Source: Stenotrophomonas maltophilia
GTDB lineage: Bacteria; Pseudomonadota; Gammaproteobacteria; Xanthomonadales; Xanthomonadaceae
Direction: 5' to 3'
Assembly (NCBI RefSeq): GCF_006974125.1
Contig: NZ_CP037858.1
Span: 1 to 64,000, forward strand
Length of the DNA: 64,000 nt
A program made the position numbers and the translations under genes. Under the pieces are notes generated by a model. The model saw nothing but the letters and a program-made list of their open reading frames with translations. It was not told the origin of the DNA and searched no databases. Shown in pieces: positions 1 through 64,000 of this stretch (position 1 is the first letter of the stretch; each line of letters starts with the position of its first letter).

Positions 1-353
1 ACCTCGCCCGGCGAATTCTCTTCGACGCTGGCACGTGCCCCCAGGTCGCCGCCAGCGAGCGCGCGCACGCTGTCCACCAGTGAATTCAAGGGTGACAGGA
101 TGCGATGGGCGAGACGGAACGAGGCGGCGATGGCCAGCGCCAGGCCGGTCAGGATCACGCCGACCATCCACGCCAGCTCCGGCCCGGTCGGCAGCCAGCC
201 TTCCGGTTCCTCGGTGCTGCCGGGGAAAAACTCGACCAGCACCGCATACAGCAACCATGACGACAGGATCATCATCACGATCACGCCGATCACCATCAAC
301 GACATCGAGACGATGATGTGCCGGCTGAGCCCGGATCGGCGCAGGCGGCCCAT
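1..353 (-). CDS. smeSy: SmeSy-type sensor histidine kinase, N-terminal part (cut by window edge)
   Basis: This is the N-terminal 117 or so residues of a membrane sensor kinase; the catalytic part lies beyond the left edge. It begins MGRLRRSGLSRHIIVSMSLM, followed by a first membrane segment (about residues 12-38), a short periplasmic loop rich in E and P, a second segment (about 60-78), and the start of a HAMP linker (HRILSPLNSLVDSVRALAGG). The ATG overlaps the response-regulator stop as TGATG, so the two are translationally coupled. Next to the divergent SmeYZ-like pump, it matches the known smeRySy pair of S. maltophilia. The kinase domain itself is not seen; the name rests on synteny and the partner gene. 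Confidence 0.8.
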   Translation of the reverse strand, partial: MGRLRRSGLSRHIIVSMSLMVIGVIVMMILSSWLLYAVLVEFFPGSTEEPEGWLPTGPELAWMVGVILTGLALAIAASFRLAHRILSPLNSLVDSVRALAGGDLGARASVEENSPGE

Positions 354-1069
354 CAGCGGTCGGCCATCAGCCGGTAGCCTACACCCCGCACGCTGGCCGG
401 TACGTTGACCATGCCGACTTCGTCCAGCTTGCGGCGAAGCTTGCTTACATGGCTGTCGACGGTGCGCTCCAGTGCCTCGCTTTCCGGCAGGCATTCGTGC
501 ATCAGTTCGCTGCGGCTGAAGATGCGTGTCGGCGCCAGCGCCATGCAGTGCAGCAGCTTGAACTCGGTGAGAGTGAGCAGTACTTCATGGCTGTAGCCTT
601 CGCCTTCGACGTGCACGGCGTGGGTGGCCGAGTCGATCAGCAACGGGCCAGCGCGCAGCGCCGTCGGCGCGTCCACGCGTGAGGCACGCAGCGTGCGCCG
701 CAGTACCGCACGCACGCGCGCGGCAACTTCGGCCGGATTGAATGGCTTGACCACATAGTCGTCCGCGCCCATGCGCAGCGCGGTCAGCTTGTCCAGGTCC
801 TGGTCCAGCGCGGTCAGCATGATCACCGGCGTTTCGCCGCGCTGGCGCAGCTGCGTCAGGACGCTCCAGCCATCCAGTCGCGGCAGCTGCACGTCGAGCA
901 GGACCAGGTCGGGGCGGGCGCTGCGGTGCAGGTCCAGTGCACTGTGGCCATCGGCGGCGCGCAGGGTGCGCAGTCCTTCGCGTTCCAGGTAGGCGGTAAG
1001 AATATCGGCGATCTCGGCCTCATCCTCGACGATCAGGACGAGGGCGGCGAGGGCAGGGGAGGCATGCAT
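353..1069 (-). CDS. smeRy: SmeRy-type OmpR/PhoB-family response regulator
   Basis: This is a 238-residue two-component regulator. The receiver domain (about 10-125) has the acidic pair E15/D16, the likely phospho-acceptor D59 (LVLLDVQLPRLDG) and the conserved lysine in DDYVVKPF. A winged-helix DNA-binding domain follows (about 135-235) with LTLTEFKLL, SHVSKLRRKL and the terminal RGVGYRL motif. The frame is open 23 codons further upstream, but the start at 1069 (MHASPALAALVLIVEDE) gives a normal family length and a receiver domain beginning at the usual place. It is divergent from smeY across 129 bp, which must hold both promoters. By analogy with known SmeRy it would control smeYZ; direct control is inferred. 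Confidence 0.85.
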   Translation of the reverse strand: MHASPALAALVLIVEDEAEIADILTAYLEREGLRTLRAADGHSALDLHRSARPDLVLLDVQLPRLDGWSVLTQLRQRGETPVIMLTALDQDLDKLTALRMGADDYVVKPFNPAEVAARVRAVLRRTLRASRVDAPTALRAGPLLIDSATHAVHVEGEGYSHEVLLTLTEFKLLHCMALAPTRIFSRSELMHECLPESEALERTVDSHVSKLRRKLDEVGMVNVPASVRGVGYRLMADR

Positions 1070-1198
1070 GCAGGGGCGGGGCCTTAAGGTGCTTGCCTCC
1101 ATCGTATCTCCACAGTTCCTCCATCGAAACCCCATCATCGCCCCGCAGACTGCACCCTTCAGAACCTATCAGCCGCCTGCGCGGCATTGTGCACAGCA

Positions 1199-2344
1199 AT
1201 GAGAACCTTCAGGACTCCGGTCGCGTTGATCGCGACCCTCGCCCTGGCCATGACGGCCTGCTCCACCCCCGAAGCCACGCCAGAAGCCACACCGCGTGTC
1301 AGCGTGGTCACCGTCGGCCCGCAGGTGGTACAGCGCGATGACGAACTGCCCGGCCGCGTGGCCGCCGTGCGCACCGCGCAGATCCGTGCCCAGGTGGGCG
1401 GCATCGTGCAGCGCCGCCTGTTTGACCAGGGGGCGGAAGTGAGCGCCGGCCAGGCCCTGTTCCAGATCGATCCGGCGGCGTTCCGCGCCGACGTGGATTC
1501 GGCACTGGCTGCCCTGCAGCGCAGTGAGGCCGCGCTGGGCCGCAGTCGCGTGCAGTCGCAGCGCCTGCATGCGCTGGCCGCCGCGCAGGCGGTCAGCCAG
1601 CAGCACCGCGACGATGCCAGTGCCGAGTACGAACAGGCACGCGCTGCGGTGAACGAGGCGCGCGCGATCCTGTCCCGTCGCCAGCTCGATCTGCGTTACG
1701 CGACGGTCAGTGCACCGATTGCCGGCCGCATCGATCAGGCGCTGGTGACCGAGGGCGCACTGGTCGGTGCTGCCGATGCCGAACCGATGGCAGTGGTGCA
1801 GCAGATCGACCAGGTTTACGTCGACGTGCGCCAGCCAGCGGCGCAGCTCGAGTCGCTGCAGCGCAGCGCTGGCGGTGGCGAGCTGCCGGTGACGATCATC
1901 GGTGCCGCTGGCAAGCCGCTGCCCGAGCGCGGCCAGCTGCTGTTCTCCGGCATCAATGTCGACACGCGCACCGGCGATGTGATCCTGCGCATCCTGGTCG
2001 ACAACCCACAGCGGCAGCTGCTGCCCGGCATGTATGTGCGCGCGAGGGTGCCACGCGGCGCGCCCGCCAGCGCATTGACCGTGCCACAGCAGGCGGTGCT
2101 GCGCAGCGCCGGCGGCCAGGCCTATGCCTGGGTGATCGGCGCCGACGGCAAGGCGGTGATCCGCACGCTGGAAGTGGACGGTAGTGTCGATCGCCAGTGG
2201 CTGGTGCGCACGGGCCTGAAGGCCGGCGAGAAAGTAGTGGTCGAGGGCCAGGAACGCCTGCAGGAAGGTGTGGTGGTCGATGCGCGCGACTGGCAGCTGC
2301 CGGTCGCAGGCGCCGGTGCCGTGCAGGCCGGCAGCAAGGGCTGA
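1199..2344 (+). CDS. smeY: SmeY-type RND periplasmic adaptor (membrane fusion) lipoprotein
   Basis: This 381-residue HlyD/AcrA-family adaptor links an RND pump to an outer-membrane channel. The N-terminus MRTFRTPVALIATLALAMTAC is a lipoprotein signal with the lipobox cysteine at about residue 21. The body has the expected order: a barrel-sandwich/lipoyl half-motif (GRVAAVRTAQIRAQVGGIV), a helical hairpin of coiled-coil character (about 95-165), the second lipoyl half (LRYATVSAPIAGRIDQ), then beta-barrel and membrane-proximal domains. An in-frame TTG lies at 1187, but the ATG at 1199 places the signal peptide correctly. smeZ follows 36 bp downstream. In S. maltophilia SmeYZ exports aminoglycosides and other drugs; substrates cannot be read from the sequence. 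Confidence 0.88.
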   Translation: MRTFRTPVALIATLALAMTACSTPEATPEATPRVSVVTVGPQVVQRDDELPGRVAAVRTAQIRAQVGGIVQRRLFDQGAEVSAGQALFQIDPAAFRADVDSALAALQRSEAALGRSRVQSQRLHALAAAQAVSQQHRDDASAEYEQARAAVNEARAILSRRQLDLRYATVSAPIAGRIDQALVTEGALVGAADAEPMAVVQQIDQVYVDVRQPAAQLESLQRSAGGGELPVTIIGAAGKPLPERGQLLFSGINVDTRTGDVILRILVDNPQRQLLPGMYVRARVPRGAPASALTVPQQAVLRSAGGQAYAWVIGADGKAVIRTLEVDGSVDRQWLVRTGLKAGEKVVVEGQERLQEGVVVDARDWQLPVAGAGAVQAGSKG

Positions 2345-2380
2345 GCCTGTTCCGGGCCGGTCCCTCCAGGAAAATCCAAC

Positions 2381-5300
2381 ATGGCACGTTTCTTCATCGA
2401 TCGCCCGGTGTTCGCCTGGGTGCTGGCGATCTTCATCATCCTGGCTGGCGTACTGGCGATCCCACGGCTGGCCGTGGAGCGCTATCCGGCGGTGGCGCCA
2501 CCCAGCGTCAGCATCTATGCCAGCTACCCCGGTGCCAGCCCGCAGACGCTGAATGATGCGGTGGTCGGCCTGATCGAGCGCGAGCTGTCCAGCGTCAAGC
2601 ACCTGCTGTACTTCGAGTCGTCGGTGGACACCTCCGGCGAAGCCTCGATCACCGCCACCTTCAAACCCGGCACCAACCCGGAGCTGGCACAGGTGGACGT
2701 GCAGAACCGGATCAAGGCGATCGAGCCGCGCCTGCCGCGCAGCGTGCGCCAGAACGGCCTGTTCGTGGAGGCCGCCGATTCCGGTTTCCTGATGCTGGTC
2801 GGCCTGCGTTCGCCGGATGCCAGCGTCAGCGAGGCCGCGCTGGGCGACTTCATGGCGCGCAACATCATCGAAGAGCTGCGCCGCATTGATGGCGTCGGCC
2901 GCGTGCAGCTGTTCGGTGCCGAACAGGCGATGCGGGTGTGGCTGGACCCGACCCGGTTGACCGGCTACGGCCTGACCATGGGCGATGTAGCCACCGCCAT
3001 CGAGCAGCAGAACCTGGAGATTTCGCCGGGGCGCATCGGCGATTCGCCGGGCGTGCCGGGCCAGCGCATCACCGTGCCGCTGAGTGCCGATGGCCAGCTG
3101 TCCACGCCGGAGCAGTTCGCTGCCATCGTGCTGCGCGCCGGGGCCGACGGCTCGCGAGTGGTGCTGGGCGATGTCGCCCGCGTCGAGCTGGGCGCGCAGA
3201 GCTATGCCTGGGGCACCCGCGAGGACGGCCATCCGGCCACCGCCGCCGGCGTGCAGCTGCGTCCTGGCGCGAACGCGGTGCGCACCGCGTCGGCGGTGCG
3301 CGAGCGCATGGCCGAGCTGGCGCCGCTGCTGCCGCGCGGCGTGGAGTCGAGCATTCCGTTCGACACCGCGCCCTTCGTGAAGATCTCGATCCAGAAGGTG
3401 GTGCAGACCCTGCTGGAAGCGATGCTGCTGGTGTTCGCGGTGATGTACCTGTTCCTGCAGAACTGGCGTTACACGCTGATCCCGGCGCTGGTCGCGCCGA
3501 TTGCGCTGCTGGGCACCTTTGCAGTGATGCTGGCGCTGGGCTTTTCGATCAACGTGCTGACCATGTTCGGCATGGTACTGGCGATCGGCATCATCGTTGA
3601 CGATGCGATCGTGGTGGTCGAAGGCGTGGAGCGGATCATGGCCGAGGAAGGCCTGCCACCCCGTGAGGCCACCATCAAGGCGATGCGCGAGCTGACCGGT
3701 GCGGTGATCGGCATCACCCTGGTGCTGACTGCGGTCTTCATTCCGATGGCATTCGCCAGCGGCTCGGTGGGCGCGATCTACCGCCAGTTCACCGTGGCGA
3801 TGGCCGTGTCGATCCTGTTCTCGGCGCTGCTGGCATTGAGCTTGACCCCGGCGCTGTGCGCGACCCTGCTGCGCCCGAGCACCCATGGCCATCATGGTCG
3901 TGGTGGGCTGTTCGGCGCCTTCAATCGCGGCTTCGAGAAGATGACCGGGCGCTACCAGCGCGGCGTGGCCTCGGTGCTGCAGCGCAGTGGGCGGGTGATG
4001 GGCGTGTTCGCCGCGCTGGTGGTTGCGCTGCTGCTGGGCCTGCACTGGCTGCCGGGCGCGTTCCTGCCGGAAGAGGACCAGGGCTATTTCATGACCTCGA
4101 TCCAGCTGCCGGCCGAAGCCACCGCCGAACGTACGCTGGCCGTGGTCGAAGCCTACGAACGGCATGTGGCCTCACGCCCGGGAATCGGCTCCAACCAGTC
4201 GATCCTCGGCTACAGCTTCTCCGGTTCCGGCCCGAGCGCGGCGCTGACCTACACCATGTTGAAGGACTGGGGCGAGCGTGCAGGCGCTACCGCAGCCGGC
4301 GAAGTGGAGGCCGCGCAGAAGGCGATGGCGACGATTGCCGAGGGTGAGGTGATGAGCGTGATGCCGCCGGCCATCGACAGCCTGGGGCGCTCGTCCGGCT
4401 TCTCGCTGGCGCTGCAGGCGCGCACCGGGCAGAGCCAGGCAGAGCTGCGCGCGGCGTTGCAGCAGCTGCTGAAGCTGGCCGAGGCCAGCCCGTTGCTGTC
4501 GGAGGTGCACGCCGATGGCCTGCCAGCAGGTACCAGCGTGCGGCTGGACATCGACCGCGCCAAGGCCGAGGCGATGGGCGTGGGGTTCGAGCAGATCAGC
4601 AGCACGCTGTCGGCGGCAATGGGCTCGCAGTACGTCAACGACTTCCCCAACAAGGGCCGGTTGCAGCAGGTGATCCTGCAGGCCGATGCACCCCACCGGA
4701 TGGAGCTGGAGGATGTGCTGAAGCTGTACGTGCGCAACAGCGACGGCGGCATGGTGGCGTTGTCGGAACTGGTGACGCCGCACTGGACCGAGGCGCCGCT
4801 GCAGCTGCAGCGCTATCTCGGCTTCCCGGCGTTGAACCTGTCCGGCGCACCGGCCTCCGGCGTATCGACCGGCCAGGCCATGGCGGAGATGGAGCGGTTG
4901 GCGGAGAAGCTGCCGTCCGGTTTTGCCCTGCAGTGGACCAGCCAGTCGCTGCAGGAGCGGGAATCGGGGGCGCAGGCGCCGTGGCTGTTGCTGCTGTCGA
5001 TGCTGGTGGTGTTCTTGGTACTGGCGGCGCTGTACGAGAGCTGGTCGATTCCGCTGGCGGTGATGCTGGTGGTGCCGCTGGGCCTGCTCGGTGCGGTTGC
5101 TGCGGTGCTGTTGCGGGGCATGCCCAACGACGTGTTCTTCAAGGTCGGCATGATCACCGTGATCGGGCTGTCGGCGAAGAACGCGATCCTCATCGTCGAG
5201 TTCGCGCGCCAGCTGCAGCAGCAGGGGCGCGGCCTGATGGAAGCGGCATTGGAGGCGGCGCGGCTGCGCCTGCGGCCGATCGTGATGACCTCGCTGGCCT

Positions 5301-5530
5301 TCGCGCTGGGCGTGGTGCCACTGATGCTGGCGCAGGGCGCGTCGAAGGAAACCCAGCAAGCGATTGGAACCGGTGTGTTCGGCGGCATGGTCAGTGCGAC
5401 CGTGCTGGCGGTGTTCTTCGTGCCGGTCTTCTATGTAGTGGTGCAGGGCGCGCGGCAGTGGATCGCGCAACGCCTGCGCAGGCGCCGGCCGATGCCGGAA
5501 GGATCCGTGGATGGAACGGGACATCGTTGA
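2381..5530 (+). CDS. smeZ: SmeZ-type RND multidrug efflux transporter (HAE1 family)
   Basis: This inner-membrane proton-driven drug exporter is 1049 residues long, matching the AcrB family. The N-terminus MARFFIDRPVFAWVLAI is the family signature. The proton-relay aspartates fall at D407 and D408 (IGIIVDDAIVVVEG), exactly as in AcrB, and the TM10 lysine lies in GLSAKNAILIVEFA. Two halves, each with six or so membrane segments and a large periplasmic loop, are visible. No outer-membrane channel gene follows, as reported for smeYZ, so the pump must borrow a channel encoded elsewhere. The 3' end overlaps the next gene by 20 bp. Confidence 0.92.
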   Translation: MARFFIDRPVFAWVLAIFIILAGVLAIPRLAVERYPAVAPPSVSIYASYPGASPQTLNDAVVGLIERELSSVKHLLYFESSVDTSGEASITATFKPGTNPELAQVDVQNRIKAIEPRLPRSVRQNGLFVEAADSGFLMLVGLRSPDASVSEAALGDFMARNIIEELRRIDGVGRVQLFGAEQAMRVWLDPTRLTGYGLTMGDVATAIEQQNLEISPGRIGDSPGVPGQRITVPLSADGQLSTPEQFAAIVLRAGADGSRVVLGDVARVELGAQSYAWGTREDGHPATAAGVQLRPGANAVRTASAVRERMAELAPLLPRGVESSIPFDTAPFVKISIQKVVQTLLEAMLLVFAVMYLFLQNWRYTLIPALVAPIALLGTFAVMLALGFSINVLTMFGMVLAIGIIVDDAIVVVEGVERIMAEEGLPPREATIKAMRELTGAVIGITLVLTAVFIPMAFASGSVGAIYRQFTVAMAVSILFSALLALSLTPALCATLLRPSTHGHHGRGGLFGAFNRGFEKMTGRYQRGVASVLQRSGRVMGVFAALVVALLLGLHWLPGAFLPEEDQGYFMTSIQLPAEATAERTLAVVEAYERHVASRPGIGSNQSILGYSFSGSGPSAALTYTMLKDWGERAGATAAGEVEAAQKAMATIAEGEVMSVMPPAIDSLGRSSGFSLALQARTGQSQAELRAALQQLLKLAEASPLLSEVHADGLPAGTSVRLDIDRAKAEAMGVGFEQISSTLSAAMGSQYVNDFPNKGRLQQVILQADAPHRMELEDVLKLYVRNSDGGMVALSELVTPHWTEAPLQLQRYLGFPALNLSGAPASGVSTGQAMAEMERLAEKLPSGFALQWTSQSLQERESGAQAPWLLLLSMLVVFLVLAALYESWSIPLAVMLVVPLGLLGAVAAVLLRGMPNDVFFKVGMITVIGLSAKNAILIVEFARQLQQQGRGLMEAALEAARLRLRPIVMTSLAFALGVVPLMLAQGASKETQQAIGTGVFGGMVSATVLAVFFVPVFYVVVQGARQWIAQRLRRRRPMPEGSVDGTGHR

Positions 5531-5903
5531 AGACCTGCATGAGCGGCAGCTGGCAGCGCTGGAACAGCGCCTGCGGCAGGCATTGCTGGATGACGACCAC
5601 GATGCGCTGACCGCGCTGGTATCGCCGGCATTGTTCATGATGGACGGGCAGGGCGGGCGCATGCTCGATCTGCCCTGGCTGGGCGACTGGCTGGCCGGAA
5701 ACCTGCAGGTGCGCAGCCTGCAGTCGTACACGGTGGAAACGCTGCTGTGCGGGCGCCTCGCATTGTTGTCCAGCGACGTGCGCTTGTCGGTGCGCGGGCA
5801 GGGCCAGGAGCGCGAGCTGAAACTGCGGCTGCTGCGGGTGTGGACCTGCAGTTCCGGCGAAAGCGGCGCACAGCTGTTGTCGATGGCGGTACTGGCCGCA
5901 TGA
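5511..5903 (+). CDS. Small NTF2/SnoaL-like protein overlapping smeZ
   Basis: This 130-residue soluble protein has no signal peptide. The N-terminal helical part (VEDLHERQLAALEQRLRQAL) followed by LLDDDHDALTALVSPALFMMDGQGG and a strand-rich half ending LLSMAVLAA resembles the DUF4440/SnoaL-like NTF2 fold, in which a small alpha-beta barrel holds a ligand. The start codon lies inside the end of smeZ, so it is probably translated from the same message. No catalytic role can be assigned; a part in handling or sensing a pump substrate is only a guess. The fold assignment is by overall pattern, not by a diagnostic motif. Confidence 0.6.
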   Translation: MERDIVEDLHERQLAALEQRLRQALLDDDHDALTALVSPALFMMDGQGGRMLDLPWLGDWLAGNLQVRSLQSYTVETLLCGRLALLSSDVRLSVRGQGQERELKLRLLRVWTCSSGESGAQLLSMAVLAA

Positions 5904-5986
5904 GTGCGGTCAGGCCGCTTTCAGGCCCCGCTCACCAACAGGTGGTAGGGTCGAGCCTCTCTGTAGTGTCGACAAGGAGTCGAGCC

Positions 5987-6679
5987 ATGCGTGTAGTTCC
6001 CAGTCTGTTGGCAGCCTCCCTCGGGTCGGTGCTGGCCGCGTGCCAGCCAGCCCAGTCACCCACTGCGGGCGGCAATGACACTCCGCCTGCCATGCCGCAG
6101 CCAAGTGCCAGCACCGCAGGTGGCAGCGAGACCACCTATCAGTGTGGTGATCTGAACGTGCGTGCGACCTTCAATGGCGAAGACGCCGCCACGGTGGTGA
6201 TCGGCGAACGCACCTTCGCCATGACCTCCGAGCGGGCGGCGTCCGGCGCCAAGTATGGCGATGGCCAGGGCAACAGCTTCTGGACCAAGGGTAGCGATGA
6301 TGGCCTGCTGAGCCTGAAGGGCGAGGCCGACCGCGAGTGCCATGCAGTGGAGGCCACCGAAGGCGATGGCAGTGCCGGCAATGCCGCGTTCCGTGCCACC
6401 GGCAATGAACCCGGCTGGCTTGCGGTTGTCGACGGCGACACGCCGGGCCTGCAGGTGGAAGTGGATTACGGTGAGCGTCGTTTCGATGTCGCCAAGCCCA
6501 CCGAAGGTGCTGACGGATGGAGTGGCAAGGCGTCTGATGGCACCGACGTCAAGCTCAGCTTCCAGCGCACTACCTGCCAGGACGATATGAGTGGCGAGGC
6601 GTTCGAGGCCAAGGTGAATCTGACCATCGGCACCCGCCAGTACCACGGCTGCGGCAATTTCGGCGCGAAGCAGCCGTAA
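5987..6679 (+). CDS. Lipoprotein with MliC-like and COG3650-like domains
   Basis: This is a 230-residue predicted lipoprotein. The ATG at 5987 has a strong AAGGAG 8 bp upstream, and the signal MRVVPSLLAASLGSVLAAC ends at a lipobox cysteine (residue 19). After a Pro/Ser/Thr-rich linker, residues about 48-105 look like the membrane-bound C-type lysozyme inhibitor fold (TTYQCGDLNVRATF, GNSFWTKGSDDGLLSLKG, closing cysteine). Residues about 120-230 match the COG3650 pattern (FRATGNEPGW ... CQDDMSG ... YHGCGNF). Together they suggest a surface or periplasmic protein that may inhibit lysozyme. The two-domain arrangement is seen; the function is inferred from family resemblance. A GTAG palindrome follows the stop. 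Confidence 0.7.
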   Translation: MRVVPSLLAASLGSVLAACQPAQSPTAGGNDTPPAMPQPSASTAGGSETTYQCGDLNVRATFNGEDAATVVIGERTFAMTSERAASGAKYGDGQGNSFWTKGSDDGLLSLKGEADRECHAVEATEGDGSAGNAAFRATGNEPGWLAVVDGDTPGLQVEVDYGERRFDVAKPTEGADGWSGKASDGTDVKLSFQRTTCQDDMSGEAFEAKVNLTIGTRQYHGCGNFGAKQP

Positions 6680-6686
6680 GCCATAC

Positions 6687-6714
6687 GTAGAGCCGAGCCC
6701 ACGCTCGGCTCTAC
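6687..6714. repeat. GTAG-type REP (SMAG) palindrome
   Basis: This 28-bp palindrome begins GTAGAGCCGAGC and ends with its complement GCTCGGCTCTAC around a 4-base loop. It lies between the convergent lipoprotein genes. The end motif and stem match the SMAG family of S. maltophilia, which often acts on mRNA 3' ends. Confidence 0.8.
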
Positions 6715-6726
6715 ATCATCGACGGG

Positions 6727-7272
6727 TCAGCCCTCGCAGGGCTTCAGGTCCAGCTTGAAGTCCAGGTCATAGCGACCGTTGATTCCGATCAGCGCTTCGC
6801 GGATCGCACAGTCACCGCGATGACGCGCAACCAGATCGGTGAAGATCTTTTCGCGGCCCTCGCAGTACTTCGCTCCGGCCTCTTCAAGTTCGCGGCGACG
6901 CTCGTCGTCGTAGGGTTCTTCACCCGCAAAGTGCTGGCAGGTGTTCTCGCGCGCAAGGAAGGCCTGCACGTCAGCCGGCATCGCGCAGTAGATGCGCACG
7001 TCGTCGACGTCATACACATCCTCCGGAACCGGACAGCCTGCGGCTGCACGTGCCTTGTCCAGCGCTTCATCGCCCGAGGGCAGGTCGGTAGTGGGCTCCG
7101 CTTCGGCGGTGGCCTCGACGGCGGCCGGTGCCTCCACCGCCGGTGCGGTCGTCACCGCCGGTTCGGCCGGCGCGGGTTTCGGCGCAGCATCGGCAGCATT
7201 GTCCGCTGCCTGCGGCGAACACGCCGCAAGCAGGGACAGGCAGCCGATCAGCGCTAGGCGCTTAGTCGGCAC
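6727..7272 (-). CDS. Hypothetical Ala/Glu/Pro-rich lipoprotein
   Basis: This is a 181-residue predicted lipoprotein of unknown function. The signal [18 protein letters not shown] ends in a lipobox cysteine (residue 18) and is followed by an Ala/Pro/Glu-rich low-complexity stretch to about residue 65. The folded part (about 66-181) contains several cysteines ([58 protein letters not shown]) that could form disulfides in the periplasm. Its first codons overlap the end of efpL by 11 bp, so the two are probably cotranscribed. No family name can be given with confidence. Confidence 0.7.
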
Positions 7273-7828
7273 GGCCAGCGAATTCGCCGGTGGCGGTGTT
7301 CACCAGCACGCGTTCGCCGTTGACGATGTACTCCGGCACCATGATCTCGATGCCGGTGTTGAGCTTGGCCGGCTTCGGGCGCTTGGTGGCGGTGCCGCCC
7401 TTCAGTTCCGGCGGCGTCTCGATCACTTCCAGCACCACCGAGGCCGGCAACTGGATCGCCACCGGCTGCTCGTCGATCACCTGCACGTAGATGCCGGTCA
7501 GGCCGTCGGTGATGTAGCCGGCGTCGTCGCCGATCACGTCCGCGTCCAGGGTGTAGGGGGTGTAGTCCTCATCATCGAGGAAGACGAAGGCGTCGCCGTC
7601 CTTGTACGAATACGTGGACTGGCGGCGCAGCAGTTCGACCTCGACCAGGCTGTCGTCGGCATCGAAGCTGGCATCGAGCTTGTTGCCGCCCGGCACGCTG
7701 TACATGATGAAGCGGAAGCGGACGTTGCCGCCGCGACCCTGCGGCGAGCTGCGCTCGATGTCGCGGATCTGGTACACGCCGTTGTTGAACTCGACGACGT
7801 TGCCCTTCTTGATGTCGTTGGCTTTCAT
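7262..7828 (-). CDS. efpL: Elongation factor P-like protein EfpL (YeiP)
   Basis: This 188-residue three-domain EF-P paralogue binds the ribosome and relieves stalling at proline-rich and related motifs. The N-terminal KOW-like domain carries an extended tip loop SSPQGRGG with arginine (R32) where canonical EF-P has a modified lysine, which marks the EfpL/YeiP branch. The two OB domains follow, ending with [31 protein letters not shown]. Because the tip residue is arginine, no lysine modification enzyme is expected for it. The downstream lipoprotein overlaps its 3' end. Identification is secure; the target messages are not visible. Confidence 0.92.
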
Positions 7829-7877
7829 GGTGATCTAGGTCGTTGGGGGAGGGCGCCGTCCCGGCGCCCGGGGGGAA

Positions 7878-8648
7878 TCACTTCGGAGCGAGGCGGGTAG
7901 CGCCGTCCAGGCGGATGGTCTCGCCGTTGAGGTAGGTGTTGCCGAGGATGAAGCCGACCAGGCTGGCGAAGTCTTCCGGCTTGCCCAGGCGCGACGGGAA
8001 CGGAATCGAGGCGGCCAGCGACTGCTGCACGGCCTCAGGCATGCCGTCGACCATCGGCGTCCAGAACACGCCCGGGGCAATCGTGTTGACGCGGATGCCG
8101 AAGCGCGACAGTTCGCGTGCCATCGGCAGCGTCATCGAGACCACGCCGCCCTTGCTGGCCGCATACGCGGCCTGGCCGATCTGGCCTTCATAGGCGGCGA
8201 TGCTGGCGGTGTTGATGATCACGCCGCGCTCGCCGTCGGTGCCGGCTTCATTGTGCTGCATGCGGTTGGCGGCGGCCTTGGCGACGTTGAAGCTGCCGAC
8301 CAGGTTGACCATCACCGTGCCCTGGAAGCCGGCCAGCGGCATCGGGCCTTCCTTGCCGAGCACGCGGCCGGCGCCGAGGATGCCGGCGCAGTTCATCGCC
8401 ACGTTCAGGCCGCCGAGGAAGTCGTGGGCCTGGTCGATGGCCGCAGCCACGGCCGCCTCATCGCTGACGTTGACGTTGAAATAGCGGGCCTTGTCGGCAC
8501 CCAGCCCGGCGACGGCGGCAGCGCCCTTGTCGTCGTTGAGGTCGAACAGGGCCACCTTGCCGCCCTGGGCGACGAGGTGCTGGGCCACAGCCAGGCCGAG
8601 GCCGGAGACGCCGCCAGTGATCACGGCACGTACGGAAGACAGCTGCAT
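7878..8648 (-). CDS. SDR dehydrogenase of the 3-hydroxyacyl-CoA dehydrogenase type 2 (HSD10) group
   Basis: This is a 256-residue short-chain dehydrogenase. The NAD-binding motif TGGVSGLGLAVAQHL (about 11-25) with an acidic residue at the end of strand 2 (LFDLNDD) favours NAD. The catalytic set is N in MNCAG, S in NTASIAAYEGQIG, and YAASK. The sequence GQIGQAAYAASKGGVVSMTLPMARELSRFG... is typical of HSD10-type enzymes oxidising 3-hydroxyacyl-CoA or 2-methyl-3-hydroxybutyryl-CoA (isoleucine breakdown); only short stretches are quoted here. Its place beside leucine-catabolism genes supports a branched-chain acyl-CoA role, though the substrate is not proven. Confidence 0.8.
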   Translation of the reverse strand: MQLSSVRAVITGGVSGLGLAVAQHLVAQGGKVALFDLNDDKGAAAVAGLGADKARYFNVNVSDEAAVAAAIDQAHDFLGGLNVAMNCAGILGAGRVLGKEGPMPLAGFQGTVMVNLVGSFNVAKAAANRMQHNEAGTDGERGVIINTASIAAYEGQIGQAAYAASKGGVVSMTLPMARELSRFGIRVNTIAPGVFWTPMVDGMPEAVQQSLAASIPFPSRLGKPEDFASLVGFILGNTYLNGETIRLDGATRLAPK

Positions 8649-8748
8649 TGAACGGTCCTGCAGGTTCGAGAACCGCCGATTCTAACGGAAGCCGCGACCG
8701 CCGCTGTTGTGCACTGCGCCGCCTTTGCGGGGCGGCGCAGCGCGGCGG

Positions 8749-9645
8749 TCAACCGGCGGCGGCCAGCGCCTGCCCGGTGCGGCTGGCGGTGGCGCGGCCG
8801 AGCAGGCCGGCCAACCAGCGGCCGGTCTCGGCCAGTGCCGGCAGGTCCACGCCGCTGTCCAGGCCCAGGCCCTGCAGCAGGTAGACCACGTCTTCGCTGG
8901 CGACGTTGCCGCTGGCGCCCTTCGCATACGGGCAGCCACCGGCGCCGGAGACGGCACTGTCGACTACGCGCACGCCTTCTTCAAGGCAGGTGGCGATGTT
9001 GGCGATGGCCTGGCCGTAGGTGTCGTGGAAGTGCACGGCCAGTGCTGCCATCGGAATCTCGGCGGCCACCGCCTGCAGCATGGCCCGTGCCTTGCGCGGG
9101 GTGCCGACGCCGATGGTGTCGCCCAGCGAGATTTCGTAACAGCCCATCTGGTGCAGGGCGCGCGCCACCCGCACCACGTCGGCCAGCGGTACGTCGCCCT
9201 GGTAGGGGCAGCCGAGCACGGTGGAGACGTAGCCGCGCACGCGCACGCCATCGGCGGCGGCACGGCGCAGGATCGGCTCGAAGCGGGCCAGCGATTCGTC
9301 GATGCCGGCATTGGTGTTGGTGCGGTTGAACGCCTCGGACGCGGCGGTGAACACCGCCACTTCCTCCACGCCCACCGCACGGGCACGGTCGTAGCCCTGT
9401 TCGTTCGGCACCAGTACCGGGTAGTGGATGCCCGGCCGGCGCTGGATGCCGGCATAGACCTCGGCGGCGTCGGCCAGCTGCGGGATCCACTTCGGGCTGA
9501 CGAAGCTGGTCGCTTCGATGCTGCGCAGGCCGGTGGCCGACAGGCGGTTGATCAGTTCGATCTTGTCGGCGGTGGAGACCGACTGCTTTTCGTTCTGCAG
9601 GCCGTCACGCGGGCCGACCTCGACGATGCGGACGTAGTCGCTCAT
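8749..9645 (-). CDS. liuE: Hydroxymethylglutaryl-CoA lyase
   Basis: This 298-residue TIM-barrel lyase splits HMG-CoA into acetoacetate and acetyl-CoA, the last step of leucine breakdown. The start at 9645 gives MSDYVRIVEVGPRDGLQNEK, whose GPRDGLQNE segment carries the metal-binding aspartate and the substrate arginine. FHDTYGQAIAN provides metal ligands and GGCPYAKGASGNVA carries the catalytic cysteine loop. The frame is open 32 codons further upstream without a plausible ribosome site, and the chosen ATG overlaps the stop of the VOC gene as ATGA. It forms a tight run with the VOC gene and the hydratase. The remaining liu genes are not in the window. Confidence 0.9.
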   Translation of the reverse strand: MSDYVRIVEVGPRDGLQNEKQSVSTADKIELINRLSATGLRSIEATSFVSPKWIPQLADAAEVYAGIQRRPGIHYPVLVPNEQGYDRARAVGVEEVAVFTAASEAFNRTNTNAGIDESLARFEPILRRAAADGVRVRGYVSTVLGCPYQGDVPLADVVRVARALHQMGCYEISLGDTIGVGTPRKARAMLQAVAAEIPMAALAVHFHDTYGQAIANIATCLEEGVRVVDSAVSGAGGCPYAKGASGNVASEDVVYLLQGLGLDSGVDLPALAETGRWLAGLLGRATASRTGQALAAAG

Positions 9646-10043
9646 GCGGTCACCCCGGCGGCGGGGCGGTGGCAGACCGCCTCGATGTTGTTGCCATCCG
9701 GGTCCAGCACGAAGGCACCGTAGTAGTCGGGGTGGTACCACGGGCGCAGGCCCGGCGCACCGTTGTCGCGGCCGCCGGCGGCGAGGGCGGCGGCATGGAA
9801 GGCGTCCACCTGGGTGCGGCTGGCGCAGGCGAAGGCCACGTGCACGCCGTGGCTGGCGGTACCGCCATTGCCGAGCCAGAAGAACGGCTTGCCGTCGCTG
9901 CCGAAGCCGATGTGGTCATGGGCGCCGGTCTGTTCGGCGGTGACTTCCATCACCACGCCAATCTGCAGAGGTGCCAGCGCCTGCAGGAAGAAGGACTTGC
10001 TGCGCGCCAGGTCGGCGCTGGTCAAACCAAGATGATCGAGCAT
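9642..10043 (-). CDS. VOC (glyoxalase/bleomycin-resistance fold) family protein
   Basis: This 133-residue vicinal-oxygen-chelate protein starts MLDHLGLTSADLARSKSFFL. It carries the usual paired beta-alpha-beta-beta-beta modules, with metal-ligand-like residues at the first histidine (LDHLG), HGVHVAFACASR and PDGNNIEAVC. The frame extends seven codons upstream, but the ATG at 10043 begins the fold at the normal point. It overlaps HMG-CoA lyase by 4 bp and lies 2 bp from the hydratase gene, so it belongs to the same message. Substrate unknown; a side-product or epimerase-like role in leucine breakdown is possible. Confidence 0.8.
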   Translation of the reverse strand: MLDHLGLTSADLARSKSFFLQALAPLQIGVVMEVTAEQTGAHDHIGFGSDGKPFFWLGNGGTASHGVHVAFACASRTQVDAFHAAALAAGGRDNGAPGLRPWYHPDYYGAFVLDPDGNNIEAVCHRPAAGVTA

Positions 10044-10045
10044 GT

Positions 10046-10834
10046 TCAGGCTTCCGTGACCCAATGGGGCGCGCGCTTGTCGAGGAAGGCGCCCAGGCCT
10101 TCCTGGCCCTCGGCGGACACCCGCAGGCGCGCGATCAGGGCGGCATTATCGCGATCCAGTGCGTCGCGGTCATGGCTGTCACGCACCTGCCGCACCAGCT
10201 GCTTGGCGCTGGAGGAGGCGATCGGACCGGCCTTGTCGAGCAGTGCCAGCTGGCGCTGCACCGCCTCGTCCAGGCGCTCGGGCTCGACCAGCTGGTGGAC
10301 CAGGCCGATGCGCAGCGCGGTTTCGCCGTCGAAGTGCTCGCCGGTGGCGAACCAGCGACGGGCCTGGCGCGGGCCGATGGCCTCGATCACATAGGGCGAG
10401 ATCACCGCCGGCAGCAGGCCCAGGCGGCTTTCGGTCAGGCCGAAACGGGCCGAGGTGCTGGCAATGGCAATGTCGCAGCAGGCAACCAGGCCGACGCCGC
10501 CACCGAAGGCCGCGCCGTGGACCCGGGCCAGGGTCGGCTTGGGCAGCTCGTCCAGGGTGCGCATCAGTCGCGCCAGTGCCAGCGAGTCCTCGCGGTTGTC
10601 GGCCTCGCTGGCCGCAGCCATGCCGCGCATCCACTGCATGTCGGCACCGGCCGAGAAGGAGGCGCCGTGGCCGGCCAGTACCACCGCGCGCACCGAAGCA
10701 TCGTGGCCGGCGGCCTCCAGTGCGGCGGTCAGCCGGGCGATCAGCCCGGCGTCAAAGGCGTTGTGCAGCTCCGGCCGGTTCAGCCAGAGGGTGAGGACGG
10801 CGCCGCTGCGCTCGATCTGCAAAGCATCGTTCAT
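10046..10834 (-). CDS. liuC: Enoyl-CoA hydratase, probable methylglutaconyl-CoA hydratase
   Basis: This is a 262-residue crotonase-fold enzyme. Seen features are the first oxyanion-hole strand (AGHGASFSAGADMQWM), the second oxyanion loop (VHGAAFGGGVGLVACCDIAI) and the catalytic region ESRLGLLPAVISPYV with its glutamate. The C-terminal helical region ends in HWVTEA. The pattern of DMQWM plus LGLLPAVISPYV is characteristic of methylglutaconyl-CoA hydratases that turn 3-methylglutaconyl-CoA into HMG-CoA, the substrate of the lyase two genes downstream. It is the first gene of this minus-strand run and is divergent from feoA across about 120 bp. Confidence 0.85.
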   Translation of the reverse strand: MNDALQIERSGAVLTLWLNRPELHNAFDAGLIARLTAALEAAGHDASVRAVVLAGHGASFSAGADMQWMRGMAAASEADNREDSLALARLMRTLDELPKPTLARVHGAAFGGGVGLVACCDIAIASTSARFGLTESRLGLLPAVISPYVIEAIGPRQARRWFATGEHFDGETALRIGLVHQLVEPERLDEAVQRQLALLDKAGPIASSSAKQLVRQVRDSHDRDALDRDNAALIARLRVSAEGQEGLGAFLDKRAPHWVTEA

Positions 10835-10913
10835 GGGATTCCAGGGTCACTCCATACCTGTATGGATCATAGCGGGCCATTGGTCATGGGCCATGACGCG
10901 ACGCGGGAATGTT

Positions 10914-10932
10914 AGAATCGAGAACCATTTAC
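10914..10932 (+). promoter_or_regulatory. Possible Fur box upstream of feoA
   Basis: AGAATCGAGAACCATTTAC resembles the 19-bp Fur consensus at about 11 positions (GA.AA.CATT core) and overlaps a possible -10 (TAGAAT, 10913-10918). Ferrous iron uptake operons are normally Fur controlled. No good -35 was found, so this is tentative. Confidence 0.4.
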
Positions 10933-10953
10933 ATCCAGCAGAGAACACGCTAG

Positions 10954-11208
10954 ATGACGCTGTCCGAACTGCCGCTGCACACCTCGGCCGTGGTCGAGTC
11001 CGTGCAGGACCTGCATGCCAACGATGCCATCGCCCGTCGCCTGCGCGAGCTGGGTTTCGTGAAGGGCGAGGAAGTACGCCTGGTGGCCAAGGGTCCGGTG
11101 GGGGGCGAACCGCTGCTGGTGCAGGTCGGGTTCACCCGTTTCGCGCTGCGGATCAGTGAAGCCAAGCGGGTCGTGGTCGACGCCGCCAGCCAGGAACGAC
11201 GCGCATGA
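10954..11208 (+). CDS. feoA: FeoA, SH3-like component of ferrous iron uptake
   Basis: This is an 84-residue cytoplasmic SH3-like protein needed for full FeoB activity. It starts MTLSELPLHTSAVVESVQDL and shows the conserved LRELGFVKGEEVRLVAKGPVGGEP core (abbreviated here: RLRELGFVKGEEVRLV) and FALRISEAKRVVV. It overlaps the feoB start by 4 bp (ATGA), so the two are translationally coupled. It is the first gene of feoABI, with a possible Fur box about 22 bp upstream. Confidence 0.93.
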   Translation: MTLSELPLHTSAVVESVQDLHANDAIARRLRELGFVKGEEVRLVAKGPVGGEPLLVQVGFTRFALRISEAKRVVVDAASQERRA

Positions 11209-13070
11209 CCGCCACTGCCACTGCCGCCCCCCTGCGCATTGCGCTGGTCGGTAACCCCAACAGCGGCAAGACCGCACTGTTCAACCAGCTGACCGGTAGC
11301 CGGCAGAAGGTTGCCAATTACACCGGCGTCACTGTCGAACGCAAGGAAGGCCGCCTGCGTGCGCCGTCCGGCCGTGAATTCGCGGTGCTGGACCTGCCGG
11401 GCGCCTACAGCCTGCACCCGGCCAGCCTGGACGAGGCGATCACCCGCGACCTGTGCCGGGGTTTCTACCCGGGCGAAGCCGCACCGGACGTGCTTCTGTG
11501 CGTGATCGACGCCACCAACCTGCGCCTGCACCTGCGTTTCGCGCTGGAACTGCGCGAGCTGGGCAAGCCGATGGTGGTGGCCCTTAACATGGTCGATGCC
11601 GCCCAGCGCCGTGGCATCCAGGTGGACGTGGCCGCGCTGGAGCGCGAGCTGGGCGTGCCGGTGGTGGAGACCGTGGCGGTGCGCAAGCAGGGCGCCAAGG
11701 CCCTGGTCGAGCGCCTCGATGCGATGGTGCCGCACCTTGATGCGCCGGTGCCGGGCCCGGAAGGTGGCATCGACTACCACGCCAAGGTGCGTGAGATCCT
11801 GTCGGTGGCCGTGCGCATGCCGGCGCGGACCGCGAAGGTCGACGATGCGCTGGACCGCTGGCTGCTGCACCCGGTGTTCGGCCTGATCAGCCTGGCCGTG
11901 GTGATGTTCCTGATCTTCCAGGCGGTGTACGCCTGGGCGACGCCGCTGATGGATGCCATCGAGGCCGGCTTCGCCTGGCTCGGTGCCTTCGTCGGCAGCG
12001 TGCTGCCGGAAGGCCCGCTGGCCAGCCTGCTGACCGACGGCATCATCGCCGGTGTCGGTGGCGTGGTGGTGTTCCTGCCGCAGATCCTGATCCTGTTCTT
12101 CTTCATCCTGGTGCTGGAGGAATCCGGCTACCTGCCGCGTGCGGCGTTCCTGCTCGACCGCATGATGGCCGCCGCTGGCCTGTCCGGCCGCTCGTTCATC
12201 CCGCTGCTGTCCAGCTTCGCCTGCGCGGTGCCGGGCATCATGTCCACCCGCAGCATCCAGGACCCGCGTGACCGCCTGGCCACGATCCTGGTGGCGCCAC
12301 TGATGACCTGTTCCGCACGCCTGCCGGTGTACGCGCTGCTGATCGGTGCGTTCATCCCGCAGAAGACGGTGTGGGGCGTGTTCAACCAGCAGGGCCTGGT
12401 GCTGTTCGGCCTGTACGCGGCCGGCATCCTCAGCGCGCTGGCGATGTCGTGGATCATGAAGAAGTGGCGCCGCGACAAGAGCGAGCATCCGCTGATGCTG
12501 GAGCTGCCCTCGTACCGCCTGCCGCACGTGCGCGACCTGGCGGTCGGCCTGTACGAGCGCGGCATGATCTTCCTCAAGCGCGTCGGCGGCATCATCCTGG
12601 CGCTGACCATCCTGCTGTGGGTGCTGTTGTCGTTCCCGGCCGCTCCGGCGAGGGCCACGATGCCGGCCATCGACTACAGCTACGCCGGCCAGATCGGCCA
12701 TGCGATGGCCGTGTTCTTTGCGCCGCTGGGCTTCAACTGGCAGATCTGCATCGCGCTGATCCCGGGCCTGGCCGCGCGTGAAGTGGCGGTGGCTTCTCTG
12801 GCCACGGTGTACGCGCTGTCCGCGGCCGATGACGATGCCGCCAGCCAGGCACTGACCCCGCTGATCAGCGATGGCTGGTCGCTGGCCACCGCGTTGTCGC
12901 TGCTGGTCTGGTACATCTACGCCCCGATGTGCATCTCGACGCTGGCCACCATCAAGCGCGAGACCAACTCGTGGAAGCAGATGGGCTTCGCCGCGTTCTA
13001 CCTGTTTGCCGCGGCTTACGTGGCCGCACTGATCACCTACCAGGTGACCAAGGCGCTGGGAGGCGGCTGA
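11205..13070 (+). CDS. feoB: FeoB, ferrous iron transporter with G domain
   Basis: This is a 621-residue inner-membrane Fe(II) transporter. The N-terminal G domain has G1 GNPNSGKT (residues 16-23), G2 threonine in NYTGVTVE, G3 DLPGAYSL and G4 NMVD. The membrane half contains the two Gate motifs, seen as SGRSFIPLLSSFACAVPGI and the later LIPGLAAREV segment. At 621 residues it is shorter than E. coli FeoB (773), as is usual in this family when the spacer and C-terminal tail are short. The stop overlaps the feoI start (TGATG). Confidence 0.95.
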   Translation: MTATATAAPLRIALVGNPNSGKTALFNQLTGSRQKVANYTGVTVERKEGRLRAPSGREFAVLDLPGAYSLHPASLDEAITRDLCRGFYPGEAAPDVLLCVIDATNLRLHLRFALELRELGKPMVVALNMVDAAQRRGIQVDVAALERELGVPVVETVAVRKQGAKALVERLDAMVPHLDAPVPGPEGGIDYHAKVREILSVAVRMPARTAKVDDALDRWLLHPVFGLISLAVVMFLIFQAVYAWATPLMDAIEAGFAWLGAFVGSVLPEGPLASLLTDGIIAGVGGVVVFLPQILILFFFILVLEESGYLPRAAFLLDRMMAAAGLSGRSFIPLLSSFACAVPGIMSTRSIQDPRDRLATILVAPLMTCSARLPVYALLIGAFIPQKTVWGVFNQQGLVLFGLYAAGILSALAMSWIMKKWRRDKSEHPLMLELPSYRLPHVRDLAVGLYERGMIFLKRVGGIILALTILLWVLLSFPAAPARATMPAIDYSYAGQIGHAMAVFFAPLGFNWQICIALIPGLAAREVAVASLATVYALSAADDDAASQALTPLISDGWSLATALSLLVWYIYAPMCISTLATIKRETNSWKQMGFAAFYLFAAAYVAALITYQVTKALGGG

Positions 13071-13315
13071 TGGATACCGGCCTGCTGATCCAGTACCTGA
13101 TCATCGCGGTGGCCGTGCTGGTCAGTGCCTGGGTGGTGCTGAAGAAGCAGTTCCCCGGCACCGTGCGCAAGCTGCGCGGGGCGCTGGCGCTGGCTTTGCT
13201 GAAGCCGGACCGTGCTGCCTGGCTGCAGGCGCTGGGGCGGAAGGTCGCGCCGCCGGCCAGCGGCGGTGCTGGCGCCTGTGGTGGCTGCGACAGCTGCGGG
13301 CCAACGAAAAAATAG
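13070..13315 (+). CDS. feoI: FeoI, small membrane protein with cysteine-rich tail
   Basis: This is an 81-residue protein, third gene of the feoABI operon. It has one N-terminal membrane segment (LLIQYLIIAVAVLVSAWVVL), a basic middle part, and a glycine/cysteine tail ending CGGCDSCGPTKK. The start ATG overlaps the feoB stop. It takes the place of FeoC in other bacteria; the cysteine cluster could bind iron or an Fe-S cluster. The family (DUF6587-like) has no proven mechanism, so only its coupling to FeoB is secure. Confidence 0.75.
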   Translation: MDTGLLIQYLIIAVAVLVSAWVVLKKQFPGTVRKLRGALALALLKPDRAAWLQALGRKVAPPASGGAGACGGCDSCGPTKK

Positions 13316-13316
13316 C

Positions 13317-13405
13317 GTCGAGCCATGCTCGACTGCCGTCGCCTGGTGGATGCGAACCATGGTTCGCACGCTCTCGAGGCCCATCCACGCATGGCGTGGA
13401 TCTAC
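13317..13405. repeat. Three short palindromes downstream of feoI (REP-like)
   Basis: Three perfect stem-loops lie in a row: GTCGAGC/GCTCGAC (13317-13333), TGCGAACC/GGTTCGCA (13351-13368) and ATCCACGC/GCGTGGAT followed by CTAC (13383-13405). The last matches the GTAG-end rule of SMAG elements. They sit between convergent genes and probably shape both 3' ends. Confidence 0.65.
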
Positions 13406-13429
13406 TGGACCGTGGCATAGGGCGTGGAA

Positions 13430-14011
13430 CTACGTGGCCCGTGATCCGAGCTCTGCCGCCAGCGCCAGCCACGTGCTGCGTTGTGCCGGAGTACTGCTGC
13501 GTACCGCGCCGAGGCGGCTGACCCGCACCGGGCGGATGCCGCAGAACTCCAGGAGGGTGGCGCGGATCTGGGTGATGCCCGGGTCGCGGTAGATCCAGCG
13601 GTAGTACCAGGGGGGTGTATCCAGCGTGGTGATCACCCGTGCGCTGCGCCCGGCCAGCAACCGGTCCCACCACACTGAGTCGCGCCGGTAGCGGAAGGCG
13701 TACCCCGGCAGCAGCACGCGGTCGAAGAAGCCCTTCAGCAGCGCCGGCATCGCGCCCCACCAGGTGGGGTAGACCAGCACCAGATGATCGCAGGCCTCGA
13801 TCGCATCGGCGGCGTCCTGCAGGTCGGCTTCCAGTGGCTGGATCTGGCGATAGCCATGGCGCAGCACCGGATCGAACACGAGTTCACCCAATGCGATCAG
13901 GCGCACCCGGTGGCCGGCGTTCTCGGCGGCCGTGGCATAGCGCTGGGCGAGGGCGCCGCACAGGCTGTCACGGTCAGGATGGCCGAGCAGGATCAGGATG
14001 GAGCGGGACAC
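13430..14011 (-). CDS. NAD(P)H dehydrogenase (quinone)-like flavodoxin-fold oxidoreductase
   Basis: This is a 193-residue flavodoxin-fold protein of the NQO1/MdaB/KefF type. A GTG start at 14011 with GGAGG upstream gives VSRSILILLGHPDRDSLCGA, the first FMN/FAD-binding strand and loop. VLVYPTWWGAMPALLKGFFD is the family hallmark (flavin and partner-subunit contact). It would reduce quinones or similar electrophiles with NAD(P)H, probably as a dimer. A MerR regulator is encoded just upstream on the same strand and may control it. Confidence 0.8.
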   Translation of the reverse strand: MSRSILILLGHPDRDSLCGALAQRYATAAENAGHRVRLIALGELVFDPVLRHGYRQIQPLEADLQDAADAIEACDHLVLVYPTWWGAMPALLKGFFDRVLLPGYAFRYRRDSVWWDRLLAGRSARVITTLDTPPWYYRWIYRDPGITQIRATLLEFCGIRPVRVSRLGAVRSSTPAQRSTWLALAAELGSRAT

Positions 14012-14066
14012 GGCAACCTCCGGAAATGGAAAGTGCGCGAGGTTGGGGTCTGCCCCAGGGGCAGAG

Positions 14067-14462
14067 TCAAACCGGGGTGGTGCAGCCGCTGGGTTCCAGG
14101 ATGCAGTCGCCGCTGCCGGAGTGCAGCCACTGCTGCAGTTCGTCGCTGACCTGCTGCAGGTCGCGCTCGACCTGCGCCAGCCGCACCCGCTCGCTGGCAA
14201 TGCGGCTGCGCTGCTGCTCCAGCAAGGCCAGCACCGCTGGCCAGTCGAGCCGACCATCACGGCCCTGCAGGCGCGAGATCGCGGCCAGGGTGATGCCCAG
14301 CCCCAGTGCCTGGCGGATCAGCTGCACCCAGGCCACGTCCTGTTCGCTGTAGTCGCGATAGCGGTTCAGGCGTGGCACCGGCGGCAGCAGTCCACGCGCC
14401 TCGTACAGGCGGATGGCCTTGGCGCTGGCACCGGTCAGGCGGCTGACCTCGGAGATGCGCAT
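14067..14462 (-). CDS. MerR-family transcriptional regulator
   Basis: This is a 131-residue MerR protein. It starts MRISEVSRLTGASAKAIRLY, the winged helix-turn-helix, followed by EARGLLPPVPRLNRYRDYSE, then a long coiled-coil dimerisation helix (about 80-120) and a short tail GDCILEPSGC with two cysteines. The cysteines may sense redox state or metal but are not in a known metal-site arrangement. It lies between an SDR gene (4 bp away) and the oxidoreductase, which are its likely targets. Confidence 0.85.
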   Translation of the reverse strand: MRISEVSRLTGASAKAIRLYEARGLLPPVPRLNRYRDYSEQDVAWVQLIRQALGLGITLAAISRLQGRDGRLDWPAVLALLEQQRSRIASERVRLAQVERDLQQVSDELQQWLHSGSGDCILEPSGCTTPV

Positions 14463-14466
14463 CGGC

Positions 14467-15228
14467 TCAGTCCCGCACCAGCCCGCCATCGACCACCAGG
14501 TTCTGGCCGGTTACCGCGCGCGACCAGGGACTGGCGAAGAACAGCGCGGCATCGGCGAACTCGGCCGGCGTGGTGACGCTGCGCAGCGGGGTGTTGGCAG
14601 CGATGTAGTCGAATACTGCTTCCGGCGTGGCGGCACTGGCATCGGTGGTGCGCAGCAGGCCACCGGACAGCATGTTCACGGTGATGCCATGCGGGCCCAG
14701 GTCGCCGGCCAGGGTGCGGGTCAGCGACAGCAGTGCGGCCTTGGCGGCGGTGTAGTCGTGGTAGGGCACCACCGGATTCTGGAACAGGTTGGTGCCGATG
14801 TTGATCACGCGGCCGAAGCGACGCGCCTGCATGCCGGGCAGGGCGGCCTGCACGGTGTTCAGCGCGCCGCGCACGCTGCCCTCGAACTGCGCCTGGAAGG
14901 CCGGCCAGCCGATATCCGCGGCGCCGTCGCGGGCATCGCCATTGAACGAGAAAGCGGCCAGCGCGTTGTTGACCACGGTGGTGACACCTTGGCCGAAGTG
15001 GGCCAGCGCGTGCTGCAGCATCGCATCGACCTGAGCGCGGTCGGTGACGTCGGCCGGCAGCGCGATCGCCTGCCCGCCCAGCTCGGCAGCCAGAGTACGT
15101 GCGGCGGCTTCGCTGCGGTGATAGTTGACGATGACGCGCGCGCCCTGCGCAGCGAACGCGCGGGCGATGTGCTGGCCAAGGCCGCGGCCGGCACCGGTGA
15201 CCAGCACCAGCTGTTCGCTGATCTGCAT
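14467..15228 (-). CDS. SDR oxidoreductase, FabG-like
   Basis: This is a 253-residue short-chain dehydrogenase. VTGAGRGLGQHIARAF is the cofactor-binding glycine motif; VNYHRSEAAA after strand 2 is typical of NADPH-preferring FabG-like enzymes. NIGTNLF replaces the usual catalytic-serine strand, and YTAAK gives the Tyr/Lys pair. The equivalent of the catalytic serine is therefore not obvious: threonine in NIGTN is the nearest candidate. The C-terminus ends TGQNLVVDGGLVRD. An alternative ATG lies six codons upstream at 15246. The substrate is unknown; it heads the run with the MerR gene. Confidence 0.8.
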   Translation of the reverse strand: MQISEQLVLVTGAGRGLGQHIARAFAAQGARVIVNYHRSEAAARTLAAELGGQAIALPADVTDRAQVDAMLQHALAHFGQGVTTVVNNALAAFSFNGDARDGAADIGWPAFQAQFEGSVRGALNTVQAALPGMQARRFGRVINIGTNLFQNPVVPYHDYTAAKAALLSLTRTLAGDLGPHGITVNMLSGGLLRTTDASAATPEAVFDYIAANTPLRSVTTPAEFADAALFFASPWSRAVTGQNLVVDGGLVRD

Positions 15229-15318
15229 GAGGGAGCTGCCATCCATTGCATGAAAGGGCATGCAGCGTAGCAGCGATGACGCTTGCCGGAGCGGGCGTGC
15301 TGCCGCTAGCCTGCAGGC

Positions 15319-16038
15319 ATGAACCAGACTCCCCTGCGATTGCTCATTCACGGTGCCTCCGGGCGCATGGGCCAGGCCCTGCTGCGGCTGGCCGCCGAAC
15401 AACCCGAAACCCTGCAGATCGTGGCTGCGGTAACCGGCCGTGCGCCGGCGCAGCGCGTGGTTGACGGTGTGCCGTTCTTCGGCGCCAGCGAACTGCCTGG
15501 CGCGCCGGTGTTCGATGTGGCGATCGACTTCAGCCTGCCGGAGGGTTTCGACCCGATGCTGGCGTTGTGCGTGGAGCGCGGGGCAGGGCTGGTGTCGGGC
15601 ACCACCGGCATCTCCAGCACGCAGCGCCAGGCGCTGGAGGCCGCGGCGGCGAAGATCCCGCTGGTCTGGGCATCGAACTTCAGCCTGGGCGTGGCGGTAC
15701 TGGACGAACTGGTGGAGCGTGCGGCGCAGGCGCTGGCCGGCTGGGACTGCGACATCGTCGAATCGCACCACACCCAGAAGAAGGACGCGCCATCGGGCAC
15801 CGCGCTGACCCTGGGCGCGGCCGCGCAGCGGGGCGGGGCGGAGCCGCATTACGCCAGCCTGCGTGCCGGTGACATCGTGGGCGAGCACCTGGTGCAGTTC
15901 ACCGGGCTGGGCGAGCGCATCGAGCTGGTGCACCGGGCAACCAACCGCGACATCTTCGCCCGCGGCGCCCTGTTCGCCGCCCGCCAGCTGCAGGGCCGGG
16001 CGGCGGGCAGCTACCGGGTAAGGGACCTGCTGCAGTAA
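15319..16038 (+). CDS. dapB: 4-hydroxy-tetrahydrodipicolinate reductase
   Basis: This 239-residue enzyme of lysine and diaminopimelate synthesis reduces HTPA with NAD(P)H. The dinucleotide motif is HGASGRMGQALL (about 11-22). The substrate and catalytic segment is ESHHTQKKDAPSGTAL, with the active-site histidines and lysine. It is slightly shorter than E. coli DapB (273), as in other Xanthomonadaceae. It stands upstream of carA with a REP pair between, so it may be transcribed on its own. Confidence 0.95.
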   Translation: MNQTPLRLLIHGASGRMGQALLRLAAEQPETLQIVAAVTGRAPAQRVVDGVPFFGASELPGAPVFDVAIDFSLPEGFDPMLALCVERGAGLVSGTTGISSTQRQALEAAAAKIPLVWASNFSLGVAVLDELVERAAQALAGWDCDIVESHHTQKKDAPSGTALTLGAAAQRGGAEPHYASLRAGDIVGEHLVQFTGLGERIELVHRATNRDIFARGALFAARQLQGRAAGSYRVRDLLQ

Positions 16039-16041
16039 GTC

Positions 16042-16117
16042 GGTAGTGCCGGCCGCTGGCCGGCAACCTCGTGAAGCCCGACGGCAAGGGAATTGCCGGC
16101 CAGCGGCCGGCACTACC
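16042..16117. repeat. Inverted pair of GTAG-type REP (SMAG) elements
   Basis: Two copies of a 26-bp unit, GGTAGTGCCGGCCGCTGGCC... and its reverse complement ending ...GCCGGCACTACC, face each other about 24 bp apart between dapB and carA. Each folds alone, and the pair can also form one long stem. They may insulate carAB from dapB transcription. Confidence 0.85.
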
Positions 16118-16190
16118 GGGCGGCGGACCCCGCATACGCCGCCGGATTGAAATGAACGCGCAATCGCCTGTTCATGAACAGCGATAACCG

Positions 16191-16220
16191 CTGGCGCGAG
16201 CGCCCCGGCAGCGCTACAAT
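16191..16220 (+). promoter_or_regulatory. Candidate carAB promoter
   Basis: A good -10 box TACAAT (16215-16220) lies 18 bp after a weak -35 (CTGGCG, 16191-16196). The predicted transcript would start near 16227, leaving a leader of about 120 nt before the carA GTG. Confidence 0.5.
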
Positions 16221-16245
16221 TCGCACTCGCCGAATCACGAAAGCC

Positions 16246-16279
16246 GGACCGGTCCCAGACCGTACGTCCGCGCTTTTTT
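16246..16279 (+). terminator. Terminator-like hairpin in the carA leader (possible attenuator)
   Basis: GGAC-CGGTC-CCA-GACCG-TAC-GTCC forms a two-part stem with a bulge, followed by GCGC and six T (16274-16279). It lies inside the predicted 5' leader of carAB, so it could stop transcription before the genes. No leader peptide or alternative pairing was proved. Confidence 0.5.
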
Positions 16280-16347
16280 GCAACCGGATTTCCGTGAAGC
16301 GCAGGCGTGACTTCGGCAGCCCCCTCGGTAGCCAAAGTGAGATTCCC

Positions 16348-17475
16348 GTGACCCAAGCCGCAATCCTCGTCCTCGAAGACGGCACCGTATTCGAGGGCGA
16401 ATCCGTAGGCGCGCCCGGCCTGTCCGTCGGTGAGGTGGTGTTCAACACCGCCATGACCGGCTACCAGGAAGTGCTGACCGACCCGTCCTACGCCCGGCAG
16501 ATGGTCACGCTGACCTATCCGCATATCGGCAACACTGGCATGACCGACCAGGACAATGAAGCGTCCAAGGTATGGTCGGCCGGCCTGATCGTGCGCGATG
16601 TTCCCCGCCGTCCCAGCAACTGGCGCAGCCAGGTGTCGCTGCAGGACTGGCTGATCCAGCGTGGCGTGGTCGCCATCGCCGGCATCGACACCCGCAAGCT
16701 GACCCGCATCCTGCGCGAGAAGGGCGCGCAGAACGGTGCGCTGATGGCCGGCGACATCGACGTGGAAAAGGCACTGGAAGCCGCCCGCAAGTTCCCGGGG
16801 CTGAAGGGCATGGATCTGGCCAAGGTCGTCACTACCGAGAAGACCTACACCTGGACCGAGGGCCAGCTGGACCTGGATGCCAATGCCTTCGTCAGCGTGC
16901 CGGCCAGGTTCAAGGTCGTGGCCTATGACTTCGGCGTGAAGACCAACATCCTGCGCATGCTGGCCGAGCGCGGTTGCGAAGTGACCGTGGTGCCGGCGCA
17001 GACCCCGGCCGCCGAAGTGCTGGCGCTGAAGCCGGATGGCGTGTTCCTGTCCAACGGCCCGGGTGACCCGGAACCGTGCGACTACGCAATCGAAGCGATC
17101 AAGACCTTCATCGACGTGAAGATCCCGACCTTCGGCATCTGCCTGGGCCACCAGCTGCTGGGCCTGGCCTCGGGCGCGAAGACCATGAAGATGGGCCACG
17201 GCCACCACGGTGCCAACCACCCGGTGCAGGACCTGGACAGCGGCCGGGTGATGATCACCTCGCAGAACCACGGCTTCGCGATCGATGAAGCGACCTTGCC
17301 GCCGACCCTGCGCGTGACCCACCGCTCGCTGTTCGATGGTACCAACCAGGGTGTTGCCCGCACCGACGTGCCGGCGTTCTCGTTCCAGGGTCATCCGGAA
17401 GCGTCGCCGGGCCCGACCGATGTCGGTCCGCTGTTCGACCGCTTCGTGGTGCTGATGGAGCAGGCCAAGGCGTGA
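16348..17475 (+). CDS. carA: Carbamoyl-phosphate synthase small (glutaminase) subunit
   Basis: This 375-residue subunit takes ammonia from glutamine and passes it to CarB for carbamoyl phosphate, the precursor of arginine and pyrimidines. The N-terminal CarA domain (about 1-150) starts [18 protein letters not shown]. The class I amidotransferase domain has the nucleophile C265 in [10 protein letters not shown] and the His/Glu pair in [11 protein letters not shown]. The reading frame is open far upstream, but the GTG at 16348 with a GTGAG-like site fits the family N-terminus. CarB follows after 150 bp. Confidence 0.95.
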
Positions 17476-17625
17476 TCAGTACGCCGCCGGCCCCCTGGTG
17501 GCGTCGCGATGGACCGTAAACCGCCGCATCGCTGCTGCCCCTGGCGCGGCGCTGCGGATCAAGATTCCTGATCGACAGCGTGCGATCACTCCCCCTTGTC
17601 ACGCTGTACTGACTTAGAGAAGAAA

Positions 17626-20864
<3,239 letters not shown>

Positions 20865-20868
<4 letters not shown>

Positions 20869-21341
20869 GAGCCCCCATCACGATGAAGGGCGCGCAGAAG
20901 CTGCGCGACGAACTGGATCACCTGAAGTCGGTCAAGCGCCCGAAGGTGATCGCCGCGATCGCCGAAGCGCGTGAGCATGGCGACCTGAAGGAGAATGCCG
21001 AGTACCACGCCGCGCGCGAGGAACAGGGCTTCATCGAAGGCCGCATCAAGCAGCTGGAAGGCGAGCTGTCGCACGCCGAGATCATCGACGTGAGCAAGCT
21101 CAATGCCGGCTCCAAGGTGGTGTTCGGTGCCAGCGTGACGCTGGCCGACGTGGAAACCGACGAAGAGAAGAAGTACCAGATCGTGGGTGACCTGGAGGCG
21201 GACATCAAGCTGGGCCTGATCGCCATCTCCTCGCCGGTGGCGCGCGCGATGATCGGCAAGCTGGAAGGCGATTCGATCGTGATCGACGCCCCGGCCGGCC
21301 AGCGCGAGTACGAGATCGTCAGCGTCAGCTACGTGGACTGA
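20865..21341 (+). CDS. greA: Transcript cleavage factor GreA
   Basis: This 158-residue factor binds the RNA polymerase secondary channel and restarts backtracked complexes. The N-terminal coiled coil shows the tip acidic residues in [20 protein letters not shown], and the C-terminal FKBP-like domain ends [10 protein letters not shown]. Its start overlaps the carB stop, so it is translationally coupled to carB, and rpfE begins 4 bp after its stop. Confidence 0.95.
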
Positions 21342-21345
21342 CCCG

Positions 21346-22263
21346 GTGGCAACGGCGACTCTGCTGTTGCCGGCACGCAGCCGCTTTGCCGCGGCTGCGC
21401 TGCCTGATGACGTGGCGCGTGCCCTGGGCCGCGCCAACGCCTCGCAGTTCGAAGCCGGCGAGCGGGCGCAGCTGCAGCGCCATTTCACGGTCGCCGCGCC
21501 GCACTGGCCGGTGGCCGCACTGAGCCGCCAGCGTGACGTCGGCGATGCGGCCGGCGCGTGCTGGCTGCGTGCCGATCCGGCCTGCATGGTGCCGGACATG
21601 CACGGCGCGCGGATGATGGCCTACGGCGAAACGCTGCGGCCGACCCTGGCCGATTGCCTCGCCCTGCTGCCGGTGCTGCAACCGCTGTTCGCCGATGCCG
21701 GGTTCGTGCTCGACGCACCGGACCCTTCGCGCTGGTACCTGCGGCTTCCGATCGACCTGGCCCTGCCGGACTTCGACAGTCCGGACGAGGTGCTGGGCGA
21801 TGACCTGTTCTCGCACCTGCCGGCAGGCGAGGGCGGCCGCCGTTGGCGGGCGCTGATGACCGAAGCGCAGGTACTGCTGCACAATCATTCCTGGAACCAG
21901 CAGCGCGCCGCGCAGGGACAACAGCCGATCAATTCACTGTGGTTCTGGGGTGGTGGCGTGATGCCGGTGTCGGTCAGTACGCCGCACGCACAGGTGCGCA
22001 GCCGCGACGCGCTGCTGCAGGGCCTGGCCCTGGCGGCTGGCGTAGCCGTGGATGGCGAGCAGGCGGTGGATGCACTGGTTGATCTGCGCCAGCTGCGTTC
22101 CCTGCAGCAGCTCGGCAATGATGCGATCCGTCCGCTGCTGGCCGCGCTGAAGCGTGGCGAGCTGCAGCGGCTGGTGCTGGATTTCGAGGACGGCCTGCAG
22201 TTCCAGCTGGACCGTGGCCAGCGCTGGCAGTTCTGGAAGAAGCCGCGCCAGCTTCACGACTGA
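21346..22263 (+). CDS. rpfE: RpfE-type regulatory protein
   Basis: This 305-residue protein starts with GTG (VATATLLLPARSRF) and matches the RpfE protein encoded beside recJ and greA in the Xanthomonas rpf region. It has no membrane segment and shows distant resemblance to the ApgM-like phosphoglycerate mutase group (COG4255), with conserved LLHNHSWNQQRAAQGQQPIN and SLWFWGGG stretches. In Xanthomonas loss of rpfE mildly alters extracellular enzyme and polysaccharide production. The molecular activity is unknown. It lies immediately downstream of greA. Confidence 0.72.
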   Translation: MATATLLLPARSRFAAAALPDDVARALGRANASQFEAGERAQLQRHFTVAAPHWPVAALSRQRDVGDAAGACWLRADPACMVPDMHGARMMAYGETLRPTLADCLALLPVLQPLFADAGFVLDAPDPSRWYLRLPIDLALPDFDSPDEVLGDDLFSHLPAGEGGRRWRALMTEAQVLLHNHSWNQQRAAQGQQPINSLWFWGGGVMPVSVSTPHAQVRSRDALLQGLALAAGVAVDGEQAVDALVDLRQLRSLQQLGNDAIRPLLAALKRGELQRLVLDFEDGLQFQLDRGQRWQFWKKPRQLHD

Positions 22264-22432
22264 GCGGGGCCTCGGCCGAGCGGGGGCGGATCCGTTTTCC
22301 ATCGGAGAACGGCTCTGACCCCGATGTTTGCCGGGGTTGCCGGCCAGCGGCCGGCACTACCGCAGGTGCCGGGCGCAATCCCGACAGCCTCTCCCGCGCG
22401 CGGTATCATCCCTCTGTCTTTCGTAACCGGCG
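22264..22432. repeat. Intergenic stretch with an SMAG element and a second palindrome before recJ
   Basis: A GTAG-end palindrome (GGTTGCCGGCCAGC ... GGCACTACC, 22336-22361) follows an imperfect inverted repeat CCGTTTTCC/GGAGAACGG (22293-22315) that runs into GGCTCTGACCCC. A likely -10 TATCAT for recJ lies at about 22402-22407. Confidence 0.55.
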
Positions 22433-24196
22433 ATGCCGATGTCCCTTGCCGCCGATGCTGTGCATCCCGCCTCTGATACGCCGACGATCCACCGCCGCGA
22501 TGCGGTCGCGCCCGGCAGCTGGCCGGAGGGCACGCTGCCGTTGCTGGCGCGTCTCTATGCCAGCCGTGGCGCAGGTACACCGGAGTTGGCGCAGCCGAAG
22601 CTGGGCAATCTGCACGCCCCCGAGCTGCTGACCGGCATCGACGATGCGGTGAGCCTGCTGGTCGAGGCCATCGCCAACGACAAGCGCATCCTGGTGGTTG
22701 GCGACTTCGACTGCGATGGCGCCACCGCCTGTGCCGTCGGCGTGCGCGGCCTGCGCATGCTCGGCGCACGGCATGTCTTCCACGCGGTGCCGAACCGCAT
22801 GGTGCACGGCTATGGCCTGTCGCCGTCGCTGGTGGAAGAGCTGACCGCGTTGAAGCCGGACCTGCTGGTCACGGTCGACCACGGTATTGCCTGCCATGCC
22901 GGCGTGACCGCGGCCAAGGCGCGTGGCTGGCAGGTGCTGGTCACCGATCATCATCTTCCCGGTCCGCAGTTGCCGCCGGCCGATGTCATCGTCGATCCCA
23001 ATCTGGACGGCGATGCTTTCCCCAGCAAGTCGCTGGCTGGCGTCGGCGTGATCTTCTACGTGCTGATGGCGCTGCGCCGGCAGATGCGCGAAGCCGGTGT
23101 CTTTGCCGACGGCAAGGGTCCGGACCTGACTACGCTGCTGGACCTGGTGGCGGTTGGCACCGTCGCCGACCTGGTGGCGCTGGACCCGAACAACCGTGCA
23201 CTGGTCAGCGCGGGCCTGCGCCGCCTGCGCGCAGGGCAGGGCTGTGTCGGCCTGCGTGCGCTGATCGAAGCCAGCGGCCGTGACGCCGCGCGACTGACCG
23301 CCACCGACATCGGCTTCGCCCTGGGCCCCCGCCTGAATGCAGCAGGCCGCCTGGAAGACATGGCACTGGGCATCGCGCTGCTGCTGACCGAAGACCCGCG
23401 CCAGGCGCGCGAGATCGCGCAGACGCTGGAACAGATCAATTCGGAACGCCGCGCCGTGCAGCAGTCGATGACCGACGACGCCGAGCAGGCGTTGACCCGC
23501 GTGGTGCTGGACATGGCCGGCCAGCGCCCGGTGGCGGCCTGCCTGTTCGACGCCGACTGGCATCCGGGCGTTGTCGGCCTGGTCGCGTCGAAGATGAAGG
23601 ACCGCCTGCATCGCCCGGTGATCGCCTTCGCCCCGGCCGAACCCGGCGCCGGCACCCTGCGCGGCTCGGCGCGCTCGATTCCCGGCCTGCACATCCGTGA
23701 CGCCCTGGCGCTGGTCGATGCACGTCATCCGGGCCTTATCGAACGCTTCGGTGGCCATGCCATGGCGGCCGGCCTCAGCCTGCGCCTCGATCACGTCGAT
23801 GACTTCAAGGCCGCCTTCGTCGCCGTGGTACTGGAAATGCTCGACCCGGCGGCACTGCAGCAGCAGGTGCTCAGCGACGGCGAACTGACCGCCGACGAGC
23901 TGGATCATCGCCATGCCGACGCGTTGCGCCTGGCCGGACCGTGGGGCCAGGGCTTCCCCGAACCGCTGTTCGACGGTCACTTCGAAGTGGCCAACTGGCG
24001 TGTGCTGAAGGAGCGCCACCTCAAGCTGGAACTGCGCCTGCCGGGTGTACCCGGCACGATCAACGCGATCCACTTCGGCGGCTGGCACGGCAACGCGCCG
24101 GGCCGCCATGTGCATCTCGCCTATCGGCTCGCCTGCGACGACTATCGCGGCGGCAGCGCCATCCAGCTGATCGTGGAGCACAGCCTCCCCGCCTGA
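22433..24196 (+). CDS. recJ: Single-stranded-DNA-specific exonuclease RecJ
   Basis: This is a 587-residue 5'-3' exonuclease of the DHH family used in recombination and mismatch repair. Metal-binding motifs are DFDCDGATA (about 90-98), DHGIACHAG and DHHLPGPQLPPADVIVDP; RLNAAGRLED and GVVGLVASKMKDR belong to the DHHA1 part. The OB-fold C-terminus includes GTINAIHFGGWHGNAPG. ATG at 22439 is an equally possible start. Length matches E. coli RecJ (577). Confidence 0.95.
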   Translation: MPMSLAADAVHPASDTPTIHRRDAVAPGSWPEGTLPLLARLYASRGAGTPELAQPKLGNLHAPELLTGIDDAVSLLVEAIANDKRILVVGDFDCDGATACAVGVRGLRMLGARHVFHAVPNRMVHGYGLSPSLVEELTALKPDLLVTVDHGIACHAGVTAAKARGWQVLVTDHHLPGPQLPPADVIVDPNLDGDAFPSKSLAGVGVIFYVLMALRRQMREAGVFADGKGPDLTTLLDLVAVGTVADLVALDPNNRALVSAGLRRLRAGQGCVGLRALIEASGRDAARLTATDIGFALGPRLNAAGRLEDMALGIALLLTEDPRQAREIAQTLEQINSERRAVQQSMTDDAEQALTRVVLDMAGQRPVAACLFDADWHPGVVGLVASKMKDRLHRPVIAFAPAEPGAGTLRGSARSIPGLHIRDALALVDARHPGLIERFGGHAMAAGLSLRLDHVDDFKAAFVAVVLEMLDPAALQQQVLSDGELTADELDHRHADALRLAGPWGQGFPEPLFDGHFEVANWRVLKERHLKLELRLPGVPGTINAIHFGGWHGNAPGRHVHLAYRLACDDYRGGSAIQLIVEHSLPA

Positions 24197-24199
24197 AGA

Positions 24200-24297
24200 A
24201 AAGGGGACGGAGGGGATTAAGTCGTAAATGGCAAACAAGGCAAAAGCGACTTAATCCCCTCCGTCCCCTTTATCTAATCCCCTCCGTCCCCTTTATC
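24200..24297. repeat. Dispersed-type inverted repeat with one tandemly repeated arm
   Basis: A 25-bp arm (24200-24224, AAAGGGGACGGAGGGG...) is matched by its exact reverse complement at 24247-24271 with a 22-nt loop; then about 23 bp of the second arm is repeated (24275-24297). It lies between the convergent recJ and DUF1176 genes and can act as a bidirectional terminator. Confidence 0.8.
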
Positions 24298-24304
24298 TGT
24301 CAGG

Positions 24305-25354
24305 TCAGCGGACCTCGGTTACCAGCGTCGGTAGTTCCCAGGTGCCACCGGGCACGCCCCGGCACAGGCCGGCCGCTACCTCCGACGTCGCGATGAAGCG
24401 CGTGCCGTCCCACGTCCAGGTGTTCTGCGAGATGCAGTCGCCCAGACCGCGGCCCTTCTGCGCGGCAATGATCTGACCATCGTCGTAGTCGATGGCATCG
24501 CTGGTCACCCACTGTGGCTGGTAAGGCGCCTCCGGACGGGCCACCCAGTAGCCATCGCCGGTGTTGTAGGCCGCGCGCCAGCACTGCACGTTGACCAATA
24601 CGTGCTGCGCATCCAGGCGCTGGATCTGCAGCGGGGAGTTGCTGAGCGGAACGTCGGCGTCGGTCTCCAGCAGCCCTTCGCAGCTGTCGTCCTTCAGCGT
24701 GGCACGCAGCGCTGCACGCAGGGCGGGTGAGGCGGCCAGTTGCGCAAACGCCGGATCATCCGGGGTCGAGTCCACGGTAGCGGCCTTGCGCACCACCGGT
24801 ACCGGCAGAGCGGCGGGGACGCTGGATTCCGGCGTGCTGCCCTTGCGCATCACGGCACCGGGTGTGCCGAGGCGCCCCTGGTACTCGTCGATCTTCAGCA
24901 GTACCGCTGCCGCCCCCTTGTCCGACAACGGCCAGCGGCGGCCTGCGCCATCGGTCACGCTGACCCCACCGTTGCGCACCAGTGCCGACAACAGCGCGCT
25001 GGTCTGCGCGGCATTCAAGCTGTGCGTACCTTTGCCTCTTGCGGGGGCCAGAACGCCGAGATCCTGCTGCTGGATGCGCAGATGCAGTGCGCCCTTGGGC
25101 TGGGGCTGGCCTTCTTCCGGCTGCAGCGTCAGGCGGCCCTGGATGGCCTGGCCCGGGCCGCCCTTGCGGGTGAGCAGGACGCTCAGGGTGCTGTCCTCGT
25201 CGGTGGCGTACCCAGCGGCGCGGCAGGTGCGGGTATTGTCACAGGCCGCGACCCAGTCGTGATGCTGGAAATACAGGCTTTTGGCCGGGGCCGCCGCAAG
25301 GGCGGTCAACGGGCAGGCCAGGAGCAGCAGAATGGTGGGCAGGGGGAGTCGCAT
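24305..25354 (-). CDS. Exported DUF1176-family protein
   Basis: This is a 349-residue periplasmic or secreted protein. The start at 25354 (MRLPLPTILLLLACPLTALA) has AAGGA upstream and gives a clean signal peptide. The body begins LYFQHHDWVAACDNTRTCRA, a cysteine-pair signature of DUF1176, and ends in a domain with paired cysteines (VQCWRAAYNTGDGYWV, GDCISQNTWTWDG). The function of the family is unknown. It is divergent from the VIT-domain gene across 128 bp. Confidence 0.75.
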   Translation of the reverse strand: MRLPLPTILLLLACPLTALAAAPAKSLYFQHHDWVAACDNTRTCRAAGYATDEDSTLSVLLTRKGGPGQAIQGRLTLQPEEGQPQPKGALHLRIQQQDLGVLAPARGKGTHSLNAAQTSALLSALVRNGGVSVTDGAGRRWPLSDKGAAAVLLKIDEYQGRLGTPGAVMRKGSTPESSVPAALPVPVVRKAATVDSTPDDPAFAQLAASPALRAALRATLKDDSCEGLLETDADVPLSNSPLQIQRLDAQHVLVNVQCWRAAYNTGDGYWVARPEAPYQPQWVTSDAIDYDDGQIIAAQKGRGLGDCISQNTWTWDGTRFIATSEVAAGLCRGVPGGTWELPTLVTEVR

Positions 25355-25482
25355 CGGCATCCTTGCGCATATGGGAGTGGGGCATCGTGCCTGTGGGCGA
25401 CGACATTGAAAAGCTCGGCTCGTCAAACCCCGTTCCGTCTGTTCGTGCGTTCAACCCTCCACGATCCCACTGGAGTCCGGTC

Positions 25483-28395
25483 ATGGTCTTCGCCCGTTGC
25501 TGCACTGTGTTGTTGCTGGCCCTTGTGGCCTGGCCCGCTGGCGCGCAGTCGCCACGGATCTCCCGGCCGCAGGCCACCACGCCGCTGTTGATCGCGCCAG
25601 CCGCCGAACAACCGGTGCAGCTGCAGCGTGCCCGCATCGAAGGCGAGGTCCAGGCCGGCATCGCCCAGACCCGGATCACCCTGGAATTCCACAACCCGAA
25701 CCGGCGCGTGCTGGAGGGTGAGCTGCAGTTCCCCCTGGCCGACGGCCAGCAGATCAGCGGCTTCGCGCTGGATATCAACGGCGAGATGCGTGACGCGGTG
25801 CCGGTGCCCAAGGACCGCGGCCGTCAGGTGTTCGAGGAGATCGCCCGCCGTGGTGTCGACCCGGGCCTGCTGGAACAGACCGCCGGCAACCAGTTCCGCC
25901 TGCGCATCTACCCGCTGCCGGCTGGTGGCAGTCGGCGCGTGCAGCTGGTGATTCGCGAGCCGTTGGCCTTCGCCGGCCACGGCTGGCAGTGGACGCTTCC
26001 GCTGCAGTTCGCCGCCGGTGCAGCCTCGGTTGAACTGAAACTGCAGGCCCCCGGCGCGGCCACCGCAGGTACGGCACCCTTCCGTATCAGTGCGGGCCAG
26101 CTGCAATGGCAGGGCAGGGGCGCGCAGTTGCCGAAGCAGCTGCAGTGGAGCCTGCCGGCAGCCCGCCAGGCACAGGTGCAGGTGGCGCCCTGGGAGGATG
26201 GCCATTACCTGCTGGCGCAGCTGCCGGTGGCGGCCAGCAGCACGCCCCGCACGTTGCCCAGCGAGATCGGCCTGCTGTGGGACGGCTCCGGTTCGGCGGG
26301 GCAGCGCGATCGCACGCGTGAGTTCGCACTGCTGGATCGCTACTTCGCCGCGATGGGCGACGGTACGGTGTCGCTGACTGTGCTGCGTGATCGGGCCGAA
26401 CCGGTGCGCCGCTTCCGTATCCGCGCAGGCAACTGGAGTGAGCTGCGCGCAGCACTGCAGGTGGTGCGCCCGGATGGTGCCAGTGCGCTGGCCCAGTGGC
26501 AGCCGCAGCCGAGTGTGAAGGAATACCTGCTGGTCAGCGACGGTCTGCTGACCTATGGGCCGGAACAGCTGCCGGCGATGGCGGCGGATCAACGCCTGTT
26601 CGCGATCAGCAGCGCCGGTGCGCGCACCGATGCCGTGCGACTGCGTGGTTGGAGTGAAGCGCATGGCGGCCGCTTCGTTGCGCTGGGCAAGGATGTCGAT
26701 GCGGCGGCGCGTGAGCTGCTGTCGTCGCCGTTGGATGTTCAGGTCGATGCAGGGCGCGGCGTGCAGGATGTGGTGATCGATCGTCGCAGTGAAGCCCAAG
26801 GCTGGCTCTGGCTGCACGCACGACTGGCGGCCGATGGTGTGCCGATGCGGGTGCGCGTGGGTGGCGGCGAATGGCAGGCGCTGCCCGCGACGCAGAAAAG
26901 TGAAGACGGCGAACTGCTGGCCGGCTTGTGGGCACAGGCGCGCCTGCAGCAGCTGGCCGCCGACCGCCGCGGCAACCGCGAGGCCATGCAGCGCCTGTCG
27001 CAGCAGTTTGGCCTGGTCGGTCCGGATACCTCGCTGATCGTGCTGGAGACGCTGGAGGACTACCTGCGCTATGCGATCCGTCCGTCTGGCACGCTGCGCG
27101 CTGAGTACGACGCCAGGTTTGCAGTGCAGGTGGCGGATCGTGCCGCTGCAGATCGCCAGCGCCTGGATGAAGTGGCTGCACGCTGGAAGGAGCGCCAGCA
27201 GTGGTGGAACCGCAGCTGGCCGAAGGGAACGCCGCCGCAGGCGAAGGGCGGGGCATTGGAAGTGGCCTCCGCGGACTATGCGATGGAATCGGCGCCGGTG
27301 GCGATGCTCGCCGCGCCGGCCCCGGCGGCACCGCCCGCCCCGGCACCGATGGCCGCCGCCGCCGAGCAGCGCATGGAAGCCAGCAGCGCGCGTGCACGTC
27401 GCTCAGCGCCTGCATCGAACAAGGCCCTGGATTCAATCACGGTCACTGGTGGTCGTGTCGCTGCGCCCGCTGCCGCCAACGAGGGCGAGCTCGGCATCCA
27501 GCTGGCGGCGTGGCAGCCGGACTCCGCCATCGCCCGGCGCCTGCGCCAGGGCCCGCCGTCGCAACTGTATGACCGCTACCTGGCCGAGCGCGATGCACAC
27601 GCCGACAGCAGCGCATTCTTCCTCGATGTGGCCGACCTGCTGCTGGAGCAGGGTCAGCGCGACCTGGCACTGCGGGTGCTGTCGAACCTGGCCGAGATGG
27701 ATCTGGACAACCGCCATCTGCTGCGCGTGCTCGGTTACCGCCTGATGCAGGCCGATGCGCCTGCGTTGGCGGTGCCGGTGTTCGAGCAGGTACTGGCGAT
27801 GGGCCAGGAGGAACCGCAGAGCTTCCGTGACCTGGGTCTGGCGCTGGCAGCGGCAGGAAAGCCGCAGCAGGCGCTGGCGCCGTTGTACCAGGTGGTGGTG
27901 CGGCCATGGGACAGCCGCTTCGATGGCATCGCCCTGATCGCATTGGATGAACTGACCAACCTGGTGACCCGCAACACGCCCCGGCTGGATACCACCAGCA
28001 TCGACCCGCGCCTGCTGCAGGCGATGCCGCTGGACCTGCGCGTGGTGCTGTCGTGGGACGCCGACAACAGCGACATGGACCTGTGGGTGACCGACCCGAA
28101 CGGCGAGCGCGCCTACTACGGCAACCGCCTGACCTACCAGGGCGGGCAGATGTCGCAGGACTTCACCGGCGGCTATGGTCCCGAGCAGTTCTCGCTGCGC
28201 AACGCCAAGCCGGGCAGGTACAAGGTGGAGGCGAATTACTTCGGCAGCCGCCAGCAGCTGGTGACCGGTGCGACGACCCTGATGCTGCGCCTGACCACCC
28301 ATTGGGGTACGGCCAAGCAGAAGGACCAGATGGTGACGATGCGGTTGAAGGACCGCGCCGAGACCGTGCTGGTGGGCGAGTTCGAGGTGAAATAG
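25483..28395 (+). CDS. Large exported VIT-domain / TPR / DUF2135 protein
   Basis: This is a 970-residue exported protein. The start at 25483 (MVFARCCTVLLLALVAWPAGA) follows GGAG and gives a signal peptide. In order: a VIT domain (about 25-165; EGELQFPLADGQQISGFALD, GRQVFEEIARRGVDPGLLEQ), a von Willebrand A-like region (about 255-420), a Pro/Ala linker (about 605-640), a short SITVTGGR segment (about 649-656) like a TonB-receptor plug motif, TPR-like helices (about 690-850), and a C-terminal DUF2135 domain (SWDADNSDMDLWVTDPNGE). VIT/VWA proteins often scaffold envelope complexes; the role here is unknown. Confidence 0.82.
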   Translation: MVFARCCTVLLLALVAWPAGAQSPRISRPQATTPLLIAPAAEQPVQLQRARIEGEVQAGIAQTRITLEFHNPNRRVLEGELQFPLADGQQISGFALDINGEMRDAVPVPKDRGRQVFEEIARRGVDPGLLEQTAGNQFRLRIYPLPAGGSRRVQLVIREPLAFAGHGWQWTLPLQFAAGAASVELKLQAPGAATAGTAPFRISAGQLQWQGRGAQLPKQLQWSLPAARQAQVQVAPWEDGHYLLAQLPVAASSTPRTLPSEIGLLWDGSGSAGQRDRTREFALLDRYFAAMGDGTVSLTVLRDRAEPVRRFRIRAGNWSELRAALQVVRPDGASALAQWQPQPSVKEYLLVSDGLLTYGPEQLPAMAADQRLFAISSAGARTDAVRLRGWSEAHGGRFVALGKDVDAAARELLSSPLDVQVDAGRGVQDVVIDRRSEAQGWLWLHARLAADGVPMRVRVGGGEWQALPATQKSEDGELLAGLWAQARLQQLAADRRGNREAMQRLSQQFGLVGPDTSLIVLETLEDYLRYAIRPSGTLRAEYDARFAVQVADRAAADRQRLDEVAARWKERQQWWNRSWPKGTPPQAKGGALEVASADYAMESAPVAMLAAPAPAAPPAPAPMAAAAEQRMEASSARARRSAPASNKALDSITVTGGRVAAPAAANEGELGIQLAAWQPDSAIARRLRQGPPSQLYDRYLAERDAHADSSAFFLDVADLLLEQGQRDLALRVLSNLAEMDLDNRHLLRVLGYRLMQADAPALAVPVFEQVLAMGQEEPQSFRDLGLALAAAGKPQQALAPLYQVVVRPWDSRFDGIALIALDELTNLVTRNTPRLDTTSIDPRLLQAMPLDLRVVLSWDADNSDMDLWVTDPNGERAYYGNRLTYQGGQMSQDFTGGYGPEQFSLRNAKPGRYKVEANYFGSRQQLVTGATTLMLRLTTHWGTAKQKDQMVTMRLKDRAETVLVGEFEVK

Positions 28396-28647
28396 CCATC
28401 TGCCCGAAGTGACCGTCCGAGGGTGGGCCAGGAATACCCTCGTCGACCCCGCTCTGGGGCAAGGAGGCCCTGTGTGGGGTCGGCTGCAGCCCAGCCGGCT
28501 CCCCACGCCAAGGCGGGCATCGCCTGCCTGAATGCAGCGCCGGTGCATCACGCTCGAGCCTTCCCGGTGCAGGCTCAGGCCCTCATTCCGGGCATCCCCG
28601 GCCTGCGGTATCATTACCAGTCATCTTTTGAATGCATAACCGCCGAC
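28396..28647. other. Non-coding stretch before prfB
   Basis: These 252 bp carry no convincing gene. A small stem CGAGGGT/ACCCTCG (about 28418-28442) may end the upstream message, and TATCAT near 28610 is a plausible -10 for prfB. Short GC-rich palindromes fill the middle. Confidence 0.5.
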
Positions 28648-29773
28648 ATGATCGAACTGAATCCTGTCCGCCAGCGCATCACCGATCTGACCGATCGCGT
28701 GCTGTCGCTTCGGGGGTATCTTTGACTACGACGCCAAGAAAGAGCGTCTTGAAGAAGTAACGCGTGAGCTGGAAAGCCCCGACGTCTGGAACAACGCCGA
28801 GTACGCCCAGAACCTGGGCCGCGAACGTTCCAGCCTGGAAAAGACCGTGGGCGGCATCGCCTCGGTGCTGGACGGCCTGACCGACGCGACCGAACTGCTG
28901 GAGCTGGCTGAATCCGAACAGGACGAGGACACCGCGCTGGCGGTGGTCGCCGACCTGGACAAGCACCAGGCGCACGTGGAGAAGCTGGAGTTCCAGCGCA
29001 TGTTCTCCGGCGAAATGGACAATGCGGCGGCGTTCGTCGACATCCAGGCCGGTGCCGGTGGTACCGAAGCCCAGGACTGGGCCGAGATCCTGCTGCGCAT
29101 GTACCTGCGCTGGTGTGAATCGCGCGGCTGGAAGACCGAGCTGATGGAAGTCTCCGGTGGCGACGTCGCCGGCATCAAGTCGGCCACGCTGCGCGTGGAA
29201 GGCGACTACGCCTATGGCTGGCTGAAGACCGAGACCGGCGTGCACCGCCTGGTGCGCAAGTCGCCGTTCGACTCCGACAATCGCCGCCACACCAGCTTCA
29301 CCTCGGTGTTCGTGTCGCCGGAAATCGATGACAACATCGACATCACCATCAACCCGGCCGACCTGCGTACCGACGTGTACCGTTCGTCCGGTGCCGGTGG
29401 CCAGCACGTGAACAAGACCGAGTCGGCGGTGCGTATCACTCACATCCCGACCAACATCGTCGTGGCCTGCCAGACCGGCCGCAGCCAGCACCAGAACCGC
29501 GACAATGCGATGAAGATGCTGGCCGCCAAGCTGTACGAGCTGGAAATCCAGAAGCGCAACGCCGAAAAGGACGCGGTGGAAGCCACCAAGTCCGACATCG
29601 GCTGGGGCAGCCAGATCCGCAACTACGTGCTCGACCAGAGCCGTATCAAGGACCTGCGCACCGGCATCGAGCGTTCGGATACGCAGAAGGTACTCGACGG
29701 CGACCTGGACGAGTTCGTCGAGGCCAGCCTGAAGGCCGGCCTGGCCGTGGGCTCCAAGCGCGTCGATGCCTGA
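28648..29773 (+). CDS. prfB: Peptide chain release factor RF2 (programmed +1 frameshift)
   Basis: RF2 ends translation at UGA and UAA. The gene starts [20 protein letters not shown] (28648) and meets an in-frame UGA at 28723-28725; the product continues in the +1 frame from GAC at 28724, giving about 374 residues. The frameshift site is the classic one: GGGGG Shine-Dalgarno-like run, then TAT CTT TGA C. Downstream are the RF2 anticodon-like loop [12 protein letters not shown] and the catalytic GGQ in [15 protein letters not shown]. The codon-25 UGA is thus autoregulatory, not a mutation. Confidence 0.95.
28709..28726 (+). promoter_or_regulatory. prfB programmed frameshift site
   Basis: The run TTCGGGGGTATCTTTGAC contains a Shine-Dalgarno-like GGGGG three bases before the slippery CTT-T and the UGA stop. 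Low RF2 favours +1 slippage on CUU, letting RF2 control its own synthesis. Confidence 0.93.
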
Positions 29774-29839
29774 TCGACGCACCTGCGCGGAGATCGTCAC
29801 CCTCGTGCGCAACGCCGAGGGTGGTTGAACCGTTTTTGT

Positions 29840-29907
29840 GTAGAGCCGAGCCATGCTCGGCTGCTTTTCGCGAGCTGGCGGATGCGTCGAGCATGGCTCG
29901 ACGCTAC
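29840..29907. repeat. Inverted pair of GTAG-type REP (SMAG) elements
   Basis: GTAGAGCCGAGCCATGCTCGGC (from 29840) faces GCGTCGAGCATGGCTCGACG with CTAC (ending 29907). The two stems differ in sequence but share the GTAG ends. They lie between prfB and the regulator gene. Confidence 0.8.
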
Positions 29908-29925
29908 AAAGGGTAGGACGGGCCG

Positions 29926-30708
29926 ATGATGCGCAGCGAAAGTGAACGCAAGGAACTCGGCGGCTTCCTCAAGGCCTGCCGCGCCCGTGTCGACCCCGCC
30001 ACGCTCGGCCTGCCGGCCGGGCGCCGGCGTACCCCGGGCCTGAAGCGCGAGGAAGTGGCGCTGGCGATCGGGGTCAGCGTCAGCTGGTACACCTGGATCG
30101 AGCAGGGCCGTGAAGTGCGTGCCTCGCCCGAGGTGCTTGAGCGCCTGGCGCAGGTGCTGCGCATGAGCGATGACGAGCGCGCCTATGCGTTCGCGCTCTC
30201 CGGCTATGGCGTGCCGCTGGAATCACCGGACGAGAGCGTGACTGATGGTCTGCGCCAGCTGGTGGAAGCGATGCAGCCGATCCCGGCCTACGTGCGCAAC
30301 ACCCGTTTCGACATCCTGGCCTGGAACCCCGCCATCGCCGAGCTGTTCGTGGACTACAGCCAGCTGGCGCCGCATGAGCGCAACACGCTGCGGCTGATGT
30401 TCCTCTACCCGCCGTACCGCACGCTGATCCTCAACTGGGAAGAAATGACCCGCGGCCTGCTGGCCGGCTTCCGCGCGGCGATGGCGCAGGCGCCGGACAA
30501 GGCGCCGTTCCTGGCGCTGGTGGAGGACATCGCGGCGCACAGCGAGGAGTTCCGTCAGTGGTGGCCGGAGCACGACGTGCGGCGGTTCGATGAAGGTGCA
30601 AAGAAGTTGAACCATCCCACGCGCGGGTTGCTGGACCTGCAGTACGTGGCGCTGGTGCCGGAGAGCCGGCACGACCTTTCCCTGGTGACCTACCTGCCGC
30701 GGAAGTAG
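29926..30708 (+). CDS. XRE-family regulator with MmyB-like ligand domain
   Basis: This is a 260-residue transcriptional regulator. The N-terminal helix-turn-helix (about 10-75) shows RRTPGLKREEVALAIGVS and WYTWIEQGREVRASPEVLERL. The C-terminal domain (about 90-255), with RNTRFDILAWNPAIAELF and HDVRRFDEGAKKLNHP, matches the MmyB-like PAS-type ligand-binding domain found in actinobacterial and proteobacterial regulators that bind fatty acids or similar compounds. A second ATG immediately follows the first. The likely target is a neighbouring dehydrogenase or an unlinked gene; nothing in the sequence decides this. Confidence 0.82.
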   Translation: MMRSESERKELGGFLKACRARVDPATLGLPAGRRRTPGLKREEVALAIGVSVSWYTWIEQGREVRASPEVLERLAQVLRMSDDERAYAFALSGYGVPLESPDESVTDGLRQLVEAMQPIPAYVRNTRFDILAWNPAIAELFVDYSQLAPHERNTLRLMFLYPPYRTLILNWEEMTRGLLAGFRAAMAQAPDKAPFLALVEDIAAHSEEFRQWWPEHDVRRFDEGAKKLNHPTRGLLDLQYVALVPESRHDLSLVTYLPRK

Positions 30709-30750
30709 GTGGGTCGGCAGGGCTGCGCCCTGCACCCGCAGAGGCCGAAG

Positions 30751-30774
30751 CAACAGCAACAGCAACAGCAACAG
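30751..30774. repeat. Hexanucleotide microsatellite (CAACAG)4
   Basis: Four exact copies of CAACAG lie between the outer arm and the first hairpin of the compound palindrome. The corresponding place in the right-hand unit holds only a degenerate version, so the copy number may vary. Confidence 0.9.
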
Positions 30775-30917
30775 CGGGCATTCTGTGGGATGGCGGGGCG
30801 GTGTGGGTGGGCAGGACACGCCGTAAACCCGTCCATGGGGGCTCGATGGCGCCATCCGTGGCGCCAACGGTCCTGCCCACCCACACCGCCCCGCCCCGAC
30901 AGATCTCCGCGGCTGTT

Positions 30918-31013
30918 GGTAGGTGTCGACCTTGGTCGACACATCTGTCAGATATCGAATGAGTCATCCACGCATGGCGTGGATCTACTGTGTCGACCAA
31001 GGTCGACACCCAC
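30918..31013. repeat. GTAG-type REP elements in the centre of the compound palindrome
   Basis: GGTAGGTGTCGACCTTGGTC (30918) and its inverse GTGTCGACCAAGGTCGACAC (to about 31010) flank an ATCCACGC/GCGTGGAT stem (about 30967-30985). They lie between the two inverted hairpin units. Confidence 0.75.
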
Positions 31014-31366
31014 CAGGGCAATACGTCGCTCCAACAGATCCCGGAAAACTGTCGAAGGCGGGGTGGGTCCGGTTGAGGGGGCGTGAGCCGCATGGATGCG
31101 GCGACCGAGCTTACATGGACGTACTTGCAGCGTCCCCCTCAACCGGACCCACCCCGCCAACCCACGGAATGCCAGCTTCTGCCGTTGCCCTTGCCTTGGC
31201 TTGAAGCCTCTGCGGGTGCAGGGCGCAGCCCTGCCAGGAGCCCCCATTCAGACAGGTAAGTGCAGGTCACAGGATAAGCAGACGCCTTGTTGCCTCCGCC
31301 AATCGGGTCCACATTCCTGTGCAGGAGACGGGCCGCCGCCCGTTGTCGAGACAACAGGAGCCCTGC

Positions 31367-32752
31367 ATGTCCACTGCCCCCAGCACCGCCATTTCCCGCG
31401 ATCCGGCCACCGGCCAGCAGATCGCCAGCCATCCCTTCGCCACCGATGCCGAACTGGAAGCCATCCTCGATCGCGGCCAGGTTGGCTTCGCCGTCTGGAG
31501 CGCAAGGAGCCTGGAGCAGCGGGCCGAGGTGCTGCGCGCGATGGCCGCCGTGCTGCGCCGCGACCGCAAGAAGCTGGCCGCGCTGGCCACCGCTGAAATG
31601 GGCAAGGTCCAGGCCGAATCGTTGGCCGAGATCGAAAAGTGCGCCGTGCTGTGCGACTGGTACGCCGACAACGGGGCACGGTTCCTGCGCGACGAACCGA
31701 CCCAGGTGCCCGACGACAAGGCCTACGTGTCCTACCTGCCGCTGGGCGTGGTGCTTGGCATCATGCCGTGGAACTTCCCCTACTGGCAGGTGATGCGGGC
31801 GGCGGTGCCGATCCTGATGGGCGGCAACGGCTTCCTGCTGAAGCCGGCGGAGAACATCGTCGGCACTGCGCAGCTGCTCGACGCGGCCTGGCGCGATGCC
31901 GGGCTGCCTGAGGGCACCTTCATCGCCGCCAACATCAGCCGCGAGGGCACCAGCCGCGCGATTGCCGATGACCGCATTGCCGCGGTGACCCTGACCGGCA
32001 GCGTGGCCGCCGGCCGCAGCATCGCTGCCCAGGCCGGGCAGGCGCTGAAGAAAGTGGTGCTGGAGCTGGGCGGCTCGGATCCGTTCATCGTGCTGGCCGA
32101 TGCCGATCTTGATGCGGCCGTCGATGCGGCGGTGGCCTCGCGCTTCCAGAACACCGGGCAGGTCTGCATCGCCGGCAAGCGCATCATCGTCGAAGACGCG
32201 GTCTACGATCGTTTCGTGGCGCAGTTCTGCCAGAAAGTGCAGGCGCTGACCATCGGTGACGGCCGCGACCCCGGCAACCGCATCGGCCCGATGGCGCGCC
32301 AGGACCTGCTGGAACAGCTCGATGCGCAGGTGCGCGCGTCGGTCGACGCCGGTGCGCAGCTGCTGGTCGGCGGGCACCAGCTCGATCGTCCCGGCGCGTT
32401 CTATGCGCCCACCGTGCTGGCCGGGGTGGAGCCGGGCATGCAGGCCTTCGATACCGAGACCTTCGGGCCGGTGGCCTCGATCAGCCGCGCCCACGACGCC
32501 GACCATGCGGTGGAACTGGCCAACCAGAGCGAATTCGGCCTCAGCGGCAACCTGTGGACCGGCGACCGTGCCCGCGCCATGCAGATGGCACGCCGGCTGC
32601 AGACCGGCGGTGTGTTCGTCAACGGCTTCTCGGCCTCCGACCCGCGCGTGCCGATCGGCGGTGTGAAGAAGAGCGGCTTCGGTCGTGAGCTGTCGCACTT
32701 CGGCATCCGCGAGTTTGTCAACGCGCAGACAGTGTGGTTCGACAAGCGTTGA
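31367..32752 (+). CDS. NAD(P)-dependent aldehyde dehydrogenase, succinate-semialdehyde type
   Basis: This is a 461-residue aldehyde dehydrogenase. The start at 31367 (MSTAPSTAISRDPATGQQIA) has AGGAG upstream. MPWNFPYWQVMRAAVP is the coenzyme and substrate signature, LELGGSDPF carries the general-base glutamate and FQNTGQVCIAGKR the catalytic cysteine. The C-terminal NGFSASDPRVPIGGVKKSGF is typical of the short Sad/YneI-like succinate-semialdehyde dehydrogenases. It would oxidise succinate semialdehyde (or a related aldehyde) to the acid. The next gene follows after 65 bp and may be cotranscribed. Confidence 0.85.
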   Translation: MSTAPSTAISRDPATGQQIASHPFATDAELEAILDRGQVGFAVWSARSLEQRAEVLRAMAAVLRRDRKKLAALATAEMGKVQAESLAEIEKCAVLCDWYADNGARFLRDEPTQVPDDKAYVSYLPLGVVLGIMPWNFPYWQVMRAAVPILMGGNGFLLKPAENIVGTAQLLDAAWRDAGLPEGTFIAANISREGTSRAIADDRIAAVTLTGSVAAGRSIAAQAGQALKKVVLELGGSDPFIVLADADLDAAVDAAVASRFQNTGQVCIAGKRIIVEDAVYDRFVAQFCQKVQALTIGDGRDPGNRIGPMARQDLLEQLDAQVRASVDAGAQLLVGGHQLDRPGAFYAPTVLAGVEPGMQAFDTETFGPVASISRAHDADHAVELANQSEFGLSGNLWTGDRARAMQMARRLQTGGVFVNGFSASDPRVPIGGVKKSGFGRELSHFGIREFVNAQTVWFDKR

Positions 32753-32817
32753 CGCGCGGCTTCCATCCTTCCTGCAACGATCCACCATCAGTCCAGCGAA
32801 AAAAGGACGGCATTCCC

Positions 32818-34458
32818 ATGTCCAAGGGTTCAGACCTGCTCGTCGCCGCACTTGAGAACGAAGGCGTCGAGCGTATTTTCGGCATTCCCGGCGAAGAGAA
32901 CCTCGACGTCGTCGAGTCGCTCCGCCATTCCAGCATCGAGCTGGTGATCACCCGCCACGAACAGGCGGCGGTGTTCATGGCCGCCACCTACGGGCGTCTT
33001 ACCGGCAAGCCGGGCGTGTGCCTGGCTACGCTCGGCCCGGGTGCGCTCAATTTCACCACCGGCGCCGCCTACGCGCTGCTCGGTGCCTGGCCGGTCATCA
33101 TGATCACCGGCCAGAAGGGCATCGTCGCCAGCAAGCAGGCACGCTTCCAGATCGTCGACATCGTCAGCACGATGAAGCCGCTGACCAAGCAGGCGCGGCA
33201 GATCGTCTCGGCACGCACCATCCCGACCATCGTCCGCGAGGCGTTCAGGGTGGCCCAGGAAGAGCGTCCCGGCCCGGTGCTGCTGGAGCTGCCCGAGGAT
33301 ATCGCCGCCACTGAGGTGGAGGGGGTTTCCCTCATTCCGACCCACGCGGTGGACCGGCCGATTGCCAGCCCGGAGGCGCTGGACCGCGCGGCGGGGATCA
33401 TCCGTAATGCCAAGCGCCCACTGCTGATGATCGCCTCGGCCGCTTCGCGGCCGCAGTCCAGCGAGGCGCTGTCGGCGTTCGTGCTGCGCGCCGGGATTCC
33501 GTTCTTCACCACGCAGATGGGCAAGGGTGCGGTGGCCGGTGGTTCGGGCCTGTACATGGGCACCGCCGCGCTGACCGAGCGTGACTACGTGCACATGGCG
33601 ATCGACCAGGCCGACGTGATCGTGACCATCGGCCACGAGGTCACCGAGAAGCCGTCGTTCGTGATGCGCCCGGGTGGGCCGACCGTGATCCATATCGGCT
33701 ACTCGCAGGCGGCGGTGGAGCAGGTGTACTTCCCGCAGGTGGAAGTGATCGGCGATATCGGTCGTTCGCTGACCCAGCTGGCCGACCGTATCGAAGGCGC
33801 GGTGCCGAATGCTGACGCGCTGCTGCCGCTGCGCGCGACCATTCTGGAACACCTGGCTGACCGTGCCGAGGAAGCTGGATTCACCCCGCAGCGGCTGGTG
33901 CACGACGTGCGCCAGGTGATGCCGCCGGATGGCATCGTGGCGCTGGACAACGGCATGTACAAGATCTGGTTCGCGCGCAACTACCGCACCCAGGTCGCCA
34001 ACACGCTGTTGCTGGACAACGCGCTGGCGACCATGGGTGCAGGCCTGCCGTCGGCGATCATGGCCTCGATCCTGTACCCGCAGCGTCGGGTGCTGGCGGT
34101 GTGCGGCGACGGCGGTTTCATGATGAACAGCCAGGAGCTGGAGACCGCGCGCCGGCTGGGCCTGAACCTGGTGGTGCTGATCCTCAACGACGGCGCCTAC
34201 GGGATGATCCGCTGGAAGCAGGCGGTGGACGGCTTCACCGACTACGGCATGACCTTCAGCAACCCGGATTTCGTCAAGTACGCGGAAGCCTATGGCTGCA
34301 AGGGGCATGAGGTGACGGCCATCGAGCAGTTCATCCCGACGCTGGAAGCGGCGTTCAACGAGGGTGGCGTGCACCTGGTATCGGTGCCGATCGACTACTC
34401 GGAGAACCAGCGGGTGCTGGTGGACGAGCTGCGGCAGGCGTTCCCGGGCAACGGGTGA
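32818..34458 (+). CDS. Thiamine-diphosphate enzyme, acetolactate synthase large-subunit-like
   Basis: This is a 546-residue ThDP enzyme. The N-terminal PYR domain has the activating glutamate in VITRHEQAAVFMAATYGRLT; the middle domain includes QMGKGAVAGGSGLYMG; the C-terminal PP domain has the ThDP motif beginning GDGGFMMNSQELE and ending in LNDGAYGMI. AAGGA precedes the ATG. The order resembles catabolic acetolactate synthase (AlsS type), which makes acetolactate from pyruvate, but no small subunit or acetolactate decarboxylase is nearby, so another 2-oxo acid substrate is possible. Confidence 0.8.
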   Translation: MSKGSDLLVAALENEGVERIFGIPGEENLDVVESLRHSSIELVITRHEQAAVFMAATYGRLTGKPGVCLATLGPGALNFTTGAAYALLGAWPVIMITGQKGIVASKQARFQIVDIVSTMKPLTKQARQIVSARTIPTIVREAFRVAQEERPGPVLLELPEDIAATEVEGVSLIPTHAVDRPIASPEALDRAAGIIRNAKRPLLMIASAASRPQSSEALSAFVLRAGIPFFTTQMGKGAVAGGSGLYMGTAALTERDYVHMAIDQADVIVTIGHEVTEKPSFVMRPGGPTVIHIGYSQAAVEQVYFPQVEVIGDIGRSLTQLADRIEGAVPNADALLPLRATILEHLADRAEEAGFTPQRLVHDVRQVMPPDGIVALDNGMYKIWFARNYRTQVANTLLLDNALATMGAGLPSAIMASILYPQRRVLAVCGDGGFMMNSQELETARRLGLNLVVLILNDGAYGMIRWKQAVDGFTDYGMTFSNPDFVKYAEAYGCKGHEVTAIEQFIPTLEAAFNEGGVHLVSVPIDYSENQRVLVDELRQAFPGNG

Positions 34459-34494
34459 GGCCAACCCCGCGCTCTGGTGGGTGCCGCGCAATCC

Positions 34495-34549
34495 GGTAGG
34501 TGTCGACCTTGGTCGACATGCGGACCGCCAACCAAGGTTGGCGGCTACC
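34495..34549. repeat. Inverted pair of GTAG-type REP (SMAG) elements
   Basis: GGTAGGTGTCGACCTTGGTC faces ACCGCCAACCAAGGTTGGCG with GCTACC, six bases apart, between the synthase-like gene and lysS. Each forms its own short stem. Confidence 0.8.
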
Positions 34550-34656
34550 GGGGCGAGGGCGGCCGCCAAGGCTGGGGCAGGGCGGTTTTGGTATGCTGGG
34601 CAACCGGCCGTGCCGGGCGCAACATCCCCCCTCACTAACACGATTCCCGCAGATCC

Positions 34657-36168
34657 ATGAGCGAAGCTACCGATACCCCCTCCGTTGACGAAAACAAGTT
34701 GATCGCCGAGCGCCGCGAGAAACTCAAAACGCTGCGTGGGCAGGGCATCGCGTACCCGAACGACTTCCGTCGCGAGGACTTCGCCGGCCGCCTGCAGGAA
34801 GAATTCGCCGATGCCGAACAGTGGACCGCTGAGGCCCTGGAAGGCAATGGCCGCCAGGTGAAGATGGCTGGCCGCCTGATGGCCAAGCGCATCATGGGCA
34901 AGGCCAGCTTCGCGCAGATCCAGGACGAGTCCGGCCGCATCCAGCTGTTCCTGCAGGGCACGGTGCTGGGCGATGCCTATACCGCCTTCAAGGGCTGGGA
35001 CGTGGGCGACATCATCGCCGTCGAAGGCGGCCTGACCCGTACCAAGACCGGCGAGCTGTCGGTCAAGGCCGAATCGATCCGCCTGCTGACCAAGTCGCTG
35101 CGCCCGCTGCCGGACAAGTGGCATGGCCTGGCCGACGTCGAGCAGCGTTACCGCCAGCGTTACGTCGACCTGATCGTGACCCCGGAGTCGCGCGCGGTGT
35201 TCATCAAGCGCTCGAAGATCATCCGCGCCATGCGCGCGTGGCTGGACAACCGCGACTTCCTGGAAGTCGAGACGCCCATGATGCATTACATCCCCGGCGG
35301 CGCGGCGGCCAAGCCGTTCACCACCCACCACAATGCGCTGGACCTGGACCTGTACCTGCGCGTGGCGCCGGAGCTGTACCTCAAGCGCCTGACCGTGGGT
35401 GGCTTGGAGCGCGTGTACGAGATCAACCGCAACTTCCGCAACGAAGGCGTCAGCACCCGCCACAACCCGGAATTCACCATGATGGAACTGTACGAGGCCT
35501 ATGCCACGTACAACGAAATCATGGACCTGACCGAAGGTGTGATCCGTGACGTGGCCAAGGCCGTGAACGGTGGCACCGAAGTGGAATGGGACGGCGCGAA
35601 GATCGACCTGGGGCCGGCGTTCCGCCGCTGGCGCATGGATGAAGCGGTGCGCCACCACAACCCGGAAATCTCCGCGGCCGACTGCACCGACCGTGAGGCG
35701 TTGCTGCGCCATTGCGAGCGCTTGAAGATCCGCGTCAAGCCGTCCTACGGCTGGGGCAAGCTGCTGCTGGAGATCTTCGAAGCCACGGTCGAACACACCC
35801 TGATCCAGCCGACCTTCATCACCGACCATCCGGTCGAGGTCTCGCCGCTGGCCCGTGCCAATGACAACGATCCGGGCTATACGGATCGCTTCGAGCTGTT
35901 CGTCAACGGCAAGGAGCTGGCAAACGGCTTCTCCGAACTGAACGACCCGGAAGACCAGGCGCAGCGCTTCCAGGCCCAGGTGGCCGCGAAGGAAGGCGGC
36001 GACGACGAGGCCATGCACTACGACGCCGACTACATCCGTGCGCTGGAGTACGGTATGGCGCCGACCGGTGGCCTTGGCATCGGCGTCGATCGCCTGGTGA
36101 TGCTGCTGACCGGCAGCAGTTCGATCCGCGACGTACTGCTGTTCCCCTACATGCGTCCGGAGCAGTAA
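34657..36168 (+). CDS. lysS: Lysyl-tRNA synthetase, class II
   Basis: This 503-residue enzyme charges tRNA-Lys. An N-terminal OB-fold anticodon-binding domain (about 60-160; [20 protein letters not shown]) precedes the class II catalytic domain with motif 1 around [20 protein letters not shown], motif 2 in [19 protein letters not shown] and motif 3 in [16 protein letters not shown]. Length equals E. coli LysS (505). In Xanthomonas it likewise sits between prfB and rpfG. Confidence 0.96.
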
Positions 36169-36192
36169 GTCGCTTTTCTGACTCCTGATTGT

Positions 36193-36223
36193 GCGCGCCG
36201 TCGCGAAACGAGACGGCGCATTT
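36193..36223 (+). terminator. Probable lysS terminator
   Basis: GCGCCGTC (36195-36202) pairs with GACGGCGC (36212-36219) around a 9-nt loop and is followed by ATTT. The short T run makes it only moderately strong. Confidence 0.6.
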
Positions 36224-36299
36224 GACGCCTCCCGCACTCGGCGTATCGTTAATGCACTACCTTGACGTCCGTTATGGCTTGATCGGCGTCGGGGGATGA

Positions 36300-36329
36300 C
36301 GCATTGTGGAGAGTCCGCTTCACAATGCG
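36300..36329. promoter_or_regulatory. Inverted repeat upstream of rpfG
   Basis: CGCATTGTG (36300-36308) and CACAATGCG (36321-36329) form a perfect 9-bp inverted repeat with a 12-nt gap, 43 bp before the rpfG start. It could be a regulator site or a leader hairpin; neither is proved. Confidence 0.45.
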
Positions 36330-36372
36330 ATGACGATCATGAACCGGGACGCATGACACGGGAGTCGGGCCG

Positions 36373-37518
36373 ATGCAGGGTGCGAGCGTTCGCAGCAGCA
36401 GGATATCCTCGCCTGCTGATGATCCAGCATGGTCGAGAAACCAGGCGGAGTACGCGTTGAACATCGTCATTGTTGACGACCAGACGTCCGCGCGGACGAT
36501 GCTGCGTCACGTCATCGAAGACATCGCGCCGGAATTGAGCGTGTATGACTTCGGTGATCCGCTGACCGCATTGGCCTGGTGCGAGGCGCACCCGGTCGAC
36601 CTGTTGCTGCTCGATTACCGCATGCCGGAGATGGACGGGCTGGAGTTCGCCCGTCGTTTCCGTCGCCTGCCCAAGCACCGCGATATCCCGGTGATCCTGA
36701 TCACCGTGGTCGGTGACGAACCGATCCGGCAGGCAGCGCTGGAAGCAGGCGTGATCGATTTCCTGGTCAAGCCGATCCGCCCGCGCGAACTGCGCGCGCG
36801 CTGCTACAACCTGCTGCAGCTGCGCCAGCAGACCGAGAACGTGAAGCAGCGGGCGTTGTCGCTGGAGCAGCGCCTGTTGGCCAGCATGCACGAGGTCGAA
36901 GAGCGCGAACGCGAAACCCTGTCGCGATTGGCCCGGGCCATCGAGTTCCGTGATGCCGGCACCAGTGCCTACCTCGAACGCATGGCCCGCGTGGCCGGGC
37001 TGATCGCCGAGCAGCTGGGGCTGCCTGAGGATGACGTCAAGCTGATCGAGATGGCCGCCCCGCTGCACGACATGGGCAAGATCGCCATTCCCGATGCGGT
37101 ACTGCTCAAGCAGGGCAAGCTCAACGACGAGGAGCTGGCAATCATGCGCCGGCACCCGCGCATCGGCCACGAGCTGCTCAGTGGCAGCCAGAACCGTTTC
37201 ATCCAGGTGGGCGCGCTCATCGCGCTGCGCCACCACGAGCGCTATGACGGCAGCGGCTATCCCGATGGCCTGGTCGGCGAGGCGATCCCGCTGGAAGCGC
37301 GGATCGTTGCTGTCGCCGACGTCTTCGACGCACTGATCTCGCCCCGTCCGTACAAGGAAGCATGGACCATGGAAGCCACACTGGCTTATCTGTACGCCCA
37401 GCGTGGGCGACTGTTCGATCCACGCTGCGTGGATGCGCTGATGCGCGGCCGTGAGCAGCTGGACCAGATCTGCGCCGAGCATTCGATGGCGTCCGCACGC
37501 CCGGGGCTGGGCGCGTGA
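36373..37518 (+). CDS. rpfG: RpfG, two-component regulator with HD-GYP cyclic-di-GMP phosphodiesterase
   Basis: This is a 381-residue response regulator that degrades cyclic-di-GMP when activated by RpfC. The receiver domain (about 30-150) has the likely phospho-acceptor D81 in LLLLDYRMPEMDG. A helical linker leads to the HD-GYP domain (about 185-365) with the metal pair H232/D233 in PLHDMGKIAIPD, RHHERYDGSGYP (GYP at 295-297) and VADVFDALISPRPYK. All catalytic residues are present. The ATG at 36373 has GGGAG upstream; a TTG start 29 codons later is possible. rpfC overlaps its stop by 4 bp. The Xanthomonas rpfH gene is absent. Confidence 0.95.
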   Translation: MQGASVRSSRISSPADDPAWSRNQAEYALNIVIVDDQTSARTMLRHVIEDIAPELSVYDFGDPLTALAWCEAHPVDLLLLDYRMPEMDGLEFARRFRRLPKHRDIPVILITVVGDEPIRQAALEAGVIDFLVKPIRPRELRARCYNLLQLRQQTENVKQRALSLEQRLLASMHEVEERERETLSRLARAIEFRDAGTSAYLERMARVAGLIAEQLGLPEDDVKLIEMAAPLHDMGKIAIPDAVLLKQGKLNDEELAIMRRHPRIGHELLSGSQNRFIQVGALIALRHHERYDGSGYPDGLVGEAIPLEARIVAVADVFDALISPRPYKEAWTMEATLAYLYAQRGRLFDPRCVDALMRGREQLDQICAEHSMASARPGLGA

Positions 37519-39692
37519 AACGCCTGTTGTCGCGGCTGCGGCTGCGCCTGTCCCAGCGGCAGGACAGTGAGCACGGCCAGCAGATTGTCCGTATCGTCCT
37601 GATCAGCCTGATCCTTGCCTACGTGCTGTTGCCGGCGCCGCGCCACGATCTGCCGCATGGGCAGTACGTGGGTGTGCTGGCGATCGTGCTGACCGGATTG
37701 AGCCTGTCCCTGCTGCTGTTCGGTTGGTTGCTGTGGCGGCCGGCACGTTCCGACGCGCGCCGCGTGCTGGGCATGCTGGCCGACTACGGCCTGATCGCGG
37801 CTGGCATGGTGCAGATGGGTGAGCCGCTGGCCTGGGTCTACATCGTGGTGATGTGGGTGACGGTCGGCAACGGCATGCGGTTCGGCAACCATTACCTGTA
37901 CGTGGCAGTGGCAATGGCAATGGTGAGCTTCGGCTTCACCGTGCTCCAGACGCCGTACTGGATGCAGAATTTCCGCCTGGCCATCGGCCTCTGGCTCGGA
38001 CTGGCCGCAGTGCCGCTGTACTTCTCCACGCTGTTGCGGCAGCTGACCGAAGCGATGGCCGAGGCCCGGCGCGCCAGCGAGGCCAAGAGCCGCTTCCTGG
38101 CCAACATGAGCCACGAGTTCCGCACCCCGTTGAATGGCCTCAACGGTATGACCGAAGTGCTGGCGACCACGCGCCTGGATGATGAGCAGCGCGAGTGCCT
38201 CAACACCATCCAGGCGTCTTCGCGCAGCCTGCTGGCGCTGGTGGAGGAGGTGCTGGACATCTCTGCCATCGAGGCCGGCAAGCTGCGCGTGGTGGCTGAG
38301 GATTTCGCCGTGACCGACGTGATCCAGGCGATCGGGTTGATCCTGATGCCGCAGGCCAGGGCCAAGGGCCTGGATTACCGGGTGAAGGTTGCCGACGGCG
38401 TGCCACCGCGCGTGCGCGGCGACGTCGGGCACCTGCGGCAGATCCTGTTGAACCTGGCGGGCAACGCAGTCAAGTTCACCGACCATGGCCGGGTCGAGAT
38501 CCGCGTCGGCGTGGTGCATGCAGATACCAGCGGCGCGGTGCGCCTGCGCTTCGACATTTTCGATACCGGCATCGGCGTGGCACCGGCGATGCGTGCGCGC
38601 TTGTTCGATGCCTTCGAGCAGGCGGATGTCAGCATGGCGCGCCGTCATGAGGGCACGGGACTGGGCACGACCATCGCCAAGGGCCTGGTCGAAGCGATGG
38701 ACGGCGACATCGGCTATCTGGAGAACCCACCGCGCGGTAGTCACTTCTGGGTCGAGCTGCCCTTCGCGCCACCGCAACCGATGGTGCCGGGCGCGGTCCC
38801 GACCCTGTCCGGCGAGGAGGACGCGGGGCCCGGTGGGAACGTGATTGCCTTTGCCGACCCATTCCTGCGCCATCGCGCGCGCGTGCGTAGCATGCAGATC
38901 CTGGTGGCCGATGACCACGAGGCCAATCGCATGGTCCTGCAGCGCCTGCTGCAGAAGGCCGGTCACCGGGTGCTGTGCGTCGATGGTGGTGAAGCCGTAC
39001 TGGACGCCTTGGCCGACAGCGAGTTCGATGCGGTCATCGTCGATCTGCACATGCCGGGCATGAGCGGGCTGGACATGCTCAAGGAACTGCGCGTGATGCA
39101 GGCCGGCGGTGGTCCGCGCACGCCGGTGCTGGTGCTCAGTGCCGATGTCACGCCGGAGGCGATCCAGCGCTGCACCCAGGCCGGTGCCCATGCCTTCCTG
39201 GCCAAGCCGGTGGTGGCGGTACGGCTGCTCGACACCCTGGCCGAGATCGCCAGCAATGCCCAGTTGAGGACCATGGCCGCGCCGGTCGTGCGACCTGCGG
39301 CGCCGGTGCAGGATGGCGTGCTCGACAGCAGCGTGCTGGACGAACTGGCGTCACTGGGAATGGGTGAAGGGTTCGAGCGTGAGTTCATCCGCCAGTGCCT
39401 GGAGGACGCTGCGAGCTGCATGGGCAAGGCCGAGCAGGCGGGTGAAGCCGCGCAGTGGGAGGTGTTCCGCGAGCAGTCCCATGCGATCAAGGGCGTGGCC
39501 AGCAACCTCGGCCTGATGCGTGCGTCCAACCGCGCCGGCGAGTTGATGCGGATGGCCGACTGGCAGTTGAAGGCCGAGTGGCGCGTACGCCTGGGTGTGC
39601 TGCAGGACGCCATCAAGGAAGGCCGGCGTGCGCTGGATGCGCGTGCCGAGCGCCGCCTGCGTGGTGCCGCCGAGGATGGTGAGGCGCGCTAG
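37515..39692 (+). CDS. rpfC: RpfC, hybrid sensor kinase for the DSF signal
   Basis: This is a 725-residue hybrid sensor of diffusible signal factor. The start is GTG overlapping the rpfG stop. A 23-residue N-terminal tail is followed by five or six membrane segments (about 24-40, 52-74, 84-120, 127-147, 152-174), then the histidine kinase with H200 (FLANMSHEFRTPLNG), the ATP-binding GNAVKFTD and FDTGIGVAP motifs, a receiver domain (about 462-585; VIVDLHMPGMSGLDML) and an HPt domain with QSHAIKGVASNLGLMR. Length and the single short membrane domain match Xanthomonas RpfC (726) and the rpf-2 type of S. maltophilia. Confidence 0.95.
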   Translation: MKRLLSRLRLRLSQRQDSEHGQQIVRIVLISLILAYVLLPAPRHDLPHGQYVGVLAIVLTGLSLSLLLFGWLLWRPARSDARRVLGMLADYGLIAAGMVQMGEPLAWVYIVVMWVTVGNGMRFGNHYLYVAVAMAMVSFGFTVLQTPYWMQNFRLAIGLWLGLAAVPLYFSTLLRQLTEAMAEARRASEAKSRFLANMSHEFRTPLNGLNGMTEVLATTRLDDEQRECLNTIQASSRSLLALVEEVLDISAIEAGKLRVVAEDFAVTDVIQAIGLILMPQARAKGLDYRVKVADGVPPRVRGDVGHLRQILLNLAGNAVKFTDHGRVEIRVGVVHADTSGAVRLRFDIFDTGIGVAPAMRARLFDAFEQADVSMARRHEGTGLGTTIAKGLVEAMDGDIGYLENPPRGSHFWVELPFAPPQPMVPGAVPTLSGEEDAGPGGNVIAFADPFLRHRARVRSMQILVADDHEANRMVLQRLLQKAGHRVLCVDGGEAVLDALADSEFDAVIVDLHMPGMSGLDMLKELRVMQAGGGPRTPVLVLSADVTPEAIQRCTQAGAHAFLAKPVVAVRLLDTLAEIASNAQLRTMAAPVVRPAAPVQDGVLDSSVLDELASLGMGEGFEREFIRQCLEDAASCMGKAEQAGEAAQWEVFREQSHAIKGVASNLGLMRASNRAGELMRMADWQLKAEWRVRLGVLQDAIKEGRRALDARAERRLRGAAEDGEAR

Positions 39693-39869
39693 GATCTGCG
39701 GCTGTGTCACCGGCTGTTCGTGCGAGCGATTGCGTTCAAGCCTGCTCAGCCCATTGCTTGAGGCGGGATCGTTCCGACGGGTGAAGGTCGGAGTGTGATT
39801 CGGGGTGCGCTCCCTCGGAAGCGGGCGACTGCTTGCCTCCTTTCGATTCAGGCGGTGTGCTTCTCACGA

Positions 39870-41057
39870 TCAGGGCGCCGGTGGTACCTGCATGCGCCAC
39901 GAACGTCTCTGCGGGTTGTCGGCGTGCCCGCCGAACCAACGTGACGTGCTCGGGTCATCATCCATCGGGCGCGTAACAGGGCTGGCGGTTTTGCGTTCTT
40001 CGGCCACCCGGATTCCAGGCACGTCCTTGGCACCGGAGAAAACCTCCGAGGCGCACGCCTTTACGCAGATCTTGTTGTACCCCTCAAGAGTCGCTCTGTC
40101 GTCCAGGACGAGGCGTGCCTGGATACTGGATCCCAGCGATTCGATGGTTTCCAGTCTCTTTTCGAAGGTCATTCTCCTGGACTGGCAGAATGCATCAAAA
40201 TGCGGGGTTTCGATCTTTGTGTGCTGCACGGCAATGATGCAGTGTTTCGATACGTTCATGTAGGTCACTATCCCGTCGTCCAATGCGTCCGTCACTACGC
40301 CTGTATCCGGGAGTAGCGCGCAGCCTTCCTTGAACGAATGTACCTGGATGAGCGTCATATAGTCCTTCGCATTGAAGAACTCATCCACACAGCCGTCCAG
40401 AAGGGTCTCTTCGTCCGCCTTCGGGTACAGCAACAGGATCAGTAGCCTGATCCATACTCGATAGTCATCGCGGGACAGTTTATAGGTTTCGCAGATGTGC
40501 CTCTCTTCCCCGGGGTCCTTTCCATCCAGGGCCCGATGCAGCGCCAGGGCTTCCAGGTCGGCGACGCTGTGGTCAAGAAAATCCTGGAATCTACCGAGTG
40601 TTTCTTTGACTCGTAGCGGATTTCGTGCGCCGACAAGAATCTTGTGCCGGTAGATGCGCTTTATCAGGTCGATTGTTGGGGAGTGCTTCGAGTATGGTCG
40701 ACGGTCCTCTGTCAACAGAAGGGTTGCCGGTCCGGGGCTGGACCTCGCCATTGAGATGGCTTCAATGATTGATCTTGCACTTTCGGCGTAATCAGCCTCG
40801 TAGCGGTTGAACAGGGCTTCAAGATTGATCCGCTTGCTATGGCCCGTCCTCATGATCGTGAAGAGATCATGGAAGGCGAGATTGTTCTCTATGGTTGCTT
40901 TGTTCTGCGGGTTGATTGTCGATGGCTGGCTTTTATCTACAGTGAACCTGAATATCTTTGCCTTCTTTTTCCCTGGATTATCCGAGCAGGAATTCATGCG
41001 CTGCTCCGCCTGGGAGACGAAGTGCTGGTTGTGCGTCAGATTCGTGTGCTTTTCCAT
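39870..41057 (-). CDS. DUF4238-like protein of foreign composition between rpfC and rpfF
   Basis: This is a 395-residue cytoplasmic protein of unknown function. The start at 41057 gives MEKHTNLTHNQHFVSQAEQR, and the order NQHFVSQ ... KAKIFRFTVDKSQP ... NRYEADYAESARSIIEAI resembles the DUF4238 family, whose members have no known activity. The stretch 40.3-41.0 kb is visibly less GC-rich (about half by eye) than its neighbours and uses rarer codons such as ATA and AAT, which suggests recent acquisition. It lies between the convergent rpfC and rpfF, where insertion would be harmless. The frame is open 36 codons upstream; the start chosen is the first with family-like sequence. Confidence 0.6.
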   Translation of the reverse strand: MEKHTNLTHNQHFVSQAEQRMNSCSDNPGKKKAKIFRFTVDKSQPSTINPQNKATIENNLAFHDLFTIMRTGHSKRINLEALFNRYEADYAESARSIIEAISMARSSPGPATLLLTEDRRPYSKHSPTIDLIKRIYRHKILVGARNPLRVKETLGRFQDFLDHSVADLEALALHRALDGKDPGEERHICETYKLSRDDYRVWIRLLILLLYPKADEETLLDGCVDEFFNAKDYMTLIQVHSFKEGCALLPDTGVVTDALDDGIVTYMNVSKHCIIAVQHTKIETPHFDAFCQSRRMTFEKRLETIESLGSSIQARLVLDDRATLEGYNKICVKACASEVFSGAKDVPGIRVAEERKTASPVTRPMDDDPSTSRWFGGHADNPQRRSWRMQVPPAP

Positions 41058-41254
41058 GGCGATGAACGGTGTCCTTGTTCCGGGCGGCGGATGGAGCCCA
41101 ACCGAAACTGCATGGTGCGGCAATCGAGTGCGAGATGCACTGCAGAGGGTGCTCAGCTGAGCCAATTACGGCACATGCCCGGGTCAAAGGCGGCACACGT
41201 CCCGACCGGAAAAACCGGCGGCATGCATGCGGCATGACGGCGCATCGGCTGGAC

Positions 41255-41282
41255 AAAAAAAGCCCGGCGGCCAACCGGGCTT
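41255..41282 (-). terminator. rpfF terminator
   Basis: On the minus strand AAGCCCGG pairs with CCGGGCTT across a 7-nt loop and is followed by a run of seven T. It lies 27 bp after the rpfF stop and is a textbook intrinsic terminator. Confidence 0.9.
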
Positions 41283-41308
41283 GAACCCATCCTGGGGGAG
41301 GGGATGAA

Positions 41309-42181
41309 TCAGGCCGCGTCGAGGCCTGCGCGACGGGTCTGGGCCTTGATCAAGCGATCCATGGTGCGCAAGGAGCGGTCGCCGAGGGCGAGGGCGGAAT
41401 CGACCCATACCTTGGTGATCTCCAGCAGTTCGTCGTAGCTGACAGCCTGGGCAATGCTGCGTGCGGCGTTCATTGCCAGATAGGACTGTGGGGTACGTTG
41501 CTGTTGGCGGATCAGCTCCTCAACTGCGGCACGACCTTCGCCCTTCTTCACCAGTACATCGACGATGCCCAGCGCATGCATTTCCTCGGCGCTGTAGACA
41601 CGGCCGTCAAGGATGATCTTCTCGGCCAGGTGCGGTGACACCCGCCGGCACAGGAAGGAATAGGCCCCCATGCCGGGGAAAAGGCCGAACAGCACTTCGG
41701 GCAGGCCCATTCCGCTGCCTTCCTCGGCCACGATGGTGTGGCAGGCCAATGCCATTTCCAGGCCACCGCCAAGCGCGTCACCCTGGATCAGGGCAATCGA
41801 ACGCACGTCGCCGCCGAATCCGGTATGCAGGTGGTGCACGCCTTCCACGCACCGCTGGGCGTAGTTCAGCAGGAGGTCGCGGTTGCCTTCGCGGATCAGG
41901 CGGGTGAACAGGTCCAGGTCGCCCCCCAGGTTGTAGGCGACGGCATCGGACGCCAGCACGAAATGCCGCAATGTGCCGCTGTGGCGCTCGGCGGGGCTGC
42001 GGGTGATGGCGGCCATGAAGCTCCACATCTCGTCGAGCATGTCCTTTCGGCAGCACGGACGGATGCCGGTGGCAGCATCGGCGTGCATGAACAACCAGTG
42101 GGCATTGCCGTCGGCGCTGTCCTCGGTACGGATGGTGGCAAAACGCGAGCCGCTGCTGGGCAGCTTTTCGATGGTACTCAT
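41309..42181 (-). CDS. rpfF: RpfF, DSF synthase (crotonase family)
   Basis: This 290-residue enzyme turns 3-hydroxyacyl-ACP into the cis-2-unsaturated fatty acid signal DSF. The crotonase fold shows the oxyanion-hole segment IALIQGDALGGGLEMALAC and the two catalytic glutamates E142 (GGGLE) and E162 (GMGLPEV), equivalent to E141/E161 of Xanthomonas RpfF. The C-terminal helix pair ends IKAQTRRAGLDAA. Start at 42181 gives MSTIEKLPSSGSRFATI. It is downstream of rpfB with 161 bp between, including an rpfB terminator, so it probably has its own promoter as well. Confidence 0.95.
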   Translation of the reverse strand: MSTIEKLPSSGSRFATIRTEDSADGNAHWLFMHADAATGIRPCCRKDMLDEMWSFMAAITRSPAERHSGTLRHFVLASDAVAYNLGGDLDLFTRLIREGNRDLLLNYAQRCVEGVHHLHTGFGGDVRSIALIQGDALGGGLEMALACHTIVAEEGSGMGLPEVLFGLFPGMGAYSFLCRRVSPHLAEKIILDGRVYSAEEMHALGIVDVLVKKGEGRAAVEELIRQQQRTPQSYLAMNAARSIAQAVSYDELLEITKVWVDSALALGDRSLRTMDRLIKAQTRRAGLDAA

Positions 42182-42288
42182 GGAAGGGTCCTCGGCATGC
42201 GGCCCGCAGAGTCAGGTGGGTGGCCGGCGGGCCGAACGGTCCACACACGCGGCGATGCTACACCGCCACCGGGGCGCCGCATGCGAAA

Positions 42289-42316
42289 GGGCCCGGAACG
42301 TTTCCGTCCCGGGCCC
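42289..42316 (-). terminator. rpfB terminator
   Basis: GGGCCCGG and CCGGGCCC form a strong stem with a 12-nt loop, 26 bp after the rpfB stop; on the minus strand TTTCGC follows. It may only partly stop transcription into rpfF. Confidence 0.75.
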
Positions 42317-42342
42317 GATGCCGTTCAAATTGCCCGAAACCC

Positions 42343-44019
42343 TTACTGGGCGGGCGTATCGCGGAGTTCGCGACGGAGGATTTTGCCGACGTTGGTCTTC
42401 GGCAGTTCCTTTCGGAATTCTACGATTTTGGGGTGCTTGTAGCCGGTCAGGTTGGCCCGGGCATGCTCCTTGACCATTTCGGCGGTCAGGTTCGGGTCCT
42501 TCTTCACGATGACCACCTTGACCACCTCGCCGGACTTCTCGTCCGGCACGCCGACCGCAGCCACTTCCAGCACGCCGGGCATCATCGCGATGACATCCTC
42601 GACTTCGTTCGGGTACACATTGAAGCCGGACACCAGGATCATGTCCTTCTTGCGGTCGACGATGTAGAAGAAGCCGTGTTCGTCCATCTTCGCCATGTCG
42701 CCGGTGTGCAGCCAGCCGTCGGCATCGATGGCCTTGTCGGTTTCTTCGGGACGCTGCCAGTAGCCCTTCATCACCTGCGGGCCCTTGATGCAGAGTTCGC
42801 CGACCTCGCCCAACGGCAGGATGTTGCTGTTGTCGTCCTTGATGCAGGCATCGGTGGACGGGATCGGCAGGCCGATCGAACCGTTGTACTCGGTGAGGGT
42901 CAGCGGGTTGATGCAGGCCGCCGGCGACGTCTCGGTCAGGCCGTAGGCCTCGACCAGCGTCACGCCGGTGACCTTTTTCCAGCGTTCGGCCACGGCGCGC
43001 TGCACGGCCATGCCGCCCCCCAGGGTGACCTTCAGCGACGAGAAGTCGACCGTGTCGAAACCGGGGGTATTGAGCAGACCGTTGAACAGCGTGTTGACGC
43101 CGGTGATGGCAGTGAAGCGCACCGACTTGAGTTCCTTGACGAAACCCTTCATGTCGCGCGGATTGGTGATCAGGTGATTGCAGCCACCGAACTTCATGAA
43201 GACCAGGCCGTTCGCGGTCAATGCGAAGATGTGGTACAGCGGCAGGGCGGTGATGATCCACTCCTTGCCCATCTCGATGCCCGACGCACTGATCCAGGCC
43301 GAGGCCTGCTGCATGTTGGCGATCAGGTTGCGGTTGGTCAGCATCGCACCCTTGGCGACGCCGGTGGTGCCGCCGGTGTACTGGAGGAAGGCGATGTCGT
43401 CGTGGTCGATCTCGACCGGCGGAAGCGTGTGGCGGCTGCCCAGCTTGAGCGCCTGCCTGAAGCGGACGGCGCCCTTGATGTGGTAGTTGGGCACCATCTT
43501 CTTGACGTACTTCAGCACGAAGTTGACGATCGCGCCCTTGGCGCCAAGCAGGTCGCCGAGGCCGGTGGTGACCACGTGCTTGACCGGCGTATCGGCGATG
43601 ACCTGTTCGACGGTGTCGCCGAAGTTGTCGACCACCACCAGGGCACTGACGCCCGCGTCGACCAGCTGGTGCTTGAGTTCGCGCGCGGTGTACAGCGGGT
43701 TGACGTTGACCACGGTGAGGCCTGCGCGCAGCACGCCGAAGGTGGCTACCGGGTACTGCAGGCAGTTGGGCATCATCAGGGCGACGCGGTCACCCTTCTT
43801 GAGCTTGAGCTCACCCAGCAGGTAGGCCGCGAACTGGGTGACCAGCGCATCGGTCTCACCGTAGGTGAGCACCTTGCCGAAGCTGGAGTAGGCCGGACGG
43901 TCGCGGAATTTCGCGACGGAAGCGTCGAAGACCGAAGCTACCGAATGGAACTCGTTGACGTCGATTTCGGCGGGAACGCCTTTCGGATAGCTCTGCAGCC
44001 AGGGACGATCCAGACTCAT
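42343..44019 (-). CDS. rpfB: RpfB, long-chain fatty acyl-CoA ligase
   Basis: This is a 558-residue ANL-family ligase activating free fatty acids, including those released by RpfF, and so limiting DSF. The start at 44019 ([20 protein letters not shown]) has GGAGG upstream. The P-loop is [14 protein letters not shown]; the adenylate motif is [28 protein letters not shown] and [16 protein letters not shown] mark the hinge; K in [12 protein letters not shown] is the catalytic lysine. The frame is open about 70 codons upstream without a family match. Confidence 0.94.
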
Positions 44020-44156
44020 ATTCCCCCTCCAGGAATCGTGATGTATTAGGTTCCGGCCCTGAGCGTAGCGACAATGGCCGTTCATTGCAGCATACCCCGC
44101 CGTAGGGAAAACGCGAAGAGGGGGTTGCGTGGCGCATTGTGCGAACGCGTCAAACG

Positions 44157-44231
44157 CCGCCGGGCATGGCCCGGCGCTACCGAAGGCAGAGCGCGCCTGG
44201 TAGCGCCGGGCCATGCCCGGCGGGGGGTTCA
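44157..44231. repeat. Inverted pair of GTAG-type REP (SMAG) elements
   Basis: CCGCCGGGCATGGCCCGGCG with CTACC faces GGTAGCGCCGGGCCATGCCC about 27 bp away, between betA's 3' end and the rpfB start. The pair can form one long stem. Confidence 0.85.
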
Positions 44232-44246
44232 CCGTGAGCGGCCGGC

Positions 44247-45929
44247 TCAGCCCTGCTTGCGCACCGGTGCACCATTGGCCTTGTAGTACGGCGCGGTGCT
44301 GCGGGCCAGCGGGGTGCGGCCGCGGATCACGTCGGCCAGCTTCTCGGCCATCATGATGGTCGGCGCGTTGAGGTTGCCGGTCACCACCTGCGGCATGATC
44401 GAGGCATCGACGATGCGCAGGCCTTCCAGCCCGTGCACGCGGCCCTGGCCATCGACCACCGCCATCGGGTCATCGGCATGGCCCATCTTGTTCGAGCACG
44501 ACGGGTGGTAGGCGGTCTCGGCATGCTCGCGGACGAACGCATCGATCTGCGCGTCGGTCTGCAGCGCGCTGCCCGGCGAGATCTCGCGGCCGCTGTACGG
44601 TGCCAGCGCCGGCTGCGCGAAGATCTCGCGGGTGATGCGGATCGCTGCACGGAACTCGCGCCAGTCCTGGTCGTGCGACATGTAGTTGAACAGGATGCTG
44701 GGATGTTCGCGCGGGTCCTTCGAGCGCACATGGATGCGGCCGCGGCTCGGCGAGCGCATCGAACCGACGTGCATCTGGAAGCTGTGCGCCTTGATCGGGT
44801 TGGAGCCGTTGTAATTGATCGCCACCGGCAGGAAGTGGTACTGCAGGTTCGGCCAGTCGAATTCGGCGTCGCTGCGGATGAAGCCACCGGCCTCGAACTG
44901 GTTGCTGGCGCCGATGCCGGTGCCCAGGAACAGCCACTCGGCGCCGATCGCCGGCTGGTTGTACAGCTTCAGTGCCGGGGCCAGCGACACCGGCTTCTTG
45001 CACTCGTACTGCAGGTACATCTCCAAGTGATCCTGCAGGTTGGCGCCGACGCCCGGCAGGTGGTGCACCAGGTCGATGTCCAAGCTGCGCAGCAGGTCGG
45101 CCGGGCCGACGCCGGAGCGCTGCAGGATCTGCGGCGAGGCGATGGCGCCGCCGCACAGCAGCACTTCGCGGCGGGCGGTGGCACGCTGCGGCTGGTCGTT
45201 GTGCAGCCACTGCACGCCCACCGCGCGCTTGCCCGAGAACAGGATGCGGTCGGTCAGCGCGTGGGTGACGATGGTCAGGTTCGGGCGCGGCTTGGCCAGG
45301 TCCAGGTAGCCGCGGGCGGTGCTGGAGCGACGGCCCTTCGGGGTCACCGTGCGGTCCATCGGGCCGAAGCCTTCCTGCTGGTAGCCGTTGAGGTCGTCGG
45401 TGCGCGGGTAGCCGGCCTGCACGCCGGCCTCGACCATCGCAGCGAACAGCTCGTTGTTGCCGGCCTTCGGCGTGGTCACGCGCAGCGGGCCATCACCACC
45501 GTGGTAGTCATTGGCGCCGATATCGCGGGTTTCAGCCTTGCGGAAGTAGGGCAGGCAGTCCAGGTAGGTCCAGTCTTCCAGGCCCGGCATGCTGGCCCAG
45601 TTGTCGTAGTCCATCGCGTTGCCGCGGATGTAGCACATGCCGTTGATCAGCGAAGAGCCACCCAGGCCCTTGCCGCGGCCGCAGTCCATGCGGCGGTTGT
45701 TCATGAAGGGCTCGGGATCGGTCTTGTACGCCCAGTTGTAGCGCTTGCCCTGCAACGGGAAGGCCAGCGCCGCCGGCATCTGGGTACGGAAGTCGAGCCG
45801 GTAGTCCGGGCCACCGGCTTCCAGCAGCAGCACGCTGACATCGGCATCTTCGGTGAGGCGGGTGGCCAGCACGTTGCCGGCCGAACCGGCGCCGATGATG
45901 ATGTAGTCGTACTCGTTATGGGTGCTCAT
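44247..45929 (-). CDS. betA: Choline dehydrogenase
   Basis: This 560-residue GMC-family flavoprotein oxidises choline to betaine aldehyde. The FAD motif [15 protein letters not shown] is at the N-terminus (about 10-24), with a GMC signature in [19 protein letters not shown] and the catalytic histidine in [10 protein letters not shown]. It ends [20 protein letters not shown] and a short tail. It lies downstream of betB and betI on the same strand, in the common betIBA order, and makes the aldehyde used by BetB. Confidence 0.95.
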
Positions 45930-46028
45930 GGGTGTCTCCTGCAGGCCGGGGCGCGCTGCATGCAGGCGTCCCGGCGGAATGTCGGATCGGCACGATGGCC
46001 GGACGATGGGGCGCGCAGGGCGCGCCGG

Positions 46029-47501
46029 TCAGAACACGCTGGCGTAGTCGCCCAGCTCGACCTGCACCGACTTGATGCGGGTGTAGTGGCCGAGGGTCGA
46101 GATGCCGTTCTCGCGGCCGACGCCGGATTCCTTGTAGCCACCGACCGGCATTTCGGCCGGCGACTCACCCCAGGTGTTGATCCAGCAGATGCCGGCTTCC
46201 AGGCGGTGGATGATGCGGTGGGCGCGGCTGACGTCCTTGCTGACCACGCCGGCGGCCAGGCCGAAGGTGGTGTCGTTGGCACGACGCACCACTTCGTCTT
46301 CGTCGTCGTAGGCAAGGATGCTCATCACCGGCCCGAAGATCTCTTCCTTGACGATGGTCATGTCATCGCGGCAGTCGGAGAACACGGTCGGCAGCACGTA
46401 GGCGCCGTTGGCCAGCGCGCCTTCGGTGGCGCGGCCGCCGCCGGTCAGCAGGCGGGCGCCTTCGGCCTTGCCGCTTTCGATGTAGCGCAGCACGTTTTCC
46501 ATGTGCGGGAAGCTGGTCAGCGGGCCGAAGTTGGTCTCGGCGGCCATCGGGTCGCCGATGCGGATGCGCTTGACCCGCTCGACAACGGCCGCTTCGAATG
46601 CGGCCAGCATGCTGCGCGGCACGAACACGCGGGTGCCGTTGGTGCAGACCTGGCCGGAGCTGAAGAAGTTGGCCATCACCGCGATGTCGGCGGCGCGGTC
46701 GAGGTCGGCGTCATCGCAGATCACCAGCGGTGACTTGCCGCCCAGCTCCATGGTCACTTCCTTCAGCGACGAGGACGCGGCGCTGGCCATGACCTTCTTG
46801 CCGGTGGCGACGCCGCCGGTGAAGGAGATCTTCTCGATCACCGGGTGCTCGGTCAGCCACTGGCCGATCTCGCGACCGGGGCCCTGCACGACGTTGAACA
46901 CGCCGGCCGGCACGCCGGCTTCGGTGTAGATCTCGGCCAGCCGGATCGCGGTCAGCGGGGTTACTTCCGACGGCTTGAACACCATCGCGTTGCCGGCGGC
47001 CAGGGCCGGAGCCGACTTCCACATGGCGATCTGGATCGGGTAGTTCCAGGCGCCGATGCCGGCGACCACGCCCAGCGGCTCGCGGCGGGTGTAGAAGAAG
47101 CTCGATTCGCGCAGCGGCAGCTGGATGCCTTCGATGGCGGTGGCCAGGCCGGCGTAGTACTCGACCACGTCGGCACCGGTGACGATGTCCACGGTGGTGG
47201 TCTCGGCCAGTGCCTTGCCGGTGTCCAGGGTTTCCAGGTGGGCCAGCTCGTCGTTGCGTTCACGCAGGATCTCGACGGCGCGGCGCAGGATGCGCGAACG
47301 CTCCATCGCGGTCATCGCGGCCCACGCCTTCTGGCCCTCGGCCGCGCTCTGCACGGCGCGCTCGACGTCGGCCTGGCTGGCGACCTGTACTTCGGCGATC
47401 ACCTCGCCGGTGGCCGGGTTGACGGTCTTGAAGGTCTTGCCGCTGGTGGCATCGACGCGCTGGCCGTGGATGTAGAGCTGTTGGACGGGCAGGGTGGTCA
47501 T
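46029..47501 (-). CDS. betB: Betaine aldehyde dehydrogenase
   Basis: This 490-residue NAD(P)-dependent enzyme turns betaine aldehyde into glycine betaine, an osmoprotectant. The start at 47501 ([20 protein letters not shown]) has [26 protein letters not shown] binds the coenzyme, [18 protein letters not shown] has the base glutamate, and [16 protein letters not shown] the catalytic cysteine. betI is 37 bp upstream and betA about 100 bp downstream. Confidence 0.95.
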
Positions 47502-47538
47502 GGACGTACTCCTTGGAAGGGGGCGGGTGCTGCAGCGC

Positions 47539-48129
47539 TTATAGCGCGACAGCCTGCAACTGGAAGTCGATGTAGCCGTAAGCGATGCGCCGGGACTTCT
47601 CGGCATTGAACTGGCCGCCGACCAGGCTGCCGCGCAGCCACAGGCCATCGATCATCGCGGCCAGGCCGCGGGCGGCCAGGCGGGCCTGCGGGTGGGGCAG
47701 CAGGCGGTTGAACTGGTGGCACAGGTTGGAGAACAGGCGCTGGTCGTTGGCGCGCTGCAGCCGGGCCAGTTCCGGCTGGTGCATGCTCGCTGCCCAGAAG
47801 GTGAGCCAGACGCGCATGGCGGTGCCGTTGATCTGGCTGTCGTCGAAGTTGCCATCGACGATGGCGCGCAGCTGCTCGCGCGGGTCGTCGCTGGCGTCGG
47901 CGCGGTAGCGGGCGACCGCGTCCTTCAGTTCACGCAGGATCTGCCGCATTGCAGCATTGAGCAGGCCGTCCTTGTCGCCGAAGTAGTGGGCGACGATGCC
48001 GCTGGACATCCCTGCCTTCTTCGCGATGGTGGCGACGGTCGCATCGGCCATGCCGATCTCGTCGATGGTCTGGAAAGTGGCCCGGATCAGCTGCTCGCGC
48101 CGTACCGGTTCCACGCCTTTCTTCGGCAT
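47539..48129 (-). CDS. betI: BetI, TetR-family choline-responsive repressor
   Basis: This 196-residue repressor of the bet genes is released by choline. The start at 48129 ([20 protein letters not shown]) follows GGAGAGAC. The TetR helix-turn-helix is in [20 protein letters not shown] (about 33-52), and the ligand domain ends [13 protein letters not shown]. The gene overlaps no other and faces betT across a region with its operator. Frames open 24 codons upstream lack a ribosome site. Confidence 0.93.
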
Positions 48130-48181
48130 TGTCTCTCCACGGATTGCGACCCGAAGGATCGGGCTGCCCGCCATTATGCTT

Positions 48182-48209
48182 TTTATTGATTGAACGTTCA
48201 ATCAATAAA
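48182..48209. promoter_or_regulatory. BetI operator
   Basis: A perfect 28-bp palindrome (TTTATTGATTGAAC and its complement) lies between the divergent betI and betT. The ATTGAACG/TTCAAT core matches the known bet operator of enteric bacteria, so it very likely controls both directions. Confidence 0.9.
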
Positions 48210-48299
48210 CCCTAGGATGCGCTCGCGCCCCACGCCATGGGCCCGGTTTACCGGTCCGGCCCCGCCCATGTGCTCCCTCGGACTTGATGAGACGACCCC

Positions 48300-49850
48300 A
48301 TGTCTTCCCTGGCTCATCCCAAGCGTTCGCCCCTGCGCTTGAACCGTTTTGTCTTTTTCAGCTCCTCGGTGTCGATCGGCATCCTCGGGCTGCTCACCGT
48401 TCTCTATCCCGAAGGCAGCGAGCACTGGCTGCAGTGGGCGCAGGCCGAAGTGTCGGCCGCGTTCGGCTGGTGGTACATGCTGCTGATCGTGCTGTGCCTG
48501 GGCTTCGTGCTGTGGCTGGCGTTCTCGCCGTATGGCCGCATCCGCCTGGGCCACAACGAGGAATCACCGGCCTTCGGTTACGTGGCCTGGGTCTCGATGC
48601 TGTTCTCGGCCGGCATCGGCATCGCGCTGCTTTACTACGGCGCCTACGAGCCGCTGGACCACTTCCTCAATCCGCCCGGGCAGCCCGGCGGGACCGTGGC
48701 CGCCGGCCGCGAGGCGATGGTGCTGACCTTCCTGCACTGGGGCCTGCACGGCTGGGCGCTGTATGCGCTGGTCGGCGTGGCGCTGGGCTATTTCGCCTAC
48801 CGCCGCGACCTGCCGCTGGCGTTGCGCTCGGCGCTGTACCCGATCTTCGGTGAGCGCATCCATAGCCGCATCGGTGACATGGTCGATGGCTTCGGCATCC
48901 TGGCCACGCTGATCTCGATGGTGACCAACCTCGGCATCGGCGCGCTGGTGGTGCAGTCCGGCCTGGTCTACCTGTTCCACATTCCGGACACGCCGCAGGT
49001 GCTGGTCGCGATCGTGCTGGTGATGATGGTGGTGGCCACCATCGGCGTGGTGGCCGGTGTGGAGAAGGGCATTGCCTGGCTCTCCAACCTCAATGTGCGC
49101 CTGCTGTGCGGCCTGCTGCTGTTCGTGCTGGTCACCGGCCCGACCCTGCACCTGTTCGATGGCCTGATCCAGAACACCGGCGACTACCTGGGCGCCTTCG
49201 TGCGCAAGAGCTTCGACATGTACCTCAACGACCCGAAGGGCCGTGAGTGGATGGGCTCGTGGACGCTGTTCTACTGGGCGTGGTGGATTGCCTGGGCACC
49301 GTTCGTCGGCCTTTTCGTGGCGCGCATCTCGCGCGGCCGCACCATCCGCGAAGTGATCATGGGCGTACTGCTGATCCCGCTCGGCTTCACCCTGGCCTGG
49401 CTGTCGATCTTCGGCAACACCGCCATCGACCTGGTGCTCAACCACGGCCAGGCGATCCTGGGTGACGTGGCCCAGCACGATGCGGCGATGACGCTGTTCA
49501 AGTTGCTGGAGTACCTGCCCGCCGCGCCGTACGTCGCGGGTGCCGCGGTGGTGATCGGCTTCGTGCTGTTCCTGACCCCGGTCGATTCGGGCACGCTGAT
49601 GATCGCCAACCTGTGCACGCGTCGCGTTGACGACGGCGTGGAAGATGGCCATGACGCACCAATCTGGCTGCGCGTGTTCTGGGCGGCGGGCATCACCGTG
49701 GCCAGTGTCGGCCTGCTGCTGGCCGGCAACTTCAGCGCGATGCAGACGGCGGTGGTGCTGTGCGGCCTGCCGTTCTCGTTCACCCTGGCGTTCTACATGT
49801 GGGGCCTGCTGAAGGCGCTGCGCACCGACCCGGATGCGCCGCGCCGGTGA
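48300..49850 (+). CDS. betT: BetT-type choline transporter (BCCT family)
   Basis: This is a 516-residue high-affinity choline importer with about twelve membrane segments. The family signature is in FYWAWWIAWAPFVGLFVARI and nearby GRTIREVIMG; SMVTNLGIGALVVQSGL is the G-rich unwound helix. It lacks the long C-terminal cytoplasmic regulatory domain of E. coli BetT (677 residues), ending ALRTDPDAPRR. The gene is divergent from betI and would supply choline to BetA/BetB. Confidence 0.93.
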   Translation: MSSLAHPKRSPLRLNRFVFFSSSVSIGILGLLTVLYPEGSEHWLQWAQAEVSAAFGWWYMLLIVLCLGFVLWLAFSPYGRIRLGHNEESPAFGYVAWVSMLFSAGIGIALLYYGAYEPLDHFLNPPGQPGGTVAAGREAMVLTFLHWGLHGWALYALVGVALGYFAYRRDLPLALRSALYPIFGERIHSRIGDMVDGFGILATLISMVTNLGIGALVVQSGLVYLFHIPDTPQVLVAIVLVMMVVATIGVVAGVEKGIAWLSNLNVRLLCGLLLFVLVTGPTLHLFDGLIQNTGDYLGAFVRKSFDMYLNDPKGREWMGSWTLFYWAWWIAWAPFVGLFVARISRGRTIREVIMGVLLIPLGFTLAWLSIFGNTAIDLVLNHGQAILGDVAQHDAAMTLFKLLEYLPAAPYVAGAAVVIGFVLFLTPVDSGTLMIANLCTRRVDDGVEDGHDAPIWLRVFWAAGITVASVGLLLAGNFSAMQTAVVLCGLPFSFTLAFYMWGLLKALRTDPDAPRR

Positions 49851-49890
49851 TTGGGCATCCGGCGCATATTCCGACGGCGCCGGAGATCCA

Positions 49891-49916
49891 GTAGAGCCAG
49901 GCCATGCCTGGCTGCG
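49891..49916. repeat. GTAG-type REP (SMAG) element
   Basis: GTAGAGCCAGGCCATGCCTGGC forms a short stem just after betT. A second, less regular pair (49968-50032) follows the terminator. Confidence 0.75.
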
Positions 49917-49928
49917 GAGAAACAAGAA

Positions 49929-49956
49929 GGGCCGGATCCGTGAGGATCCGGCCCTT
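49929..49956 (+). terminator. betT terminator with BamHI-site stem
   Basis: GGGCCGGATCC and GGATCCGGCCC pair around GTGA and are followed by TTTCG. The stem is almost identical to the one at 50653-50676, on the other side of the next gene. Confidence 0.85.
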
Positions 49957-49967
49957 TCGTCTTCTGT

Positions 49968-50032
49968 GTAGCGCCGACCCCATGCTCGGCCGCTTTCCTG
50001 CCAACGGCAGCCGAGCATGGCTGGCTCTGCAG
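49968..50032. repeat. Imperfect inverted REP pair
   Basis: GTAGCGCCGACCCCATGCTC at 49968 faces GGCAGCCGAGCATGGCTGGC near 50007. The 304-bp gap between betT and the next gene (49851-50154) holds only these REP elements and the terminator. Confidence 0.6.
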
Positions 50033-50154
50033 ATGAAGCGCCGCCTGATGGGCAGCTGAAGGCATCGGGTCGCACGGAATTTCGTAGATCTCTTAAAGAC
50101 ATGCAGGGCAGTCCGCGGCAATCATTGACCAACGCGTCCTTCCGGAGTTGAACG

Positions 50155-50598
50155 ATGGTCCGAGTCCTGATCTTTGCACTGACGCTCACCTTCTCTGCGC
50201 TTGCCACCGCTGCACCTGGCGCGTTGGTGCAGTTGAATCATCCGGTGATTGCCCTGGGTGAGTCCGCGGTGCTGGACCTGCAGCTGCCGTCGCATCCTGG
50301 TGGGCTGGTGACTTATTCGATCCACACCAACGCCTATGCGAGCGAGGAGAACAGCGGCTATCGGGTGCTGGATGTGCGCTGTCCGCCGGGCTTCCTGTCC
50401 AATGTCTACCAGGGGAACTCCGGTGCGGTGTGCTATCGCGTAGAGGAAACGCCGCATCCGGCTGCTGAGATGTCGGTGGTGGTGTTCAACGAGGATGCGC
50501 CGGACGGGCATCTTGAGTGGGCGGAGGGCCTCTGGTTGCTGGACGCCAGTGGCCCTCCGGTGAAGACGTCGTGGCACCTGTTTGGTGTGCGGCCCTGA
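50155..50598 (+). CDS. Hypothetical exported protein
   Basis: This is a 147-residue predicted secreted protein of unknown function. The signal peptide is MVRVLIFALTLTFSALATAA, followed by a beta-rich body with two cysteines (LDVRCPPGFL and GAVCYRVEETPHP) that could pair. It ends LDASGPPVKTSWHLFGVRP. GGAG lies 6-8 bp before the start. It stands alone between two near-identical terminator plus REP segments, and it is convergent with acnA. Confidence 0.65.
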   Translation: MVRVLIFALTLTFSALATAAPGALVQLNHPVIALGESAVLDLQLPSHPGGLVTYSIHTNAYASEENSGYRVLDVRCPPGFLSNVYQGNSGAVCYRVEETPHPAAEMSVVVFNEDAPDGHLEWAEGLWLLDASGPPVKTSWHLFGVRP

Positions 50599-50652
50599 TC
50601 TTGAGGGTCGATGTGCGAGCTGATGCGAGCGGGCGAGCTGGCAGACAAAAAA

Positions 50653-50676
50653 GGCCGGATCCATGAGGATCCGGCC
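50653..50676 (-). terminator. Terminator shared by the convergent hypothetical gene and acnA
   Basis: GGCCGGATCC pairs with GGATCCGGCC around ATGA. On the minus strand six T follow, the better direction, so it probably ends acnA transcription; on the plus strand CTTCTTCTT follows. Confidence 0.85.
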
Positions 50677-50688
50677 CTTCTTCTTGTT

Positions 50689-50713
50689 GAGCCGAGCGCG
50701 GGCTCGGCTGTAC
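50689..50713. repeat. REP-like element with GTAC end
   Basis: GAGCCGAGC pairs with GCTCGGCT and is followed by GTAC instead of CTAC. It directly adjoins the terminator, repeating the terminator-plus-REP order seen after betT. Confidence 0.6.
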
Positions 50714-50723
50714 AGGTGAAGCG

Positions 50724-50775
50724 TTACTTGCTGGCCAGCTGGCGCAGCACGTACTGCAGCAGGCCGCCGTGATGG
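50724..50775 (-). pseudogene. Vestigial 3' end of an acnA copy
   Basis: Read on the minus strand these bases encode [17 protein letters not shown] and a stop. The intact acnA just upstream ends [16 protein letters not shown] and a stop. The two tails share 13 residues but differ at several synonymous positions, so it is not a recent exact copy. It looks like the leftover 3' end of an older or replaced acnA. Confidence 0.7.
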
Positions 50776-50791
50776 GCGAGGAGGCGCGCTT

Positions 50792-50843
50792 GCGAACCAC
50801 TGGTTCGCGCGTCTCCGCAGCGCCCCCGCGCTGGCGCGGGGGC
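50792..50843. repeat. Two palindromes between acnA and its vestigial tail
   Basis: GCGAACC/GGTTCGC (50792-50808) and GCCCCCGCG/CGCGGGGGC (50822-50843) are perfect stems with short loops. No T run follows either on the minus strand. Confidence 0.65.
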
Positions 50844-50875
50844 CGGGCTTCCGCCCGTTGGTACCGTGGGAAGGC

Positions 50876-53629
<2,754 letters not shown>

Positions 53630-53840
53630 GCGGGGTAACTCCTTCTTGCGGATGGCTTGCTCTGGCCCGTGCGTCTACGGGCCTGCTTGCGGTCGCCGGT
53701 GGCATTCCGGCCCCGGATCCTGCCCAGTATCGGCGATCCAGCGCCCGGCAATGACCCGGCTGGCTTGGAACGCAAGGTTACAGCGGTGTGTGTAGCCTTC
53801 GTGTCAGCGCGTGCGGTCGTTGCCTGCCGGTCCGAACGCA

Positions 53841-53866
53841 GACGGGGCGCCCATGGGCGCCCCGTC
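53841..53866. terminator. Palindrome downstream of the BamE-like gene
   Basis: A perfect 26-bp palindrome (GACGGGGCGCCCATGGGCGC...) lies 24 bp after the stop of the minus-strand gene. No T run follows, so it may stabilise the mRNA rather than end it alone. Confidence 0.6.
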
Positions 53867-53889
53867 CGGGAGTGCGTGTCGAGCAGGGC

Positions 53890-54261
53890 TTACTTGCCGT
53901 TGGCGGCATCCAGCAGTGGGTTGCCGGTCTTGCCGACGGCGTTGCTCTTGGACTTGGCCGTCAGCACACCCTGCTTGTTGAACTCCAGGACGGTTGCTTC
54001 CTGGATGTTCTTGCCGAAGGTTTTGATCTTCACGTAGTCGTAGTACCAGACCTGGGTGTCGCCCAGCTGTTCGCGGCGGCTGGGTGCGCCGAACTTTTCA
54101 CGGACCTGGTCCTGGCTGGTCTTGCCGACTTCCAGGGTGTCCATCTGCTGTTGGGTGATCTCGACGCCGGTGGTGTAGGCGCCGAACGGATTGGCGTGGG
54201 CTGCGGTCGTCGAAAGGGCCAGCGGGGCAGCCAGCATCAGGGCAAGGGTCAAGGCGCGCAT
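53890..54261 (-). CDS. Exported BamE/SmpA-like small protein
   Basis: This is a 123-residue exported protein. The signal MRALTLALMLAAPLALSTTAAHA is cleaved, with no lipobox. The mature part has VEITQQQMDTLEVGKTSQDQ and VREKFGAPSRREQLGDTQVW, the helix-helix then beta-sheet order of the BamE (SmpA/OmlA) fold used by outer-membrane assembly and other envelope proteins. It lacks the lipid anchor of BamE and so is probably a paralogue. It is divergent from the toxin-antitoxin pair. Specific role unknown. Confidence 0.72.
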   Translation of the reverse strand: MRALTLALMLAAPLALSTTAAHANPFGAYTTGVEITQQQMDTLEVGKTSQDQVREKFGAPSRREQLGDTQVWYYDYVKIKTFGKNIQEATVLEFNKQGVLTAKSKSNAVGKTGNPLLDAANGK

Positions 54262-54395
54262 GGAACATCCTTTTATGGCGGGTGGGTACGGGCGGCACGC
54301 GGCGCGTCCAGCCCGGGGCCGCAGCAGGTCGCTGCGGCGCCAGTCTAACCCCCGGATGCGACCAGCATAGGATCGCGGTCACGGATTGGGCGGGT

Positions 54396-54434
54396 TTGTC
54401 GCGGATGTCGCGAGTATGTATAATTCATGCATAC
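54396..54434 (+). promoter_or_regulatory. Promoter and overlapping operator of the VapBC-like pair
   Basis: TTGTCG (54396-54401) and a consensus TATAAT (54419-54424) are 17 bp apart. An imperfect inverted repeat GTATGTA ... TGCATAC (54414-54434) covers the -10, the expected arrangement for autorepression by the antitoxin. Confidence 0.7.
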
Positions 54435-54451
54435 TTTTTGAGGCGTACCCC

Positions 54452-54676
54452 ATGGAAGCCACCGTTGCTGAACGCGGACAGATCACCCTGCCCAAGGCGG
54501 TGCGTGATGCCCTTGGCCTGACCAAGGGCACGCTGCTGAAGGTCGAGCTGGACGGCAGCCGCATCATCCTGCGCAAGAGTGTTGACGATGCCATTTCACG
54601 GGCGCGCGGCAAGTTCGCGCTGGACGGCTTCGAGTCGTCCGAAGCGGCAGTACGCGCGGTGCGTGACGAGGAGTAA
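54452..54676 (+). CDS. AbrB/MazE-type antitoxin (VapB-like)
   Basis: This is a 74-residue antitoxin with a swapped-hairpin DNA-binding domain: MEATVAERGQITLPKAVRDA, then LGLTKGTLLKVELDGSRIIL (residues about 24-43). The C-terminal 30 residues (DDAISRARGKFALDGFESSE) would wrap the toxin. The frame is open 22 codons upstream, but the ATG at 54452 has TGAGG and begins the fold correctly. The toxin gene follows after 3 bp. Confidence 0.82.
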   Translation: MEATVAERGQITLPKAVRDALGLTKGTLLKVELDGSRIILRKSVDDAISRARGKFALDGFESSEAAVRAVRDEE

Positions 54677-54679
54677 GCC

Positions 54680-55081
54680 GTGATGATCGCCGTCGATTCG
54701 CCGGTGCTGGTCGAGCTGCTCAGCAATGGCCCGCAGGCCGATGCGGTGGAAGCCATCCTCCGGCAGAGCCTGGTCGGTGGCCGCGTAGTGGTCTGTGGCG
54801 CGACCCTGGCCGAAGTCTGCGCATCGCTGCGCGGCGGCGCCGAAGTGCTCGAAGCACTGGAAGAGATGGGCGTGCACTTCAATCCGATGGAGGCCAAGTC
54901 GGCACTGCGCGCGGGCGAGATGCACCGCCGTCATCGCCAGCGTGGAGGCAGCCGCCGCAGCCTGGACGAATTCATGGTCGGCGCCCACGCACTGCTGCAG
55001 TGCGATGGCCTGATCACCTGGAACGACACGTTTTACCGCGACTACTTCAAGGGCCTGAAGCTGATCGTGCCGCAAGCCTGA
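54680..55081 (+). CDS. PIN-domain toxin (VapC-like ribonuclease)
   Basis: This is a 133-residue PIN-domain nuclease. The acidic active-site residues appear in order: D6 ([13 protein letters not shown]), E in [10 protein letters not shown] in [11 protein letters not shown] and the terminal D pair in [10 protein letters not shown]. The start is GTG at 54680 or ATG at 54683; a GAGGAG precedes both. As VapC it would cleave a tRNA or rRNA when freed from its partner. It ends 43 bp before acnB. Confidence 0.82.
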
Positions 55082-55124
55082 GCCCACTTTGTTTTTTCAA
55101 CCTACGCATTACCCGGGAGTTGTC

Positions 55125-57716
55125 ATGTTGGAAGCCTACCGCCACCACGTCGCCGAGCGCGCTGCGCTTGGCATCCCGCCGCTGCCGCTGAGCGCGCAGC
55201 AGACGGCCGATGTCATCGAACTGCTGAAGAACCCGCCGCAGGGCGAGGCCGAGTTCCTGCTCGACCTGCTGACCCACCGCGTGCCGGCCGGCGTCGATGA
55301 CGCAGCCAAGGTCAAGGCCTCGTACCTGGCCGCGATCGCGCTGGGCAGCGAGCAGAACCCGCTGATCAGCCGCGAGCGCGCCACCGAACTGCTGGGCACC
55401 ATGCTCGGCGGTTACAACGTCGCCCCGCTGGTGCAGCTGCTGGACGACGCCAGCGTCGGAACCATCGCCGCCAACGGCCTGAAGAAGACCCTGCTGGTGT
55501 TCGATGCGTTCCACGACGTGCAGGAAAAGGCCAAGGCGGGCAACGCCAACGCCCAGGCCGTGCTGCAGAGCTGGGCCGATGCCGAGTGGTTCACCAGCAA
55601 CCCGGAAGTGCCGCAGAGCCTGACCGTCACCGTGTTCAAGGTGCCGGGCGAGACCAACACCGACGACCTGTCGCCTGCACCGGACGCGACCACCCGCCCG
55701 GACATCCCGATGCACGCCCTGGCGATGCTGAAGAACAAGCGCGACGATGCGCCGTTCACCCCGGAAGAAGACGGCAAGCGCGGCCCGATCCAGCAGATCC
55801 TCGACCTGAGGGACAAGGGCCACCTGGTCGCCTATGTCGGCGACGTGGTCGGCACCGGTTCCTCGCGCAAGTCGGCCACCAACAGCGTGCTGTGGTGGAC
55901 CGGCGATGACATTCCGTTCATCCCGAACAAGCGCGCCGGTGGCGTCTGCCTGGGTTCGAAGATCGCCCCGATCTTCTACAACACCATGGAAGATGCCGGC
56001 GCACTGCCGATCGAGCTGGACGTGTCGAAGATGGAGCACGGCGATGTGGTCGAGCTGCGTCCGTACGAAGGCAAGGCGCTGAAGAACGGTGAAGTGATCG
56101 CCGAGTTCCAGGTCAAGTCCGACGTGCTGTTCGACGAAGTGCGCGCCGGTGGCCGCATTCCGCTGATCATCGGCCGTGGCCTGACCGGCAAGGCGCGCGA
56201 AGCGCTGGGCCTGGCCCCGACCGATCTGTTCCGCCTGCCGGTGCAGCCGGTCGACACCGGCAAGGGCTTCTCGCTGGCGCAGAAGATGGTCGGCCGCGCC
56301 TGTGGCCTGGCTGAAGGCCAGGGCATGCGCCCGGGCACCTACTGCGAACCGAAGATGACCTCGGTCGGCTCGCAGGACACCACCGGCCCGATGACCCGTG
56401 ACGAGCTGAAGGACCTGGCCTGCCTGGGCTTCTCGGCCGACCTGGTGATGCAGTCGTTCTGCCACACCGCCGCTTACCCGAAGCCGGTGGACGTGAAGAC
56501 CCACCACACCCTGCCGGAGTTCATCTCCACCCGTGGCGGCGTGTCGCTGCGCCCGGGCGACGGCGTGATCCACAGCTGGCTCAACCGCATGCTGCTGCCG
56601 GACACCGTCGGCACCGGTGGTGACTCGCACACCCGTTTCCCGGTGGGCATTTCGTTCCCGGCCGGTTCGGGCCTGGTCGCCTTCGCCGCTGCCACCGGCG
56701 TGATGCCGCTGGACATGCCGGAGTCGGTGCTGGTGCGCTTCAAGGGCAAGATGCAGCCGGGCGTGACCCTGCGTGACCTGGTCAACGCCATCCCGCTGTA
56801 CGCGATCAAGTCGGGCCTGCTGACCGTGGCCAAGGCTGGCAAGAAGAACATCTTCTCCGGCCGTATCCTGGAAATCGAAGGCCTGCCGGAGCTCAAGGTC
56901 GAGCAGGCGTTCGAACTGTCCGACGCCTCGGCCGAGCGTTCGGCCGCCGGTTGCTCGGTGCGCCTGAACAAGGAACCGATCATCGAGTACCTCAACAGCA
57001 ACATCACGCTGCTGAAGTGGATGATCGCCGAGGGTTACCAGGATCCGCGCTCGCTGCAGCGTCGCATCGAGAAGATGGAAGCGTGGCTGGCCAACCCGGA
57101 GCTGCTGGAGCCGGATGCCGACGCCGAGTACGCTGCCGTCATCGAGATCGACCTGGCCGATATCCACGAGCCGATCGTGGCCTGCCCGAACGACCCGGAC
57201 GACGTGAAGACCCTGTCCGAAGTGGCCGGCGCCAAGATCGACGAGGTGTTCATCGGTTCGTGCATGACCAACATCGGTCACTTCCGTGCGGCTGCGAAGC
57301 TGCTGGAAGGCAAGCGTGACCTGCCGACCCGCCTGTGGGTGGCCCCGCCGACCAAGATGGATGCCTCGGAGCTGACCAAGGAAGGCGTGTACGGCACCTT
57401 CGGCGCCACTGGCGCGCGCATGGAAATGCCGGGCTGCTCGCTGTGCATGGGCAACCAGGCGCAGATCCGCGAAGGCTCCACCGCGATGTCGACTTCGACC
57501 CGCAACTTCCCGAACCGCCTGGGCCGCAACACCAACGTGTACCTGGGTTCGGCGGAACTGGCGGCGATCTGCTCGCGCCTGGGCCGCATCCCGACCAAGG
57601 AGGAGTACATGGCGGACATCGGCGTGATCAACGCCAATGGTGCGGAGATCTACCGCTACATGAACTTCGACCAGATCGAGGAATACCAGGACGTGGCCAA
57701 GACGGTCGCTGCCTGA
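55125..57716 (+). CDS. acnB: Aconitate hydratase B
   Basis: This 863-residue aconitase is the main TCA-cycle enzyme in many Gammaproteobacteria. The N-terminal HEAT-like domain ([20 protein letters not shown]) is specific to AcnB. The cluster cysteines are in [20 protein letters not shown] and [40 protein letters not shown] is a substrate motif. Length matches E. coli AcnB (865). CGGGA precedes the ATG, and a strong terminator follows. Confidence 0.96.
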
Positions 57717-57719
57717 TGC

Positions 57720-57745
57720 GGTAGTGCCGGCCGCTGGCCGGCACT
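57720..57745. repeat. GTAG-type REP (SMAG) element
   Basis: GGTAGTGCCGGCCGCTGGCC begins a 26-bp palindromic unit directly after acnB; the same unit as at 16042. A second SMAG unit, ending GGCGCTACC, lies at 57830-57856. Confidence 0.85.
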
Positions 57746-57756
57746 TCGATGAAGCC

Positions 57757-57790
57757 AAACGCCGCGATCCCGGGAGGGGTCGCGGCGTTT
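57757..57790 (+). terminator. acnB terminator
   Basis: AAACGCCGCGA and TCGCGGCGTTT pair around CCCGGGAGGGG-like loop bases and end in TTT. It serves either direction between acnB and the convergent paralogue gene. Confidence 0.85.
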
Positions 57791-57888
57791 CTGCATGGGT
57801 GCCGGATTGCGCGGCGATACCGCGCTGTGCTCGCCGGGCATGGCCCGGCGCTACCGCACCTCGTGTTCCGGCATCGGCAGACGATGCG

Positions 57889-59482
57889 TCACTGCACTCG
57901 GAAGTTCAAGCGGCCCAGCGCTTGGCAGTGCTGTACGGCGGCCTGCAGATCGATCGGCGCTGCCGGGACCGCCCGGCGCGCCTGATTGACCGTCGCGGCG
58001 GTCTCCCACAGACCAGGCAATGCCGAACCGTGTTCCAGCACGTAGTCGCGCAGCAGCGTGTTCAATGGGCTGGCATGATCGTGTTCAGGCACGATCACGC
58101 AGGCGCGGGTTCCCGGCTCTGCCAGCATCTGTTGCAGCAGCATCTCCAGTCGCGCAGCGCCGGCAGGAGCGTCGGCCAGCTGCAGCGGTGCGCTGTCCCG
58201 GTCCGCGGGCTGTACCTGCAACCCACTGTCGGTGAACAGAAACACGCCCATGGCGTCCAGTGGTTCGCGTGGCGTCTTCGCTGTGAGCGTCGTGTAGTCC
58301 ACGTCTGGACGCGTGCACGTCTCTGGCGCGCGCCTGGCCGGCACGGCGAGGCGGACACCTTCGCGATCGACACTATGGACGTTCAGTCTGCAGACCTGAC
58401 CCACGGTATCAAACTTCACTTCGTAGTCCACACCAGTGACCGGAATGATCTGTACAGCCAGCGTGCCGCTGCAGAACGCGCCCCGGTAGCGGACGTCCGC
58501 GTCGAAGATCAACGGCTGCCCTGCCTGCACGGCATATTCGCGATACTTCGGCGACTTCAGGCTGCGCATGGTTTCCGTTTCGGCGATGCCGAGGCTGACG
58601 TTGCCCGCCTCGCTGTCCTGCGCGGCGACGTCTCTGGAGGCCGGCCAGCGCGGATCATCGAAGCGCCGGCTGCCGTCGGCCAGGCAGTAGGCATCGCTGA
58701 GCATGGTGACCCGTTCCGTTGCCGAGTTGAAGACCCGCACGCGCGCCGTACCGTCACCGCTGCCGGCTGTTGGCAGCGGCTCCGGGAAGAACTGTGGCAG
58801 CTTGCTGGTAAGGCGCTGCACACAGGAGGCGGCCAGTTCCCTGGCGCTGGCGCGAAGGCGCGCGTAGTCATTGGCCTGCCATTGCTCGAGCGTGGCGTCG
58901 CGCCCGGGATCATTGCAATACGCTGCATCCACCGTGCTGCCGTCGGGTTGTTGCAGGCGCAGGCGGGTAAAGTGATTGAGCTGATAGAGCTGTTGCCCCG
59001 CCTTGGGCTTCTGGTAGACCAGCGCCCACTGATTTGCCTCCACCCTCAACAGCGTTCGACCCTGGGGGATAGCGCTCGGGAACACGGTGAAGTACCGCTC
59101 CAACCAGTCATTGAGCAAGCCGGGCATGAGCTCCATGGCAGGGCTGGGTACTGCATGTACACTCGTTCCGCGCAGATACCTGGGGTCAAGGCGCGTTGTG
59201 GAGCTGGCACCGAAGACCTGGCGTACGAACTGCCCGGTCTTCGCTGCGCCAGTGATGCGCTCGCCATCTTCCGGGGTGACGATGCGCAGTACCACATCGG
59301 GATGGTGGTCATGGATGTGCTGGCCGGCGCCGGCGCTGATCGCCACGTGTTCGCTCCAGCGCGCAGGGGGGCGCCGTGGGTGCCGATGGAGCGCCATCGG
59401 TTCGACCGGCACCGCTGGCGAGCGTGGGCAACAGACAGGCCGCGGCAAGCATGCTGCGTGGTGAAATCAGGCGTAATGCCAT
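57889..59482 (-). pseudogene. Exported paralogue 1 of the tandem family, frameshifted in a run of six G
   Basis: The gene begins MALRLISPRSMLAAACLLPT (59482, AAGGAG upstream), a signal peptide in one frame. At 59366-59371 (six G on the plus strand, six C in the gene) the frame changes, and it would stop after 57 residues. Removing one base restores a 530-residue protein, almost equal to the 528 of paralogue 3. The body matches paralogue 3 throughout (VVLRIVTPEDGERITGAAKT; LEQWQANDYARLRASARELA; VCRLNVHSVDREGVRLAVPA). Either a real disruption, a slippage-controlled gene, or a sequencing error. Confidence 0.8.
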
Positions 59483-59601
59483 GATGAAACTCCTTGAAAA
59501 GTGGAATAGCACGGGCGGCCCTGGGCGGGCCCCCTGCTGAAAGGCGGCAGCGGGCATTCCCCAGACCACGTTGTGCGCCAGCGGTCGGCACTACCGGGGC
59601 G

Positions 59602-60546
59602 TCAGGCCTGGGTAATGGCGGCCGCTTCCTCGGTTGCGGCCGGCGCTTCTGCCGGGAGCTCGGCTTCCACCGCAGGCTGTGGCAACACGCCATGGTCGGG
59701 GAACAGGCGGGGCAGCTCAGCCACGAAACGCGCGATGCAGGCCTCTGCAAAGTCACGCGAGGCGGCCTTGGCCTTCGCATAGTCGTCTGCCTGCCATTCC
59801 TGCAACGGGGCAACCCGTGCTTCGTCCCGGCAGTGCACGCCCTGGCCGCCACTGGCGCTGCGGAACAGCTTGCGCACCACCGGGAAACCGATGGTTACAT
59901 CGTGGCGCAGCTCGTAGGGAGTCTCTGCGTCGCTGAGCTTCTGGTAAACCAGCGACCACTGACCGGCGCTGGCTTCCACGGTGCGCTCGTCGCTGGGAAT
60001 GGCGCCGGGATGGGCCGCGAAATAGAGTGCCAGCTGCTCGCGGATCATGCCGGGCAATGCGCCGAAGGCCGGGCTGGGCACCGAGTGGATGTCCTCGCCA
60101 CGAACGTTGTTCTTGCTGAAGCTGTTGCTGGTGCCGATGTCACCTACGCCGGTGACGAACGCCAGAGCAGACAGACCGACCTTGGCGGCGGTGACGGCAG
60201 CGGTGTCGGCGCGCATCACCAGGCGCAGCACCTGATCGCCCAGGCGATTGCCGTTGGGGCCGGCACCCAGCCCTGAGGTGACCTTGATGTGCTGCAGGCT
60301 GCTGTAGTCGAGATGGGGCGCCGCGGCGGCTGTGACATTCCCGATGGCCGGATCGGCCGGCGGGGTGGCGTGCGCCGCGTCTGGCGCGGTCGCCGCATCC
60401 GTTGCTGGATCGAGCGTTGACCCGCTGGTGACTGCGGAAGCCACGACAGGCGTGGCTGCGGGGACTTCGTCGTTGGCGTAGGCCGGCGGCGCCAGCAGCA
60501 GGATGGCCGCGATCGCGGCGGTGAGGCAGGTTGGGCGTAATGCCAC
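59602..60546 (-). CDS. Exported paralogue 2 of the tandem family (half-length)
   Basis: This is a 314-residue exported protein of unknown function. GTG start at 60546 with AAGGAG; signal peptide LRPTCLTAAIAAILLLAPPA, then an Ala/Thr/Pro-rich linker (about 25-75). The middle matches the first half of the full-length paralogues (SVPSPAFGALPGMIREQLAL; AGQWSLVYQKLSDAETPYEL; LQEWQADDYAKAKAASRDFA), but the C-terminal 250 residues are missing. It ends in an Ala/Glu-rich tail. It looks like a genuine shortened member, not a broken gene. Confidence 0.75.
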   Translation of the reverse strand: MALRPTCLTAAIAAILLLAPPAYANDEVPAATPVVASAVTSGSTLDPATDAATAPDAAHATPPADPAIGNVTAAAAPHLDYSSLQHIKVTSGLGAGPNGNRLGDQVLRLVMRADTAAVTAAKVGLSALAFVTGVGDIGTSNSFSKNNVRGEDIHSVPSPAFGALPGMIREQLALYFAAHPGAIPSDERTVEASAGQWSLVYQKLSDAETPYELRHDVTIGFPVVRKLFRSASGGQGVHCRDEARVAPLQEWQADDYAKAKAASRDFAEACIARFVAELPRLFPDHGVLPQPAVEAELPAEAPAATEEAAAITQA

Positions 60547-60636
60547 GGTAGTACTCCTTGGGAAAACGAAAATGAGGCTCTGTGCGCGCTCTGGCGGTTG
60601 ATGCCCGGAGAGGGCCGAAGGCAGGGGAGCAATTGC

Positions 60637-62223
60637 TCAGCGAGGCGCGAATTCCCTGATCGGGAACGCATTGCAATGGGCGATCGCAGCAGCGATGTCG
60701 ACCGGAGCATCGGCGGCGGCACTGCGGCGCCTGTTCACCGTGGCCACCTCTTCCCACAGGCTGGGCAATACCTGCGGTGCGTCCAGTACGCGTTCGCGCA
60801 CGGCATCGTGAAGGGCGCTGCTGTAATCGGTAGTCGGTACCACCACGCACAGGCGTGTGCCGGGATTGCTGCTGGCCTGCTGCAGCATCTTCCGCAGCGC
60901 CTCGGTGCTGCCCGCGTCGTCGGTCAACCGTTCCGGTGCGCTGCCTTGGGTGGCATCCTGGATCTGCAGCTGGCCTGGGCTGAACAGCAGGACCTGCATG
61001 TCCTGCCGCGGTTCAACGCGGACCGGCGCACGCGTGCCCTCACAGATGCTGGGGGTCTTGCGTGCGACCTGTGGCGTCGTGGTGCCATCGGCGTGTACCT
61101 GGCGCAGATGCAGGCGGCACATCTTGTCGGCCACTTCCATTTCCACTTCGTAGTCCTGTCCGGGCCTGGCCACGAACTGACCCGACAACTGGCCCTCGCA
61201 GTACATGCGGCTTGATGCGTCGAAGCGCGCTTCGACGATTAGCGGCTTGCCGCCGGCGACTTCGTACTCCTGGTAGCTGAGCATGGAGAACCGCTCGTTC
61301 GCCTTGCTGCGCAGGGTTTCCGTGGCGGGGATGCCGAGCACGCCCTTGTCACCGGCGTTGTTGTACTTGACGTCGATCTTGTCGCGGTAGTCCTCGCGGC
61401 AGGCGGCGTCGGTGTACAGGGTGGTGGTCCGCCCCAGGCTGGCATAGATGCGCACCCGTGCCGGCGGCACGGCACCGCCTGCGTAGGCCGTGAGATCTTC
61501 AGCAGCAAGCGGGCGAGGGTACATCGCCGGTATTCGCTTGATGAGCTGCTCGGTGCACTTCATCGTGATCACCTGGGCGGCAATCTTGAGCCTGGCGTAG
61601 TCATTGGCCTGCCACTCGCCCAGGGTCGCCCGGTCGTCGCTGTCACTGCATCTGATGATTTCAGCCAGGGTGCCATCGGCACGGCGTTGCTCGATGGTGC
61701 TGACGTGGTTGAGGCGGTAAAGGGGATCCTTCCGCGTGTTGCCCTGGTGCACCAGCGCCCAGGTGTCTGCACTGAAGCGCAGGGTGCTGCTCTGGTTGGG
61801 CAGCGCGTCGGGCGCATAGCTGAAGTAGCCACCCACCAGCGCCCTGGCTACGTTGGGCATCAGCGTGGTGGCGGGGCTGGCCTGGCTCTCGACGATGCTG
61901 CCGGGCAGGGCGTTGCGGCGGAAGTAGTCCGGCTCATTGCCGCTGAAGAGCAGTGCGAGCCCCTTTGGCGTGAGCGACTCGCTGTCATCGGGGGTGACGA
62001 TGCGCAACGCCACGTCGGGTGCGTGGAGGCGCTTCGATGCGGTATCCGGACCACTCTGGATCTGGACGCGATCGGTCCATGCGGCGCCCTTCGTGACGGG
62101 GGCGGGGGGAGCGCCCGGAGCGGCCTGCGGCGGTGCTGGCACGCCGGCAGCGGTTGCCGCCAGCGGGGCCAGCAGAGCGGCCGCCAGCAGCGACGGTTGG
62201 TTACGGAAGAGACGCAGGGCCAT
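60637..62223 (-). CDS. Exported paralogue 3 of the tandem family (full length)
   Basis: This is a 528-residue exported protein of unknown function. The ATG at 62223 with AAGGAG gives MALRLFRNQPSLLAAALLAP, a signal peptide, then a Pro/Ala linker. The N-terminal half (about 65-260) has DVALRIVTPDDSESLTPKGL and LGEWQANDYARLKIAAQVIT; the C-terminal half contains several cysteines (YTDAACREDY, SRMYCEGQLS, DKMCRLHLRQ, SICEGTRAPV, GTRLCVVVPTTDYSSALHD). No known domain is recognised. It is the first of three minus-strand copies, each with the same AAGGAGT leader. Confidence 0.78.
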   Translation of the reverse strand: MALRLFRNQPSLLAAALLAPLAATAAGVPAPPQAAPGAPPAPVTKGAAWTDRVQIQSGPDTASKRLHAPDVALRIVTPDDSESLTPKGLALLFSGNEPDYFRRNALPGSIVESQASPATTLMPNVARALVGGYFSYAPDALPNQSSTLRFSADTWALVHQGNTRKDPLYRLNHVSTIEQRRADGTLAEIIRCSDSDDRATLGEWQANDYARLKIAAQVITMKCTEQLIKRIPAMYPRPLAAEDLTAYAGGAVPPARVRIYASLGRTTTLYTDAACREDYRDKIDVKYNNAGDKGVLGIPATETLRSKANERFSMLSYQEYEVAGGKPLIVEARFDASSRMYCEGQLSGQFVARPGQDYEVEMEVADKMCRLHLRQVHADGTTTPQVARKTPSICEGTRAPVRVEPRQDMQVLLFSPGQLQIQDATQGSAPERLTDDAGSTEALRKMLQQASSNPGTRLCVVVPTTDYSSALHDAVRERVLDAPQVLPSLWEEVATVNRRRSAAADAPVDIAAAIAHCNAFPIREFAPR

Positions 62224-62316
62224 GGTCAAACTCCTTGGAAAAACACGACAGCCGTGCCGGCCCTTCCGGGGCCGGCATTTGAAAGAGGGAATGAGACGGT
62301 GCGATGCCGCGGACGA

Positions 62317-63390
62317 TCAGCCGCGGGCGAGCGCCAACAGTCGTTCGGCAATACGTTCCAGCGGAACCTGTTCGTCGGCCGCCCCAAGCTTGAACGCGGC
62401 ACCGGGCATGCCCCAGACCACGCTGGTGGCTTCATCCTGGACCAGCGTCGGCGCGCCGGCCTGGCGCATTTCCAGCAGGCCGCGCGCGCCGTCGTCACCC
62501 ATGCCGGTGAGGATGGCGCCGATGGCGTTGCCGCCCGCGCTCTGCGCGACCGAACGGAACAGCACGTCGACCGCGGGCTTGTGACGGTTCACCGCCGGGC
62601 CATCGTCGACGCGGCAGCGCCAGCGCGCACCGTCGCGGATGATGCGCAGGTGCTTGCCGCCAGGAGGCAGGTAGGCATGGCCGGGCAGTACCGCCTCGCC
62701 GTCGCTGGCCTCGCGCACGGCCATCGCCGAGTGCCGATCCAGTCGTTCGGCAAAGGCGCTGCTGAAGCTGGCGGGCAGGTGCTGGGTCATCACCACGGCG
62801 GGAGCATCCGCAGGCATGCCTTCCAGCACCACGCGCAGTGCTTCGGTGCCGCCGGCCGAAGAACCAATCGCGATCAGGCGGTCGGTGGTGCGGAACTGTG
62901 GTGAGGCAGGGCGCATCGAGGGGGCTGTGTCCAGCGTGAGCTTCGGGACTGCAGTCCGCACCAGCGGACGTACCCGTGAGCGCGCCGCCATCTTGACCTT
63001 GGCGATGATCTCATCGGCGTAGCCCTGCAGGCCGCGCGCGACGTCCAGCTTGGGCTTGGAGACGAAGTCCACTGCGCCCAATGCCAACGCCTGCAGCGTG
63101 GTGTCGGCGCCGCGTTCGGTCAGCGACGAGATCATCACCACTGGCAGCGGGTGCAGCCGCATCAGGTTTTCCAGGAAGGCCAGGCCGTCCATGCGTGGCA
63201 TTTCCACGTCCAGCGTGATCACGTCCGGGGCCAGGCGCTTGATCTTCTCGCGCGCCAGCAGCGGGTCGGCGGCGGTGCCAACCACGTCGATGGTCGGGTC
63301 GCTGGACGGGATCTCGGTGAGCATCTGGCGCACGACGGCGGAGTCGTCGACGATCAGGACCCGGCAGGGGGCGTTGCCGGTCAGGGTCAT
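62317..63390 (-). CDS. cheB: CheB, chemotaxis protein-glutamate methylesterase
   Basis: This is a 357-residue regulator that demethylates and deamidates chemoreceptors. The receiver domain (about 8-125) has phospho-acceptor D61 ([15 protein letters not shown]). The catalytic domain (about 165-355) shows the serine in [15 protein letters not shown], histidine in [20 protein letters not shown] and aspartate in [13 protein letters not shown]. The start overlaps the cheD stop (ATGA). Confidence 0.95.
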
Positions 63391-63983
63391 TCGAACAGCT
63401 CCACGCCACCGGTGACCGGGGCCTTGGACAGGCGCGCACGCACCGCCGATTCGGTGGCAGCCACCTCGGCCTCGTGGGCGTGCGGCAGGCGCTGCACCAC
63501 CACGCGGCCGGTATCGGCGAAGAACCAGATCTTGCGCGGATGGATGCCGCAGAGGTCCTCGGCGATGATCGGAATATGCTCGGCCTGCAGGTATTGGCGC
63601 ACGAACTCGGCGTTGCGGGTGCCGACCGGATTGCTGGTGAAGCCCTTCAGTACGTTGGCGCCGCCGAACACCTTTGCCTCGATGCGCTTGCGGTGCGCGC
63701 CGCGCTTGAGCATGTCGTTGATCAGCAGCTCCATCGCATAGCTGCCGTAGCGTGCGGGCGCACCGTCGCCAGCGTTGCCTTCCGGCAGCAGGAAGTGGTT
63801 CATGCCGCCGATCTTCAGCACCGGGTCGCGCAGGCAGGCCGCCACGCACGAACCCAGGGTGGTGGTCAGCGCGGTGGTGTCATCGACCACCAGGTACTGG
63901 GTCGGCAGCAGCTTGGCGGCAATGGTCTGGAAGCGCGCATCCTGGTAGCGCATCACATCGTCAGTACGCAGCGAGGCGTTCAT
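63387..63983 (-). CDS. cheD: CheD, chemoreceptor glutamine deamidase
   Basis: This 198-residue enzyme deamidates chemoreceptors and can interact with CheC-type phosphatases. The catalytic cysteine lies in [20 protein letters not shown] and the histidine in [30 protein letters not shown] is the conserved core. Length is usual for the family. It overlaps cheB and, at its start, probably the end of cheR. Confidence 0.94.
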
Positions 63984-64000
63984 GCGCCGGCCTTTGCCGC
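63980..64000 (-). CDS. Last codons of an upstream gene, probably cheR
   Basis: On the minus strand an open frame AAKAGA ends in a TGA that overlaps the cheD ATG (ATGA). A cheR methyltransferase gene normally sits here, but only six codons are visible. Confidence 0.3.

Follow-up and report, generated by a model that had tools for sequence, protein, structure and literature searches.

The RU-2/YPAL element of Yersinia is a miniature insertion sequence of about 168 bp with internal inverted repeats and target duplications of 3-26 bp, and the openly accessible text of its description has it co-transcribed with upstream genes, whose RNA stability it may affect (PMC2229807). The TwoAYGGAY family (Rfam RF01731) has an outer stem that encloses two AYGGAY hairpins, and an AAG linker; the accessible parts of its descriptions do not present it as a dispersed repeat. 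It was reported in 2010 for the human gut, gammaproteobacteria and Clostridiales (PMC2864571) and was predicted to bind CsrA (PMC4333381), hence the CsrA idea for this fold is already in print. Ysr224 (Rfam RF02770) is a reported Yersinia sRNA. REPs are in general 20-40 bp long, and the SMAG repeats are of the GTAG family, the dimers of which favour heterodimers over homodimers (PMC3733652; accessible text).

The requirements of CsrA-type proteins have been described in detail. According to the accessible text of PMC7652899, RsmE contacts the A and the GGA of an ANGGAN hexaloop, the N being variable, and the CsrA SELEX consensus is RUACARGGAUGU, with six-nucleotide loops closed by AC/GU pairs in 44 of 55 ligands; for CsrA, a very high stability of the structure may be a drawback. 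The motif has also been given as A/UCANGGANGU/A (PMC6153318, accessible part).

The window analyzed here is a stretch of 64,000 nucleotides of Stenotrophomonas maltophilia (GCF_006974125.1, contig NZ_CP037858.1, positions 1 to 64,000 of the forward strand; genome size 4.55 Mb). The first-pass annotation of the window had described a compound palindrome of about 520 bp made of two inverted hairpin units, with a perfect 30-bp outer inverted repeat and perfect stems of 26 and 25 bp around 52-nt loops. An inverted-repeat search recovered all of these arms at 100% identity and the compound exactly at 30716..31235 (Table 1). A third inverted repeat, absent from that annotation, was found within the spacer (30917-30943/30989-31015, 27 nt, 96%).

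Table 1. Features of the compound locus and its neighbouring genes (window coordinates).
Feature	Position	Strand	Description
Upstream neighbour	29926..30708	+	helix-turn-helix regulator, MmyB-like ligand-binding domain; Pfam PF13560, PF17765
Outer arm, unit A	30716..30745	+	REP-like hairpin GCAGGGC-TGC-GCCCTGC (30717-30733) and flank; 30-nt inverted repeat with 31206-31235, 100%
(GCAACA)n-type linker, unit A	30747..30776	+	repeat number differs among copies
Core hairpin, unit A	30792..30895	modelled strand -	26-bp stem (arms 30792-30817/30870-30895, 100%), 52-nt core (loop 30818-30869)
Hexaloop 2, unit A	30831..30836	-	AUGGAC; unpaired probability 0.99-1.0
Hexaloop 1, unit A	30854..30859	-	ACGGAU; NGGA unpaired probability 1.0
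Spacer	30896..31056		GTAG-tagged REP (SMAG-type) hairpins 30919-30942 (+) and 30965-30988 (-); related hairpin 30990-31015
Core hairpin, unit B	31057..31158	modelled strand +	25-bp stem (arms 31057-31081/31134-31158, 100%), 52-nt core (loop 31082-31133)
Hexaloop 1, unit B	31092..31097	+	AUGGAU; UGGA unpaired probability 1.0
Hexaloop 2, unit B	31115..31120	+	AUGGAC; unpaired probability 0.48-0.98 in single-sequence fold
Outer arm, unit B	31206..31235	-	same REP-like hairpin as unit A arm
Downstream neighbour	31367..32752	+	aldehyde dehydrogenase family protein; Pfam PF00171

The order of parts in each half, from the outside in, was the 30-bp outer arm, the (GCAACA)n-type linker and the long hairpin, and the GTAG-tagged REPs lay between the halves. 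The outer arm of unit A began 7 bp past the stop codon of the upstream gene, and short REP-like hairpins resembling that of the outer arm also adjoined many other copies of the element. The repeat number of the linker (30747-30776 and equivalents) differed between species at the same locus, and the linker could be usable in strain typing. The two stems had been regarded as wholly different in sequence, which did not hold: both began with GGCGGGG on the strand that reads ANGGA in the loops (the ANGGA strand), and both 5' arms were G-rich. The view that the compound is not SMAG was right for the hairpin units, from which the GTAG tag is absent, and an identity of these units with SMAG was rejected on that ground; it was wrong for the spacer, which is occupied by REPs of the SMAG type. 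SMAG repeats thus sit beside the units and share with the compound a preference for heterodimers, but they are short GTAG-tagged palindromes, whereas the units hold a 52-nt structured core.

Folding of unit A (plus strand) and unit B (minus strand) gave z-scores of -8.6 and -5.7, respectively, and none of 200 shuffles was equally stable in either case. The best single-sequence fold of unit B departed from the modelled structure in the region of hexaloop 2; the three pairs beneath this hexaloop were kept in all 43 other aligned copies. A consensus scan of the locus found no promoter- or terminator-like site, and a sigma-70 promoter or intrinsic terminator of its own was rejected. Rfam matches to microRNA precursors (MIR1858 and others) stayed below their cut-offs and were attributed to chance, the hairpin being long and rich in GC.

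The unit had been proposed for a search elsewhere, and it proved to be abundant. In the genome of the window, the 190-bp unit had at least 55 matches with E values of 1e-3 or below (40 of 180 candidates scored). A core pattern matched there exactly 132 times (67 and 65 per strand), and two narrower core patterns gave 73 + 58 = 131 exact copies, with none for a reversed control; when up to two mismatches were allowed, 230 core matches were obtained versus 34 for the control. It is close to certain that the element is a real, widespread, structure-conserved dispersed family related to YPAL, in which a stem of 25-28 bp and nearly free sequence surrounds a 52-nt core.

The compound in the window turned out to be the standard form, as 78 of the 131 copies were arranged in 39 pairs of neighbours with less than 600 bp between them. 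Every one of these pairs showed one layout, a minus copy followed by a plus copy, and the distance between their cores was 213-360 bp; the proposal that the two units are inverted copies of one element was thereby borne out. Near-identical stems within a pair were seen in 1 of 40 pairs, against 6.1 expected for random copy pairs and 4.3 for reshuffled partners, and so few or fewer occurred in 0.7% of random draws. This weakened the idea of a single giant palindrome. The mean stem score within pairs was not lower than that of reshuffled partners (8.1 versus 8.4), hence the avoidance is limited to near-identical stems; an avoidance of long perfect palindromes would explain it. In 0.5-Mb bins along the genome the strands were even (67 plus, 64 minus). 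The replication-strand bias that would point to single-strand transposition was thus not seen, although the layout of the pairs evens out the strands of paired copies in any case.

The structure was derived from 125 copies of the same genome, all of which had been chosen by the exact core pattern. From these, 68 diverse copies were picked and 62 aligned, of which 43 gapless ones were retained (alignment A3); because MAFFT misaligned the 25-bp-stem class, 19 copies, those of the class of unit B included, were dropped. Both the covariation counts and the covariance model R1 were built on A3. The modelled structure comprised 41 pairs, with 26 in the outer stem, 9 in hairpin 1 and 3+3 in hairpin 2. 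Paired cells made up 98.0% of 1763, compared with 71.8% in shuffles and 38-46% when the structure was slid along the alignment. Covariation of the stems, the other check proposed in the first-pass annotation, was found as changes on both sides of 35 of the 41 pairs among the 43 copies. The covariation score was 0.659 versus 0.176 for shuffles, and none of 500 shuffles reached it, a significance that is overstated, given the relatedness of the copies and the use of these same copies to draw up the structure. RNAalifold, left unguided, returned the same plan with one additional A-U pair inside hexaloop 1, and the modelled pairs ranked top in mutual information within the loop.

The core was 52 nt long in most copies of the genome. 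An extra covarying pair was present at core positions 43-46 (31124-31127 in unit B), in the bulge of hairpin 2, where U-A or C-G stood in 84 of 86 distinct loops of this genome and in 44 of 45 other loops. The four nucleotides read UUUA, UUCA, CUUG or CUCG, the covariation reaching across two nucleotides, and this is perhaps a mini-loop of the CUUG type, which CsrA binding does not explain. The same is true of other conserved core positions, namely AGC, U44 and C47 in the bulge, and GCG.

The strand that folds is probably the ANGGA strand, as judged from its imperfections, which are G-U rather than A-C. When read on this strand, 26 fixed pairs of the 125 copies comprised 3035 Watson-Crick, 76 G-U, 17 A-C and 122 other combinations; over the 22 inner pairs, G-U outnumbered A-C in 37 copies and the reverse was seen in 4. 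A scan of named genomes gave 124 instances among the matches listed, 99 of which were kept as distinct copies (outer-stem score of at least 10; duplicates and N removed). Among these, 2496 Watson-Crick, 159 G-U, 22 A-C and 124 other combinations were counted, G-U exceeding A-C in 70 copies and falling below it in 9. Sign tests gave 1e-7 for the first set and 8e-13 for the second (among the matches listed), values that are too small because the copies are related. Strand-neutral mutation would give equal numbers of G-U and A-C, therefore selection, or a transcription-linked mutation, appears to see the ANGGA strand. The same sign of bias would arise from folding of single-stranded DNA, in which G-T is tolerated better than A-C. 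The R1 model scored unit A at 116.3 bits on the minus strand and 43.5 on the plus, a high score that is expected since unit A sits in the alignment of the model, and unit B, which lies outside that alignment, at 98.2 bits on the plus strand and 43.3 on the minus.

On the ANGGA strand the core forms two small hairpins with C-G-closed ANGGAY hexaloops. Hexaloop 1 was left free by the search pattern in the named-genome copies, which makes it an unbiased test of the loop. In the 48 of those copies that have a 52-nt loop, among the matches listed, the A was found in 46, the two G in 48 each and the final A in 47, while the N position held T in 25, G in 19, A in 3 and C in 1. In hexaloop 2 of the 125 home-genome copies, the A and GGA of which were fixed by the pattern and the N left free, any base occurred at N (T58, G48, A16, C3). 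An automatic finder (loops of 4-8) detected A.GGA in hairpin 1 of 94 of the 124 instances among the matches listed; by eye, many of the 30 exceptions held GGA in a shifted or 5-nt loop, and several had no GGA. Of 20 loci detected by R1 in other genera, 17 were readable and had ANGGA in both loops, which R1 favours.

Paired ANGGAN hexaloops on stems, as in ligands of CsrA/RsmA, were thus present, loop 2 of unit B being less clear in the single-sequence fold. A hairpin 2 of the UAC-ANGGAY-GUA type agrees with the CsrA SELEX consensus, and the L202 copy holds GUACAGGGAUGU, which is identical to it. One congeneric genome (G014, locus L385) has amplified a variant with another hairpin 1 (GCTAGAAAACATGGATGTTTTCTAGC), in which the GGA loop is retained. 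Small palindromic insertions inside the small hairpins or hexaloops were noticed by eye in several species (L152, L155, L165, L166 and L167), as if another mobile element targeted the loops.

The exact core was present in 26 of 37 congeneric genomes, that of the window included, at 3 to 157 copies, and the control matched once over all 61 genomes searched. It was not found in the other 11 of the 37, which are mostly smaller (G004, G007, G012, G016, G018, G020, G024, G025, G028, G030 and G034). The R1 search of the phylum, run with strict filters and at most 10 candidates scored per genome, was positive at E 1e-4 in at least 33 of 398 genomes, from 20 of 212 genera and 13 families, all in the class of the window. 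Of 274 genomes of the class, 33 had matches to a relaxed core pattern, with zero control matches throughout; one gammaproteobacterial genome (G692) gave 441 exact matches to it (220 and 221 per strand). The named-genome scan matched at least 120 stretches, and among the matches listed (80 titles) the titles indicated gammaproteobacteria, such as Xanthomonas, Marinobacter, Microbulbifer, Rheinheimera and Methylomonas, two of them saying Proteobacteria only. Two related genomes had strong matches to Rfam 5_ureB_sRNA near the element, with 126.8 and 118.3 bits (cut-off 40) at L194:1026-1312 and L198:1025-1311.

CsrA (PF02599) was encoded in 220 of the 398 genomes and in 33 of the 33 element-positive ones. 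Within the class, the element occurred in 13 of 23 families with CsrA and in none of the 8 listed families without it (p 0.006), or in none of 12 when four number-only families were added (p 0.0008), figures that are confounded by phylogeny. The R1 search of the 398 genomes did not find the element in CsrA-bearing genomes of other classes.

When compared with the described families, the same core was recognized by eye in the printed RU-2 sequence, with the loops AAGGAT and ATGGAT, and both elements are intergenic (PMC2759123, Table 1b; accessible text). In contrast to the unit in the window, YPAL/RU-2 is about 168 bp long with another stem, and the accessible text names it for Yersinia species and Erwinia carotovora only and does not mention CsrA. 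The two guesses of the first-pass annotation, a structured RNA or a non-autonomous mobile element, thus each gained partial support, since the core is common to the element and to the miniature insertion sequence. The consensus of RF02770 spans the core on the complement of the ANGGA strand; in the window this family scored 32.5 bits (E 1.4e-5 for 561 bases), below its cut-off of 70, and it passed the cut-off in 2 of 20 R1 loci (L201 and L202). Units A and B follow the plan of TwoAYGGAY, including the AAG linker, but hairpin 2 is longer in the RF01731 consensus. The cut-off of RF01731 (43 bits) was passed on the ANGGA strand in 2 of 20 R1-positive loci (L186 and L187), and the family was not listed for the window in searches of unit A at E 10 and of both units at E 5. 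A link of TwoAYGGAY or its CsrA idea to YPAL or to a dispersed repeat was not found in the accessible open-licence literature. The link between YPAL and TwoAYGGAY is new, as are the copy number, the freedom of the stem, the spread and the hetero-dimer layout.

The gene context was analyzed with our own heuristic gene caller, which was retrained and returned six expected genes in a check region. Both neighbours were called for 115 of the 125 copies. In 48 of these the genes converged on the element, the 5'-side gene running with the ANGGA strand and the 3'-side gene opposite to it; both ran against this strand in 32, both along it in 28, and 7 were divergent. For reference, the window has 21 wide gene gaps, of which 5 were convergent. 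When copies with one side uncalled were included, 81 of 117 had a 3'-side gene that opposed the ANGGA strand, and 82 of 123 had a 5'-side gene that ran along it. Read-through in the ANGGA sense is therefore possible from the 5'-side gene in about two thirds of the copies, while the nearest gene usually reads the complement. Twelve copies lay inside a called frame. De Gregorio et al. reportedly found in 2006 that YPAL inserts close behind stop codons. A like placement was seen here, as the end of the 3'-side gene faced the element in those 81 copies, with a median gap of 76 bp in one main class and 85 bp in the other, compared with about 340-375 bp on the 5' side.

The history of the element was followed at orthologous sites. 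Congeneric loci were located by the upstream gene, and 20 strong full-length matches were used, that of the window included; at more than 50 bits, R1 detected both units in 11 of them, one unit in 5 and none in 4, two of which were cut by contig ends. Inspection by eye showed that one and the same site carries different hairpin subtypes in different species, each differing as an entire cassette, thus hairpins seem to be exchanged as cassettes. At another site (L039), 30 of the 40 matching genomes were inspected by eye. The element with the same stem class was present in G000, G006, G036 and G021, three genomes looked like microhomology deletions, and two (G014 and G027) carried unrelated stems, one in the opposite orientation. 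A 3-nt block changed in mirrored fashion in both arms between G000 and G006/G036. No clean empty site or target duplication was seen at this site in the 30 genomes, the losses resembling deletions. Another flank, selected to look for empty sites, matched other repeats and was left aside. A formation of the stems from the target at insertion found no support, since the orthologous sites fitted deletion better.

The best single reading of these data is that the element would function as an RNA that binds RsmA/CsrA, a prediction from sequence and structure modelling to which we assign a probability of about 0.52. We proposed that the active form is RNA from a single strand, the minus strand in unit A and the plus strand in unit B, in which the long stem of free sequence would present the two small hairpins with ANGGAY hexaloops, and that one RsmA/CsrA dimer would clamp both hexaloops of an element. 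The RNA might arise by read-through from neighbouring genes into the intergenic regions, and it would then act as a 3'-UTR or free RNA site, either titrating RsmA or altering the fate of the linked transcript. On this reading the ANGGA strand would be transcribed, bound by RsmA and of regulatory effect. Sponge RNAs of the CsrB/RsmZ type likewise carry GGA motifs in hairpin loops, but each of them is one dedicated RNA that carries many sites (CsrB, PMC7652899; accessible text), in contrast to many dispersed copies with two sites. The proposed role resembles, by its description, that of RsmU of Xanthomonas campestris, a 3'-UTR-derived RNA that binds RsmA; RsmU continued to bind RsmA in vitro when all four of its GGA motifs had been altered (PMC7694677; accessible text). 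The strongest objections to the RsmA reading are the strand of Ysr224, which is opposite to the ANGGA strand and counts against an RNA reading, the orientation of the nearest gene, and the near-perfect stem of 25-28 bp, which exceeds what RsmA needs.

The same observations might be explained at the level of DNA, with the folded ANGGA strand as the single-stranded substrate of a putative transposase, the loops as its recognition marks and no role for RNA. Such a mobile element would fit a core equal to that of YPAL, copy numbers of up to 441 per genome, the unrelated and partly reversed stems of G014 and G027 at one orthologous site, and a tolerance of G-T over A-C that holds in folded single-stranded DNA as well. 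Yet the balance of strands in the home genome, which paired copies would show by layout anyway, speaks against it, as do the losses at the L039 site, which by eye resemble microhomology deletions rather than excision, and the freedom in both loops of the very base that CsrA neglects would have to be a coincidence; we consider this explanation unlikely, if worth keeping in view. A generic 3'-end hairpin was judged improbable. It would be a bidirectional RNA structure that stabilizes, processes (by RNase III) or insulates convergent transcripts, its loops being conserved by common descent only, and it would account for the 48 of 115 copies that lie between convergent genes, most of them a short distance past the stop codon of the gene on the 3' side, and for the possible effect of YPAL on the RNA stability of genes read with it (PMC2229807, accessible text). 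Against this stand the conservation of two loops across genera despite unlike stems, the 52-nt core in most copies of the home genome and the strand-specific wobble bias.

The perfection of the stems had been taken to imply selection. By itself this argument is not compelling, given the cassette-wise differences of subtypes and the mirrored 3-nt change, and the bias of G-U over A-C is better evidence. Intrastrand template switching corrects one arm of a palindrome by the other. Stem perfection might be mainly mutational, with arm copied onto arm in this way and hairpins swapped between copies by recombination, as the whole-subtype swaps at an orthologous site and the block mirrored between G000 and G006/G036 suggest; palindrome-correcting mutation could then add to the covariation. 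As the main explanation it is very improbable, for it predicts neither the excess of G-U over A-C nor the covariation in the short inner hairpins.

Beyond the RsmA reading itself, we tentatively suggest, with more doubt than confidence, that a widespread, self-spreading gammaproteobacterial RNA element seeds paired CsrA/RsmA sites at gene ends, in numbers of up to hundreds per genome, so that the transcriptome would be a distributed CsrA sponge, each new copy would rewire the Csr regulon, and a single superfamily would embrace YPAL, Ysr224 and TwoAYGGAY as its named fragments. The element joins the mobile element YPAL to TwoAYGGAY, an RNA family of unknown function, and its more than 100 copies are a natural series with fixed paired sites on a freely varying stem. 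Should the loops bind RsmA, an inert-looking extragenic repeat would rank among the most numerous kinds of regulator-binding site in these genomes, and it would be a candidate answer to how Xanthomonadaceae antagonise or buffer RsmA.
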